In this document: positions 1-43,621 of the stretch, piece after piece | How positions within the stretch are numbered: position 1 is the stretch's first letter | How the letters are laid out: each line of letters starts with the position of its first letter | NCBI GenBank assembly: GCA_029263015.1 | Contig: JAJCYI010000224.1 | Span: 1-43,621 of the forward strand | Source: Saprospiraceae bacterium | Lineage (GTDB): Bacteria > Bacteroidota > Bacteroidia > Chitinophagales > Saprospiraceae | Direction: 5' to 3' | DNA: 43,621 nucleotides | Translations under genes and position numbers: made by a program | The notes under the pieces: model-generated | Seen by the model: only the letters and a program-made list of their open reading frames with translations | Databases searched by the model: none | Told to the model about the DNA's origin: nothing

Positions 1-35
1 ACAATCAAGAGCTTATGGCGGTTTCAGTCCTTTGA

Positions 36-188
36 TTGTCCCGTTAGGGACGGAACATGGGTAGCAATGCCAAACCAACGGTATTTTTCGTGCCGTAGGT
101 ACGTAACCTTTTCCACGTTGCGTACCTACGGCACGGTGAAAGCCCCTGCAAATGCTTGGCTACCCATGTTCCGTCCCTAACGGGACAA
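36..188. repeat. Nested long inverted repeat (structured intergenic element)
   Basis: Two perfect 30-bp arms at 36-65 and 159-188 are reverse complements. Inside them lie a second perfect pair, 89-103 and 121-135 (CGTGCCGTAGGTACG and its complement). The whole element could fold as one long hairpin with a second hairpin inside. It lies just downstream of hsdS and could end that transcript, but there is no T-run. No ORF fits. It looks like a dispersed REP/MITE-like element. Confidence 0.85.
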
Positions 189-232
189 TAAGATTGCTAT
201 CCAGAACTCACGTTAAAATAAATAGATTGCTT

Positions 233-1504
233 TTACAACACCTTTTCCGTCGCAGTAGTTACCGAGCCAGTGGAAGTTGTTACTGAGCTTGCCGAAGTAG
301 TTACCGAGCCAGTAGAAGTAGTTGCTGAGCTTGCCGAAGTAAATTCCCCCAAAAAAGCTTTTTGGAGGATGGATTTTTTGAGTTCTTCTAGGATTTCTAC
401 TTTTTGATAGTAGTGAGTTTCTACTTCTTTGGTTTCATTTTTTAGTTTTTCAATTTGAGGCAAAAGTATTTTTTGCTCATCAATATTTGGGAAAGTGATT
501 TTTATTTTTCTTAAATCATCATTGTATAGTCTTGAAATTGTTGCTCCTCTCGAAGGATTCCAATCACAAATGCTATAAAACTGGTATAAAAATTCATTTA
601 ACACTAATTTTTCATCATTATCAATCCACACTATATTTGAATCCTGAAAATATGCAGGTTTACCATCATAAATTACACGCCGACCAATTGTGCCAGAAGC
701 TGAAATAAGAATATCTCCTTTTTTAGGAAAGGAATATTTAGACCTAAATTCATCATATATTTCTTTAGAAATATAAGCATTTGCCTTTTTTCCAAACGTT
801 CCAATTTTGTAAAATGGAATTTCTCCTTCAGTTGTAGTTTGCTTTTTTAAAATTCTTTTACACATTGACACTTTACCCAATTCCCCCAATTTCCGCTCCT
901 CCCAACCCTCACCTTTCCTCGAAAAAACCTCATTCAATTTACTCTGAAAAAGCTCCTTCGCATTTTGCAAGTTCTTTTCCACATTGGCTTTAGCTTGGTC
1001 AATGGCGGCAAAGGCTTGGTCTAAGAGGGTGACGATTTGTTTTTGTTCTACTAGTGATTTTGGAAAAGAAATATAAGTGTTGTCAAAGCTATAATTGTTA
1101 ATTTGCGGAATTGAAGTTCCATTACTTAATTCAGCTAAATCTATTGATTGAAACCAATGAAATAAATAGTCAGAAGTAATCTCACCATTTGAATAAACCG
1201 CCATAGTGTTTAAATCTACGATGGTTGTTTTAACAATTTTTCTTTTTTTATTTGTAGAAATTGCTCCGCCTCTTTTTGGGAAAATTACTGAGCCGATTGG
1301 TATTAATTGATTGTCTTTAATATCATCTGAATTGACAAATCTGTTTGAAGACTTAATAGCGATTTCATTACCAGGTAAATTCATATCACCTACTTTGGCA
1401 TATAGAATTTCTCCCGAATTTTTTTCTAAAGATTTAGGTATTGTTTTTCCACTTTTAAAATCACAAACTTCTCCCAATTTTTTCATTTCCCATCCCTCTC
1501 TCAT
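233..1504 (-). CDS. hsdS: Type I restriction-modification specificity subunit HsdS
   Basis: This 423-residue protein has the HsdS plan: two target-recognition domains (about residues 7-150 and 205-340), each followed by a helical conserved region (for example VEQKQIVTLLDQAFAAIDQA near 153-172). In the HsdMS methylase and HsdRMS complex it chooses the DNA target. The ATG overlaps the hsdM stop by 4 bp (ATGA), which indicates translational coupling. The last 35 residues are an unusual Thr/Ser-rich tail of seven-residue repeats (TSTGSVT type) encoded by 21-bp repeats at 236-340; typical HsdS proteins stop near LGEF. The two recognition domains differ, as expected for a bipartite target. hsdR is not in view and would have to lie left of the window or elsewhere. 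Function is confident; the target sequence cannot be read from this. Confidence 0.93.
   Translation of the reverse strand: MREGWEMKKLGEVCDFKSGKTIPKSLEKNSGEILYAKVGDMNLPGNEIAIKSSNRFVNSDDIKDNQLIPIGSVIFPKRGGAISTNKKRKIVKTTIVDLNTMAVYSNGEITSDYLFHWFQSIDLAELSNGTSIPQINNYSFDNTYISFPKSLVEQKQIVTLLDQAFAAIDQAKANVEKNLQNAKELFQSKLNEVFSRKGEGWEERKLGELGKVSMCKRILKKQTTTEGEIPFYKIGTFGKKANAYISKEIYDEFRSKYSFPKKGDILISASGTIGRRVIYDGKPAYFQDSNIVWIDNDEKLVLNEFLYQFYSICDWNPSRGATISRLYNDDLRKIKITFPNIDEQKILLPQIEKLKNETKEVETHYYQKVEILEELKKSILQKAFLGEFTSASSATTSTGSVTTSASSVTTSTGSVTTATEKVL
236..340 (-). repeat. 21-bp tandem repeat encoding the HsdS tail
   Basis: Read on the minus strand, five 21-bp units encode TSASSAT, TSTGSVT, TSASSVT, TSTGSVT and a decayed TATEKVL. 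Two units contain TTCGGCAAGCTCAG, close to TTCGACAGGCTCAG at 1691-1704 inside hsdM. The tail therefore seems built from a dispersed repeat word and could change length in 7-residue steps. Confidence 0.85.
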
Positions 1505-2973
1505 ATCAATTCTTTTATAGATTGTAAAATAATATTCGTTTCCATATCCAGTTTTTCCATTTCCGCCAAAATCTCATCCGGGCTGCGCAGCGGTGCTTCC
1601 TCCGGCGTATTCGGATTTTTTACCGAAAGGTCAAAAGTATCTTCATTGATATCGGCTATTTTAAAAGTCCATGATTGTTCTGTTTCCCCTTTCGACAGGC
1701 TCAGGGTAATAAATTCTGATAAATCCTTGTCGTTGAGCGGATTGGTTTTGCCCATATTGCGGCCTGGGTCGAATTGGTAGTACCAAATCTTTTTGGTCGG
1801 TTCGCCTTTTTGAAAAAACAAGACCACCGTTTTCACCCCCGCCCCGAGGAAAGTACCAGAAGGCATATCGAGGATGGTGTGGAGTTGGCAGCTTTCCAGC
1901 AGGTGCTTCCGCAGGCTCACCGAGGCGTTGTCGGTATTGCTCAGAAAAGTATTTTTGATGACGATGGCCGCCCGTCCGCCCGCTTTGAGGGATTTGATAA
2001 AATGCTGTAAAAAAAGGAAAGCCGTTTCGCCCGTTTTGATGTCGAAGTTTTGCTGCACCTCCTTGCGTTCCTTCCCCCCGAACGGCGGATTGGCCAGGAT
2101 GACATGGTAGCGTTGCTTTTCCTGGATGTCCCGAATATTTTCACCAAGTGTATTGGTATGGATAATGTTCGGCGCTTCGATGCCGTGGAGTATCATGTTC
2201 ATCACGCCGATCACATAAGCGAGGTTCTTTTTCTCTTTTCCATAAAAGGTTTTTTCCTGTAAAGTTTTGAGGTTGGTGGTGTTTTGCTTCATCCGTTCGT
2301 ACATATACTCATACGCCTCACAAAGGAAGCCCGCCGAACCGACCGCCCCATCATATATCTTCTCGCCAATCTGTGGGTCGGTCAAATGCACCATTGCTCT
2401 AATGAGCGGTCGGGGCGTGTAGTATTGTCCGCCGTTGCGCCCGGCGTTGCCCATGTTTTTAATCTTCGTTTCGTAGAGATGGCTGAGTTCATGTTTGTCC
2501 TTGCTGCTGCGGAAGGGCAGTTCGTCTGCCAATTCCAAAATCTCCCGCAGGTTGTAGCCACTTTGGATTTTGTTTTTTAGCTCGCTGAAAATTTCACCGA
2601 TTTTATATTCGATGGTTTGGGCATTATCGGCTCTTTGTTTAAATCCAGCGAGATAGGGGAAGAGTTTTAAATCTACAAATTGGATGAGGTCGGGGCCGGT
2701 CATGGCGGCATTGTGGTCCAGTTCGACTTCGCTCTCTGACCCTGTTTTTAGCTTTTTGGGCATCGCCCAGCTTTCCCAGCAGTATTCCTCCTCAATGATG
2801 TATTCATATTCTTCACCCCGCAGTTCAGCTTCGTCGGCTTTTTCATTTTCCAGTTCCTCCAAATAACGGAGGAACATGATCCAGGAGGTTTGGCCTATGT
2901 AATCCAATTCGCTGTCAGCGCCTGCATCTTTCCAGAGGATGTCATCTATGTTTTTGAAGGTTTGTTCGAACAT
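1501..2973 (-). CDS. hsdM: Type I restriction-modification DNA methyltransferase subunit HsdM
   Basis: A 490-residue N6-adenine methyltransferase of the HsdM family. The N-terminal helical domain (about 1-150) starts FEQTFKNIDDILWKDAG. The AdoMet site follows (DGAVGSAGFL near 208-217, motif I), then the catalytic NPPFGG (motif IV). With HsdS it modifies the host recognition site. It is the first gene of an hsdM-hsdS pair on the minus strand. An oddity is a short LSLSKG segment near residue 425, encoded by 1688-1706, which matches a dispersed repeat word and looks like an in-frame insertion in a surface region before the SWTF segment. The ATG at 2971-2973 fits the family N-terminus. No clear TAnnTTTG promoter was found upstream. 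Confidence 0.95.
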   Translation of the reverse strand: MFEQTFKNIDDILWKDAGADSELDYIGQTSWIMFLRYLEELENEKADEAELRGEEYEYIIEEEYCWESWAMPKKLKTGSESEVELDHNAAMTGPDLIQFVDLKLFPYLAGFKQRADNAQTIEYKIGEIFSELKNKIQSGYNLREILELADELPFRSSKDKHELSHLYETKIKNMGNAGRNGGQYYTPRPLIRAMVHLTDPQIGEKIYDGAVGSAGFLCEAYEYMYERMKQNTTNLKTLQEKTFYGKEKKNLAYVIGVMNMILHGIEAPNIIHTNTLGENIRDIQEKQRYHVILANPPFGGKERKEVQQNFDIKTGETAFLFLQHFIKSLKAGGRAAIVIKNTFLSNTDNASVSLRKHLLESCQLHTILDMPSGTFLGAGVKTVVLFFQKGEPTKKIWYYQFDPGRNMGKTNPLNDKDLSEFITLSLSKGETEQSWTFKIADINEDTFDLSVKNPNTPEEAPLRSPDEILAEMEKLDMETNIILQSIKELI

Positions 2974-3151
2974 GTATTTTTCTGGTGTTGATTGTTTTTT
3001 GAAGTGGGTTTGGTTAATGGCGCAAGGTATGCAATGAGATGGAAATGTGATACTGGGTCATTTAACATATTTGATAAGTGGGAATACGCATTGAAGATAT
3101 GTTAAAACCTTTCAGAAAACAGAATGGCTTAGATTTCCTATATCCAATAAA

Positions 3152-3190
3152 ACAAAAAAACCGAAGGCCGAAATAACGACGGCCTGCGGT
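3152..3190 (-). terminator. Intrinsic terminator after tRNA-Arg
   Basis: On the minus strand an 11-bp stem with one mismatch (ACCGCAGGCCG against CGGCCTTCGGT, loop of about 9 nt) is followed directly by a run of T. It lies 16 bp downstream of the tRNA 3' end and should end tRNA transcription. Confidence 0.8.
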
Positions 3191-3205
3191 CAGCAATAAT
3201 TTTCT

Positions 3206-3280
3206 TGGTAGCCCCACCAAGACTCGAACTTGGATCTATGGTTTAGGAAACCACTATTCTATCCCTTGAACTATGGGGCC
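3206..3280 (-). tRNA. tRNA-Arg (anticodon CCT), intact
   Basis: The minus strand folds as a complete cloverleaf. The acceptor stem is GGCCCCA/TGGGGCT (first pair G-U). The D stem is GTTC/GAAT and the anticodon stem GTGGT/ACCAT, with loop TTCCTAA giving anticodon CCT (reads AGG, Arg). A 4-nt variable region precedes T stem CCAAG/CTTGG with loop TTCGAGT. Discriminator A and an encoded CCA complete the gene. The stop codon and last codons of the upstream GIY-YIG gene overlap the first 10 bases of the tRNA. It is the only intact one of three tRNA-Arg-like copies here. Confidence 0.95.
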
Positions 3281-3534
3281 GATTCAATAATCGACTTTAA
3301 CCACTCTTTTCCACTTCCACTTTTCAAATACTTTTCTCTATCTCTAGCTTTCTGACGACCAATAACTTCTTCTTGATAGGCCAATTTCCAAGGCCGATAT
3401 CCTTTCGTAGATTTGGTTTTGCCAGCGTTGTGTTCTTTTACTCTTTTATCAATATCGAAAGTGAACCCGACATAAATTCTATTGTCCACTTCGCTTTTTA
3501 ATGCATATACGTAAAAAGTACTATCTGGGGTCAT
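3271..3534 (-). CDS. GIY-YIG nuclease domain protein, copy 1 (overlaps tRNA-Arg)
   Basis: This 87-residue protein is a single GIY-YIG domain. The motif appears as FYVYAL near residue 7 and IYVGFT near 19, followed by the conserved Arg of DKRVKEHN and the Glu of REKYLKSG. The family comprises small UvrC-N-terminus-like nucleases common and multicopy in Bacteroidota; the cellular role is mostly unknown. Its stop codon lies inside the 5' end of the intact tRNA-Arg (10-bp overlap), so its last residues are encoded by tRNA sequence. Copy 2 upstream on the same strand differs at only a few positions and has the same length. The arrangement suggests that the gene and the tRNA segment move or duplicate as one unit. 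Nuclease activity is inferred from the family; targeting of tRNA genes is inferred from context. Confidence 0.9.
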   Translation of the reverse strand: MTPDSTFYVYALKSEVDNRIYVGFTFDIDKRVKEHNAGKTKSTKGYRPWKLAYQEEVIGRQKARDREKYLKSGSGKEWLKSIIESAP

Positions 3535-3574
3535 AAAACAATCAATTTGTAGCTACATCAAAACTACTTGCATT

Positions 3575-3673
3575 CCGAGAACTTGGATCTATGGTTTAGG
3601 AAACCACTATTCCCTCCCTATCGGGAGGCGGGCCTGCCTGCCGGTAGGCAGGTATCCCTTGAACTATGGGGCC
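3575..3673 (-). pseudogene. Damaged tRNA-Arg copy 2 (T-loop truncated, D-arm insertion)
   Basis: From 3673 downwards the minus strand repeats the intact tRNA from its first base through AAGTTC in the T loop. It then diverges (TCGG instead of GAGT), so the 3' side of the T arm and the acceptor 3' strand are missing. A 40-bp GC-rich insert with two hairpins (CCTGCC..GGCAGG and CCTCCC..GGGAGG) splits the D arm after GGGATA. It cannot make a mature tRNA. The last codons of GIY-YIG copy 2 overlap its 5' end. Confidence 0.9.
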
Positions 3674-3927
3674 GATTCAATAATCGACTTTAACCACTCT
3701 TTCCCACTTCCACTTTTCAAATACTTTTCTGTATCTCTAGCTTTCTGACGACCAATAACTTCTTCTTGATAGGCCAAATTCCAAGGCCGATATCCTTTCG
3801 TAGATTTGGTTTTGCCAGCGTTGTGTTCTTTTACTCTTTTATCAATATCAAAGGTGAATCCAACATATATTCTACTGTCCACTTCACTTATTAATGCATA
3901 CACGTAAAAGACATTATTTGGGGTCAT
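3664..3927 (-). CDS. GIY-YIG nuclease domain protein, copy 2
   Basis: Nearly identical to copy 1 (3271-3534): the same 87 residues from MTPNN, with a handful of substitutions, and the same GIY-YIG, Arg and Glu motif residues. A longer reading frame reaches 3954, but the start at 3925-3927 gives the same N-terminus and length as copy 1 and leaves the same roughly 40-nt leader after the upstream tRNA remnant. It ends in a tRNA-like sequence exactly as copy 1 does, here the damaged tRNA at 3575-3673. Both copies keep intact frames and the catalytic residues, so selection or recent duplication is likely. Confidence 0.88.
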   Translation of the reverse strand: MTPNNVFYVYALISEVDSRIYVGFTFDIDKRVKEHNAGKTKSTKGYRPWNLAYQEEVIGRQKARDTEKYLKSGSGKEWLKSIIESAP

Positions 3928-3967
3928 GCAATATTCAATTCTTGGCCTCACCAATCCTCATTGTCCG

Positions 3968-4041
3968 CCGAGAACTTGGATCTATGGTTAGGAAACCACT
4001 ATTCCCTCCCGATAGGCAGGTATCCCTTGAACTATGGGGCC
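3968..4041 (-). pseudogene. Damaged tRNA-Arg copy 3 (outermost remnant)
   Basis: The minus strand matches the intact tRNA-Arg from base 1 to AAGTTC, then diverges as copy 2 does (TCGG). The D arm carries a 16-bp insert (CCTGCCTATCGGGAGG) that looks like an internally deleted form of the copy 2 insert. The anticodon region has lost one A. It lies closest to the putative original promoter at 4107-4136. Confidence 0.85.
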
Positions 4042-4053
4042 GGAAATGGGGTA

Positions 4054-4168
4054 TTGGAAATTGAGAAATTAGATATTCATGGCATCCCAAATCTCCAAAT
4101 CGGGCGCAAATTTAACGCTTCTTCCCAATTTCCCAATTTCTAATTTCTAATTTCTTCTCCTCAATTTC
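4054..4168. repeat. AATTTCT-word inverted spacer
   Basis: One arm (4054-4073) holds the words GGAAATTGAGAAATT. The opposite arm (4125-4168) holds CAATTTCCCAATTTC and AATTTCTAATTTCT in the complementary sense. The right arm abuts the stop codon of the kinase gene at 4167. This is one member of a word-repeat spacer class seen across the window. Confidence 0.6.
4107..4136 (-). promoter_or_regulatory. Candidate promoter of the tRNA-Arg/GIY-YIG array
   Basis: On the minus strand TTG (4136-4134), a 19-nt spacer and TAAATTTG (4114-4107) match the Bacteroidota -33/-7 pattern TTG-N19-TAnnTTTG. Transcription would start near 4100 and read through the outer tRNA remnant, both GIY-YIG genes and finally the intact tRNA. 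Part of the -33 region lies in an AATTTCC word repeat. Confidence 0.5.
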
Positions 4169-5039
4169 AAGCAAACTCTTTTAATATCTGCTGAACTGAC
4201 CTCACATACCCGCCACCGAACAAATTAACATGCACTAGTAAATAGTAAAGCTGATAAATGGGCAAGCGTTTCTCAAAGCCTGGTTCGAGGGGGGAGGCTT
4301 CTTCATAACTGTTGTAAAACGCACGGTTAAAGCCGCCAAAAAGCCGGCTCATGGCCAAGTCCATTTCCCGGTGGGCATAACTGACTGCTGGGTCGATCAG
4401 CACTGGGTGTCCATCTATACTCATCATGAAGTTGCCACTCCACAGGTCGCCGTGGGTGAGGCTCGGTAGCTCATTTGGACAGATACTAGGTAGTTTCATG
4501 TATAGTTTTTCAATTAAGTGCGCATCTGAGTTGGACATTTTATTGGATGAAATGGCCAGTTCCATTTGTGGTTGTAGTCTTTCATTGGTGTAAAATTCTG
4601 CCCAGTTGTCGTGGAAAGAGTTTGATTGTGGCAACGAACCAATGAAGTTGCAGTGGTCGAGGCCGAATTGAGGAGCAGTATTTTTGTGGAGAGCGGCCAA
4701 GGATGTCCCGAACTCCTGCCAGAAACCTTCTTTTCTATAACCCGTTTCGATGTATTCAAGCAGTAAAAAAGATTGGCCGGAGGACTGTCGGTACGCTAGG
4801 ATATGAGGAGTGCGGATGGTGTTTGAATTTGCTAATAACTGTAACCCTTTGGCTTCGGTCTCAAACATTTCCCCTGCTTCAGGAGCAGTATTTATTTTAA
4901 TAAAGAATTTGCCTTTTGAGGTGTGGAGCAGCCGAGCTTGGCTAATGTCCCCACCACCTAATTGTTCAACTGTTTGGATGTCGGCTTTGAGTATTTCAGA
5001 ACATGCTTGGTCGATGTACGCGGGCAAGGCTAAATCCAT
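4167..5039 (-). CDS. Fructosamine/ketosamine kinase family protein
   Basis: The protein is of the fructosamine-3-kinase family, about 290 residues from MDLALPAYID. It has an N-lobe with FIKIN (ATP-binding Lys), the hinge FLLLEYIETG, the catalytic loop LTHGDLWSGNF and the metal-binding segment LIDPAVSYAHREMDLAMSRL with LFGGF, all typical. The family phosphorylates sugar adducts on lysine so that they fall off, a protein-repair role in the cytoplasm. The frame is open up to 5108, but those 23 extra residues lie in an inverted repeat (5069-5190) and match no family N-terminus, so 5039 is preferred. No operon partner is visible. Family is confident; the bacterial substrate is unknown. Confidence 0.9.
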   Translation of the reverse strand: MDLALPAYIDQACSEILKADIQTVEQLGGGDISQARLLHTSKGKFFIKINTAPEAGEMFETEAKGLQLLANSNTIRTPHILAYRQSSGQSFLLLEYIETGYRKEGFWQEFGTSLAALHKNTAPQFGLDHCNFIGSLPQSNSFHDNWAEFYTNERLQPQMELAISSNKMSNSDAHLIEKLYMKLPSICPNELPSLTHGDLWSGNFMMSIDGHPVLIDPAVSYAHREMDLAMSRLFGGFNRAFYNSYEEASPLEPGFEKRLPIYQLYYLLVHVNLFGGGYVRSVQQILKEFA

Positions 5040-5068
5040 ATTCCTTTTGATTTGCTTAGGCAGGTGTG

Positions 5069-5190
5069 AAGAATAAGGGTTCTTGGACAAATCCCGTGGA
5101 GAGCCCAAAACCGATAAAACGGTTATCAGGCAGTTAGCTTCAGTCGTTTTAACGACTTACCAGGGGATTTGTCCAAGAACCCTTATTCTT
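5069..5190. repeat. Inverted repeat with 27-bp arms and internal hairpins
   Basis: Perfect 27-bp arms at 5069-5095 and 5164-5190. Inside are AACCG..CGGTT and a perfect small hairpin GTCGTTTTAACGAC. This three-stem layout separates the kinase gene from the divergent GAF gene. It resembles a MITE or REP element; no coding capacity. Confidence 0.85.
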
Positions 5191-5311
5191 TACACGTTCC
5201 TTACCGGTAAAGTTAAAACTTTAGGTTGTTACGGTGGTTTCCATAAATCAGTATTGGATGGTATATCATGATCAGAATCATTCATTTCCACCTTTGTTTA
5301 CAAAAATAGCC

Positions 5312-7726
5312 ATGGCAGTTATTTTATCTAAATCATTATCTAAGAACGGACTATCTATTTCCCCGAAAGGAGAAATGAAGATACCGGATTCCATGGATCA
5401 CGAGGAGTTGAAAAACCTCCCGCCAATGGTTATGCCATACAAGACCCGCTTGAGTTTTGTCGCTTTGCTACGCTTTTGGGAAAGCAAACTCGACAGCGAG
5501 GATATGGCTGAAAAAATATTGGCAAACGAGATCATAAAGAGAGTGGAAAGCCATCCGGAATTGTGGGAACCAATTGACGACTATGCGGACTTGGTTCACC
5601 ATAATGAAGTGGTTGAACTTTTGTTGGCAGGGCTTTTCCCGTTGAACCTCCGTGCGACGCAGTTGGGCCAGGCTTGTCGCCCGTTCGACATGAATGCATT
5701 TTATTCCACCCCTGCTTTTACGGCACAAATGAGTGGTTGTGCGATGAAAGTCAAAATCGAAAAGTCGGCAGAATTTTTTTCCAATACCATCATCATCAAG
5801 GCTTGCTCAGCCATTTTGAACCAGCATTATGGCCAGCAACTTGATGTAGACCCGACAGTTGTTTATTCACTTGAACCGTGTAATGGTGGTGTTATAATAC
5901 ATTATAAGTCTGAAGTGAATATCAATTTCGTGGAGGCAGTTGCAGTGAAGCCACTTAAAAAACTATCACAAGACCAGATCAATAAACTGCTCAGCAACGT
6001 CTATGACGCGGAGGCTTGGTTGACTGCTATTCCACCAGAGAATTTTGAATTTCATGGTGTCGTAGGCATGAACCTAATTAACGTAACGAAAGAGGAGACC
6101 ATTTCCCAGCTTCGTTTTATTTTATTAGAAAAAGATGCCATTGTGAAAAAGGAGAGCCTTGGGCAATTGGAAACCTTGCTGAGGTCTTATTATGGAATGC
6201 CCAAACTTCGTATGGGGATTATGGCCATGGATTATCCCGCTGTCAAAAATGATGAACTCAAATACAATATCAATCATTGTTTTTTGGAATATTGGGATGC
6301 TAGTGTACTTGGTCAACAAAATAAGAATTCCGTTTATGAAAAGGCAGCAAAATACCAAGAAATTGTTTTGGTGGAAGACTTGAACGCGTTGCAGCGCAAG
6401 ACGCCGGCTGAAGAGGAGTTAATTAAATTGGGCATCCAGAGTTTTTTGGTAGCACCATTGGTCAACAAGCAAAACAAGGTTATTGGCCTTATTGAATTGG
6501 GTGCACCAGATCCATTTGCCCTAAACAGTTTTTCGGAATTCCAATTCCTTAATTTGTTACCCTTGTTCAACATGGCCATTGAACGTAGCCGGGAGGAAAC
6601 TGACAATACCATTGAAGCGATCATTCGGGAAAAATTTACTGCCATCCACCCCAGTGTGGAATGGCGTTTTTCACAGGCCGCATTCAAGCACTTCAATAGT
6701 ACGGAAGGGGATGGGCGGCGCAGTCCGATTGAGCCGATCGCCTTCGACAATGTTTATCCGCTTTATGCACAGTCGGATATCGTCAGTTCATCGGTTAAGC
6801 GCAATAAGGCAATCCAAAAAGATTTCCTGAAAAACCTCCAACTTGTCAAGAACCTATTGGAACTGGCGGAGAATCATGTGGATTTCCCTTTGCTTGACCA
6901 ATATCTTTTGGAAACGGACTATCGTATTCAGGAACTTTCGCAAGAACTGCGGTCGAGCGATGAGTCAATGGTTATTGATTTTATCCAAAAAGAAGCCCAC
7001 CCGCTATTGGAAGAAATGGCTAAACGGGATAGTTCTATTGCAATGGCTTACAGAAATTACAAAAGCCAGCTTGATCCAGTTTTTGGCGTGGTTTACCAAA
7101 AGCGGAAAGACTACGAGGAGAGCGTGACTTTGATAAACAAAACTATTTCAGATTATCTTGATAAAGAGGATGCCCGCAGCCAAAAAATGCTGCCCCATTA
7201 TTTTGAAAAATACAAAACCGATGGGGTGCAGTTTGAGCTATATGTTGGTCAGTCGATCATGAAACATGGCGAGTTCAACTACATGCACCTCCGCAACCTC
7301 CGACTATGGCAAATGAAAGCGATCGTCGAAATAACCAAACAGATGAAGCAGCTAAAAAAACAGCTGCCGATGCCTCTCGGTACTGCGCAATTGGTGTTTG
7401 TGTATGGTCAGTCTATCTCTATTCAGTTTCGTTCTGACGACAAGCGGTTCGATGTGGATGGGGCATACAATATCCGTTACGAAATCATCAAAAAAAGAAT
7501 TGACAAGGCCACCATTACGCTGCCCAACGGAGAAACTGAACGCCTTACAAAGGAGGGGAAAATTGCCATTGTGTATGCCAGTGAAAAGGATAAAGAAGAA
7601 TACATGTACTACCTGACTTATTTGAAACGCCAAGGGCTAATAGAAAAGGAAGTTGAGGACCTTGAGTTGGATAAGTTGCAAGGTGTGCAAGGTTTGAAAG
7701 CCTTGCGTGTGGAGGTAATGGATTAA
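5312..7726 (+). CDS. Large GAF-domain protein of unknown role
   Basis: About 804 residues, without signal peptide or membrane segments. A GAF-like region is visible in the middle (IVLVEDLNALQRKT, then LGIQSFLVAPLVNKQNKVIG, LIELGAPDPFALNS), preceded by a roughly 300-residue unrecognised part and followed by a long helical C-terminal half. GAF domains bind small molecules or act as dimer modules in signalling, but no kinase, cyclase or phosphodiesterase domain is recognisable here. The frame is open from 5234, but that part runs out of the upstream repeat. ATG at 5312 is chosen; ATG at 5375, with GGAG eight bases before it, is an alternative. It has its own strong terminator and stands alone. 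I recall similar GAF proteins of this size in other Bacteroidota, but with no known function. Confidence 0.8.
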   Translation: MAVILSKSLSKNGLSISPKGEMKIPDSMDHEELKNLPPMVMPYKTRLSFVALLRFWESKLDSEDMAEKILANEIIKRVESHPELWEPIDDYADLVHHNEVVELLLAGLFPLNLRATQLGQACRPFDMNAFYSTPAFTAQMSGCAMKVKIEKSAEFFSNTIIIKACSAILNQHYGQQLDVDPTVVYSLEPCNGGVIIHYKSEVNINFVEAVAVKPLKKLSQDQINKLLSNVYDAEAWLTAIPPENFEFHGVVGMNLINVTKEETISQLRFILLEKDAIVKKESLGQLETLLRSYYGMPKLRMGIMAMDYPAVKNDELKYNINHCFLEYWDASVLGQQNKNSVYEKAAKYQEIVLVEDLNALQRKTPAEEELIKLGIQSFLVAPLVNKQNKVIGLIELGAPDPFALNSFSEFQFLNLLPLFNMAIERSREETDNTIEAIIREKFTAIHPSVEWRFSQAAFKHFNSTEGDGRRSPIEPIAFDNVYPLYAQSDIVSSSVKRNKAIQKDFLKNLQLVKNLLELAENHVDFPLLDQYLLETDYRIQELSQELRSSDESMVIDFIQKEAHPLLEEMAKRDSSIAMAYRNYKSQLDPVFGVVYQKRKDYEESVTLINKTISDYLDKEDARSQKMLPHYFEKYKTDGVQFELYVGQSIMKHGEFNYMHLRNLRLWQMKAIVEITKQMKQLKKQLPMPLGTAQLVFVYGQSISIQFRSDDKRFDVDGAYNIRYEIIKKRIDKATITLPNGETERLTKEGKIAIVYASEKDKEEYMYYLTYLKRQGLIEKEVEDLELDKLQGVQGLKALRVEVMD

Positions 7727-7752
7727 GCAGCTTTAAAAATATATCTGCGCAC

Positions 7753-7790
7753 AGAAGCGTCGCTTTTTCAAAAAGCGACGCTTCTTTTTT
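7753..7790 (+). terminator. Intrinsic terminator of the GAF protein gene
   Basis: A perfect stem (AGAAGCGTCGCTTTTT against its complement at 7770-7785) with a tiny loop, followed by six T. It starts 26 bp after the stop codon. Confidence 0.9.
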
Positions 7791-8293
7791 AGGGAAAGGG
7801 TTGAAAAAAACAGAAGCATATTCATTTAACAAAAATATGCTGAGTGACCTTTGGAAAGCTTTCAGTCTTAATCAAGTTAGAAGTGCGGGACGAAGACGGG
7901 CACCTTCATGCGGGCTTAGTTTACCACATAAGCGGAGATAAACAGGTGGATTTTTGAGTAATGAATTAAAGGATAAGGTTTCAAATTGCCGTCTCGAATC
8001 ATTCGAATCATGTCGAAATTGCCATTTCCATAAACCGCTTCAAATTGCCGCCCGAACATTTTCGGCACAATTCTCGTTCAGGGTTTTATTGCCTCGATTA
8101 TTTCAGCATTCCCGATGTAATTGAAATTTTTCTCCTAATAATGGAATATAACTGTACTTTTGTTTGCCTTCTGAACAATTTTCCCGTAGTAAACAACATT
8201 TAAGGATCGGTAAAAACTACGCTCGTCGCAACGGCAAGGTTTCTCCACAACACAGAACTTGTCTGAGCGATAAATAAACACTGACATCCATAC
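7791..8293. other. 503-bp intergenic stretch without a gene
   Basis: No reading frame here looks like a protein in any frame. It holds three scattered copies of AAATTGCC (around 7982, 8018 and 8042) and a possible promoter at 8155. Otherwise I see nothing in it. An unrecognised small RNA cannot be excluded. Confidence 0.5.
8155..8162 (+). promoter_or_regulatory. Candidate -7 box (TACTTTTG)
   Basis: TACTTTTG fits the Bacteroidota TAnnTTTG box. No good -33 TTG lies at the usual distance. If real, the outer membrane protein mRNA would have a leader of about 125 nt. Confidence 0.35.
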
Positions 8294-9301
8294 ATGAAAA
8301 AAGGACTTTCCGTAATAATTTGGCTGATAGCTGCGAACATGGTGATTGCACAGGGCGAGATGAGCAACCTTGCACTGGAAGCCAACCCATTTCTTTGTAA
8401 GCCAGGCGTCGAAAACAAATCTCCGGGGAAGGGTTTTTCAATCAGCTACACCTATAACCCAGATTTCGAAATGCGCCCAACTCATGCTGAAAATGCCAGT
8501 GAAGTGGAGGTGAACCAGCGTATTGCTGGCAAATTGAAAATTCCGATCGTCAATTGCAGGCGCACAAAATTCCTACTTGGGGTTAAATATGCAAACGAGC
8601 GGTACAGTTTTGAAGATATTGATCCTGAAAATTATCCCCTGTTTAAAAGGTTGAACGAAGTTAGTTTGAAAGATGCAGAAGCAGCGGCTTATTTGATCGT
8701 TTCCCTCAATCAAAAATATTATACTTCCTTCCGTTTAAGTACTTCTTTCCGAGGAGATTATAAAGGTATTTTAAATACCAGTAGCCGTTATGCTACCTAT
8801 CGGGCAGCAGGTGTTCTAGGGGTGAAAAAGAGCGATAAAGTTGAATATGGTATCGGTGTATATTATTCCCGTAACGTCAGGAGGACAAGCATATATCCAT
8901 TTGGCTTTTTGAATTGGACTTTCAATGATAAATGGGGGCTTGAATCGGCAATCCCAGTCAGTGTTAAATTACGCCGGAATTTTACGGATGGTAGTATAGC
9001 GCTATTTGGAATAGATTATTCTAGCCAGAGTTATGCACTTACCGTTGAGGAAGGCGCTGGCAATGATCCGATTGATCGATCGCTTTATCATTATCGACGT
9101 GCCTCCTCTGAATTTTCTGCTAGTTATATGAGACAGTTCTCTAGCTGGGCATGGATGGAATTCAAAATTGGCTATGCCGTCAACTTAAATTCACAAGCCC
9201 GTAACCTTCCTGGACAGATGACCTTCGACCTGCGGCCAACTGGAAGCATAGTCGGAACGGTTACCTTCTTTCTTTCTCCACCAAAAAAATACATCAAGTA
9301 G
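8294..9301 (+). CDS. Outer membrane beta-barrel protein (DUF6268-like)
   Basis: 335 residues with a short N-terminal signal peptide (MKKGLSVIIWLIAANMVIAQ, cut probably after Ala19). Repeated amphipathic beta segments follow with alternating aromatic residues (YTSFRLSTSF, VEYGIGVYYS, FKIGYAVNL). The last strand ends TVTFFLSPP, as in small outer membrane barrels. It resembles the DUF6268 family, whose function is unknown. Nothing suggests a ligand. It is monocistronic, with an inverted repeat downstream. Confidence 0.75.
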   Translation: MKKGLSVIIWLIAANMVIAQGEMSNLALEANPFLCKPGVENKSPGKGFSISYTYNPDFEMRPTHAENASEVEVNQRIAGKLKIPIVNCRRTKFLLGVKYANERYSFEDIDPENYPLFKRLNEVSLKDAEAAAYLIVSLNQKYYTSFRLSTSFRGDYKGILNTSSRYATYRAAGVLGVKKSDKVEYGIGVYYSRNVRRTSIYPFGFLNWTFNDKWGLESAIPVSVKLRRNFTDGSIALFGIDYSSQSYALTVEEGAGNDPIDRSLYHYRRASSEFSASYMRQFSSWAWMEFKIGYAVNLNSQARNLPGQMTFDLRPTGSIVGTVTFFLSPPKKYIK

Positions 9302-9321
9302 GAATTATTTAAACTTAAGTG

Positions 9322-9472
9322 CCGAATCAAAAATAACTACAGTCAATTTCAATTTCTTTTTCTCTTCTACGGCGTTAAAAATACTCGACGTAACTAGGCT
9401 ATGTCTGCGTTTTTTGCCTCGTATAAGAAAAAAATAATTTTGAAATTTTGCCTATACTTATTTATGATCCGG
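9322..9472. repeat. Imperfect inverted repeat between barrel gene and ribE
   Basis: Left arm from CCGAATCAAAAATAA (9322) pairs imperfectly with the right arm ending TTATTTATGATCCGG (9472). Similarity continues inward (CAATTTCAA with TTGAAATTT). The middle segment GGCTATGTCTGCG then TTTTTTGCCT resembles the repeat at the right end of the window. It lies between convergent genes. Confidence 0.55.
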
Positions 9473-9475
9473 TAC

Positions 9476-10087
9476 CTATTTGGATTGGTAAACGGCTAAG
9501 TACTTTGCCACGTATTTCCCGATCACATCAAATTCAAGATTGATGACCCCTTCTGGTTTCAGATTGCTAAAGTTGGTATGCTCGAATGTATAAGGAATGA
9601 TCGCCACTGAAAAATGGGCCAGACCATTTGGGTGTTCTACAGGGTTGACCACTGTCAAACTGACGCCGTTTACACAAATCGATCCTTTGTCCACAAGCAG
9701 GTAACCTGGTTCGAGTTTGTATTCAAAGAGAAAAATCCAACTACCGTCGCGTTCTTCCACTCCTATACATTTTCCTGTGGTGTCAACATGCCCTTGCACC
9801 ATGTGTCCATCGAGCCGGGCATTGGGTCGCATTGCTCTTTCGAGGTTAATACAGTCCCCTTTTTTCAAGGAACCAAGGTTGCTGCGGATCAGGGTTTCTT
9901 CCACTGCTGTAACAGTATGAGTGCGCTTGCCCAAATCCACCACGGTGAGGCACACGCCATCATGGGCGATGCTTTGGTCAATTTTCAGTTCCTGTGAAAT
10001 GGGAGATTGGATCGCAATGTGGACATTGCTGCCTTCTTTCCGAATGGCCGTTACTTGGCCTAGAGTTTCGATGATACCGGTGAACAT
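9476..10087 (-). CDS. ribE: Riboflavin synthase, alpha chain
   Basis: 203 residues with the two lumazine-binding barrels of riboflavin synthase: MFTGIIETLGQV at the start and the second repeat with VQGHVDTTGKC near residue 98. SNVHIAIQSP and DGVCLTV (repeat 1) have counterparts in WIFLFEY and NGVSLTVVN (repeat 2). It joins two lumazine molecules to make riboflavin and releases the pyrimidine precursor. Length is normal (about 200). It stands alone on the minus strand, and no FMN riboswitch could be recognised upstream. The leader contains a GTCAGG-word inverted spacer. Confidence 0.97.
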   Translation of the reverse strand: MFTGIIETLGQVTAIRKEGSNVHIAIQSPISQELKIDQSIAHDGVCLTVVDLGKRTHTVTAVEETLIRSNLGSLKKGDCINLERAMRPNARLDGHMVQGHVDTTGKCIGVEERDGSWIFLFEYKLEPGYLLVDKGSICVNGVSLTVVNPVEHPNGLAHFSVAIIPYTFEHTNFSNLKPEGVINLEFDVIGKYVAKYLAVYQSK

Positions 10088-10112
10088 CTGTTAAAAGATT
10101 GGTGAGTTGTTT

Positions 10113-10246
10113 AGGGGTCAGGAGAGAGGAGTCAGGGGTCAGATAAAAATCAAGAAAATGGTAATCCTTGTCAATCAAAAGGCTCTCTATATTTCCAGGT
10201 AACCTTAACCTATCGTTTCTGACTCCTGACTCCTGATCTCTGACCT
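10113..10246. repeat. GTCAGG-word inverted spacer (5' of ribE)
   Basis: Left arm 10113-10142 repeats GGGGTCAGGA/GGAGTCAGGG. Right arm 10219-10246 repeats CTGACTC with CTGATCTCTGACCTC, its complement. Words recur every 7 bases on the right arm. The same word recurs at 11544-11652. Confidence 0.7.
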
Positions 10247-10267
10247 CGGTACGCAAGTGTACAAAAA

Positions 10268-10299
10268 AAATGGAGGACGCACGATGGCGTCCTCCATTT
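10268..10299 (-). terminator. Intrinsic terminator after the TrmH-type gene
   Basis: A perfect 13-bp stem (AAATGGAGGACGC against its complement, loop of 6) followed on the minus strand by eight T. It lies about 135 bp beyond the methyltransferase stop. Confidence 0.85.
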
Positions 10300-10433
10300 A
10301 CATTCATTCGCTAAGAAATACAGAAAAACGATAATTCGATCACTAAGATGGGGGAATTTGATTTGTGCTACAAATAGAATATACGGCTGGGGGGAAGTGG
10401 TAGATGTTTGGCAGGAATTAATAGAAAAGGAAA

Positions 10434-11240
10434 TCACACCAATCTTTGTCGTACCACTTCAAATAGGACAATGGCCGCTGAAGTTGACACATTCAACGAA
10501 TCAATTTGCCCTGACATGGGGATGATGATTCGCTCATCAGCCTGCTCTATCCAAAATGGTGTGATGCCAGTTGCTTCGGCCCCAAGCACCAATGCTGTTG
10601 GGCCAGTCAGGTTGCATTCGAATAATGGGCGGGCAGCTTCCAACCAAGTGGCGTAGATGGGGATATTTCGGTTTTTCAAAAAACCGACTACTTCCACAGA
10701 CAGCATTTCATAAATAGGCACTGTGAAAATGGCACCCAAACTTGCACGGATAGCATTTGGGTTAAAAAGGTCAAAACTTGGTTCACACACAAAAACCCCG
10801 TCTACCCCTGCCGCGTCAGCAGTGCGGAGGACTGCTCCTAAATTGCCGGGTTTCTCTATCCCTTCAAGCACTAAGTATAATGGGTTTTGGGCTTTGGAAT
10901 CTTCCAACAGCAGGGTAGGAGCCTTGTTTTTAAAAATACCAACTACGTTTGGTACGCTCGACCGGTAAGCAATTTTATCTAAAACTGCTTGGTTGACCGT
11001 GATGATTTTGTTGGGTGGGGTCGTGGCGTTTTCTAAGAGCCGCTCGACTTCTTTTTGAGGGGTGATTTCAGGGTCGTAAAACAAGGTGGCCGCTTCAAAC
11101 CCATTTTGTAAGGCCAGCCCCATTTCCCGCAACCCTTCAGCAATGAACAATTGCTGTTCTTTGCGCATTCGTGCCTTGTTTTTCAAGACTACCGCATGTT
11201 TAATGAGAGGGTTGTTTGGACTGGAAATGTGCTTGGTCAT
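10434..11240 (-). CDS. TrmH-type (SpoU) RNA 2'-O-methyltransferase
   Basis: 268 residues from MTKHISSPNN. The N-terminal substrate-binding domain (LFIAEGLREM near 31) is followed by a knotted SPOUT domain with the three SpoU motifs: LEGIEKPGNLGAVLRTADAA, LVLGAEATGI, and IIIPMSGQIDSLNVSTSAAI near the C-terminus. It methylates ribose 2'-OH of rRNA or tRNA with AdoMet; which RNA cannot be told. A longer frame starts at 11276 but would overlap the upstream zinc-ribbon gene; the start at 11240 leaves 16 bp between them and matches the family. Probably cotranscribed with the zinc-ribbon gene. Confidence 0.92.
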   Translation of the reverse strand: MTKHISSPNNPLIKHAVVLKNKARMRKEQQLFIAEGLREMGLALQNGFEAATLFYDPEITPQKEVERLLENATTPPNKIITVNQAVLDKIAYRSSVPNVVGIFKNKAPTLLLEDSKAQNPLYLVLEGIEKPGNLGAVLRTADAAGVDGVFVCEPSFDLFNPNAIRASLGAIFTVPIYEMLSVEVVGFLKNRNIPIYATWLEAARPLFECNLTGPTALVLGAEATGITPFWIEQADERIIIPMSGQIDSLNVSTSAAIVLFEVVRQRLV

Positions 11241-11256
11241 GGCATATTGGCGATTG

Positions 11257-11532
11257 TCATTTGGTAGTTTCCCCAACCCGGATCCTGATTTTTTCTATCT
11301 CCTCTTTCAACCAGTCATCAAGGTTGCGGTACCAATCGAGGTGTGGCGACCAATCAGTGCAGCCGCCCACGGAAGGGCCAAGGCATTGTGTTTGGTCCCA
11401 TTGTTTTTTGCAGGAAGGACATCTGCCGGCAGTATCAAAGGTATGCCAAATATGGCCACAGGTGCAGGTCCATTGATCTGAAGGAGTAGGGTTCCAATCG
11501 CATTTGGGGCAAGCAATTTTTATTTCGGCCAT
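11257..11532 (-). CDS. Small zinc-ribbon protein
   Basis: 91 residues with CPKC near 9-12, CTC near 23-25 and CPSC near 39-42, so two zinc ribbons are likely. A Trp/His-rich middle (CGHIWHTFDTAGRCPSC) leads to a charged C-terminal helix. Similar small proteins are known in Bacteroidota without function. It sits 16 bp upstream of the TrmH-type methyltransferase and may form an operon with it, which hints at a nucleic-acid role, but this is inference only. Confidence 0.8.
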   Translation of the reverse strand: MAEIKIACPKCDWNPTPSDQWTCTCGHIWHTFDTAGRCPSCKKQWDQTQCLGPSVGGCTDWSPHLDWYRNLDDWLKEEIEKIRIRVGETTK

Positions 11533-11543
11533 GATTAATTACT

Positions 11544-11652
11544 TAGGTGTCAGGTGTCAGGTGTCAGGGGCGAAAGGTCAGGGAACAATGAAAAAATAAT
11601 GTTCCTATTTTTCTTTGTATCTGACTCCTGACCCCTCTTTCCTGACCCCTCC
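11544..11652. repeat. GTGTCAG heptamer inverted spacer
   Basis: GTGTCAG occurs three times in a row from 11546, then GGGG and further GTCAGG. The complementary arm at 11621-11652 reads CTGACTCCTGACCCCT, then CCTGACCCCTCC. An inner arm pair GGGAACAAT/AATGTTCC adds to the stem. Confidence 0.75.
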
Positions 11653-11673
11653 TTAAAACGTTAAAATACAAAA

Positions 11674-11706
11674 ACCGGACGCCGGCATGGTTGGCCAGGG
11701 TCCGGT
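11674..11706 (-). terminator. Intrinsic terminator of rpsU
   Basis: Minus-strand stem ACCGGAC/GTCCGGT with an inner GGCCAACCATGCC hairpin, followed by TTTTTG. It lies 25 bp beyond the rpsU stop. Confidence 0.8.
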
Positions 11707-11730
11707 CCTCGGAAAAAAGAAAGTCAAAAA

Positions 11731-11925
11731 TTATAGTCCCAGGTTGCGGGTGCGTTGCTCTTTATATACCGCTTTGAGGACCTCGTGCCTGCGACGTACA
11801 GAAGGCTTTGTAAATTGCTTCCTTGCACGCAGTTCTTTGATGACCTTGGTATTGCGGTACTTGCGCTTGAAACGTCTGAGAGCCTGGTCAATTGACTCAC
11901 CGTTTTTTACATCGATAATGAGCAT
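11731..11925 (-). CDS. rpsU: Small ribosomal subunit protein bS21
   Basis: 64 residues, the normal S21 length: MLIIDVKNGESIDQALRRFK, then KYRNTKVIKELRARKQFTKP and a basic C-terminal helix. S21 sits at the platform of the 30S subunit and influences initiation; Bacteroidota use it where Shine-Dalgarno pairing is weak. Monocistronic with its own terminator. Confidence 0.98.
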   Translation of the reverse strand: MLIIDVKNGESIDQALRRFKRKYRNTKVIKELRARKQFTKPSVRRRHEVLKAVYKEQRTRNLGL

Positions 11926-12423
11926 ATTTCTATTCTTTTATTAGGCTTTGGTAAACAAGGATTTCAACCCTTATCACCCATTTTTTTTAAAAGGGCTGCA
12001 AAGGTAAAGAAGTTTTAGATTATGTGTTAGGGGGAAGGGGGGATTGTTTCATGGTTTTACTGTTTCATGGTTGTATTGAAATTTGCATAATAGCGATGTG
12101 GCCATGAACCGCTCAAAAGTGACCCTTTTCGTTTTTGGGAGCCCTCCAGCCATGAAACTTAGGAAACAATGAAACCATGAAATTCTATAATAAACCACTG
12201 TCCGTCTATTTAACCCCTCCAAACAACTATTTTAAGTGCTGTGATAACAACTACTTGCCTCTTCATCTCTTCTTTTTTACGAGAGTGAAGGTCGAAAGTT
12301 GTACCTTCACGCCCGCATTTTTTAAGCTGCATTGTCATTTTGGGCTGAGAAAACCAACCAAGGAACGAATCCATTTTCACCGCTGAGTGGCCATGCGTAT
12401 TTATTCTACACAAACGCAACACC
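11926..12423. other. Intergenic stretch between rpsU and ino1
   Basis: No gene is supported. It contains the rpsU leader, the GTTTCATG-word inverted spacer at 12044-12182 and an A/T-rich ino1 leader. A frame at 12177-12386 starts inside the repeat and has no protein-like character. Confidence 0.5.
12044..12182. repeat. GTTTCATG octamer inverted spacer
   Basis: Left arm 12044-12072 repeats GTTTCATGGTTTTACT then GTTTCATGGTTG. Right arm 12150-12182 holds the complement (CATGAAACTTAGG, then AAACAATGAAACCATGAAA). Period is 8 bp. Confidence 0.7.
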
Positions 12424-13722
12424 ATGATTAAAGAATCTAACGGAAAACTGGGTATTCTTTTACCCGGTATGGGGGCTGTAGCTTCTACACTGATCGCTGG
12501 CGTTTACGCCGTCAATAAAGGAATATCCAAGCCCATTGGCTCAGTCTCTCAAATGGGAAATATCCGTTTGGGAAAAAGGACGGAGGATCGAAACCCGCTC
12601 ATCAAGGATTTTGTGCCACTCGCAAAATTGACAGATGTCGTTTTTGGTGGCTGGGATATTTTTGAAGATAATATTTATGAAGCTGCTGTCAATGCGCAGG
12701 TTTTGGACTTGCCTCTTTTGGAGCAGATTCGCCCAGAAATGGAAGCCATCAAACCAATGAGGGCCGTTTTTGATAAAACCTATGTCAAAAAGTTGGACGG
12801 CACTTTTTTCAAAAAGGCCGATACCAAAATGGACTTGGCAGAAATGGTGATGGAAGATATTCGCAATTTTAAAGAAAAAAACAATTGTGAGCGTCTTGTA
12901 ATGGTTTGGTGCGGTTCGACTGAAATCTACATTCAAGAGGGCGACATTCATTCTTCTATTGAAAAACTGGAAGAAGGCCTCCGCAACAACCACCCTGACA
13001 TTCCACCGAGCATGATCTACGCTTATGCAGCTGTGAAAATGGGAGTGCCATATGCCAATGGAGCACCAAACCTTTCTTGCGATGTAAAAGCGATGGTCGA
13101 ACTGTCAAAACAAACCAAAACGCCAATCGCTGGCAAAGATTTCAAAACAGGTCAGACCTTGATGAAAACCATTCTGGCACCTGGCCTAAAAGCTCGTTCT
13201 TTGGGCATCAAAGGCTGGTTCTCCACCAATATTCTCGGAAATCGTGATGGAGAAGTGCTCGACGATCCCGACAATTTTAAATCAAAAGAAGTCTCAAAAT
13301 TGGGTGTGCTCGAAAACATCCTCCAGCCAGAGCAAAATCCCGACCTGTACAAGGACCTTTACCACAAAGTACGCATCAACTATTACCCTCCTCATGGCGA
13401 CAACAAAGAAGGCTGGGACAATATTGATATTTTTGGTTGGTTGGGCTACGGTATGCAGATCAAGATTGATTTCCTTTGCCGAGATAGTATTTTGGCCGCA
13501 CCTGTTGCACTCGACTTGGCCTTGTTCCTCGACCTTGCCAAAAGGGCAGAACTGTTCGGAATCCAAGAATGGCTTTCTTTCTACCTGAAATCACCACAAA
13601 CAGCGGAAGGTTTGCCCCCACAACACGATATTTTCCTCCAACAGCAAAAAATGCTCAATACTCTCCGTCACATCATGGGCGAGGAATTGATCACGCACTT
13701 GGGGATGGATTATTATTATTAG
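12424..13722 (+). CDS. ino1: Inositol-3-phosphate synthase
   Basis: 432 residues of the myo-inositol-1-phosphate synthase family. The Rossmann start GILLPGMGAVASTLIAG binds NAD. Conserved blocks include GSVSQMGNIRLGKR, VFGGWDIFEDN, VVWCGSTEIY-like VMVWCGSTEIY, GVPYANGAPNLSCD and IAGKDFKTGQT with the catalytic Lys region. It turns glucose-6-phosphate into inositol-3-phosphate, the entry to inositol lipids. A pgpA-type phosphatase follows 88 bp downstream, and known Bacteroidota inositol-lipid clusters pair these activities. Length is that of the bacterial/archaeal-type enzymes. The CDP-alcohol transferase needed for the lipid step is not in the window. Confidence 0.95.
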   Translation: MIKESNGKLGILLPGMGAVASTLIAGVYAVNKGISKPIGSVSQMGNIRLGKRTEDRNPLIKDFVPLAKLTDVVFGGWDIFEDNIYEAAVNAQVLDLPLLEQIRPEMEAIKPMRAVFDKTYVKKLDGTFFKKADTKMDLAEMVMEDIRNFKEKNNCERLVMVWCGSTEIYIQEGDIHSSIEKLEEGLRNNHPDIPPSMIYAYAAVKMGVPYANGAPNLSCDVKAMVELSKQTKTPIAGKDFKTGQTLMKTILAPGLKARSLGIKGWFSTNILGNRDGEVLDDPDNFKSKEVSKLGVLENILQPEQNPDLYKDLYHKVRINYYPPHGDNKEGWDNIDIFGWLGYGMQIKIDFLCRDSILAAPVALDLALFLDLAKRAELFGIQEWLSFYLKSPQTAEGLPPQHDIFLQQQKMLNTLRHIMGEELITHLGMDYYY

Positions 13723-13727
13723 GTTGG

Positions 13728-13803
13728 TATAATGGTGTGACGGTTTAATGGTTTATTGGAATGCTACGACCGTTACACCATTACACTGTTACACCATTAC
13801 ACC
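13728..13803. repeat. CCATTACA octamer inverted spacer
   Basis: Left arm 13728-13756 (AATGGTGTGACGGTTTAATGG) pairs with right arm 13771-13803, where CCATTACA and CTGTTACA repeat every 8 bp. It ends 7 bp before the pgpA start, so it would lie in the ino1-pgpA message. Confidence 0.75.
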
Positions 13804-13810
13804 ACCTTCC

Positions 13811-14275
13811 ATGTTCTGGAAAATCATCGCATCGGGTTTTGGGAGTGGTTACTCTCCATTTGCGCCAGGGACTGCTGGTGCACTGGTTGGATGTTTGATG
13901 TTGTGGATTTTTCAGCATTTCTTTCCTTATTATTTTTCTGGTGAAATGGCTTGGGTGGGGCTTTCAACGCTCATCCTTGTTTTCTTTTTCTTAGGGGTGA
14001 AAGCTTCGGATGAATTGGAAGCCGAGTGGGGGCACGATCCTTCCAGAATAGTAGTAGACGAAATGGTCGGCGTGTGGATAGCGATGCTGTTTGTTCCTTT
14101 TACCGTGCTGAACTTAACCATCGCATTCATCCTTTTTCGCATATTTGATATTTGGAAACCGTTGGGTATCAGGCAAATGGAAAATTTAAAAGGTGGCTGG
14201 GGCGTGATGATGGACGATGTGCTGGCGGGGGTGTATTCACTAATGGTGATGCATCTTTATCTTTTTTTGATTTAA
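13811..14275 (+). CDS. pgpA: Phosphatidylglycerophosphatase A family protein
   Basis: About 154 residues from MFWKIIASGFGSGYSPFAPG. It has the PgpA signatures GSGYSPFAPGTAGAL and DPSRIVVDEMVGVW, MDDVLAGVYS near the end, and three to four membrane helices. The family removes the phosphate from phosphatidylglycerophosphate in the inner membrane; next to ino1 it may instead act on phosphatidylinositol phosphate, as shown for a PgpA-like enzyme in Bacteroides. The frame is open from 13748, but those 21 residues translate the repeat spacer, so ATG 13811 is chosen. The stop codon lies inside a 31-bp inverted repeat. Confidence 0.93.
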   Translation: MFWKIIASGFGSGYSPFAPGTAGALVGCLMLWIFQHFFPYYFSGEMAWVGLSTLILVFFFLGVKASDELEAEWGHDPSRIVVDEMVGVWIAMLFVPFTVLNLTIAFILFRIFDIWKPLGIRQMENLKGGWGVMMDDVLAGVYSLMVMHLYLFLI

Positions 14276-14355
14276 GATTTATGATTACATGACGTTTGGT
14301 TTTTGATTGCACCAATCTTAAATCAAACGTCATGTAATCATAAATCTTAAATCAA
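14267..14355. terminator. 31-bp perfect inverted repeat overlapping the pgpA stop
   Basis: Arms 14267-14297 and 14325-14355 are perfect complements (TTGATTTAAGATTTATGATT... type). The left arm includes the last pgpA codons and its TAA. There is no T-run afterwards, so it may be a structural mRNA end rather than a classical terminator. Confidence 0.7.
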
Positions 14356-14394
14356 TTATTACACTGTGTAATAAATAAGTTGTGTTTTTGATTT

Positions 14395-14459
14395 CTCCTC
14401 CAAGGGGTTCCAGCCCCTTGTCGTCATATGGAAACGAGGGGTTGAAACCCCTTGGAGGA
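14395..14459. repeat. Inverted repeat of the CTCCAAGGGGTT family
   Basis: TCCTCCAAGGGGTT with a CAGCCCCTTG inner part pairs with GAGGGGTTGAAACCCC and TTGGAGGA. It resembles a REP-like repeat often seen between genes in Bacteroidota. A short palindrome ATTACACTGTGTAAT lies just upstream near 14358. Confidence 0.75.
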
Positions 14460-14548
14460 AGCCTAAAATTGGAAAAAACTTTTTTCACAGTGTAATTAGA
14501 AAGAAATTGGAAATTAACATGACATTGTCCGACTACTTACTGTGATAA

Positions 14549-15211
14549 ATGGAAAAACCTAAATTCATCCCTTACAATAGACCCATCGTTGAAACCTCTG
14601 AGGTGCTTGTTCGCAGCCATTCGTTTTACGAAGAAATGGACACCCGCCGCACCGTGCGCCTTTTTTCTGATAAAGCTGTTCCAAAAAAAGTCATTGAAAA
14701 CATCATCATGACGGCCTCCTCCGCTCCATCAGGAGCGCATAAACAGCCTTGGACATTTTGTGTTGTTTCTGATCCCAAAATAAAAAAAGCAATTCGAATC
14801 GCTGCTGAAAAGGAAGAATATGACAGTTATAACGGTCGCATGTCAGCCGAATGGCTGCGGGATTTGACGCCCCTTGGGACTGATTGGAATAAGCCCTTTC
14901 TTGAAATAGCCCCGTGGCTGATCATCGTTTTCAGAAAAGCTTATGACCTTGTGGATGGCGAACGCCGCAGGTGTTATTATGTGAACGAATCGGTCGGAAT
15001 TGCTTCAGGATTTCTGTTGGTTGCGATCCACCAAGCTGGCCTTGTCTCATTGACGCACACACCCAGTCCCATGAATTTTTTACAGAAAATATTGAATCGG
15101 CCTGAAAATGAACGGGCATTCCTCCTTGTTCCAGTCGGTTACCCTGCGGCCGATGCAGATGTGCCCGATTTAAAAAGAAAACCACTCGAAGAAGTGGCAG
15201 TTTTTTATTGA
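14549..15211 (+). CDS. Iodotyrosine-deiodinase-like nitroreductase family flavoprotein
   Basis: 220 residues, FMN-binding nitroreductase fold. It matches the iodotyrosine deiodinase branch rather than general nitroreductases: RSHSFYEEMDTRRTVRLFSD, APSGAHKQPWTF, VGIASGFLL and the C-terminal PVGYPAADADVPDLKRKPL. The active-site lid residues that hold the zwitterion of halotyrosine in the human enzyme (Glu, Tyr four later, Lys 21 after that) are all present: E90, Y94 and K115 with the same spacing. A bacterial enzyme from Haliscomenobacter hydrossis has proven deiodinase activity. The natural bacterial role is unclear. It follows pgpA and is followed at once by the GtrA-like gene. A Ser/Thr at the FMN N5 position could not be assigned with certainty. 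Confidence 0.9.
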   Translation: MEKPKFIPYNRPIVETSEVLVRSHSFYEEMDTRRTVRLFSDKAVPKKVIENIIMTASSAPSGAHKQPWTFCVVSDPKIKKAIRIAAEKEEYDSYNGRMSAEWLRDLTPLGTDWNKPFLEIAPWLIIVFRKAYDLVDGERRRCYYVNESVGIASGFLLVAIHQAGLVSLTHTPSPMNFLQKILNRPENERAFLLVPVGYPAADADVPDLKRKPLEEVAVFY

Positions 15212-15222
15212 ATGAAAGGCAG

Positions 15223-15290
15223 ATGGTTGAATGGCTAAATGGTTATTTCAGAATCAAAACCATCCAACCATCCAACCATTCAACCATTTA
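15223..15290. repeat. AACCATCC octamer inverted spacer
   Basis: Left arm ATGGTTGAATGGCTAAATGG (15223-15242); right arm 15258-15290 is AACCATCC twice, AACCATTC, AACCATTT, exactly period 8. It may lie within the start region of the GtrA-like gene. Confidence 0.75.
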
Positions 15291-15294
15291 CCCT

Positions 15295-15696
15295 TTGGAA
15301 AAAAACACCGATAAAACACCGTTCTTAATATCCTGGTTACGCAACCATGTGGCATCCATTGCTGCAACGTCGGTGGATTTTTTAGTGACTATTTTTCTGA
15401 CAGAAATAGCAGGAATATGGTACCTAATTTCCAATACCATCGGGGCGACGGCAGGTGGGACAGTTAGTTTTATCATGGGTCGGTTATGGGTTTTCAATAA
15501 AAGGGATTCAAAGTGGCAGCACCAGGCATTTCGATATTTGGTTGCGGTGGTGTTGAGCATTGGATTGAATACATTGGGTGTCTGGTTTTTTACAGAGACT
15601 TTTCACATACAGTATATCATGGCCAAAGTCATTACCGCTATTTTTATTGGTGTGACTGTCAATTTTTTCATGTTTCGATATTTTGTGTTCAAGTAG
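15295..15696 (+). CDS. GtrA-like four-helix membrane protein
   Basis: About 133 residues with four membrane helices (NHVASIAATSVDFLVTIFL, ISNTIGATAGGTVSFIMG, YLVAVVLSIGLNTLGVWFF, KVITAIFIGVTVNFFMFRYF), the GtrA/DPMS family plan. Members are linked to moving lipid-linked sugars or to other inner-membrane lipid steps. The start is uncertain: the frame is open from 15208, but up to about 15290 it translates the AACCATCC repeat. The TTG at 15295 just past the repeat is the preferred start; ATG 15223 is the alternative. It lies between the flavoprotein and the lipid kinase, both on the same strand. Confidence 0.8.
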   Translation: MEKNTDKTPFLISWLRNHVASIAATSVDFLVTIFLTEIAGIWYLISNTIGATAGGTVSFIMGRLWVFNKRDSKWQHQAFRYLVAVVLSIGLNTLGVWFFTETFHIQYIMAKVITAIFIGVTVNFFMFRYFVFK

Positions 15697-15698
15697 AC

Positions 15699-15743
15699 CG
15701 GATTTCCTAATCCGAGTAAACAACCGTCGGACTTGGAAGTCCG
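15699..15743. repeat. Two small hairpins (CGGATT and CGGACTT)
   Basis: CGGATTTCCTAATCCG at 15699-15714 and CGGACTTGGAAGTCCG at 15728-15743 are perfect small hairpins. They fill the spacer before the lipid kinase and look like REP-type repeats. Confidence 0.7.
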
Positions 15744-15751
15744 CACTACCT

Positions 15752-16651
15752 ATGAAGAAAATCCGTTTCATCGCCAACCCAACTTCCGGGGCAGTTCGCA
15801 ACCGCAACATCCCCAAGCTCCTCGAAGAACATCTCGACGATGAAAAATTCCAATATGAATTTTGTTATACAGAATATGCCGGCCATGCCATCAAGCTGAC
15901 CAAAGAAGCAGTTGAGAGTGGTTTCGACATGGTGGTCGCTTGTGGCGGTGATGGTTCCGTCAATGAAATCTCTAGCGAACTAATCGAAACAGATGTAGTG
16001 CTGGGGGTTCTGCCTTGTGGTTCCGGCAATGGCTTTGCGATGCACCTGGGCCTCGGAAGAAATGTAGTCAAAGCTATTCATCATCTCAATGACGGTCTCC
16101 CGATAACAATCGACAGTTGTCAGATGAACAGGCAATTTTTCGTCAATCTCTCTGGCATTGGATTCGATGCAGTGGTGGCCAAGCGACTGCATGGCAGTAC
16201 GTTACGGGGTTTTAAAGCCTATTTCCGATTTACGGTGGAAGAAGTTTTTAAATACAAAATGCTCCCCCTCGAAATCACCATCGATGGCCAAAAAATGGAA
16301 CGAACATGCCTGCTGGTGGAAGTCGCCAATGCCCCGATTTATGGTTACGGCTTTTCAATAGTCCCACCTGCCAAGTTCAATGACGGTCTGTTAGAAGTTC
16401 TCCTCGTAAAAGCCGTTCCAAAATGGCGTTACTTATTTTCGCTTTGGCGATTCCTCAACAACTCTTTTCATAAAAGCAGCCTCACAGAAACATTTACCGG
16501 AAAAGAGATTTTAATAAAACCCTTGCAAAAAACCGCAGTGCATTTAGATGGCGAGGCTTATTTCCTGAATGAAGAAGCGAGGTATTCTATTTTGCCAAAT
16601 TCATTGAAAGTGCTGTGCCCCAAGGCATATGCGGAAGTGTTGATGGAATGA
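15752..16651 (+). CDS. Diacylglycerol/sphingosine-kinase-type lipid kinase (YegS/BmrU family)
   Basis: 299 residues. The N-terminal catalytic domain has RFIANPTSGA, then VACGGDGSVNEI, the family nucleotide-binding motif, and LGVLPCGSGNGFAMHL. The C-terminal beta-sandwich domain ends with HLDGEAY, also conserved. It phosphorylates a lipid alcohol such as diacylglycerol on the inner face of the membrane. ATG 15752 gives the family N-terminus; the frame extends back to 15683 through two hairpins. Together with ino1, pgpA and the GtrA-like gene this suggests a phospholipid-metabolism neighbourhood; the real substrate cannot be told. Confidence 0.93.
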   Translation: MKKIRFIANPTSGAVRNRNIPKLLEEHLDDEKFQYEFCYTEYAGHAIKLTKEAVESGFDMVVACGGDGSVNEISSELIETDVVLGVLPCGSGNGFAMHLGLGRNVVKAIHHLNDGLPITIDSCQMNRQFFVNLSGIGFDAVVAKRLHGSTLRGFKAYFRFTVEEVFKYKMLPLEITIDGQKMERTCLLVEVANAPIYGYGFSIVPPAKFNDGLLEVLLVKAVPKWRYLFSLWRFLNNSFHKSSLTETFTGKEILIKPLQKTAVHLDGEAYFLNEEARYSILPNSLKVLCPKAYAEVLME

Positions 16652-16870
16652 TTCAAATGTTTCTTCAAGTAATCTTTTATCATCTTGGATCTTAATTGTT
16701 TAGTGATAATCTTTCTGATAAAAAAGAATAAACTACTGAAGACCTAAAGTTGGCGACCTCTTTTATTTCAGATATAAGTGCCTGATTTTTATCGAAATAC
16801 AATTCCCTGCACTATCTTACCATTCATTAGGCTCCAACCATATATTTTACAACACTTAAACCTTGTTAAA

Positions 16871-17392
16871 ATGAAAAACAATATTCAAACCTTTGCTTTA
16901 CTTTCCTTATTTGTTTTTGCCATTGGTTGTTCATCAGGCCCAGAAAAAAGTGATACTCCAGCAGATTTAACCCTCCCACAGGATGGAGTTGTACAGTTAA
17001 AAGGTGCTATAATTACTCCACCAATATTGGTTGATGATTGTGCGCAGGTGGTAGATTCACCATGTGTGATAATTACAGAGAATGATTCCTCGTCTTATAA
17101 CTTCTGTTTTAAACTGTACAATAGTTCTGGAAGTTTAGTTACCCTCAATAATGCTGAAGTGAGAATCCCCCTCCCTAATTCGGCTAATGATTACATACTT
17201 AATACGTGCAATACAGCCTTTCAGTCAACTTCAATAGCAGCTGATAGTTCTAAAATATTTGCGAACTCTTATTGCATGGATTCAGATCATACTTTCAGCT
17301 ATGGTGACACGATACTGTTTGATGTCGTAACTGCTGGATTGCCTTTAGAATCTTTTACAATGACCATTTGTCGGGCGAGAAACTCTAATTGA
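16871..17392 (+). CDS. Small secreted lipoprotein, unknown function
   Basis: 173 residues beginning MKNNIQTFALLSLFVFAIGC, a lipoprotein signal with a lipobox ending at Cys20, followed by SSGPEKSD. The mature part is Thr/Ser/Asn-rich with scattered Cys and probably a beta-sandwich. No known domain recognised. The frame is open from 16778, but ATG 16871 gives the signal peptide. It precedes the TPR-CHAT gene on the same strand with a 205-bp spacer; a shared role is not shown. Confidence 0.75.
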   Translation: MKNNIQTFALLSLFVFAIGCSSGPEKSDTPADLTLPQDGVVQLKGAIITPPILVDDCAQVVDSPCVIITENDSSSYNFCFKLYNSSGSLVTLNNAEVRIPLPNSANDYILNTCNTAFQSTSIAADSSKIFANSYCMDSDHTFSYGDTILFDVVTAGLPLESFTMTICRARNSN

Positions 17393-17597
17393 TGCAGTTA
17401 TTTTCAATAAAAGGTTGATGACCTAAATTAGCGTTTTTCGAATACAAGGTTTTCGTTAGATCAAACGAGAACCACTGTGGATGTTGAGGTAGGAGGTGTT
17501 TTAAATTGCTTCCCATATTAGCCAAAGCACTTACTTATTTATACAATGCCAAAAAAAGACGTAATTAGTTATTTTCTGTTTTCAAATACCTGTAATT

Positions 17598-20500
17598 ATG
17601 AAAACCATCCTGTTAGCCTCTTTATTGCATTTACCACTTTGTGCTGTTGCACAAGTTTTGGATGCTGTTGCTATCAACCATCAGGTGGACAGTCTGATTC
17701 AAATTTCTCGGGCATTGACTGGTGAACAGAATTTTGAAGAAGCATTGAAAGCCAATGCCACCGCTGAATTACTGGCACTTGAAAAATTGGGACGGATCAC
17801 AGAAGCTTACGGCAATTCCTGTTTCAATCATGGTCGGATTATGCATTTCAAAGGTGAATTGTCAAAGGCTAAGACATGGTACCTTGATGCGCTTGATATA
17901 TTTAAGGATCAGCAGGGACAGATACACCCCACCTATGCTTCTTGTATCAATAATCTGGCGATATTGTATAGATCAAGCAGTGACTATAACAGTGCAGAAG
18001 AATTATATACTGAAACCAATTATATCCGAAAAAGAATGAAAGGCGAAACGGCACCTCCTTTCGCTTATTGCCTACATAGCATGGCCGCTCTGCTTATGGA
18101 TATGAGTAAGTATGAACAAGCCGTACCATTATTTCTGGAAGCGATTACAATCTATAAAATTGCCTTTGGAAAAGAGAGCACTGAATATGCCAGATGCCTG
18201 AACGGATTGTCTTTTTTGTATATGGAAATGGGTCAATATGAAAATGCAGAACCACTGTATCTAGAAACAATGAAAATACAGGAAAAAACATTAGGGAAGG
18301 AGCACAGCGAATATGCATTGAGCATGAATAATCTGGCTAATCTTTACATGAAGATGGGCAATTTTGAACATGCTGAAACGCTCTATCTGGAAGCCCAAGA
18401 TAACTGGGAAAAAGAATTGGGTAAAGAGCATCCCTATTATGCGATGTGCTTAGAAAACCTGGCCTCTTTATACTCAAAAACTTCCTATCTTGAAAAAGCA
18501 GAGAAATTGTATGAAGAGACCTTAGTTCTTTATGAATCTGCTACTGGGAAAAACCACCCGGACTATGCATTTAATCTAAATAATTTGGCTTTTTTGCATC
18601 AAAGCCAAGGGAATTATGAAAAAGCCGAACCACTATACTTACAGGCCAAAACCATTTATGAGGAATTGCTTGGAAAAGACCATCAGGGTTATGCAAAAAT
18701 CACAAATAACTTAGGTTATTTTTACATGGCGAAGGGGTATTACATGAAAGCTAAATTGCTATTTCTTGAAGCTTATGAAATCAGGGCCAGAATGCTTGGA
18801 ATGGGACATCCAGAGTATCTAAATAGCTTACAGAATTTTTCTGAACTGTATGCTTTGAGTGGAGATGAAAAAAAAGCAACCTCATTTTTTAGCCATGCTT
18901 CAGTCTTGCAGCAATCCCAGCTGACTAGAGCAACTTTCCACCTATCTGAACAAGAATTGAATCATTATCAGATCCAGTTTCAAATGTTTCAAGCGAAGAT
19001 GTTGTCTTATGCCCTTCGGTCAAATAATCGAAATTCTTATGCAGGGACTTTCTTTAATAATGCTTTGTTTCACAAAGGCTTCCTGCTAAATGCTTCCAGC
19101 CAAATCAAAAGAATGTCTTATTCTAATGAGGTATCCACAGAGATATTCAATCAATTAACATCCTGTCAACGCCGCCTTTCTACTGAATACACCAAACCTG
19201 CATCTGAACAGAACAATGTGGCCGTACTTGAGGAAAAAGCCAACTCTCTTGAAAAAGAACTGGCCCGTGCATCTGCTGGTTTAGGCGAAGCCATGCAACA
19301 AGCAAAATGGAAGGAAGTGCAACAAAAACTGCAACCCAATGAGGCAGCCATCGAATTTGTTCATTTTCAATATTATGGGAAAAAACAAACCGATAGTGTT
19401 TTTTATGCCGCCCTCGTGCTCAAACCGGGTATGGGGCAACCAAAGTTTATCCCGTTGTTCGAAGAAAAATCACTCGACTCCCTTTTCAGTACAACAGGTG
19501 AACGAAAGGCCGATTATGTTAACAGCCTGTACACGATAGCTGATCGTGGGGTTATTGCTATTGGAGAATCTCAACAATCACTTTATGAGTTGATCTGGCA
19601 ACCTTTGGAAAATGAAATGACAGAAGTAAAAACAGTCTATTATTCCTCTTCCGGCCTTCTTCATTGCATCAATCTCAGTGCAATTCCTATCAGCGAAGTT
19701 GAAACACTCTCCGACAGCTACCACTTCGTTGAACTAGGCAGTACCCGCCAGCTCGTTGTCCCAACTAAAATGAAAAATGCTGCGAATGATGCATTGCTTT
19801 TCGGCGGCGTTCAATACGAGATGGATAGCACAGCCATTTTCGAGGCAAATGTGGATTTGGCATCTGAGACGATTGCCGATCGAGGCAGTTTGAGCTTTAA
19901 CCAAGCTGATTCCACCATGAGGGGCGGCACTTGGAACTACCTTAAATGGACTGACAAAGAAGTGACGGCAATTGAGGAGGTTTTGAAAAACGGCGGCATC
20001 CAAACCAGCAGCCACAAAGGCTTTTCAGCTACAGAAGAGATTTTCAAGGCAATCGGCAAAAATAAGAAATCACCTCGTATTTTGCATATAGCCACGCATG
20101 GTTTCTTCTTTCCCGACCCGGAATTGGATTCCGGTCCGCAGTCATTAGTCGGCAGTGAAGAACCTGTCTTTAAAATGAGTGACCACCCAATGATCCGCGC
20201 TGGTTTACTCCTTGCTGGAGGTAACTATGCTTGGAAGACAGGCCAACCGCTCAGGCCAGGTATGGACGACGGCATCCTCACAGCTTATGAGATCAGCCAG
20301 ATGAACCTTTCCAATACCGAACTGGTCGTGCTCTCTGCTTGCGAAACGGGCCTCGGTGACATTCAAGGGAACGAAGGAGTTTATGGCCTGCGACGGGCTT
20401 TTAAAATAGCTGGGGCAAAGTACCTCATCATGAGCCTATGGCAAGTGCCAGATAAGGAAACGGCCTATTTCATGGAGGCTTTTTACCGTCATTTGGTGGA

Positions 20501-20606
20501 AGGAGAAATGACTATACCGAATGCTTTCACAGCAACCCAAAAGGAGTTAAGGGCTAATCCGTTTATTATGCCTTATCAATGGGCAGGGTTTGTGTTGGTG
20601 GAGTAA
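17598..20606 (+). CDS. Secreted TPR-CHAT protein (caspase-like peptidase)
   Basis: 1002 residues. A signal peptide (MKTILLASLLHLPLCAVAQ) is followed by about eight or nine TPRs of the 42-residue tetratricopeptide/kinesin-light-chain type (NNLANLYMKMGNFEHAETLY and similar, about residues 70-430). A helical linker follows, then a C-terminal CHAT domain. The caspase-type dyad is present: H834 in HIATHGFF and C915 in LSACETG. CHAT proteins with TPRs are widespread, and one in type III-E CRISPR systems is a protease partner; no CRISPR gene is near this one. The signal peptide puts this copy outside the cytoplasm, so its substrate would be periplasmic or on the surface. Preceded by a lipoprotein gene and followed by a DUF2911 gene. 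Confidence 0.93.
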   Translation: MKTILLASLLHLPLCAVAQVLDAVAINHQVDSLIQISRALTGEQNFEEALKANATAELLALEKLGRITEAYGNSCFNHGRIMHFKGELSKAKTWYLDALDIFKDQQGQIHPTYASCINNLAILYRSSSDYNSAEELYTETNYIRKRMKGETAPPFAYCLHSMAALLMDMSKYEQAVPLFLEAITIYKIAFGKESTEYARCLNGLSFLYMEMGQYENAEPLYLETMKIQEKTLGKEHSEYALSMNNLANLYMKMGNFEHAETLYLEAQDNWEKELGKEHPYYAMCLENLASLYSKTSYLEKAEKLYEETLVLYESATGKNHPDYAFNLNNLAFLHQSQGNYEKAEPLYLQAKTIYEELLGKDHQGYAKITNNLGYFYMAKGYYMKAKLLFLEAYEIRARMLGMGHPEYLNSLQNFSELYALSGDEKKATSFFSHASVLQQSQLTRATFHLSEQELNHYQIQFQMFQAKMLSYALRSNNRNSYAGTFFNNALFHKGFLLNASSQIKRMSYSNEVSTEIFNQLTSCQRRLSTEYTKPASEQNNVAVLEEKANSLEKELARASAGLGEAMQQAKWKEVQQKLQPNEAAIEFVHFQYYGKKQTDSVFYAALVLKPGMGQPKFIPLFEEKSLDSLFSTTGERKADYVNSLYTIADRGVIAIGESQQSLYELIWQPLENEMTEVKTVYYSSSGLLHCINLSAIPISEVETLSDSYHFVELGSTRQLVVPTKMKNAANDALLFGGVQYEMDSTAIFEANVDLASETIADRGSLSFNQADSTMRGGTWNYLKWTDKEVTAIEEVLKNGGIQTSSHKGFSATEEIFKAIGKNKKSPRILHIATHGFFFPDPELDSGPQSLVGSEEPVFKMSDHPMIRAGLLLAGGNYAWKTGQPLRPGMDDGILTAYEISQMNLSNTELVVLSACETGLGDIQGNEGVYGLRRAFKIAGAKYLIMSLWQVPDKETAYFMEAFYRHLVEGEMTIPNAFTATQKELRANPFIMPYQWAGFVLVE

Positions 20607-20777
20607 GTGGGCTAAATGACTATATGGTTGGATAATTCTCAATCGGACCGACGACAGTCCATTCGAATATATATGCTCACCTAACTTAATTCTTTGTTAA
20701 GGTATTTGACCCGTTCAACTTCCTTGATAAATTTTGGTTCTTTGCAAATAATTTTTCACCTAACAATTTTCAATACA

Positions 20778-21326
20778 ATGAAATTATCACCTTTATTTTC
20801 CCTTTTGTCACTTGCCTTTTTAGTTTTAGGAAGCAGCAGTGACCTACAAGCTCAGGAAGACAAGTCCCAACGTCCAAGCCCTCCGGCTACAGCTACTGCC
20901 ACAACGGGCGACCTGACGATCACCATTGATTACAGCAGCCCTGGGGTAAAGGGCCGGAAAGTACTCGGCAAGCTTATCCCTGATGGCAAGATCTGGCGGC
21001 TCGGTGCCAATGAAGCGACTACTTTTGAAATCAACAATGATGTAAAAGTGAATGGCGAAAAACTGGCAGCAGGTAAGTACGCTATGTTTTCGACCCAGGA
21101 CGGTGGCGATTGGACGATCATTTTTAATTCGGTAGCTGAACAATGGGGTGCCTACAAATATGACAAGAGCAAAGATGTATTGCGTGTTGATGCCACTCCA
21201 TCGAAATCAGATGAGATGGTAGAAAGGATGGCATTTGCGGTGAATGAAACAAATGAGGGTTCGGCAGATGTAGTGTTTAACTGGGAGAATATCGAAGTGA
21301 AACTTGAAGTTGCCACGGATAAATAG
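20778..21326 (+). CDS. DUF2911 domain secreted protein
   Basis: 182 residues: signal peptide (MKLSPLFSLLSLAFLVLG...SSDLQAQ), then the DUF2911 pattern with ITIDYSSPGVKGRKVLGKLI, WRLGANEATTFEIN and LAAGKYAMFSTQDGGDWTII. The family is common and secreted in Bacteroidota; function unknown. ATG 20778 is used because the earlier open frame (20694) precedes the signal peptide. Confidence 0.9.
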   Translation: MKLSPLFSLLSLAFLVLGSSSDLQAQEDKSQRPSPPATATATTGDLTITIDYSSPGVKGRKVLGKLIPDGKIWRLGANEATTFEINNDVKVNGEKLAAGKYAMFSTQDGGDWTIIFNSVAEQWGAYKYDKSKDVLRVDATPSKSDEMVERMAFAVNETNEGSADVVFNWENIEVKLEVATDK

Positions 21327-21397
21327 GTAACGGGTCAGAATGTGTTACCTATTTGCGACCAGACCTGACAGGTTTGCAAAACCTGTCAGGTCTGGTC
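21323..21397 (+). terminator. Double hairpin after the DUF2911 gene
   Basis: ATAGGTAAC/GTTACCTAT (21323-21352) is followed by a perfect 19-bp stem (GACCAGACCTGACAGGTTT against its complement, 21357-21397). It starts at the stop codon and separates convergent genes. No T-run follows. Confidence 0.75.
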
Positions 21398-21443
21398 GTT
21401 CCCTGACTCCTGCAAACTCTGAAACCCCTCACTGTTCTACTAC

Positions 21444-21704
21444 CTACCGTTCCACGATCTTGTCATAAAATTTTGTAGCTTTTTCACTTAAAATTCCGGG
21501 TTCAAATTCCAATGTATCAAGTATGTCGAGCAGTACGTTGATACGGGCTTCTGCGTCGAAGAATTTACTTATAATAACAATCTTGCGGTCTTCTACGATA
21601 CAATACCCAGAATTAAAGCTGCCCTTTTCATAACGGACGACATAGCCCAGTTCTTCAAAGAGATGTTCTAACTTTTGAAGGGAATGTTTGGTAAAAGTAA
21701 TCAT
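21444..21704 (-). CDS. Small conserved Bacteroidota protein, unknown
   Basis: 86 residues: an N-terminal helix with KLEHLFEELGYVVRYEKGSF, then NSGYCIVEDRKIVIISKFFD and a helical C-terminus. I recognise the pattern as a short conserved protein found in other Bacteroidota, but no function is known. The ATG at 21702-21704 lies only 7 bp from an array of eight 7-bp repeats in its leader or promoter. Confidence 0.75.
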   Translation of the reverse strand: MITFTKHSLQKLEHLFEELGYVVRYEKGSFNSGYCIVEDRKIVIISKFFDAEARINVLLDILDTLEFEPGILSEKATKFYDKIVER

Positions 21705-21711
21705 GATCTTT

Positions 21712-21767
21712 TTATTGGTTATTGGTTATTGGTTATTGGTTATTGGTTATTGGTTATTGGTTATTGG
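21712..21767. repeat. Perfect tandem heptamer (TTATTGG)x8
   Basis: Eight exact copies of TTATTGG without a break. On the minus strand the array reads CCAATAA units immediately upstream of the ATG at 21704. Change of copy number would alter the leader or the promoter spacing of that gene. Confidence 0.95.
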
Positions 21768-21991
21768 TTGTCCTGAAATTAGATTGCCCAGAAGGGATGC
21801 AAATATCTGAAATAAGAGATAAGACGTTAGACGTTATTGAGGGAAATAATATCCACATTTTATAAACAAACTTAAAATAGAATTTTAAAAAATTATAAAA
21901 TGACAGAACAAAAATGCATAAACGCTGTTGATTGCCAATATTATAATTTATATTTGGTAGTCCATTTTTTTATCACATAAATCCAATTATC

Positions 21992-22357
21992 ATGAAAACC
22001 CATCAACGCGAGATCCTGATTTACTACAACCCTGAATCCAGCAATGACAAAAAAACAGTAGCCCATGCCCAAGGATTAGTACCCCATGTTAGGACCTTTT
22101 CTTTTGCAAAAGCACCATCTACAGGCACAAGCTGGCGGCAGATTGTCCGCTCGCTGGATATGCACCCAAAAGAATTGATGAACAAAGCTCATCCTTATTA
22201 CCAGGAAAAAATCCGAGGCAAAGAATTCAATGATGAAGACTGGCTCAATGTGATCAAATACAACCCGGCCATCCTAAAGGCACCGATAGCTATCCGCGGA
22301 CAAAAAGCCATCCTTTGTACTTCGGCAACAGATGTTTATAAACTTTCAAGAACTTAA
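21992..22357 (+). CDS. ArsC/Spx-fold protein without the catalytic cysteine
   Basis: 121 residues with the arsenate reductase family plan: ILIYYNPESSNDKKT at the start, WRQIVRSLDMHPKELM in the middle, and WLNVIKYNPAILKAPIAIRG then QKAILCTSATDVY at the end. In ArsC and Spx the NPxC motif carries the redox Cys; here the position is Ser16 (NPES). The only Cys is near residue 109, in a place unrelated to catalysis. It is therefore probably not a reductase and may be a binding or regulatory relative. It stands alone with its own terminator. Confidence 0.82.
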   Translation: MKTHQREILIYYNPESSNDKKTVAHAQGLVPHVRTFSFAKAPSTGTSWRQIVRSLDMHPKELMNKAHPYYQEKIRGKEFNDEDWLNVIKYNPAILKAPIAIRGQKAILCTSATDVYKLSRT

Positions 22358-22400
22358 GATCATTTCCAATTGCCATAAAGTAGAATTACTTACGAATTTA

Positions 22401-22430
22401 AAAAAGGGGAACGGAATCGTTCCCCTTTTT
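22401..22430 (+). terminator. Intrinsic terminator after the ArsC-like gene
   Basis: Perfect stem AAAAAGGGGAACG with complement ending TTTTT, loop GAAT. The stem ends in the T-run. It lies 44 bp after the stop. Confidence 0.9.
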
Positions 22431-22507
22431 GATTGCTGAATTGCATCGTAGTTGTTTACTTTGCACTTCAATTATTTGGAATCATTTTTAAATTTGGTTC
22501 AGTTCAA

Positions 22508-22607
22508 GTTAGAAATTAAGAAATTGGAAATTGAGAAATTGGCAGACGAATGAGAATCAATTTGTTAGAAATTTCAAATTTCCCTATTTCTCAATTTCAA
22601 TTCTTAA
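22508..22607. repeat. AAATTG-word inverted spacer upstream of DUF3127 gene
   Basis: Left arm 22508-22541 holds GAAATTAAGAAATTGGAAATTGAG words. Right arm 22565-22607 holds the complementary AATTTCAAATTTCCC and CTCAATTTCAA. It ends 15 bp before the gene's ATG. Confidence 0.65.
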
Positions 22608-22622
22608 TACAAACATTCTACC

Positions 22623-22997
22623 ATGCCGAGTTTTGAGATAGAAGGTAAGTTGCTGAAAAAGTACGATGCCGAAAATAAGACTGCATCCTTCCAAGCCCGT
22701 GAATTTGTACTGGAAATCCAGGACGGGAATTACCCCCAATTCATTAAATTCCAATTAACACAAGACCGTTGCCCTTTGCTCGATACCTGCGAAGAAGGGG
22801 AACAGGTGAATGTGCATTTCGATCTGAGGGGCCGGGAATGGCAAGGAAAATATTTTACTAACCTCAATGCTTGGCGCCTTGAAAAAGCTGCTGCTCAACC
22901 AGATGAAGCAGCACCTGAAGCTGGTGGTGAAGAAACTGTTTTTCCAACTGCGGGCGACGAACCTCCTGTAGCTGCCAATGATGATCTACCGTTTTAA
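22623..22997 (+). CDS. DUF3127 protein with SSB-like acidic tail
   Basis: 124 residues. The N-terminal OB-like beta domain (PSFEIEGKLLKKYDAE..., FVLEIQDGNYPQFIKFQLTQ, EGEQVNVHFDLRGREW, YFTNLNAWRLE) is the DUF3127 family. After a disordered Ala/Glu/Pro linker the protein ends in DDLPF. That is the acidic tip found on bacterial single-stranded DNA-binding proteins, where it recruits repair and replication enzymes. I infer a role with single-stranded DNA; the family is officially of unknown function. Flanked on both sides by AATTTCT-word spacers. Confidence 0.87.
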   Translation: MPSFEIEGKLLKKYDAENKTASFQAREFVLEIQDGNYPQFIKFQLTQDRCPLLDTCEEGEQVNVHFDLRGREWQGKYFTNLNAWRLEKAAAQPDEAAPEAGGEETVFPTAGDEPPVAANDDLPF

Positions 22998-23001
22998 TAT
23001 A

Positions 23002-23071
23002 GATTGAGAAATTAGAAATTGCATTTATTCAACAATTTCCTAATTTCTAATTTCTAATTTCTCAATTTTCA
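23002..23071. repeat. AATTTCT heptamer inverted spacer, running into the GH2 gene
   Basis: Left arm 23002-23020 (GATTGAGAAATTAGAAATTG); right arm 23033-23071 repeats AATTTCT three times in a row, then CAATTTTC. The right arm overlaps the stop codon and last ten or so codons of the GH2 gene, which read IEKLEIRN. Confidence 0.85.
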
Positions 23072-25493
23072 TTTTCTGTCGCTTACCATCAGGTCCAGCC
23101 ATCCACATGTCAAGTCCTTTACCGCCTTCTTTTTGAAAATAGGTCAACCTAACAGGGTGTTTCCCTTTTTTAAGGGCGATGCTTCCAGCCATCTCTTTCA
23201 TGCCGTGGATGCCATTATTGTCTACCAGCAATTGGTGGGCAACGGATAAACGGGAGCCGTCGTCGGAGCTAACGTGAAAGGTGTAAACGCCAGTTATGGT
23301 TATTTCTAACCAACCATCGAACTGCAAAGCAAAATTTTCTTCTTTTTGAACCTCCGATAGATCGAAGTCGTTGACAACCAATTTAGTGGCAACGGCCAGG
23401 GTCGAAAAATCTGGTAGGTTATCCCACACCCCATTGAATAATTTCATTGAAATACCTGGAGATAATTCTTTTGGAGCTTTCGATTTTAGGGGTTTTGTTT
23501 TTTCAAAATAATAGACTGGAGAATAGCTGGTAAAGCCATCCGGCCACTCGGCACGGCAACGCACTGGCCCGCTTTTTTTAATAATAAAGGGTGAAGAATA
23601 AGGGAGCCATCCGGCAGCGGCATCCATCTGGTCAAGGGTGTAAGTAATAGTAGCATCTGGCATCAGGGTGGACAATGAAACGGTCGTGTTTTTAACAAAT
23701 ATCCGTGCATCGTTTGCAGGTTTTGGGGGAAGATAGCCTTTGTGTGCGGCAGCGATCAAGGTAGGCTCCATTTTCAATACTTTGCGGTCGTAGGTCATCA
23801 GCCCATTGTTTTCCGTTTCAATATCCGATAGCTGTGTGTAAACCACGGCACTCAACCCAGCAGTGTCGTTCATGCTGTGGATTTCCCGCCAGAGATCTTC
23901 GTACCCAGCCAACAGCCCTTCAGGTGTTTCTATGAGTTGATAACCCCATCCATCATTTGACCATTTGTGCCCGCGTATATTCAGTCCTAAACCGCCAAAT
24001 TCACCCAAGACTATGGCTCGGTCTTCCTCCTTTTTAGGAGTAGCAGGTCCAGGATAAGCATGGACGTCGAGTACATCACCCACGCCTGCGTCCGTCCATC
24101 CAGACGCGTTATTGACGAGTCGGGTAGGATCCCATTTTTTTATATTTTTAGCATAAAACTCAGTATCGTGTTGGCCCCAGCCCTCGTTGAACGGTATCCA
24201 CATGATAATACTCGGATGCGTAAAAAGATGATCGATCATGGATTTTAGTTCCCATTTAAACTGGGCCTGGTCAGTTTGGGAAGTATTGGTAGCGCTGGGC
24301 ATATCCTGCCAGACGAGGAGCCCCATTTTATCGCAGAGATGATACCAACGTGCTGATTCCACTTTCACATGTTTGCGGATCATGTTGAAACCCATGTCCT
24401 GAATGGTTTTCAGGTCGTGCTCCATGGCAGCTTCGGTGGGAGGAGTGTACAGGCCATCGGGAAAGAACCCCTGGTCGAGCACGCCGATCTGGAAGAGAGG
24501 TTCATTATTTAATAGCATTCTGGTCGCACCCTGATCGTCTTTGCCTATTGAAATTTTCCGCATCCCAAAATAACCTTTCACTTTGTCATCCTTCTTTTTA
24601 TCACCGAGCGAAATCTCAATATCGTATAAAAAAGGATCGTCGGGCGACCATAAATGGATGTCTTTCCGAATGTTCAGCAACAACGGCGTACCTGCCTTTC
24701 CTTTTGATTCAGAGAGCTTTTGACCGTTTTGATACACCCTTGCTGTTACGGTTGCCGCTCCTTTGTTATAGCCACCAGTTTCCACCCGCACCAGGATTCG
24801 TTTTTTGTCAATGTCAGGTTCTACCCGATATCGTTCGATGTAAGTACTCGGAACTGGTTCCAGCCATACCGTTTGCCAAATCCCACTCGAAGCAGTGTAC
24901 CAGATTCCTTTTGGATTGAGTCGTTGTTTGCCGACTACTTGGCCGCCAGTATCTGTTGGGTCAGTTACTTGTACAGTAATGTGCTGCTTTACGGTGTTAG
25001 GATTCAGAAATTCTGTTATATCAAAAAAGAAAGGATCGTAACCGCCTTTGTGGCTGCCAACTTTCCGGGTGTTGACGAATACCTCTGTCATATAATCCAC
25101 TGCACCAAAATGCAATAATATGTGTTGGCCAGCCCAGTCAGAAGGCAGGCTAACCGATCGGTTGTACACGAGCAAGTGTTTTGGTTCTACTTTCCAGCGA
25201 ATGCCCGAAAGGGCCGACTCGACAGGGTAGGGGACGAGGATTTTACTTTTCTTAACCACATCTTCAGTTTCTTGATCCATCATCATAAAATCCCATTCGC
25301 CGTTCAGGTTGAGCCATTTCTTGCGGGTCATTTGTGGGCGGGGGTATTCGGGCAGGGCATTTTGAGGCGATACTTCCGCCGTCCAAGGAGTTGTGAGTGG
25401 GCTGTTGGCAAGCTGCCATTTAGATTGGGCTTTCAAAGGGACTGCCTGCAAGGCAAAAAGGAAAATCACTGAAAAAACCAGATAAAAGCGCAT
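23040..25493 (-). CDS. Secreted glycoside hydrolase family 2 enzyme with PA14 domain
   Basis: 817 residues. A signal peptide is followed by a GH2 sugar-binding domain (about 50-200), the immunoglobulin-like domain and a TIM barrel (MGFNMIRKHVKVESARWYHL). The catalytic pair is in place: acid/base E437 in FNEGWG and nucleophile E498 in LGEFGG. An Ig-like HEX_C segment near 590-660 and a PA14 domain at the C-terminus (GVYTFHVSSDDGSRLSV) follow. GH2 enzymes cleave beta-galactosides, glucuronides or mannosides; the exact sugar cannot be told. No SusCD pair or other glycosidase is nearby. The last residues IEKLEIRN are encoded by an AATTTCT repeat array. Length is normal for the family plus PA14. 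Confidence 0.93.
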   Translation of the reverse strand: MRFYLVFSVIFLFALQAVPLKAQSKWQLANSPLTTPWTAEVSPQNALPEYPRPQMTRKKWLNLNGEWDFMMMDQETEDVVKKSKILVPYPVESALSGIRWKVEPKHLLVYNRSVSLPSDWAGQHILLHFGAVDYMTEVFVNTRKVGSHKGGYDPFFFDITEFLNPNTVKQHITVQVTDPTDTGGQVVGKQRLNPKGIWYTASSGIWQTVWLEPVPSTYIERYRVEPDIDKKRILVRVETGGYNKGAATVTARVYQNGQKLSESKGKAGTPLLLNIRKDIHLWSPDDPFLYDIEISLGDKKKDDKVKGYFGMRKISIGKDDQGATRMLLNNEPLFQIGVLDQGFFPDGLYTPPTEAAMEHDLKTIQDMGFNMIRKHVKVESARWYHLCDKMGLLVWQDMPSATNTSQTDQAQFKWELKSMIDHLFTHPSIIMWIPFNEGWGQHDTEFYAKNIKKWDPTRLVNNASGWTDAGVGDVLDVHAYPGPATPKKEEDRAIVLGEFGGLGLNIRGHKWSNDGWGYQLIETPEGLLAGYEDLWREIHSMNDTAGLSAVVYTQLSDIETENNGLMTYDRKVLKMEPTLIAAAHKGYLPPKPANDARIFVKNTTVSLSTLMPDATITYTLDQMDAAAGWLPYSSPFIIKKSGPVRCRAEWPDGFTSYSPVYYFEKTKPLKSKAPKELSPGISMKLFNGVWDNLPDFSTLAVATKLVVNDFDLSEVQKEENFALQFDGWLEITITGVYTFHVSSDDGSRLSVAHQLLVDNNGIHGMKEMAGSIALKKGKHPVRLTYFQKEGGKGLDMWMAGPDGKRQKMKIEKLEIRN

Positions 25494-25734
25494 ATTTGAT
25501 TTATTTTTTGAAAACTTCTTCCACTAGGTTTTCGATCCGAATTTATAATTACGGAAATCTGGTTTAAATGGTACATTTGAATTTGACAAATAGGAAAGGG
25601 TGATTGTAAATCTTGCCAACCAATTCTATTTTTGTACCTGTCTGTTGAAGGGATGGCTAAAAGTTGAACTGAACTGGTAATTAGCTTTTGATTCCTTTTG
25701 TGGTTCAAACTCATTCCTAAAATAAAACTCCGAT

Positions 25735-26421
25735 ATGATGACACGTCTCCTTTCCCTTTTATTCTTCTTAAGCCCTGTGGCCGCAATGGCTTGTTCCTGC
25801 ATTTTCACTACTACATTTTGCGAAAACATCTATGCCAGTTCCAATGTGGCAGGTGTCCGCATCGTGACCTCTTATTATGATATTCAAAATGGCCACTTTA
25901 TTGATGTCGAAGTATTGGATGAAATATTGGGTGAAGCTCCTTCCGGTTTAATCACCTTTAAAACTGGGATTGGAATTAGTTGCGACCCCGATCCACAGCA
26001 GTTTGTAGTGGGCGATACGCTCATTGTTCTCGTTGCTGGATTGCTGTCAAATTCCCTTTCATTCCCCTGTTCGGAATCATTCACCTTAGTTGGTGACAAA
26101 GCAAATGCCGTTGATTATCAAGAATTTATAGCCAATATTGAAGATTGTGCCAGTACCGATATATTTCCTTGGCCGGGGAATTTGGATGACCTTTTTACCA
26201 TTTATCCGAATCCTACAAGCGGAGACTTGAACATCCACAGAGCTGTTTCAATTGCACTCAAAGCGACCGTTTATAATGCGAGCGGAGCACTCGTTGCACA
26301 ATTTGATATTGCGGGAAAGGAAGAGAACCCGCTTGATGTATCTGATTGGCCAAGGGGGTTGTATTTTATCCGTTTGGAAACAGCCGATGATTCTGTGGTG
26401 AAAAAATTTGTGAAGGGTTAG
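25735..26421 (+). CDS. Secreted protein with netrin/TIMP-like N-terminus and type IX sorting domain
   Basis: 228 residues. Signal peptide up to AMA, then CSCIFTTTFCENI with an early CxC as in NTR/TIMP-like domains, followed by a beta domain (VDVEVLDEILGE... region). The C-terminus is a type IX secretion sorting domain: FTIYPNPTSGDLNI, a beta core, and LPRGLYFIR-like WPRGLYFIRLETADDSVVKKF. The protein should be exported by T9SS to the surface or medium. The NTR assignment is tentative. No partner gene is clear. Confidence 0.87.
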   Translation: MMTRLLSLLFFLSPVAAMACSCIFTTTFCENIYASSNVAGVRIVTSYYDIQNGHFIDVEVLDEILGEAPSGLITFKTGIGISCDPDPQQFVVGDTLIVLVAGLLSNSLSFPCSESFTLVGDKANAVDYQEFIANIEDCASTDIFPWPGNLDDLFTIYPNPTSGDLNIHRAVSIALKATVYNASGALVAQFDIAGKEENPLDVSDWPRGLYFIRLETADDSVVKKFVKG

Positions 26422-26444
26422 GTTGGTTCTTGGTTTGGGGTTTC

Positions 26445-26474
26445 GCTGGCGCAGGACTGTGTCCTGTAGCCAAC
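26445..26474. repeat. Small inverted repeat between convergent genes
   Basis: GCTGGCGCAGGAC and GTCCTGTAGCCAAC pair with mismatches over a TGT loop. REP-like hairpin that fills the gap between the T9SS gene and the regulator gene. Confidence 0.45.
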
Positions 26475-26486
26475 GTGTTCTTGGTT

Positions 26487-27170
26487 TCAACCAACAAGCC
26501 GGTACCCGACGCCTTTCAAGGTGATGATCTGGACGGTATCGTCTTTCGACAAATAGTTCCGGAGTTTCCTGATGTAAACGTCAAGGTTGCGGGAGTTGAA
26601 AAAAGAGTCGTTGCCCCATATTTCATCCAAAATATATTTTCGTTCCACGGCAGCATTTATGGTTTGCGAAAGGATGGCGAGGAGCTGTGCTTCGCGGTGG
26701 GAAAGTTGCTGGCTGTGGTTGCCGATTTGCAGCAATTGCTTTTTTGGGAAGAAAATAAACTGCCCAAGTTTGATTCCATTACTGGTGTTGATTGGTTTAT
26801 TTAACCCTTTTGAAAGTTGCAGCAGGTTATTGATGCGGACGATAAGTTCCTCCATGCTGAACGGCTTCCGCACATAGTCGTTGCCGCCTGATTCAAATCC
26901 TTTCACGACATCCTCCGTTTGGTTTTTTGCCGTTAAATAAATAATAGGCATTTCCCCATCCAATTCCCTGATTTCCTGGCCAATGGTAAAACCGTCCTTA
27001 TTGGGCAGCATGACATCGAGCACACAAATATCTGGTTTGAATTTTTCAAAAATCCCCATTACGCGGTGTCCATCGGTCACCAACTCCACCTCAAACTCCC
27101 TGCTTTCGAGGCTCTCTTTCACGATCTTGCCGAGGAACGGCTCGTCTTCTACGTATAGGATTTTTTTCAT
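26487..27170 (-). CDS. OmpR/PhoB-type response regulator (orphan)
   Basis: 227 residues. Receiver domain with acidic pocket E8/D9 and phosphoacceptor D52 (CVLDVMLPNKDG), the switch YLTAKN and the conserved Lys in VRKPFSMEEL. The C-terminal winged helix (LSHREAQLLAILSQ, NSRNLDVYIRKLRNYL, ITLKGVGYRL) binds DNA. No histidine kinase is adjacent; the upstream gene is an SGNH protein. The frame is open from 27179 by a TTG that overlaps the SGNH stop; ATG 27168-27170, 5 nt after that stop and behind GAGGAAA, is the likely start. The close spacing implies cotranscription with the SGNH gene. Confidence 0.93.
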   Translation of the reverse strand: MKKILYVEDEPFLGKIVKESLESREFEVELVTDGHRVMGIFEKFKPDICVLDVMLPNKDGFTIGQEIRELDGEMPIIYLTAKNQTEDVVKGFESGGNDYVRKPFSMEELIVRINNLLQLSKGLNKPINTSNGIKLGQFIFFPKKQLLQIGNHSQQLSHREAQLLAILSQTINAAVERKYILDEIWGNDSFFNSRNLDVYIRKLRNYLSKDDTVQIITLKGVGYRLVG

Positions 27171-27209
27171 TTTCCTCAATTTTCAATTTCTAATTTCTCA
27201 ATTTCCAAA
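27171..27209. repeat. AATTTCT-word array inside the SGNH/regulator junction
   Basis: CTCAATTTTCAATTTCTAATTTCTCAATTTCC words span the end of the SGNH gene and the gap before the regulator ATG. No complementary arm lies nearby, unlike most other sites. Confidence 0.7.
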
Positions 27210-28159
27210 ATGTTCATATCCTCCCAAATAACCCTCGCCATCACCTTGCTTCCTTTGGGTGTAAAATGATCCGTATTGTTTTGCAGACCATAGACGTTTT
27301 GGCTGAATTCTGTGACGGGGGCAATGGCGGGAATATTGTTCTGTTGACAATATTCCAGTATTTCATCGAAAATATCCTGCAATGCAAAATTACCATTTTC
27401 GTAAGCCACCGCTGCAGGAAATAGGACGACTTTGAACTCACTGCCGTTGCTTGTTGCAAATTTGGCCATGTCCTTCACCAAGGGCAGCAGTTTGTCCTTA
27501 TTGCCGTCATACATCCACTGGTACCATTTCACCGACGACATTTTTCCTTCTTTTACAAATCGGTAAACCGCCTTCCTGATAAAAAATGGCAACTTCAAAC
27601 CAGGGCGTTTGTAAATGCGGTAAAGTCCATTGTCGCCACCTTCGTAAATGGAATTTCGGCGGGAGAAATCATTTAAGTTCATAAAATAATAAACGGTTTG
27701 AGGCTTGTAAACATGATACTTAGAACGGAGGTAAACGGCCAGTTCTTCCAGCCCATAACCACAAGTACCAAAGTTCACCACTTTGATGCTGTCAACGACG
27801 AGTGCTTGCAGTTCGGCAGGTGCGGATTCCGATTGGTCAAGTCCCTGGCCAAATGGCACGGAATCGCCAAATAACGCAACCGAGCGAGGGAAATCCGTTT
27901 CATTGCTATCATCCCGGAAGCCATGATCATTGATGGCGAGCCGACGGTCTGGCAGTTGTATTTTATAGTTGGGTTTCATCTGGTAAGTCAGGCGAGGGTC
28001 GTCGCTGGGGATGTAATAATGCAGCTCATCGTTTTGCTGGGCCTGGAGCTGCGGTGCTACCAGTATTTTGAACAGCACCTGACACCCGATTTCCAAAAGG
28101 GCCAGCGCAATAAAAACCCCAATGAAAATGGCGGCCAGCTTTTTTAGGTTGTTTTGCAT
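27176..28159 (-). CDS. SGNH/GDSL-type hydrolase-like membrane-anchored protein
   Basis: 327 residues. One N-terminal membrane helix (IFIGVFIALALLEIGCQVLF) anchors a periplasmic domain. SGNH blocks: GDSVPFGQGL (nucleophile Ser), NFGTCGYG (Gly block), NLND (Asn block) and DHFTPKG (Asp-His block). Such enzymes deacylate or acylate surface polysaccharides. It may act on an envelope glycan, but no glycan genes are near. Its last residues EIEKLEIEN translate the same AATTTCT words that end the unrelated GH2 gene. Followed 5 nt later by the response regulator. Confidence 0.87.
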   Translation of the reverse strand: MQNNLKKLAAIFIGVFIALALLEIGCQVLFKILVAPQLQAQQNDELHYYIPSDDPRLTYQMKPNYKIQLPDRRLAINDHGFRDDSNETDFPRSVALFGDSVPFGQGLDQSESAPAELQALVVDSIKVVNFGTCGYGLEELAVYLRSKYHVYKPQTVYYFMNLNDFSRRNSIYEGGDNGLYRIYKRPGLKLPFFIRKAVYRFVKEGKMSSVKWYQWMYDGNKDKLLPLVKDMAKFATSNGSEFKVVLFPAAVAYENGNFALQDIFDEILEYCQQNNIPAIAPVTEFSQNVYGLQNNTDHFTPKGSKVMARVIWEDMNILEIEKLEIEN

Positions 28160-28178
28160 GGTTGGAGTGGTTCTGTCT

Positions 28179-28205
28179 GTAACCGGAAGTACAACTCCCG
28201 GTTAC
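28179..28205. repeat. GTAACCGG hairpin
   Basis: GTAACCGG and CCGGTTAC arms flank AAGTACAACTC. The same words (AACCGGAAGT, GTACTTCC) recur at 32124-32178, so this is a dispersed REP-like repeat. Confidence 0.65.
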
Positions 28206-28301
28206 ATTTGCCTATGGAATTCAAAAGTAGGATTTATTAACAGGGAGATAAAAGGATGCCACAAAATAGCGACAAGAATAGGTGAGGGGTTTTTACAAAC
28301 A

Positions 28302-28331
28302 CGATCGGATCGCCGCCAGGCGATCCGATCG
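28302..28331. repeat. Perfect 13-bp hairpin (CGATCGGATCGCC)
   Basis: CGATCGGATCGCC and its complement flank a GCCA loop. It lies between the SGNH gene start and the broken LamG gene end and could be part of a terminator of the latter; on the minus strand only a weak T tract follows. Confidence 0.75.
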
Positions 28332-28380
28332 AATACTGAAAAAAGACAAATTAAAACGTGGGACCAATTTTTTCAAGCCC

Positions 28381-29235
28381 TTATTGTGCGATCTGTTCCC
28401 CTTTGCCGACATTAGGTTTCCAGATCAGTTCGGTATTGGTGTTCTGAACCTGTCCGTTCATGTTGAGGTCGGCAGCCTTGTAGCCTGCCTGCACAACGGT
28501 CGGCTTCCAATGATTTTCCTTATCTGTGTTCTGAGCCTGTCCGTTCATGCTTGCATCTCCACCGAACAACCCCCAGATGCCTGTTTCCAACTCCTTGAGC
28601 GCACCAGTCCCCCAAGTATGGGTGCTGCCGTCCATAAAGTCAAGGAGGAGTGAAAGGTTAGCCAGGTCCTTAGCCGTGCTGGTCATGGCCCCGAGGTGGT
28701 TACGGTGGCGTAGTGCCACAAAATGTTTGCCCCTATCGATCTCGCAGGTTTCCACGACGGAGATGCCGTCGAGGTCAACTAAGTCTCCATCCCGTTGTAT
28801 GAAGGCCATCTTCCATTATGAAGTATTGTAGTTTCCCTGAAGGAACATCTTTATATTGAGCCGTGGAAACCCACCAACCAATTGGAGGTGGCGCCGTCGA
28901 GGGTGAAATTCTGCAAAGTACCATCATTGTTGTTGGCCGTGCGGTCTTCAAGGGTGGTTTCCCCTGAATTGTTCCCTCCGCCAACCGCATTCTGGTTGTC
29001 GAAGTCGTAATAGGCAATGAGGCCACTTGCTGATGGTGGTAAAACAGCGTCTTTGAAGCCCATAATTTCTTCACTGGTTCGCACTATGTCCCAAATGCGT
29101 ACCTCATCCAAATCACCTGGTATAGTATTGCCACCACAGATACTACTGCCGATCCTCATTTTGGTAGTATTTGTGAAATCGTAGAAAGACCTCAGGAACG
29201 CCATCAACATATAGTTTTACGGGTGATGTATCGGA
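28381..29235 (-). pseudogene. Broken fragment of a LamG/dockerin-like surface protein gene
   Basis: Three successive frames together give the C-terminal part of a known type of large Bacteroidota surface protein. A LamG strand DTSPVKLYVDG (29235 down) is followed by MRIGSSICGGN, DLDEVRIWDIVRTSEEI and LIAYYDFDNQN. After another shift near 28850 comes AFIQRDGDLVDLDG, VALRHRNHLGAMTS and two EF-hand-like segments (DASMNGQAQNTDKENHW, DLNMNGQVQNTN). A stop precedes the first part, there is no start, and frames change near 29195 and 28850. This is a decayed 3' remnant; sequencing error could explain single shifts but not the missing 5' part. Confidence 0.85.
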
Positions 29236-29412
29236 TTAGTGTTTCTTATAAAATATAAAATCGGTAAAATCCAAGTATTTACTGACGTTCCCAAAGCGGA
29301 ATTGAATTTTAAAAACACTAATTTAATACACTACCTTTTGTTTTATAGTAATCCTGTTCCTTAATTGTATTTTGGTAAGAACCCAGAACCAGAACCAAAA
29401 ACCAAGTCCCCC

Positions 29413-30573
29413 TCACTCCAACTCCCTGACCAACTTCCGCATAAAATCTACGCCCTTATCCAATTCTTCTATTGAAATATATTCGTTTGCCCGGTGCGCC
29501 TGTTCGATGGAACCTGGTCCGCAGATGACCGTTTCAAATCCAGCATTGGAAAACTGTCCTGCTTCCGCGGCATAAGCGACCGTTCCCAGCGTGTTGTTTC
29601 CCGAAAGCCGTTTTATTAAATCTACGACAGACAAATGATCGGGTGTATCGAGGGGCGGCACGAGGGGATGTATTTCAGTAGTCTTGATTTTTGCATTCGG
29701 AAACCGTTTTTGCAAAACCAATTCCCGTTCTCGGCAGTGTGCCTCAAAATCAGTGAGAACATCCTCAATGTTGACTTTAGGGATATTTCGGACATCCCAT
29801 TTAAAGGTGCAGCGGTCGGCTACCACATTGACGGCGATGCCCCCTTCCAAAATTCCGATATGGATGGAAGTGTGATCTGGAACAAAGCGCTGGTCGGTAA
29901 CTCCATGTTCAATCAGGGTATCCATTTTCTTTTCTAGCCACATAATCAATCGGGCTGACTCGTGGATGGCACTCACTTCTTTTCTGATGCCACTGCTGTG
30001 CCCTGCCGAACCATATACCGTAGTTCCATAATAGACTATTCCCTTTTGTCCTACTATCGGTTGCATCAGCGATGGCTCTCCAATAATGGCGTATTTAGGT
30101 TTTTCTTCGTAAAAATCCTTGATTGCATTGGCGAGAATACTGCCTTGCAGACAACCGATTTCTTCGTCAAATGAAAAAGCAAAATAGATGGGCTTTTTTA
30201 AGTCAGCCTCTACTATTTCTGATACCGAGGCCAGACAGCAAGCCAAGAACCCTTTCATGTCGCACGAACCACGGCCATATAATTTCCCTTCCTTTTCAGT
30301 AAGCTGAAATGGATCAGCATGCCAGTCCTGTCCTTCCACCGGCACCACGTCGGTGTGACCGGATAAGACAACCCCGCCGTCCACGGCTGGGCCAATGCGG
30401 CAATGGAGGTTGGCGGATGTCCCTTCCTCATTTGGCACAAGTTGGTATTCGACAGCATAACCATCAAGGTATTTTTTGATGTATTCAAGAATAGGAAGAT
30501 TGCTCTGTCCTCCAAGTACTGGAAAGCCAACGAGGTCGGCGAGGATTTCTTTAGCTGATTTGTTTTTATTCAT
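29413..30573 (-). CDS. argE: Acetylornithine deacetylase
   Basis: 386 residues of the M20 metallopeptidase family, ArgE type. Zinc-site motifs: SGHTDVVPVEGQDW (His and Asp), GRGSCDMKGFLA (bridging Asp), FDEEIGCLQGS (Glu pair) and AEAGQFSNAG-type EAGQFSNAGFETVICGPGSIEQAHRANEY with the last His. A dimerisation domain lies in the middle. It cuts N-acetylornithine to ornithine in arginine synthesis; other acyl-amino acid substrates are possible. In Bacteroidota arginine synthesis often uses succinylated intermediates, so the true substrate may be N-succinylornithine. Just upstream is a (ACTTTTT)x4 array, then the YfcC-type transporter gene on the same strand. Confidence 0.9.
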   Translation of the reverse strand: MNKNKSAKEILADLVGFPVLGGQSNLPILEYIKKYLDGYAVEYQLVPNEEGTSANLHCRIGPAVDGGVVLSGHTDVVPVEGQDWHADPFQLTEKEGKLYGRGSCDMKGFLACCLASVSEIVEADLKKPIYFAFSFDEEIGCLQGSILANAIKDFYEEKPKYAIIGEPSLMQPIVGQKGIVYYGTTVYGSAGHSSGIRKEVSAIHESARLIMWLEKKMDTLIEHGVTDQRFVPDHTSIHIGILEGGIAVNVVADRCTFKWDVRNIPKVNIEDVLTDFEAHCRERELVLQKRFPNAKIKTTEIHPLVPPLDTPDHLSVVDLIKRLSGNNTLGTVAYAAEAGQFSNAGFETVICGPGSIEQAHRANEYISIEELDKGVDFMRKLVRELE

Positions 30574-30595
30574 AGATTCAGAAAGGATTTTTTTT

Positions 30596-30623
30596 ACTTT
30601 TTACTTTTTACTTTTTACTTTTT
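30596..30623. repeat. Tandem heptamer (ACTTTTT)x4
   Basis: Four exact copies of ACTTTTT, 22 bp from the argE ATG, in its leader on the minus strand. A second case of a 7-bp array directly in front of a gene. Confidence 0.9.
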
Positions 30624-30636
30624 ACTTCCCAACCCC

Positions 30637-32031
30637 TCACGCTGGCCCCCAATTAATATAAACCGTAAAAAGCAGTACCAGCCACGACACCACTAATATC
30701 ATGATGACCAGCGGGAATATGAACCGGAGCCAACGATCGAACGGCACTTTGCACATACCGAGCATGGCGATCAGGCCCCCCAGTGATGGGTTGAACAAAT
30801 TGGTTACGCCATCGCCAATCTGGAATGCGAGGATGGTGGTCTGGCGGGTGAGGCCGAGTATTTCACCCAATGGGATCATGATGGGCAGGGTGGCCAGCGC
30901 CTGCCCGCTGCCTGACGGGATAAATAGGTTGATGACCGATTGAATGACAGACATGAAAATGGCAGAAGCGTAAGTCGGCAAAGTAGCGAGTAGGTTGGAT
31001 AACTGGAATGCCACCGTGTCGCTGATACTTCCCATTTCCATTACTATTTTTATGCTAGTTGCATACCCCACCATGAACGCTCCAGGAGCTACCAAACCGA
31101 TATATTTGAGGGCTGTTTCACTAAAAGTGTTGCCATCCATGCGGGCGGCAATACCAGTCAGCAAGGCAATGATGATGAAGATGGCAGATATTTCATTTAA
31201 GTACCAATGGTAATTGAAAATCCCATACAACATCAGACAAAGACAACCGACAAATATGCCCATCACTAACCAGTTGTTTTTTGAAATGCTGTATTCCGAG
31301 ATAGGCTTTGACAGTGAAAAACCTTCGGTATCCAAGCCTTTTGAAAGTCCTGAATCTGGATTGTTAGTGATTCGTTTGAAATAACGGACATTATACCAAG
31401 CCATCATGCTCAGGCCAATAAAACAAAGCACAGATCGAATCAAAGCTCCTGAAAACAAAGGCATCTCACCGATTTTATGACCAACACCTACGGTGTATGG
31501 ATTTATGGGGGAAAGGCCAAAACCGACTGTGATTGCCCCAACTGAAATACCCGCTGCCAAAATCAGATCGCCTCCAAGTGCAAGGCTCAGCACTGCGGCA
31601 ATAGGAACCATGGCAATGTTGTTCTCATAGCCGATTACCACACCCAATAGGCCAAATAGATAGGTCATCATCACAACCATAAAATATTTACGTTTCAGGC
31701 CGACCCTGTTTACAACGGTGCCGATAGTATTTTCCACCATCCTCGATTTTTCCAACATACCAAACATGATACCTCCTGCAAGCACCACAAAGATGATTTC
31801 GGCGGCAGCCTTAAATCCCAGAGGCAGCGCCCTGAAAATACCGAACACACCAACTGGCGTAGGTGCAATTTCCTGATAAGAACCTGGGATCACCCGTTGG
31901 CGGCCATCGACCAATTCCCGCTCATAAGTTCCAGCCGGAAGCAGGTGACTTAGAATGGCCGTAAAAACGATGATCCCAAAAAGCAAGACGACTGGGTGGG
32001 GGATATAATCAAACCATTTTTTCTTCGACAT
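30637..32031 (-). CDS. YfcC/DcuC-superfamily membrane transporter
   Basis: 464 residues from MSKKKWFDYIPHPV, with 11-13 membrane helices. Family features: the start FDYIPHPVVLLFGIIVF, a hairpin HLLPAGTYER, IFVVLAGGIMFGML, the conserved GYENNIAMVPIAAVL and a re-entrant SINPYTVG-like LSPINPYTVGVGHKIGEMPL. The second half repeats with PSGSGQALATLPIMIPLGE and GDGVTNLFNPSLGGLIAML. Members move dicarboxylates or basic amino acids; the argE neighbour hints at an amino acid, by context only. ATG 32029-32031 is chosen over an upstream frame to 32061. Confidence 0.9.
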   Translation of the reverse strand: MSKKKWFDYIPHPVVLLFGIIVFTAILSHLLPAGTYERELVDGRQRVIPGSYQEIAPTPVGVFGIFRALPLGFKAAAEIIFVVLAGGIMFGMLEKSRMVENTIGTVVNRVGLKRKYFMVVMMTYLFGLLGVVIGYENNIAMVPIAAVLSLALGGDLILAAGISVGAITVGFGLSPINPYTVGVGHKIGEMPLFSGALIRSVLCFIGLSMMAWYNVRYFKRITNNPDSGLSKGLDTEGFSLSKPISEYSISKNNWLVMGIFVGCLCLMLYGIFNYHWYLNEISAIFIIIALLTGIAARMDGNTFSETALKYIGLVAPGAFMVGYATSIKIVMEMGSISDTVAFQLSNLLATLPTYASAIFMSVIQSVINLFIPSGSGQALATLPIMIPLGEILGLTRQTTILAFQIGDGVTNLFNPSLGGLIAMLGMCKVPFDRWLRFIFPLVIMILVVSWLVLLFTVYINWGPA

Positions 32032-32123
32032 GAAAAGAGGTATTGTTGAATTGAGGCGCAATGTCTAGTTTTGACTTTGGAAAACCTAAAGGTAGGTCAC
32101 GGATTTTCCTTCAGCGCAACACT

Positions 32124-32178
32124 GTAACCGGAAGTTGTACTTCCACCAGGATTCCTCGGAAGTACAATTTCTGGTTCC
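32124..32178. repeat. AACCGGAAGT/GTACTTCC inverted repeat
   Basis: TGTAACCGGAAGTTGTACTT pairs with AAGTACAATTTCTGGTTCC around CACCAGGATTCCTCGG. Related to the hairpin at 28179-28205. Confidence 0.65.
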
Positions 32179-32253
32179 TTTAATTGTGCAGTTCTTTTGG
32201 ATTTAGAAAAACCCTATATTTGGACCAAGAAAACAGTACCAATTAATATAATC

Positions 32254-32751
32254 ATGACTCGATCCATCTTCTTATTTATCCTCTCTGGCATCCTTTCCAT
32301 TGTCACTTTTTATTTTAAATCAGAACATAGTATTGATTATCATTTTGTGATACCGGTTGGTTTGTATTTCATTGCAGCCACCCTTTTGGCTTTTCGCCCA
32401 AGAGTGGAAATGAAAGAAAAATTATTATTTGTAGGCTTGGCGTTGCTTGTTTGGTTGGTATTGTTTTCCGTTTCTTTTAACCTTTTGTTTCCCATTATTG
32501 CCCCTATTTCGGGAGCGCTTGGGGCTTGGGTTGTTTGTATTTTATGCGGGAAGTATCTGGAAATTGAAATTCCTAAGAAATGGCCGGTTATCCTTAGTGG
32601 ATTTATTGCCACGTTATTGGGATTGCTGTTTATGGTAGCAGTAAAAAAACTTCAAGAAGAGACATTCCCCATCGTTTTGAATGCAGGTGTCATTACTGGT
32701 TTGTGGCAAGTTGGTGTTGGTTGGCAACTGTTAAAGTCGCAAAAAGATTAA
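32254..32751 (+). CDS. Small multi-pass membrane protein, unknown
   Basis: 165 residues from MTRSIFLFILSG with five or six hydrophobic helices and few charged residues. No known family was recognised. The frame is open from 32197, but the first 19 residues come from a non-coding leader. It is the first gene of a plus-strand stretch and is followed by the broken ilvD fragment; the two are not related. Confidence 0.65.
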   Translation: MTRSIFLFILSGILSIVTFYFKSEHSIDYHFVIPVGLYFIAATLLAFRPRVEMKEKLLFVGLALLVWLVLFSVSFNLLFPIIAPISGALGAWVVCILCGKYLEIEIPKKWPVILSGFIATLLGLLFMVAVKKLQEETFPIVLNAGVITGLWQVGVGWQLLKSQKD

Positions 32752-32875
32752 GATGTGACAGGTTGTTTTTACAATTAGGCAATGCCAAGCCATTTGTCAC
32801 AATTGGAATAAGGAAATGGATTATTTATGAAAAGGGTCCCACCCGATAAACCGTTAAACCATTCAAACCACACAT

Positions 32876-33260
32876 ATGCTAAACAAATACAGCAAAACCA
32901 TTACCCAAGACCGCACCCAGCCTGCGGCACGGGCCATGTTATTTGGCATCGGCCTGACAGACGATGACCTGAAAAAAGAACAAGTCGGCATCGTGAGCAT
33001 GGGGTGGGAAGGCAATACCTGCAACATGCACCTGAACGACTTGGCCAAAGTGGTTCAGGAAGGTGTTCGGGAGAATGATCTGGTGGGATTGGTTTTCCAC
33101 ACCATTGGCGTGAGCGATGGCATTTCCATGGGCACTGATGGCATGAGGTATTCCCTGCCGCGACATCATTGCCGATTCCATAGAAACAGTATGCGGAGCA
33201 CAGCATTACGATGGCCTGATTGCAGTGCCTAGTTGCGATACGAACATGCCTGGCAGTATC
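32876..33260 (+). pseudogene. ilvD: Broken 5' fragment of ilvD (dihydroxy-acid dehydratase)
   Basis: The first about 94 codons match IlvD from its start: [40 protein letters not shown] with the cluster Cys, and [18 protein letters not shown]. The frame shifts near 33158, where about five bases are missing, and continues in another frame as [20 protein letters not shown] and [10 protein letters not shown]. It then ends abruptly at about 33260 and unrelated sequence follows. A full IlvD has about 560 residues, so this is a truncated and frameshifted relic. A functional copy, if any, lies elsewhere. Confidence 0.93.
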
Positions 33261-33487
33261 TTATTCAAAGTAAAATGTAACTGCCTTGTTTGGCAAGGTT
33301 ATTATACTTATTTTCGTGCTTTCTGATATAAGAATATACTTAAGGTGTGTATAAGCACCTACTCCCAATCCAGTCTATCTTTCTTTCCCATTACCGAGTT
33401 TAAGGTAAAAAATAAACGATTAGTGTAACTCACACTTTAAGGTTATGTCTTTCAATCTCTATTTAACAAATTATCAATCTCGTGAAA

Positions 33488-35149
33488 ATGAAAAGAATTA
33501 TTACTAGTCTTGCTACTTCCTTGCTCTTATTAGTAGCTTTCAACCAATCAAGTTTTGCCCAATGTTTTGAAGTTGGATCTCCGGTCGCGCAATTGACTCC
33601 AATCCTTAAAAATCCCATAGGTTTTTGTCCAGGTATTGCTCAGGCAGCAGCTGTATGTGATTGCCCTACAGGTTTTGTGGCAGTAGGCTATGAAGGAGAA
33701 GAAGGTAACGTTTATGGGGCAATGGTACTGAGCCAGTTTACCTTGAGGTGTAAGCAGTTAAATTCAGATGGTACTTTAGGAGCTACTGTAAGTGTAACTT
33801 GTGCAAATGGGACTGCTAATGGTAATACACCAGATGGGCCGGTCGATGCTGCATTAAACGAAGCACTTGTCGGCTTAGAAGTGAGAATAGGCTGTGCCAT
33901 GGACGCCATCATGGGCGAGTCTAAGCTCATCACTGACGTTGCGCTGGGTTTACCAAATACCACCAGTAATTCTATGACTGGCATAGGCGGGACAGGCGGT
34001 TCACCTCAGCCAGTCATGTATGTACCCAACGGGAATGTGATCGTTGGGATGCAGACCTACGTCGAACCATTAAACCAGCCAAATGGAGCGATAGGCATAA
34101 CTGCAGGTGTGGCATGGCGGTATGCACCGATACTTACAGTGGCTTGCCCAACTATGTGTTCAGTTGACGGTATTTCGACAGGCAATCTCTCTACTTGTGA
34201 TGATAATGGCACTCCCGCTAGTTCAGACGATACGTTCACAGCTGATGTAACTGTGACTTACTCTGCTGTTCCAGCAAGTGGTACTCTTGACTTGAGTGGA
34301 GATGGCACAGCTTCAGTTGCAGTTGGTTCTTTGGCAACAGGAACACATACTTTTTCAGGTGTTTCTATGAGTGCTGATGGAACGGCGATAAGTTTAGCCG
34401 CTACTTTTTCAGCAGATGCTGCTTGTACTCTGACAAATAGTAATGCAGGAACTGCACCATCAGCTTGTTCCGCTACTACCAGTTGTGCAGTTACCAATAT
34501 TGTTTCAACAAATATCTCTGCATGTGATAATAATGGTACTACTGGGCTTGTCTCTGATGATACATTTACAGCAGATGTGACTGTTACATTTGAAAATGCT
34601 CCTGCAACTGGAACTCTTAACCTTAGTGGCGATGCAACGACATCAGTTGCAGTTGGTTCGATTGGAGCAACGTCTCATACATTTAATGGAGCAACGATGT
34701 CTGCAAATGGAGGGCCGATTGGAATTACAGCTTCCTTTTCAGCAGATGCAGGCTGTATTTTTTCTAAAAGTAATACTGGCCAGGCACCGAGCCAATGTTC
34801 TGTCACTATTCCCCCTGGAAGTATTCCAACTATGTCAGAATGGGGATTGATTCTATTTGCATTGATCATTTTCACTTTCAGTGTTGTGTTTGGTACGCAG
34901 CACCAACAAAAGTTGGCAATGGGTGGCAATACTTCAAGTAGTGCTAAAATGCAGAAGTCATTTGACAAGAAGCTTTATTTCAAAGTGCTTCCTTATGTCT
35001 ATCTTGCTTTTGTAGTGATTTTTGCTACAGCCATATCATTGTTCGGATATGAGTTGACTAGTGCTGATGTTCCAGGAAGTTTATTGTCAGGATTAGTAAT
35101 GGCTTATTTGATAAGTTTCGTTATGAATTCGACATCGCAAAACAAATAA
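33488..35149 (+). CDS. IPTLxxWG-type exosortase cargo, repetitive secreted protein
   Basis: About 553 residues. Signal peptide (LATSLLLLVAFNQSSFA), then a Cys-rich N-terminal domain (FVAVGYEGEEGNVYGAMVLS) and two copies of a roughly 105-residue beta domain (CDDNGTPASSDDTFTADVTV and CDNNGTTGLVSDDTFTADVT). The sorting signal IPTMSEWGLILFALIIFTFS follows, matching IPTLxxWG plus a membrane helix. Canonical signals end shortly after the helix with basic residues. This protein continues for about 90 residues with two more membrane helices, which is unusual. The exosortase gene lies 118 bp downstream. A hairpin terminator lies between. GTG at 33482 is an alternative start. Confidence 0.88.
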   Translation: MKRIITSLATSLLLLVAFNQSSFAQCFEVGSPVAQLTPILKNPIGFCPGIAQAAAVCDCPTGFVAVGYEGEEGNVYGAMVLSQFTLRCKQLNSDGTLGATVSVTCANGTANGNTPDGPVDAALNEALVGLEVRIGCAMDAIMGESKLITDVALGLPNTTSNSMTGIGGTGGSPQPVMYVPNGNVIVGMQTYVEPLNQPNGAIGITAGVAWRYAPILTVACPTMCSVDGISTGNLSTCDDNGTPASSDDTFTADVTVTYSAVPASGTLDLSGDGTASVAVGSLATGTHTFSGVSMSADGTAISLAATFSADAACTLTNSNAGTAPSACSATTSCAVTNIVSTNISACDNNGTTGLVSDDTFTADVTVTFENAPATGTLNLSGDATTSVAVGSIGATSHTFNGATMSANGGPIGITASFSADAGCIFSKSNTGQAPSQCSVTIPPGSIPTMSEWGLILFALIIFTFSVVFGTQHQQKLAMGGNTSSSAKMQKSFDKKLYFKVLPYVYLAFVVIFATAISLFGYELTSADVPGSLLSGLVMAYLISFVMNSTSQNK

Positions 35150-35209
35150 AGATCGGTCTCGTATCTTAATTATAGAAACGGGACTGCTTTCTATAGTTTT
35201 TGAAAAACA

Positions 35210-35253
35210 AAAGAGCGCAGTAACAGATCCTTGTTTGTTATTGCGCTCTTTTT
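35210..35253 (+). terminator. Terminator between cargo and exosortase genes
   Basis: AAGAGCGCAGTAACA pairs with TGTTATTGCGCTCTT (one G-U), loop of 10, then T-run. It ends 14 bp before the exosortase ATG, so it should make the cargo mRNA much more abundant than the exosortase message. Confidence 0.85.
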
Positions 35254-35267
35254 AATTGTGCATCCCA

Positions 35268-35855
35268 ATGCCACCGAATAAAAAGAAACGACCTAAAAAA
35301 GGGAAACAAAAAAACAGGTCTATCAATCTGAAACAGCAGGTAAATCAGTTTTTTCAAGATCGACACCCGATCCTGAAATTCTTACTGGGTTTTATTGGTT
35401 GCATGGTTCTCTTCTACCTTTTCTATTATTCTTCTTTGTATAAAAATTATTTGGAAGTGCCATTTTTGGAGATGCAGGCTAGGATTAGCAATGTCTTCCT
35501 TATGCTACTTGGTCATGACACAGTTGTTTCCAATGCAATAATTTCCAGCAATCAATTTTCTGTCAACATCAAGAATGGTTGCGATGGATTGGAAGCAATC
35601 GCAATATTCGTGAGCGGGATCCTGATCTTTCCAGCCTCTATGAAGCTCAAACTACGGGGCATATTATGGGGAGGTATTACGCTCTTTATTTTGAATCTAT
35701 TTCGCATAGCAGGATTATATCTGATTGGACTTTATTTTTCGCCTACCGTTTTTGAAATCATGCATGTTCAGGGAGGATTTATAATATTTACCATGATCAG
35801 TGTGATCCTTCTATTTGTTTGGATAAATTGGGTTTCGAAAAAATCTCAACAATAG
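35268..35855 (+). CDS. xrtH: Exosortase H-type transpeptidase
   Basis: 195 residues from MPPNKKKRPKK, with a basic cytoplasmic start and about five membrane helices. The exosortase/archaeosortase triad is clear: Cys105 in NGCDGLEA, Arg146 in NLFRIAGL and His166 in EIMHVQGG. Exosortases cut C-terminal sorting signals and attach the cargo to a cell-surface anchor. The neighbouring cargo carries IPTMSEWG, the signal type that exosortase H handles, so the H subtype is assigned by context and length. TTG at 35256 is an alternative start. Followed 7 bp later by the accessory membrane protein. Confidence 0.92.
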   Translation: MPPNKKKRPKKGKQKNRSINLKQQVNQFFQDRHPILKFLLGFIGCMVLFYLFYYSSLYKNYLEVPFLEMQARISNVFLMLLGHDTVVSNAIISSNQFSVNIKNGCDGLEAIAIFVSGILIFPASMKLKLRGILWGGITLFILNLFRIAGLYLIGLYFSPTVFEIMHVQGGFIIFTMISVILLFVWINWVSKKSQQ

Positions 35856-35862
35856 AATTGTT

Positions 35863-36522
35863 ATGCAATCGATAGCCAAAGCAGCTTTAAAATATTTTGG
35901 GTTTTTCATTCTCCTTTATGGAGCTATGACGCTTGTCAGCCTCATACCTTCAGTGGGTGCAGCATGTAATACTGTCTATCGGACTCCAACGGAATCAATA
36001 CTCCAGGCCTTGTTTTCAAAAGCTTATCTTCAATTAAAAGAGGTTGAGGATAACCCTAACATTATTAGAGCAGAGTTCGCATCAAAAGAAATAGTGAAGC
36101 AGCAAACCGAGGATGCTCGTCTTTCTGGGAAAACAAAAGCCTCAATTCAAGGGAAAGATTTCGAAATTAGCTTTTATAATTTATTCCTCAGTTTTTATCT
36201 CTTTCTTGTGGCATTGATTTTATTGTCACCATTGACTAAAAAGGAAAAAGCAGTTGGCTTATTTGTGGGCATGGTGCTATACTATTTGTACACCGTTTTC
36301 AAAATGTACCTTGCCTTGTTAAGCCATTTCAATGAACCTGAAATTGCCATCTACCACACTGGGAGTGGCACTTTGAATGTTGCCCAGTCTATATTATTTT
36401 TTATGACATTGGGTACCAATGTCTTGGTCGTGCTTGTTATTTGGGCATGGCTGGTATTCAGGAAGAACAATTGGAAAGATATGTTGATCTCAACTACTTA
36501 TAGATTTAGAAATGCAAAGTGA
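35863..36522 (+). CDS. Exosortase H-associated membrane protein
   Basis: 219 residues with an N-terminal membrane helix, a periplasmic domain (about 35-95, with a Cys early on) and three further helices (LFLSFYLFLVALILLSPL, VGLFVGMVLYYLYTVF, LNVAQSILFFMTLGTNVLVV). Its position 7 bp after the exosortase gene and its make-up fit the accessory membrane protein commonly encoded next to exosortase H. Its biochemical role is unknown. It is surely cotranslated with the exosortase. Confidence 0.8.
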   Translation: MQSIAKAALKYFGFFILLYGAMTLVSLIPSVGAACNTVYRTPTESILQALFSKAYLQLKEVEDNPNIIRAEFASKEIVKQQTEDARLSGKTKASIQGKDFEISFYNLFLSFYLFLVALILLSPLTKKEKAVGLFVGMVLYYLYTVFKMYLALLSHFNEPEIAIYHTGSGTLNVAQSILFFMTLGTNVLVVLVIWAWLVFRKNNWKDMLISTTYRFRNAK

Positions 36523-36875
36523 AAACCTTATTGCTTGAGTAGTGATTCAGAAGAAATTTCATCAAAACAGTGGATTAGTAGTCGGAGTTTGTGGCACCTG
36601 TACACTAATCACTTACATTCGTTTCACGGGTCAGAAAATAGAACAGTTTGATTTCACCTCTTCCGCGGCACGGTTGAAAAATGTTGCCCGAAATATGCCA
36701 TTGCAAATCACCCAGAATTTTTCTCATTGTTTTTTCTGAACCTCCAAACCAAATTGTAAAAGAAAGCCAAAAGGTGTCACCATTGACCCGCTCTGAGAAT
36801 CAAAACCACGTAATTGGTCAGAGAACCTTTAATTTTAACCCTTCTTTTGTAATTTGAGAATCAAAACCTTTTACG
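36523..36875. other. 353-bp intergenic stretch without a gene
   Basis: Contains a direct repeat TGAGAATCAAAACC (near 36793 and 36854), the second copy ending close to the next ATG. A frame at 36542-36739 has no protein-like features. Nothing else recognised. Confidence 0.5.
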
Positions 36876-37757
36876 ATGCGCTTAAACGAAGAAGACTACT
36901 ACCAATACCTCCGCTTGAACCATGCCCTCCTCCTATTTGTCGGACAAGGAAAGGATTGGGTATCGAAAACAATGACGGTTGATGAGTTTTTAGAAGTGGA
37001 TGATGTTCAGTTGAAATTCAAATGCCGTGAAGCCTTTCGCAATACCCCTGGCCTCATTGAAAAATTTGTAAAGAAAAACCCGTCGCAGTTGCCGGAAGAA
37101 GACCTTGGCATAGTGAAAGGCTTCCAGCACATGGTATCCGGCCAGTTTTTCATTTCAAAATACCTGAAAGAACATGCAATTTTTATTCAAGATGAATATG
37201 TGTACGGGGTGTTGGCACTGAGCGACCCAATTGAGCACGTGACCCAGTACGCCTCTTTGCCGACGATGGTAGATGCTGTGTTATTGCCATTCAAGGGGAA
37301 AATCGTTTATGATGGCATTATCCAGCCATACAACATCCGTTTTGGGAGTGGTTACCGTTCTTCTTTAAACGATGTTTACCGAAAGGCGAAAGCAAAATAT
37401 GGGATCATCACTTCACTTCCGTTCCATGGAAACGAAGCCTGGACAGGTAAAACCCCTGATGAACAGCTTGGCTATTTTATGGGTACGAAGGCCAACCGAG
37501 AAGAATTTGAAGATAAAATCGAAGTACTGCTCCGCAAGCACCCTGAATTGGTCCCTGCGTACCAACGGACATTGGGGAAAATCCATTCTACCCAGTATAA
37601 ACGAAAGTTCAAAACCTTGGGCTTGGCAAAGGCTTGGTATGCCATACTCGAAGGCAACCTCATCAGCAGTGCCCTGAAAAAACCGGATTTGGAGAAAAAC
37701 CTAAAAGGCTTGCTGCCAAAAGAAAAGCAAGATTGGGTGTTTGTCTTTCGGATGTAG
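36876..37757 (+). CDS. Conserved-looking cytoplasmic protein, unknown
   Basis: 293 residues, no signal peptide or membrane helix. Composition and codon use are those of a real soluble protein. Visible patterns include LNHALLLFVGQ, LPFKGKIVYDGIIQPYN, FGSGYRSSLNDVYRKAKAKY and a C-terminal KRKFKTLGLAKAWYAIL. The middle part with IVYDG and SGYRSSLND may be a small beta domain. I do not recognise a family. No clear operon partner. Confidence 0.75.
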   Translation: MRLNEEDYYQYLRLNHALLLFVGQGKDWVSKTMTVDEFLEVDDVQLKFKCREAFRNTPGLIEKFVKKNPSQLPEEDLGIVKGFQHMVSGQFFISKYLKEHAIFIQDEYVYGVLALSDPIEHVTQYASLPTMVDAVLLPFKGKIVYDGIIQPYNIRFGSGYRSSLNDVYRKAKAKYGIITSLPFHGNEAWTGKTPDEQLGYFMGTKANREEFEDKIEVLLRKHPELVPAYQRTLGKIHSTQYKRKFKTLGLAKAWYAILEGNLISSALKKPDLEKNLKGLLPKEKQDWVFVFRM

Positions 37758-37911
37758 GAAATTTGAATAACAAGCGAATTACCCCTTTCGTCAAATGTGG
37801 GTTTTCAGAATTAATATGAATCTTGGGCAATTCCCGTGGAAGTCAGGACTGGATTTCAATTTAGTTCGGGACTCAATTCTCCATTTTCCATTTTCAAAAA
37901 AAAACTATCCC

Positions 37912-37927
37912 TACCTAACTTTAGGTA
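37912..37927. promoter_or_regulatory. Palindrome TACCTAACTTTAGGTA (possible operator)
   Basis: Perfect inverted repeat TACCTAA/TTAGGTA with a 2-base centre, about 60 bp upstream of the -33 of the TonB receptor. TTAGGT half-sites recall DtxR/IdeR-type metal-regulator boxes. Assignment is tentative. Confidence 0.4.
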
Positions 37928-37973
37928 CACCCCTTCCACTCTTCATTACTTCCATTTTCCCCACAAATCAGTA

Positions 37974-38004
37974 TTGTAAAACGAATAGGCAGGTTCTACT
38001 TTTG
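37974..38004 (+). promoter_or_regulatory. Promoter of the TonB-dependent receptor
   Basis: TTG (37974-37976), 20-nt spacer and TACTTTTG (37997-38004) match the Bacteroidota TTG-N20-TAnnTTTG pattern. Transcription would start near 38010, about 30 bp before the ATG. Confidence 0.65.
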
Positions 38005-38016
38005 CACCGTTATTTT

Positions 38017-38031
38017 AATTTAGTCTAAATT
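38017..38031. promoter_or_regulatory. Operator candidate AATTTAGTCTAAATT
   Basis: A perfect 7-1-7 palindrome just downstream of the predicted start of transcription and 9 bp before the ATG. The wider sequence resembles the DtxR/IdeR iron box in the central TTAG-N-CTAA. A repressor bound here would block transcription of the iron-type receptor. Confidence 0.5.
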
Positions 38032-38040
38032 GGCACAAAG

Positions 38041-40500
38041 ATGAAAAACTTTACAATACACATCCTCTTTATCTTATTCTTCCAAACCTCTTTTTTGGCA
38101 TTCGGCCAAACGGGCCGCATTGATGGCACTATTTTATTGACCGATGCAGCAACGCCTGTCGAGGGGGCTTATGTTTACCTGGACGGCACCAGCATTGGCG
38201 CCGTCACCAACCTACAAGGGACATTTGTGATGAATGGTGTGCCTGTCGGCAAATACGACCTCATTGCCACGGGGCTGGGGTATAAAACAGCGGTACTCGC
38301 TATAGAAGTGGAAGAAGGCCGGAGCAGCCCCTTCCAACTGCAAATGGAGGAATCGGTGATGGGTCTGCCCCCTGTCGTGGTGCAAAGCGTTTCCCTTACG
38401 GGAGGCCTGGCCGGGCTGAAAGACATCCCCGGTTCGGCGCATTATCTTTCGCCGCTTGACCTGGAGAAATTCAGCTACACCGACATCAGCCGGACGTTGC
38501 GGGCAGTGCCTGGCGTCAATTTGCAGGAAGAAGATGGATTCGGCCTCCGGCCAAATATAGGCCTGCGGGGCACTGGCTCTGAACGTAGCTCTAAAATTAC
38601 CGTGATGGAGGATGGTGTGCTGTCGGCTCCGGCACCTTATGCAGCACCTGCCGCTTATTATTTTCCGACCATTGGTCGAATGCAGGCGGTTGAAGTACTG
38701 AAAGGCAGCAGCCAGATCCGCTTTGGACCGTACACCACCGGTGGAGCGATCAACCTCATTTCCACGGCCATCCCCGAAAATTTTTCTGGCAGAATGCACC
38801 TTCTTGGAGGCAGTTTTGGCAACCGTAACCTCCACGCCTATGCTGGCAATTCCCACCGTAATTTTGCTTATCTGGTGGAGACCTTTCAGTACCAGTCGAA
38901 TGGTTTTAAAAAATTAGAACGTGGTGACGAAACGGGTTTTGACAAAAAGGACTATCTCGCTAAATTCCGTCTGAATACTGGGCCAACGGCCAAAATATAT
39001 CAATCGTTAACCTTTAAGGTCGGCCAATCGGAAGAGACTTCCAACGAGACCTATCTTGGCCTAACGGACGAAGATTTTACTGCTTCTCCCTATCGCCGAT
39101 ATGCTGCTTCACAAATGGACGAAATGAACACCAGTCACGAGCAGTATTCGCTTCGGCACATCATCCAGGTTTCTAAAAACATTGACCTGGTCTCCACTGT
39201 TTATCGCAACAACTTTCACCGCAATTGGTACAAGCTCGACAAAGTGGTGACGGCAGACGGACAGAAAACAAAAATCGCCACCTTGCTAGACAACCCTGAC
39301 GAAAATGCCGAGGCATACGGAATTCTCACGGGCGAAACCAGCATCAGCGATGGGGCACTCCAAGTAAAAGCCAACAACCGCAGCTATTTCTCTGAGGGTG
39401 CGCAGACTGTACTCAGCTGGCGTTTCCAGACAGGTAATATCCGTCACAAGCTCGATCTTGGAATCCGATATCACCATGATGAAATAGACCGTTTCCAATG
39501 GGTCGATGCCTATAAAATGGATGATGGCACGATGGAACTAACAAATGCTGGGGTTCACGGTACGGAAAGCAACCGGGTAGAAACGGGCAAAGCACTCGCC
39601 ACTTATTTACAGTACAAATTAAAGGTTGGTAGTTGGACCTTCATCCCTGGACTACGCCATGAAAACATCGAACTTGAAAGGGAGGACTATGGGAAAAGCG
39701 ACCCAGAAAGGCTTGGCACCGATCTTACTGCCAGGAGTAATCAAGTAGGCGTTTGGATACCCGGCATCGGCGTTGATTACAAATTTGATCCATATACAAG
39801 CGTGTTTGGTGGTGTCCACAAAGGGTTTTCACCTCCTGGCACAAGGGAGGGAACCAAGCCAGAAGAAAGTACCAATTATGAACTGGGTGTGCGTTATCAG
39901 AAGAGCAAACTGTCCGGGCAGGCTGTTGTTTTTTACAACGATTATAACAACTTATTGGGGGCTGACTTGGAAGCCGCAGGCGGTTCTGGTTCGGCAGAAC
40001 TGTTCAACGGGGGAGAGGTAAGTACAAAAGGTTTGGAGTTTCAGGTGTCTTATGATCCATTGTCCAACGAAAGTGGAGGGTGGGGGATGCCGCTGACTTT
40101 GGTCTATACTTATACAGATGCAGCCTTCCAGAATGGGTTCGAAAGTACGTTTGAAGGCTGGGGCACAGTTGAGGTGGGTGATGAACTTCCTTACCTTGCC
40201 AACCACCAGTTGACTTTGCTACTGAACGTCAACAGCCAAAAATTCAATTTCAACCTGAGCGGCCGCTATCAAGATGCGATGCGCACCCAAGCTGGACAAG
40301 GCTCCATCCCCGACAACAAAAAGACTGATGCTTATTTCATCATCGACCTGAATGCCAGCTACTTTGTCCATAAAAATGTGGCATTGTTTGGCAGTCTAAC
40401 CAACATGACAGATAAGGTATACGTGGTAGCTCGCCGCCCAGCAGGCCTGCGGCCTGGCATGCCGAGGGCATTTATGGGCGGGTTGAAAGTGAATTTTTAG
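38041..40500 (+). CDS. TonB-dependent receptor, FecA-like (iron chelate uptake)
   Basis: 819 residues. Signal peptide to FG, then a carboxypeptidase-regulatory-like domain (IDGTILLTDAATPVEGAYVY), a plug domain (about 115-240) and a 22-strand barrel ending in GGLKVNF with terminal Phe. Plug motifs GTGSERSSKITVMEDGV and APYAAPAAYYFPTIGRMQAV, then VLKGSSQIRFGPYTTGGAIN, are those of FecA-type ferric-dicarboxylate receptors. It imports a chelate through the outer membrane with TonB energy. Two palindromes in front suggest iron control. No FecR/sigma pair and no ABC transporter follow. Substrate cannot be fixed by sequence. Confidence 0.92.
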   Translation: MKNFTIHILFILFFQTSFLAFGQTGRIDGTILLTDAATPVEGAYVYLDGTSIGAVTNLQGTFVMNGVPVGKYDLIATGLGYKTAVLAIEVEEGRSSPFQLQMEESVMGLPPVVVQSVSLTGGLAGLKDIPGSAHYLSPLDLEKFSYTDISRTLRAVPGVNLQEEDGFGLRPNIGLRGTGSERSSKITVMEDGVLSAPAPYAAPAAYYFPTIGRMQAVEVLKGSSQIRFGPYTTGGAINLISTAIPENFSGRMHLLGGSFGNRNLHAYAGNSHRNFAYLVETFQYQSNGFKKLERGDETGFDKKDYLAKFRLNTGPTAKIYQSLTFKVGQSEETSNETYLGLTDEDFTASPYRRYAASQMDEMNTSHEQYSLRHIIQVSKNIDLVSTVYRNNFHRNWYKLDKVVTADGQKTKIATLLDNPDENAEAYGILTGETSISDGALQVKANNRSYFSEGAQTVLSWRFQTGNIRHKLDLGIRYHHDEIDRFQWVDAYKMDDGTMELTNAGVHGTESNRVETGKALATYLQYKLKVGSWTFIPGLRHENIELEREDYGKSDPERLGTDLTARSNQVGVWIPGIGVDYKFDPYTSVFGGVHKGFSPPGTREGTKPEESTNYELGVRYQKSKLSGQAVVFYNDYNNLLGADLEAAGGSGSAELFNGGEVSTKGLEFQVSYDPLSNESGGWGMPLTLVYTYTDAAFQNGFESTFEGWGTVEVGDELPYLANHQLTLLLNVNSQKFNFNLSGRYQDAMRTQAGQGSIPDNKKTDAYFIIDLNASYFVHKNVALFGSLTNMTDKVYVVARRPAGLRPGMPRAFMGGLKVNF

Positions 40501-40509
40501 GGAAGTGGT

Positions 40510-40550
40510 TTTTATGTAAATCGATAATTGAATTGTTGATTTACATAAAA
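40510..40550. terminator. Bidirectional hairpin between convergent receptor and moaA genes
   Basis: Perfect 13-bp arms TTTTATGTAAATC and GATTTACATAAAA with a 15-nt loop. A/T-rich ends on both strands could serve either gene. Confidence 0.7.
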
Positions 40551-40631
40551 TTGACGACTAGTACTTTTGGTAGTTGTTTGGCCTCATTGGTCGGCTATGA
40601 AGTTATTTTCGGGCTTTAATAATTTTAGAGT

Positions 40632-41624
40632 TCACCCCCCAATAGTCGCCATAGACTCCGACACCGGCAATCCAAATTGATTCCTTTTTTCCTCTGCCTC
40701 AAACCCATCCTTTGCCCTGTTTCTCAAGGCCTCCAAGAGGGCCGTTTTCAGATGCTCATCATCACCCCCTTCCCGTATCAAATTTTTCAAATTAAAAACC
40801 CCGTCGTCATAAAGGCAGGTTTTGAGCATGCCCTGTGGCGTGAGCCGGATGCGGTTGCAAGTGCCGCAGAAGAGGCGGGAATATGCAGCAATGATGCCGA
40901 CAGATCCTTTGAAACCGGGGATTTGGTAATTGAAAGAGGTAGAACTCGGTGCATCTTCTAATTTTACAATATTGGGATATTTCAATTTGATGTGCTCCAA
41001 TATTTGAAGATAGGCCCAGGCATGATTTTTATCGCTTGCGCCACTGCCATTGAACGGCATTTCCTCAATGAACCGCACGTCCACGGGATAGTCTTTGGCC
41101 AATTCTACCATTGGGATGAGGTCATCCGTATTGCGGCCGTTCATTACCACACAATTGATCTTGGTGGGCATGTCGTTTTCCAGCAATTCATGGAAAGTCT
41201 GCATGACTGTATCAAAAGAATCCCGGCGGGTTATTTCAAAAAAACGCTGCGGATCAAGGGTGTCGAGACTGAGGTTTACGGAAGTGATGCCCATGGCTTT
41301 TAGCTTTGGGACGAGGCGACCCGTTAAGGTGCCGTTGGTGGTGATGTTCAATATATCCAACCCTTCTATTTGCAGCAAGCGTTCCAAGAATTCCATCATG
41401 CCCTTCCGCAAAAATGGTTCGCCGCCAGTGATTCGGACTTTATTGATGCCCAGGCCGACCATCAATTTCACCACCCGTTCCATTTCCTCGTAAGTCAGTA
41501 GTTCTTTTCTCGGCAAATAATCAATCCCTTCTTCCGGCATGCAATAAAAACACCGTAGATTGCAGCGGTCGGTAACGGCCAGCCGCAGGTAATTAATAGG
41601 TCGTCCGTGATTGTCGTAAAGCAT
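40632..41624 (-). CDS. moaA: GTP 3',8-cyclase MoaA (molybdenum cofactor synthesis)
   Basis: 330 residues. Radical-SAM motif CNLRCFYCMP near residues 21-30, then GGEPFLRKG. The second cluster site is FCGTCNRIRLT with a further Cys in LKTCLYDDG, and the C-terminus ends IGG, the GG tail needed for catalysis. It makes 3',8-cyclo-GTP from GTP, the first step of the cofactor. Full length. Other moa/moe genes are not next to it. Divergent from sufS, whose iron-sulfur work MoaA would need. Confidence 0.97.
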   Translation of the reverse strand: MLYDNHGRPINYLRLAVTDRCNLRCFYCMPEEGIDYLPRKELLTYEEMERVVKLMVGLGINKVRITGGEPFLRKGMMEFLERLLQIEGLDILNITTNGTLTGRLVPKLKAMGITSVNLSLDTLDPQRFFEITRRDSFDTVMQTFHELLENDMPTKINCVVMNGRNTDDLIPMVELAKDYPVDVRFIEEMPFNGSGASDKNHAWAYLQILEHIKLKYPNIVKLEDAPSSTSFNYQIPGFKGSVGIIAAYSRLFCGTCNRIRLTPQGMLKTCLYDDGVFNLKNLIREGGDDEHLKTALLEALRNRAKDGFEAEEKRNQFGLPVSESMATIGG

Positions 41625-41836
41625 TTTTAATGATGAGTGCAGAATGAAAAATGATGAATCTTATGCAATATCGGAAACCTGTGGGATTTGATGTTGTTTT
41701 TTGATGAAATAAAATTTTGGGGGTGACACCTTTGCTTGGGGTGAGTGGATGGAAAGGCATTGCCTCTATATACTCAGAACAGAGGTAATATTTTGCCACC
41801 TGCTCGCGCTGCACAAAGGCGGCATCCCAATAGGCA

Positions 41837-43066
41837 ATGACCTGCCCAAATATGTTCGATCCACAGCAAATACGCACGCATTTCCCAATCTTCTCGCATC
41901 GCCCTGAGTTGATTTACCTCGACAATGCTGCGACCACTCAAAAGCCAATTTCTGTCATCCGGGCAATCTCGGATTTTTACGAAAAAGAAAACACAAACGT
42001 CCATCGGGGTATTTATGAAATGGCTGCAAGTACGAGTCAGAAATATGAGGAGGTACGGCAAAAAACAGCCGACTTTATTGGAGCTGCAAAAAAAGAGGAA
42101 ATCGTTTTTACAAGCGGCACAACGGCCAGTATCAACTTGGTTGCCCAGTCTTTTTTGATCCCCCGTTTGGAGACAGGTGATGAGGTAGTCATTTCGATGA
42201 TGGAGCACCATGTCAATCTCATTCCTTGGCAACAAGCCTGTAAATTAAAAGGTGCTAAATTGGTTGTTGCTCCAATAAACAAAGCAGGTGAACTTGACCT
42301 TAAAATTTTTAAAAGCTTACTTTCAGAAAGGACAAAATTGGTGGCAGTCACCCATGTTTCAAATACGCTTGGAACGATTAACCCCATTGGGGAAATACTC
42401 GAAATGGCCCATAAAAGGGATATTCCTGTTTTGGTGGATGGAGCACAAAGTGCAGCCCATTTTGATATTGATGTGGAGGCATGGGATGTGGATTTTTTTG
42501 TTTTCTCCGGGCATAAAATGTATGGCCCGACCGGAGTAGGGATTTTGTATGGAAAGGAAGAACATTTCACAAAAATGCTGCCCGTCCATTTTGGGGGAAA
42601 CGCCATCCGGGAGGTACGGTTTGAGGAAACGGTTTTTGCGCTGCCGCCCCGTTGCTTTGAGCCGGGGACGCCCAATATTGCAGGGGTAATAGGATTTGGA
42701 CAGGCCATTGATTTTGTCAGCTCGTTTGACAAAAAGGGAGTGAAATATCATTTACAGCGATTGACAGAATTGGCAACCGAAAAGCTTCAAAAAGTAAAAG
42801 GGGTGAAAATTGTTGGTACGGCAAAAAACAAAAGCCCGGTGATTTCCTTTACTTTGGGGAATGTCCATCCGCACGATGTCGCTACTTTTTTGGGCGCTGA
42901 AAACATTGCAGTGAGAGCGGGGCATCATTGTACCCAACCATTGATGGATTTTTATAAAATCCCGGGGACATCAAGAATTTCTTTTGCCATTTACAATACA
43001 ATGGAAGAAGTTGAAAGAATGGCAATAGTTATCAAAGAAATACAACGATTTTTTAATGGACGATAA
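41837..43066 (+). CDS. sufS: Cysteine desulfurase SufS
   Basis: 409 residues from MTCPN, or 404 from the next ATG at 41852, which fits the family start MFDPQQIRTHFPIFS better. Class V aminotransferase fold: YLDNAATTQKP, NVHRGIYEMA, the PLP Lys in FSGHKMYGPTG (K227) and the persulfide Cys in RAGHHCTQPLMDFY (C365). It removes sulfur from cysteine for cluster building. The stop overlaps the sufU start by 11 bp, so the pair is translationally coupled. sufBCD are not in the window. Confidence 0.95.
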   Translation: MTCPNMFDPQQIRTHFPIFSHRPELIYLDNAATTQKPISVIRAISDFYEKENTNVHRGIYEMAASTSQKYEEVRQKTADFIGAAKKEEIVFTSGTTASINLVAQSFLIPRLETGDEVVISMMEHHVNLIPWQQACKLKGAKLVVAPINKAGELDLKIFKSLLSERTKLVAVTHVSNTLGTINPIGEILEMAHKRDIPVLVDGAQSAAHFDIDVEAWDVDFFVFSGHKMYGPTGVGILYGKEEHFTKMLPVHFGGNAIREVRFEETVFALPPRCFEPGTPNIAGVIGFGQAIDFVSSFDKKGVKYHLQRLTELATEKLQKVKGVKIVGTAKNKSPVISFTLGNVHPHDVATFLGAENIAVRAGHHCTQPLMDFYKIPGTSRISFAIYNTMEEVERMAIVIKEIQRFFNGR

Positions 43067-43487
43067 ATTAAAGGAATTATATAAATCAGTGATTTTAGAA
43101 CATGACCGATCACCGTTCAATTATAATAAAAATGAATCTGCCGAGCATATAATACAAGCATATAATGAAATATGCGGTGATCGGTTTGATATATTTTTTG
43201 ACGTTAAAAACGGTGTAATTTCCAATATATGTTTTCATGGATATGGTTGTGCGATCTCAAAAGCGTCCACTTCTATTTTGATTAAAAAAATAAAAGGTCA
43301 GCCAATTGATGATGCAAAAAAAATAGTTGATTTATTTTTAAATAATATTATTGTAAATAATAGCAACGAAATTAAGGATGAAGAATTCACCGCCTTTTCA
43401 GCAGCCAGAGAATTTCCTGCCCGGCTGAAATGTGCGACATTGGCCTGGGATGAAATGAATAAATTTTTAACGGTGAATGGTAAGTAG
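43056..43487 (+). CDS. sufU: SufU-type iron-sulfur assembly / sulfur-acceptor protein
   Basis: 143 residues. Zn-site cysteines: NEICGDRFD, GYGCAISKASTS and RLKCATLAWDE, all as in SufU. SufU takes sulfur from SufS as a zinc-dependent acceptor rather than as a classical scaffold. Length is normal. The ATG lies within the last codons of sufS. Local codon use is very A/T-rich (ATA, TTA, AAA), more so than in sufS and most neighbours, which hints at separate history of this gene. Confidence 0.92.
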   Translation: MDDKLKELYKSVILEHDRSPFNYNKNESAEHIIQAYNEICGDRFDIFFDVKNGVISNICFHGYGCAISKASTSILIKKIKGQPIDDAKKIVDLFLNNIIVNNSNEIKDEEFTAFSAAREFPARLKCATLAWDEMNKFLTVNGK

Positions 43488-43501
43488 GTGAACTCAAATA
43501 A

Positions 43502-43621
43502 TCGACACTTTTGGCGGCCTCTTTTTCCGCCATACTTTGTTAAAAAAAATGACCGTAGCTATGGCTATGCTAATTTTTTTTGCCTTGTCTGACGAAAAAA
43601 TAACCTCGTCAAAAGTGTCGA
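43502..43621. repeat. Inverted repeat element at the right edge
   Basis: Perfect 12-bp ends TCGACACTTTTG (43502-43513) and CAAAAGTGTCGA (43610-43621). Inside, GGCGG/CCGCC and ACCGTAGCTATGGCTATGC, then TTTTTTTTGCCTTGTCTGACG. The inner part resembles that of the repeat at 9322-9472. It may extend beyond the window. It could also terminate sufU. Confidence 0.8.

Follow-up and report, generated by a model that had tools for sequence, protein, structure and literature searches.

A nuclease gene, a hairpin and part of a tRNA: a unit around a single-domain GIY-YIG nuclease that probably inserts in tRNA genes and rebuilds them

We describe a small locus in the genome of a Saprospiraceae bacterium where the only complete gene for tRNA-Arg(CCT) is preceded by two genes of GIY-YIG nucleases and by broken copies of the same tRNA. 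The question raised by this locus is whether the nuclease genes, the broken copies and the intact tRNA are parts of one genetic unit and, if so, how such a unit could have come to stand there. The results presented below lead us to conclude that a hairpin-marked mobile element with a single-domain GIY-YIG nuclease at its core probably inserts in tRNA genes and rebuilds the tRNA, most likely by cutting and recombination. The analysed stretch of DNA, referred to here as the window, is 43,621 nucleotides long. The features of the locus, all on the minus strand and listed in the direction of transcription, are as follows.

4107..4114, minus strand: promoter-like TAAATTTG box, part of the promoter of the native tRNA-Arg gene and at present ahead of broken copy 3
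4021..4041, minus strand: copy 3, tRNA bases 1-21 (100% match), taken as the 5' part of the native tRNA gene; adjoins the native promoter and the upstream gene
4005..4020, minus strand: unit A, D-loop insert CCTGCCTATCGGGAGG, an eroded hairpin whose longest perfect stem is only 3, left untyped
3972..4004, minus strand: unit A, tRNA-like bases 22-55, one base missing (97% match)
3928..3971, minus strand: unit A, 44-nt leader with a 12-nt T-loop insertion and an eroded tRNA 3' part (1/2000 shuffles score as well)
3664..3927, minus strand: unit A, GIY-YIG gene (copy 2), ATG at 3927, stop within the next tRNA copy (PF01541, E 1.1e-14)
3653..3673, minus strand: right end of unit A, which is bases 1-21 of tRNA copy 2 (sequence match)
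3613..3652, minus strand: unit B, 40-nt hairpin insert in the D-loop, including CCTGCCTACCGGCAGGCAGG; member of a family dispersed in its own genome
3579..3612, minus strand: unit B, tRNA-like bases 22-55 (100% match)
3535..3578, minus strand: unit B, 44-nt leader with an eroded tRNA 3' part (12/2000 shuffles score as well)
3271..3534, minus strand: unit B, GIY-YIG gene (copy 1), 87 aa, ATG at 3534 (PF01541, E 1.2e-15)
3206..3280, minus strand: intact tRNA-Arg(CCT) (ARAGORN), bases 1-21 taken as unit-borne and bases 22-75 as native
3153..3190, minus strand: terminator-like hairpin and T run, taken as the native 3' flank (by sequence inspection; similar layout at the empty site of genome G010)

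The order of promoter, copy 3, GIY-YIG copy 2, copy 2, GIY-YIG copy 1 and intact tRNA-Arg(CCT) is that given by the initial annotation, and the coordinates agree with it (copy 3 starts at 4041 and copy 2 at 3673). A DNA search of the window's genome found the tRNA at 3280-3206 to be its sole complete copy. Two tandem units stand ahead of this tRNA, at 4020-3653 (368 bp) and 3652-3260 (393 bp), and each consists of a CCTGCC..GG-type insert after base 21, tRNA-like bases 22-55, the 44-nt leader, the GIY-YIG gene and tRNA bases 1-21, in that order. These borders are one reading of the window; the repeats alone are compatible with other phases too. The only family-matched gene in the two units is the GIY-YIG frame, and no recombinase gene was found in them. 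The two nuclease copies are 92% identical, with 8 changes in synonymous and 9 in non-synonymous codons, and both frames end within the 5' end of the following tRNA-like copy, as had been observed at the outset: the TAG of tRNA bases 8-10 is the stop codon, which gives an overlap of 10 bases.

The broken copies are more complete than they first appeared. Both remnants had been read as matching the tRNA from base 1 to AAGTTC in the T-loop and as breaking there. They do reach AAGTTC and then depart from the tRNA, but the match up to that point is interrupted by the insert of 16 or 40 bases after base 21, in the D-loop, and past the 12-base insertion each of them still shows, in eroded form, the 3' part and the flank of the tRNA (shuffling results in the list above). 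Because these eroded parts persist beyond AAGTTC, both remnants are full-length tRNA copies, and truncation at the T-loop is ruled out. The interval from AAGTTC to the ATG, originally given as 40 nt, measures 44 nt. The four tRNA blocks of the remnants match the tRNA at E 9e-16 to 5e-8, and partial tRNA copies (E 0.01) occur at none of 28 tRNA loci of the same genome that have no GIY-YIG gene (30 of 36 tRNAs were fetched, with some loci overlapping); consequently, the remnants are not chance matches.

The same chromosomal site was compared among congeneric species. In the 3 kb fetched from each of four genomes (G001, G002, G008 and G010), a single intact tRNA-Arg(CCT) stands behind the same upstream gene, which from inspection by eye we take to be fructosamine-kinase-like, and behind a similar box, with no partial tRNA copy and no GIY-YIG gene. 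The box reads TAAATTTG or TAACTTTG at these four empty sites; the -7 consensus of Bacteroidota is TAnnTTTG. The tRNA of the empty site in G010 is the same as that of the window at 75/75 bases. One weak protein match (E 0.001) in an empty locus (L214) lies at the end of the upstream kinase-like frame and was taken as chance. The locus is occupied in G000 and G009 and empty in the four congeners, a comparison that is between species only, one genome per species having been sampled, so that neither presence and absence within a species nor movement was seen. The empty orthologous sites, together with the remnants present at most loci of the family described below, support the original proposal of a unit that goes into a tRNA gene and brings with it a substitute for part of that gene.

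The window protein belongs to a widespread family. Homologues were found by protein search in 44 of 100 related genomes, and an alignment search gave nuclease matches in at least 224 of 396 genomes of the order and at least 236 of 395 genomes of a phylum sample, where linkage to tRNA was examined for the fetched loci. After removal of 11 duplicates from 157 loci (leaving 146) and of 24 that lay 300 bp or less from a sequence end, the set comprised 122 loci; 60 regions from the order search were hand-picked from the top of the match list, and five matches from the search of 100 genomes were left out (one each in G090, G092 and G095, two in G093). A tRNA on the same strand lies within 300 bp at 112 of the 122 loci, and on the opposite strand only at none, although this share does not hold for GIY-YIG genes at large because the loci were chosen by similarity to tRNA-linked members. 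Partial tRNA copies are also present at 102 of the 122. There is no tRNA within 300 bp at 10 loci and no partial copy at 10 more, which counts against the element reading. The initial annotation had regarded GIY-YIG genes beside tRNAs without a remnant as evidence against insertion; most of the tRNA-linked genes do have remnants (102/112). A later set collected at the level of the phylum gave a tRNA at 21 of 23 loci and partial copies at 19 of 23. Among weak homologues (E above 1e-14), no tRNA was found in the fetched DNA at 14 of 15 loci, L244 being the one that has a tRNA; L250 and L254 lie near a contig end.

The tRNAs at these loci have 25 anticodons and represent 14 amino acids. A scan of genome contigs gave five loci, three of which carry such a unit: at tRNA-Arg CCT in Echinicola pacifica (L118), at tRNA-Met with three broken copies in a Gracilibacteria metagenome-assembled genome (MAG; L119) and at tRNA-Asp in a Peregrinibacteria MAG (L121). 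The other two (L120 and L122) have no tRNA in the fetched DNA. If binned correctly, the two Patescibacteria MAGs, with L119 and L121, place the unit in a second phylum-level group. Three other associations were tried and rejected, namely 1) rRNA-linked copies, for which an Rfam search of 20 loci lacking a close tRNA (several of them at contig ends) gave no rRNA but only three tRNAs, 2) an intron, as an Rfam scan of 16 loci with units, at the gathering threshold, gave a single tRNA and no other hit per locus, and 3) phage or plasmid cargo, with one weak match to the window protein in 50,697 phage records and no match among 72,556 plasmids.

Exactly one intact target tRNA is found within 300 bp at 110 of the 112 tRNA-linked loci and within 700 bp at 109 of 112; the exceptions, which count against the element reading, have two ARAGORN-intact copies (L157 and L176, and within 700 bp also L021). 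The intact tRNA stands first at 83 loci, last at 26 and inside the array at 3, and the units fall into two classes of opposite polarity. In class D, to which the window belongs, the intact tRNA is last and the upstream broken copy retains the native 5' part up to the hairpin; in class T the intact tRNA is first and the downstream broken copy retains the native 3' part behind the hairpin. The class-D hairpin lies mostly in the D-arm: 13 of 15 Arg rows have it flanked by ATA and GA in the D-loop region, and 3 of 5 Leu rows by GGCGAA and ATTGG. The tRNA-like part behind it ranges from about 5 bases (L043) to 34 bases (window), with shortened parts in L149 and L043. The class-T hairpin lies in the variable region, the T-arm or the anticodon arm: many rows for Arg, Leu, Glu and Phe have it at TTC|GA of the T-loop, most rows for Met, Ala and Asp have it in the variable region, and in L119, L246 and L176 it replaces the anticodon arm. 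That the arm at the junction varies by clade counts against the element reading. The T-loop had been put forward as the target of the window copy; this is not supported, as the D-loop hairpin is the fixed landmark of class-D units, but a T-loop site does apply to other members, which sit at TTC|GA and bring the 3' part of the tRNA rather than the 5' part. The initial annotation had missed the hairpins as such, the second class and the breadth of the family.

Arrays reach five to six nuclease copies with one intact target tRNA (L287 has five full copies and one partial), and some units have lost most of the gene (L186, L119). Both classes surround one tRNA in genome G003 (L014/L041), and G011 may have held both around one tRNA before an integrase island split the locus (now L012 and L044); the integrase-like frame beside this tRNA was named by eye. 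Terminators offer a view of polarity. In G009, where the tRNA-Arg locus of the window holds a class-T unit, the terminator behind the broken copy is of the native type (85% match to the empty G001 and 90% to L012 of G011) and that behind the intact copy is of the unit type (82% to the G011 unit and 67% to G001), an arrangement that fits the polarity predicted by the insertion model. The terminator behind the broken copy of L044 in G011, after the island insertion, is of the unit type (87%) and not native (70%), and fits that polarity less well.

Hairpins at the junctions could be assigned to three types, A (CCTGCC..GGCAGG), B (TCCGCC..GGCGGA) and C (TCCCG..CGGGA). A typed hairpin is present at 77 of 102 junctions compared with 11 of 4003 background windows, a comparison that is not blind because the types were defined after inspection of the junctions; the other 25 junctions have no typed hairpin, which counts against the element reading. 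Junctions were computed for 104 of the 166 GIY-YIG rows, and 2 of the 104 were dropped for runs of N. On a tree of the nucleases (166 rows, 84 columns, many weak forks), hairpin type changes only twice over 71 typed loci, which is the minimum possible with three types, whereas 300 shuffles gave a mean of 31.5 and a minimum of 25 changes. Likewise, the best protein match outside a locus's own GTDB family shares its hairpin type at 71 of 71 loci (expected 25.1). Type follows the protein also within one isotype (15 B and 3 C for Met; 11 A and 2 C for Leu) and within one genome, where the window has type A and L003 has type B. The later set had a typed hairpin at 17 loci, of which 14 showed no type but the one predicted from the protein, 2 had the predicted type and another, and 1 (L269) was a mismatch. 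Type-C hairpins have their outer five bases fixed, and their inner pairs 1 and 2 vary, with 3 and 4 pair types, and are Watson-Crick in 20 of 20 distinct hairpins; the inside of the fixed six-base arms of type B pairs in only 2 of 7, which counts against the element reading. The retention of hairpin sequence, and of pairing in type C, suggests that the protein, or something travelling with it, recognises the hairpin.

The target also goes with the protein. Anticodon changes number 46 over 125 loci with 25 anticodons (200 shuffles: mean 92, minimum 87), and the best match outside the own GTDB family shares the anticodon at 58 of 125 loci (expected 9.8). Such tracking could also stem from long vertical inheritance together with the tRNA, which counts against the element reading. 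As for the protein itself, PF01541 is the only Pfam family found in it, and an AlphaFold2 model of the 87-aa copy 1 (mean pLDDT 90.9) likewise shows no domain besides the catalytic one, a further point against the element reading. Residues Y21, G23, R31, H35, E67 and K71 are invariant in 26 sequences and Y10 is present in at least 90%; we take these to include the GIY-YIG catalytic residues and the active site to be kept. The nearest solved folds are UPF0213 (1zg2, E 1.0e-4, also matched by sequence at E 4.1e-6) and Slx1 chains (E 2e-3 to 4e-2). Slx1 is a nuclease of branched DNA, and we know of no hairpin or tRNA unit associated with either UPF0213 or Slx1.

We propose the following mechanism. 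Three components would make up the unit: the hairpin, the nuclease gene and a portion of the target tRNA. Upon insertion, one intact tRNA would be formed from native tRNA sequence at one end of the unit and the portion that the unit carries, and the second junction would become a broken tRNA copy with the hairpin. In class D the nuclease gene would thereby come to stand behind the native tRNA promoter and presumably be expressed by read-through from it. The protein would cut a tRNA gene of the matching kind that has no unit, and the break would be repaired with a unit-bearing copy by recombination through the tRNA parts, as in intronless homing, with the hairpin acting as a cis site paired with the protein. 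Tandem arrays could result from repeated insertion at the rebuilt site or from unequal recombination, and units may move to this day. The rebuilt tRNA still holds the presumed target and should hence be open to recutting, which counts against the proposal. Fungal mitochondria offer cases of intronless homing endonuclease genes that substitute for a section of the gene they have entered; the present units are similar in that insertion in a gene goes with a carried replacement part, and differ in the tRNA target, the hairpin and the two opposite polarities. Like free-standing GIY-YIG homing genes, they have a kept active site and no host intron, and at one site, between species only, the allele is empty in four cases and occupied in two. 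Genomic islands that integrate at tRNA 3' ends and rebuild the tRNA use integrases; the tRNA is the target and is rebuilt here too, but the window units have no recombinase gene. Searches of a collection of open-access papers brought up no account of such a unit. If the proposal is true, a compact mobile element is hosted by tRNA genes across a phylum and spares them through rebuilding, and its natural nuclease-hairpin pairs form a test set for how a minimal GIY-YIG domain locates its site.

Three other explanations deserve consideration. The first is a system acting at the level of RNA, in which the hairpin-bearing tRNA-like copy is a regulator, decoy or antitoxin RNA, and RNA is either what the GIY-YIG protein acts on or what regulates it. 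Compensatory change in type-C hairpins, the hairpin in place of the anticodon arm of an otherwise tRNA-like copy (L119, L246 and L176) and the position of class-D broken copies downstream of tRNA promoters would all suit a functional RNA, but the broken copies of the window have eroded 3' parts, the tRNA-like parts of L149 and L043 are shortened and the same palindrome families are scattered across genomes, and we regard this explanation as unlikely.

The second is segmental amplification of the kind attributed to SegB, in which breaks and recombination between the tRNA 5' end and the nuclease 3' end duplicate the tRNA with the nuclease, under selection for tRNA dosage or evasion of defence. 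T4 SegB is listed as a free-standing homing endonuclease whose target is the tRNA intergenic region (PMC2988022), and in phage T6 cuts by SegB are reported to drive tandem repeats of tRNA-Tyr and segB, with recombination proposed at the microhomology between the tRNA 5' end and the segB 3' end (PMC13096335); the main text of the latter study mentions no palindromes. The present units share with T4 and T6 SegB (PMC13096335, PMC2988022) a GIY-YIG gene next to tRNAs of many isotypes, tandem repeats, and a tRNA 5' end that meets the nuclease 3' end; of 25 last units of class D, 18 have the nuclease stop codon within the tRNA that follows. Unlike SegB, the present units are chromosomal, encode proteins of about 80-90 aa in which only the catalytic domain is visible, leave one intact target tRNA per array, carry a clade-specific hairpin at the broken junction and form isotype-tracking clades. 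With a single intact target tRNA at 110 of 112 loci the amplified units would not keep working tRNAs, and the dosage of working tRNA should not rise because the other copies are interrupted, mostly by the hairpin; amplification for tRNA dosage is therefore disfavoured, and phage records contain almost no relative of the window protein. The explanation as a whole seems to us unlikely too.

The third, that ancient fixed tRNA duplications with a GIY-YIG gene between them decayed neutrally while palindromes landed in the pseudogenes by chance, would account for isotype tracking by vertical descent and for palindromes elsewhere in the genomes, but is very hard to reconcile with sites both empty and occupied within one genus, hairpin types that track the protein across families without exception, the excess of typed hairpins over background windows, recurrent junction points and kept active sites.

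The element reading bears also on palindromes away from the tRNA genes. All three types are scattered in some genomes, well above a control with reversed patterns; for example, there are 108 of type A in G000 (control 0) and 627 of type C in G003 (control 2). For every palindrome type, p is lowest with the nuclease clade that matches it (A 3.2e-4, B 3.6e-6, C 6.2e-4), but associations between unmatched pairs are raised too (p 1.3e-4 for type B and 3.5e-3 for type C, both against clade A), all these values being uncorrected for kinship and based on an incomplete gene census. G010 has 107 palindromes of type A, yet only type-C-like gene pieces and one weak homologue were found in it, and five genomes (G002, G006, G016, G040 and G099) have 30 to 66 palindromes of type C with no gene at E 1e-6. 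In view of these palindrome-rich genomes without a matching gene, mobilisation of palindromes in trans is no more than possible. A known parallel is the REP/RAYT system, in which dispersed short hairpins have a type that goes with a protein (TnpA-REP, a Y1 transposase). The typed hairpins at the junctions described here similarly go with the protein clade; unlike in REP/RAYT, the protein is a GIY-YIG nuclease (PF01541 only) and not of the HUH/Y1 kind, and the hairpins lie between tRNA parts. We tentatively raise the stronger possibility, to which we give well under an even chance, that these units form a new class of mobile DNA, in which a single-domain GIY-YIG nuclease and matching hairpins move units into tRNA arms, rebuild the tRNA and have seeded the three palindrome families in trans, with the GIY-YIG protein playing for its palindromes the part that RAYT plays for REPs. 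Should the element reading be true, it would provide a candidate origin for the dispersed palindromes. A practical observation concerns genome annotation, in that broken copies can be called as tRNAs, as in L176.

In genome G011 a two-class array, with units in which the intact tRNA comes last or first, appears to have been broken apart at the T-loop by an island; this is suggested by the integrase-like frame alongside tRNA-Arg(CCT) at locus L012, together with a second locus, L044, which opens with the 3' part of the tRNA. The window contains the following genes, named by eye from their translations:

233-2973, minus strand: genes resembling hsdM and hsdS of Type I restriction-modification systems

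These genes directly adjoin the 3' end of tRNA-Arg on its downstream side. They possibly belong to an island that uses the same tRNA-Arg as the GIY-YIG units.

Units lacking the nuclease gene occur at the tRNA-Met locus of a Gracilibacteria MAG (L119):

3240-3403: a tandem pair of 82-bp units that carry no nuclease gene, flanked by the GIY-YIG gene on one side and the intact tRNA-Met on the other

These look like non-autonomous, miniature derivatives. Few nuclease genes were found in genome G010 despite its many palindromes (107 of type A, 105 of type B and 272 of type C), which could possibly be a relic population.

The hairpins at tRNA-Asn loci L262, L263, L266, L267 and L270 match none of these three types and perhaps constitute a fourth; the closest typed protein to this group is of type B.

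At L157, ARAGORN calls two intact tRNA-Phe copies, one on either side of the GIY-YIG gene, and the insertion may be young. The downstream tRNA-Arg copy at L176 has a palindrome as its anticodon arm, yet ARAGORN reports it as tRNA-Arg(TCT); such a copy is a trap for tRNA annotation.
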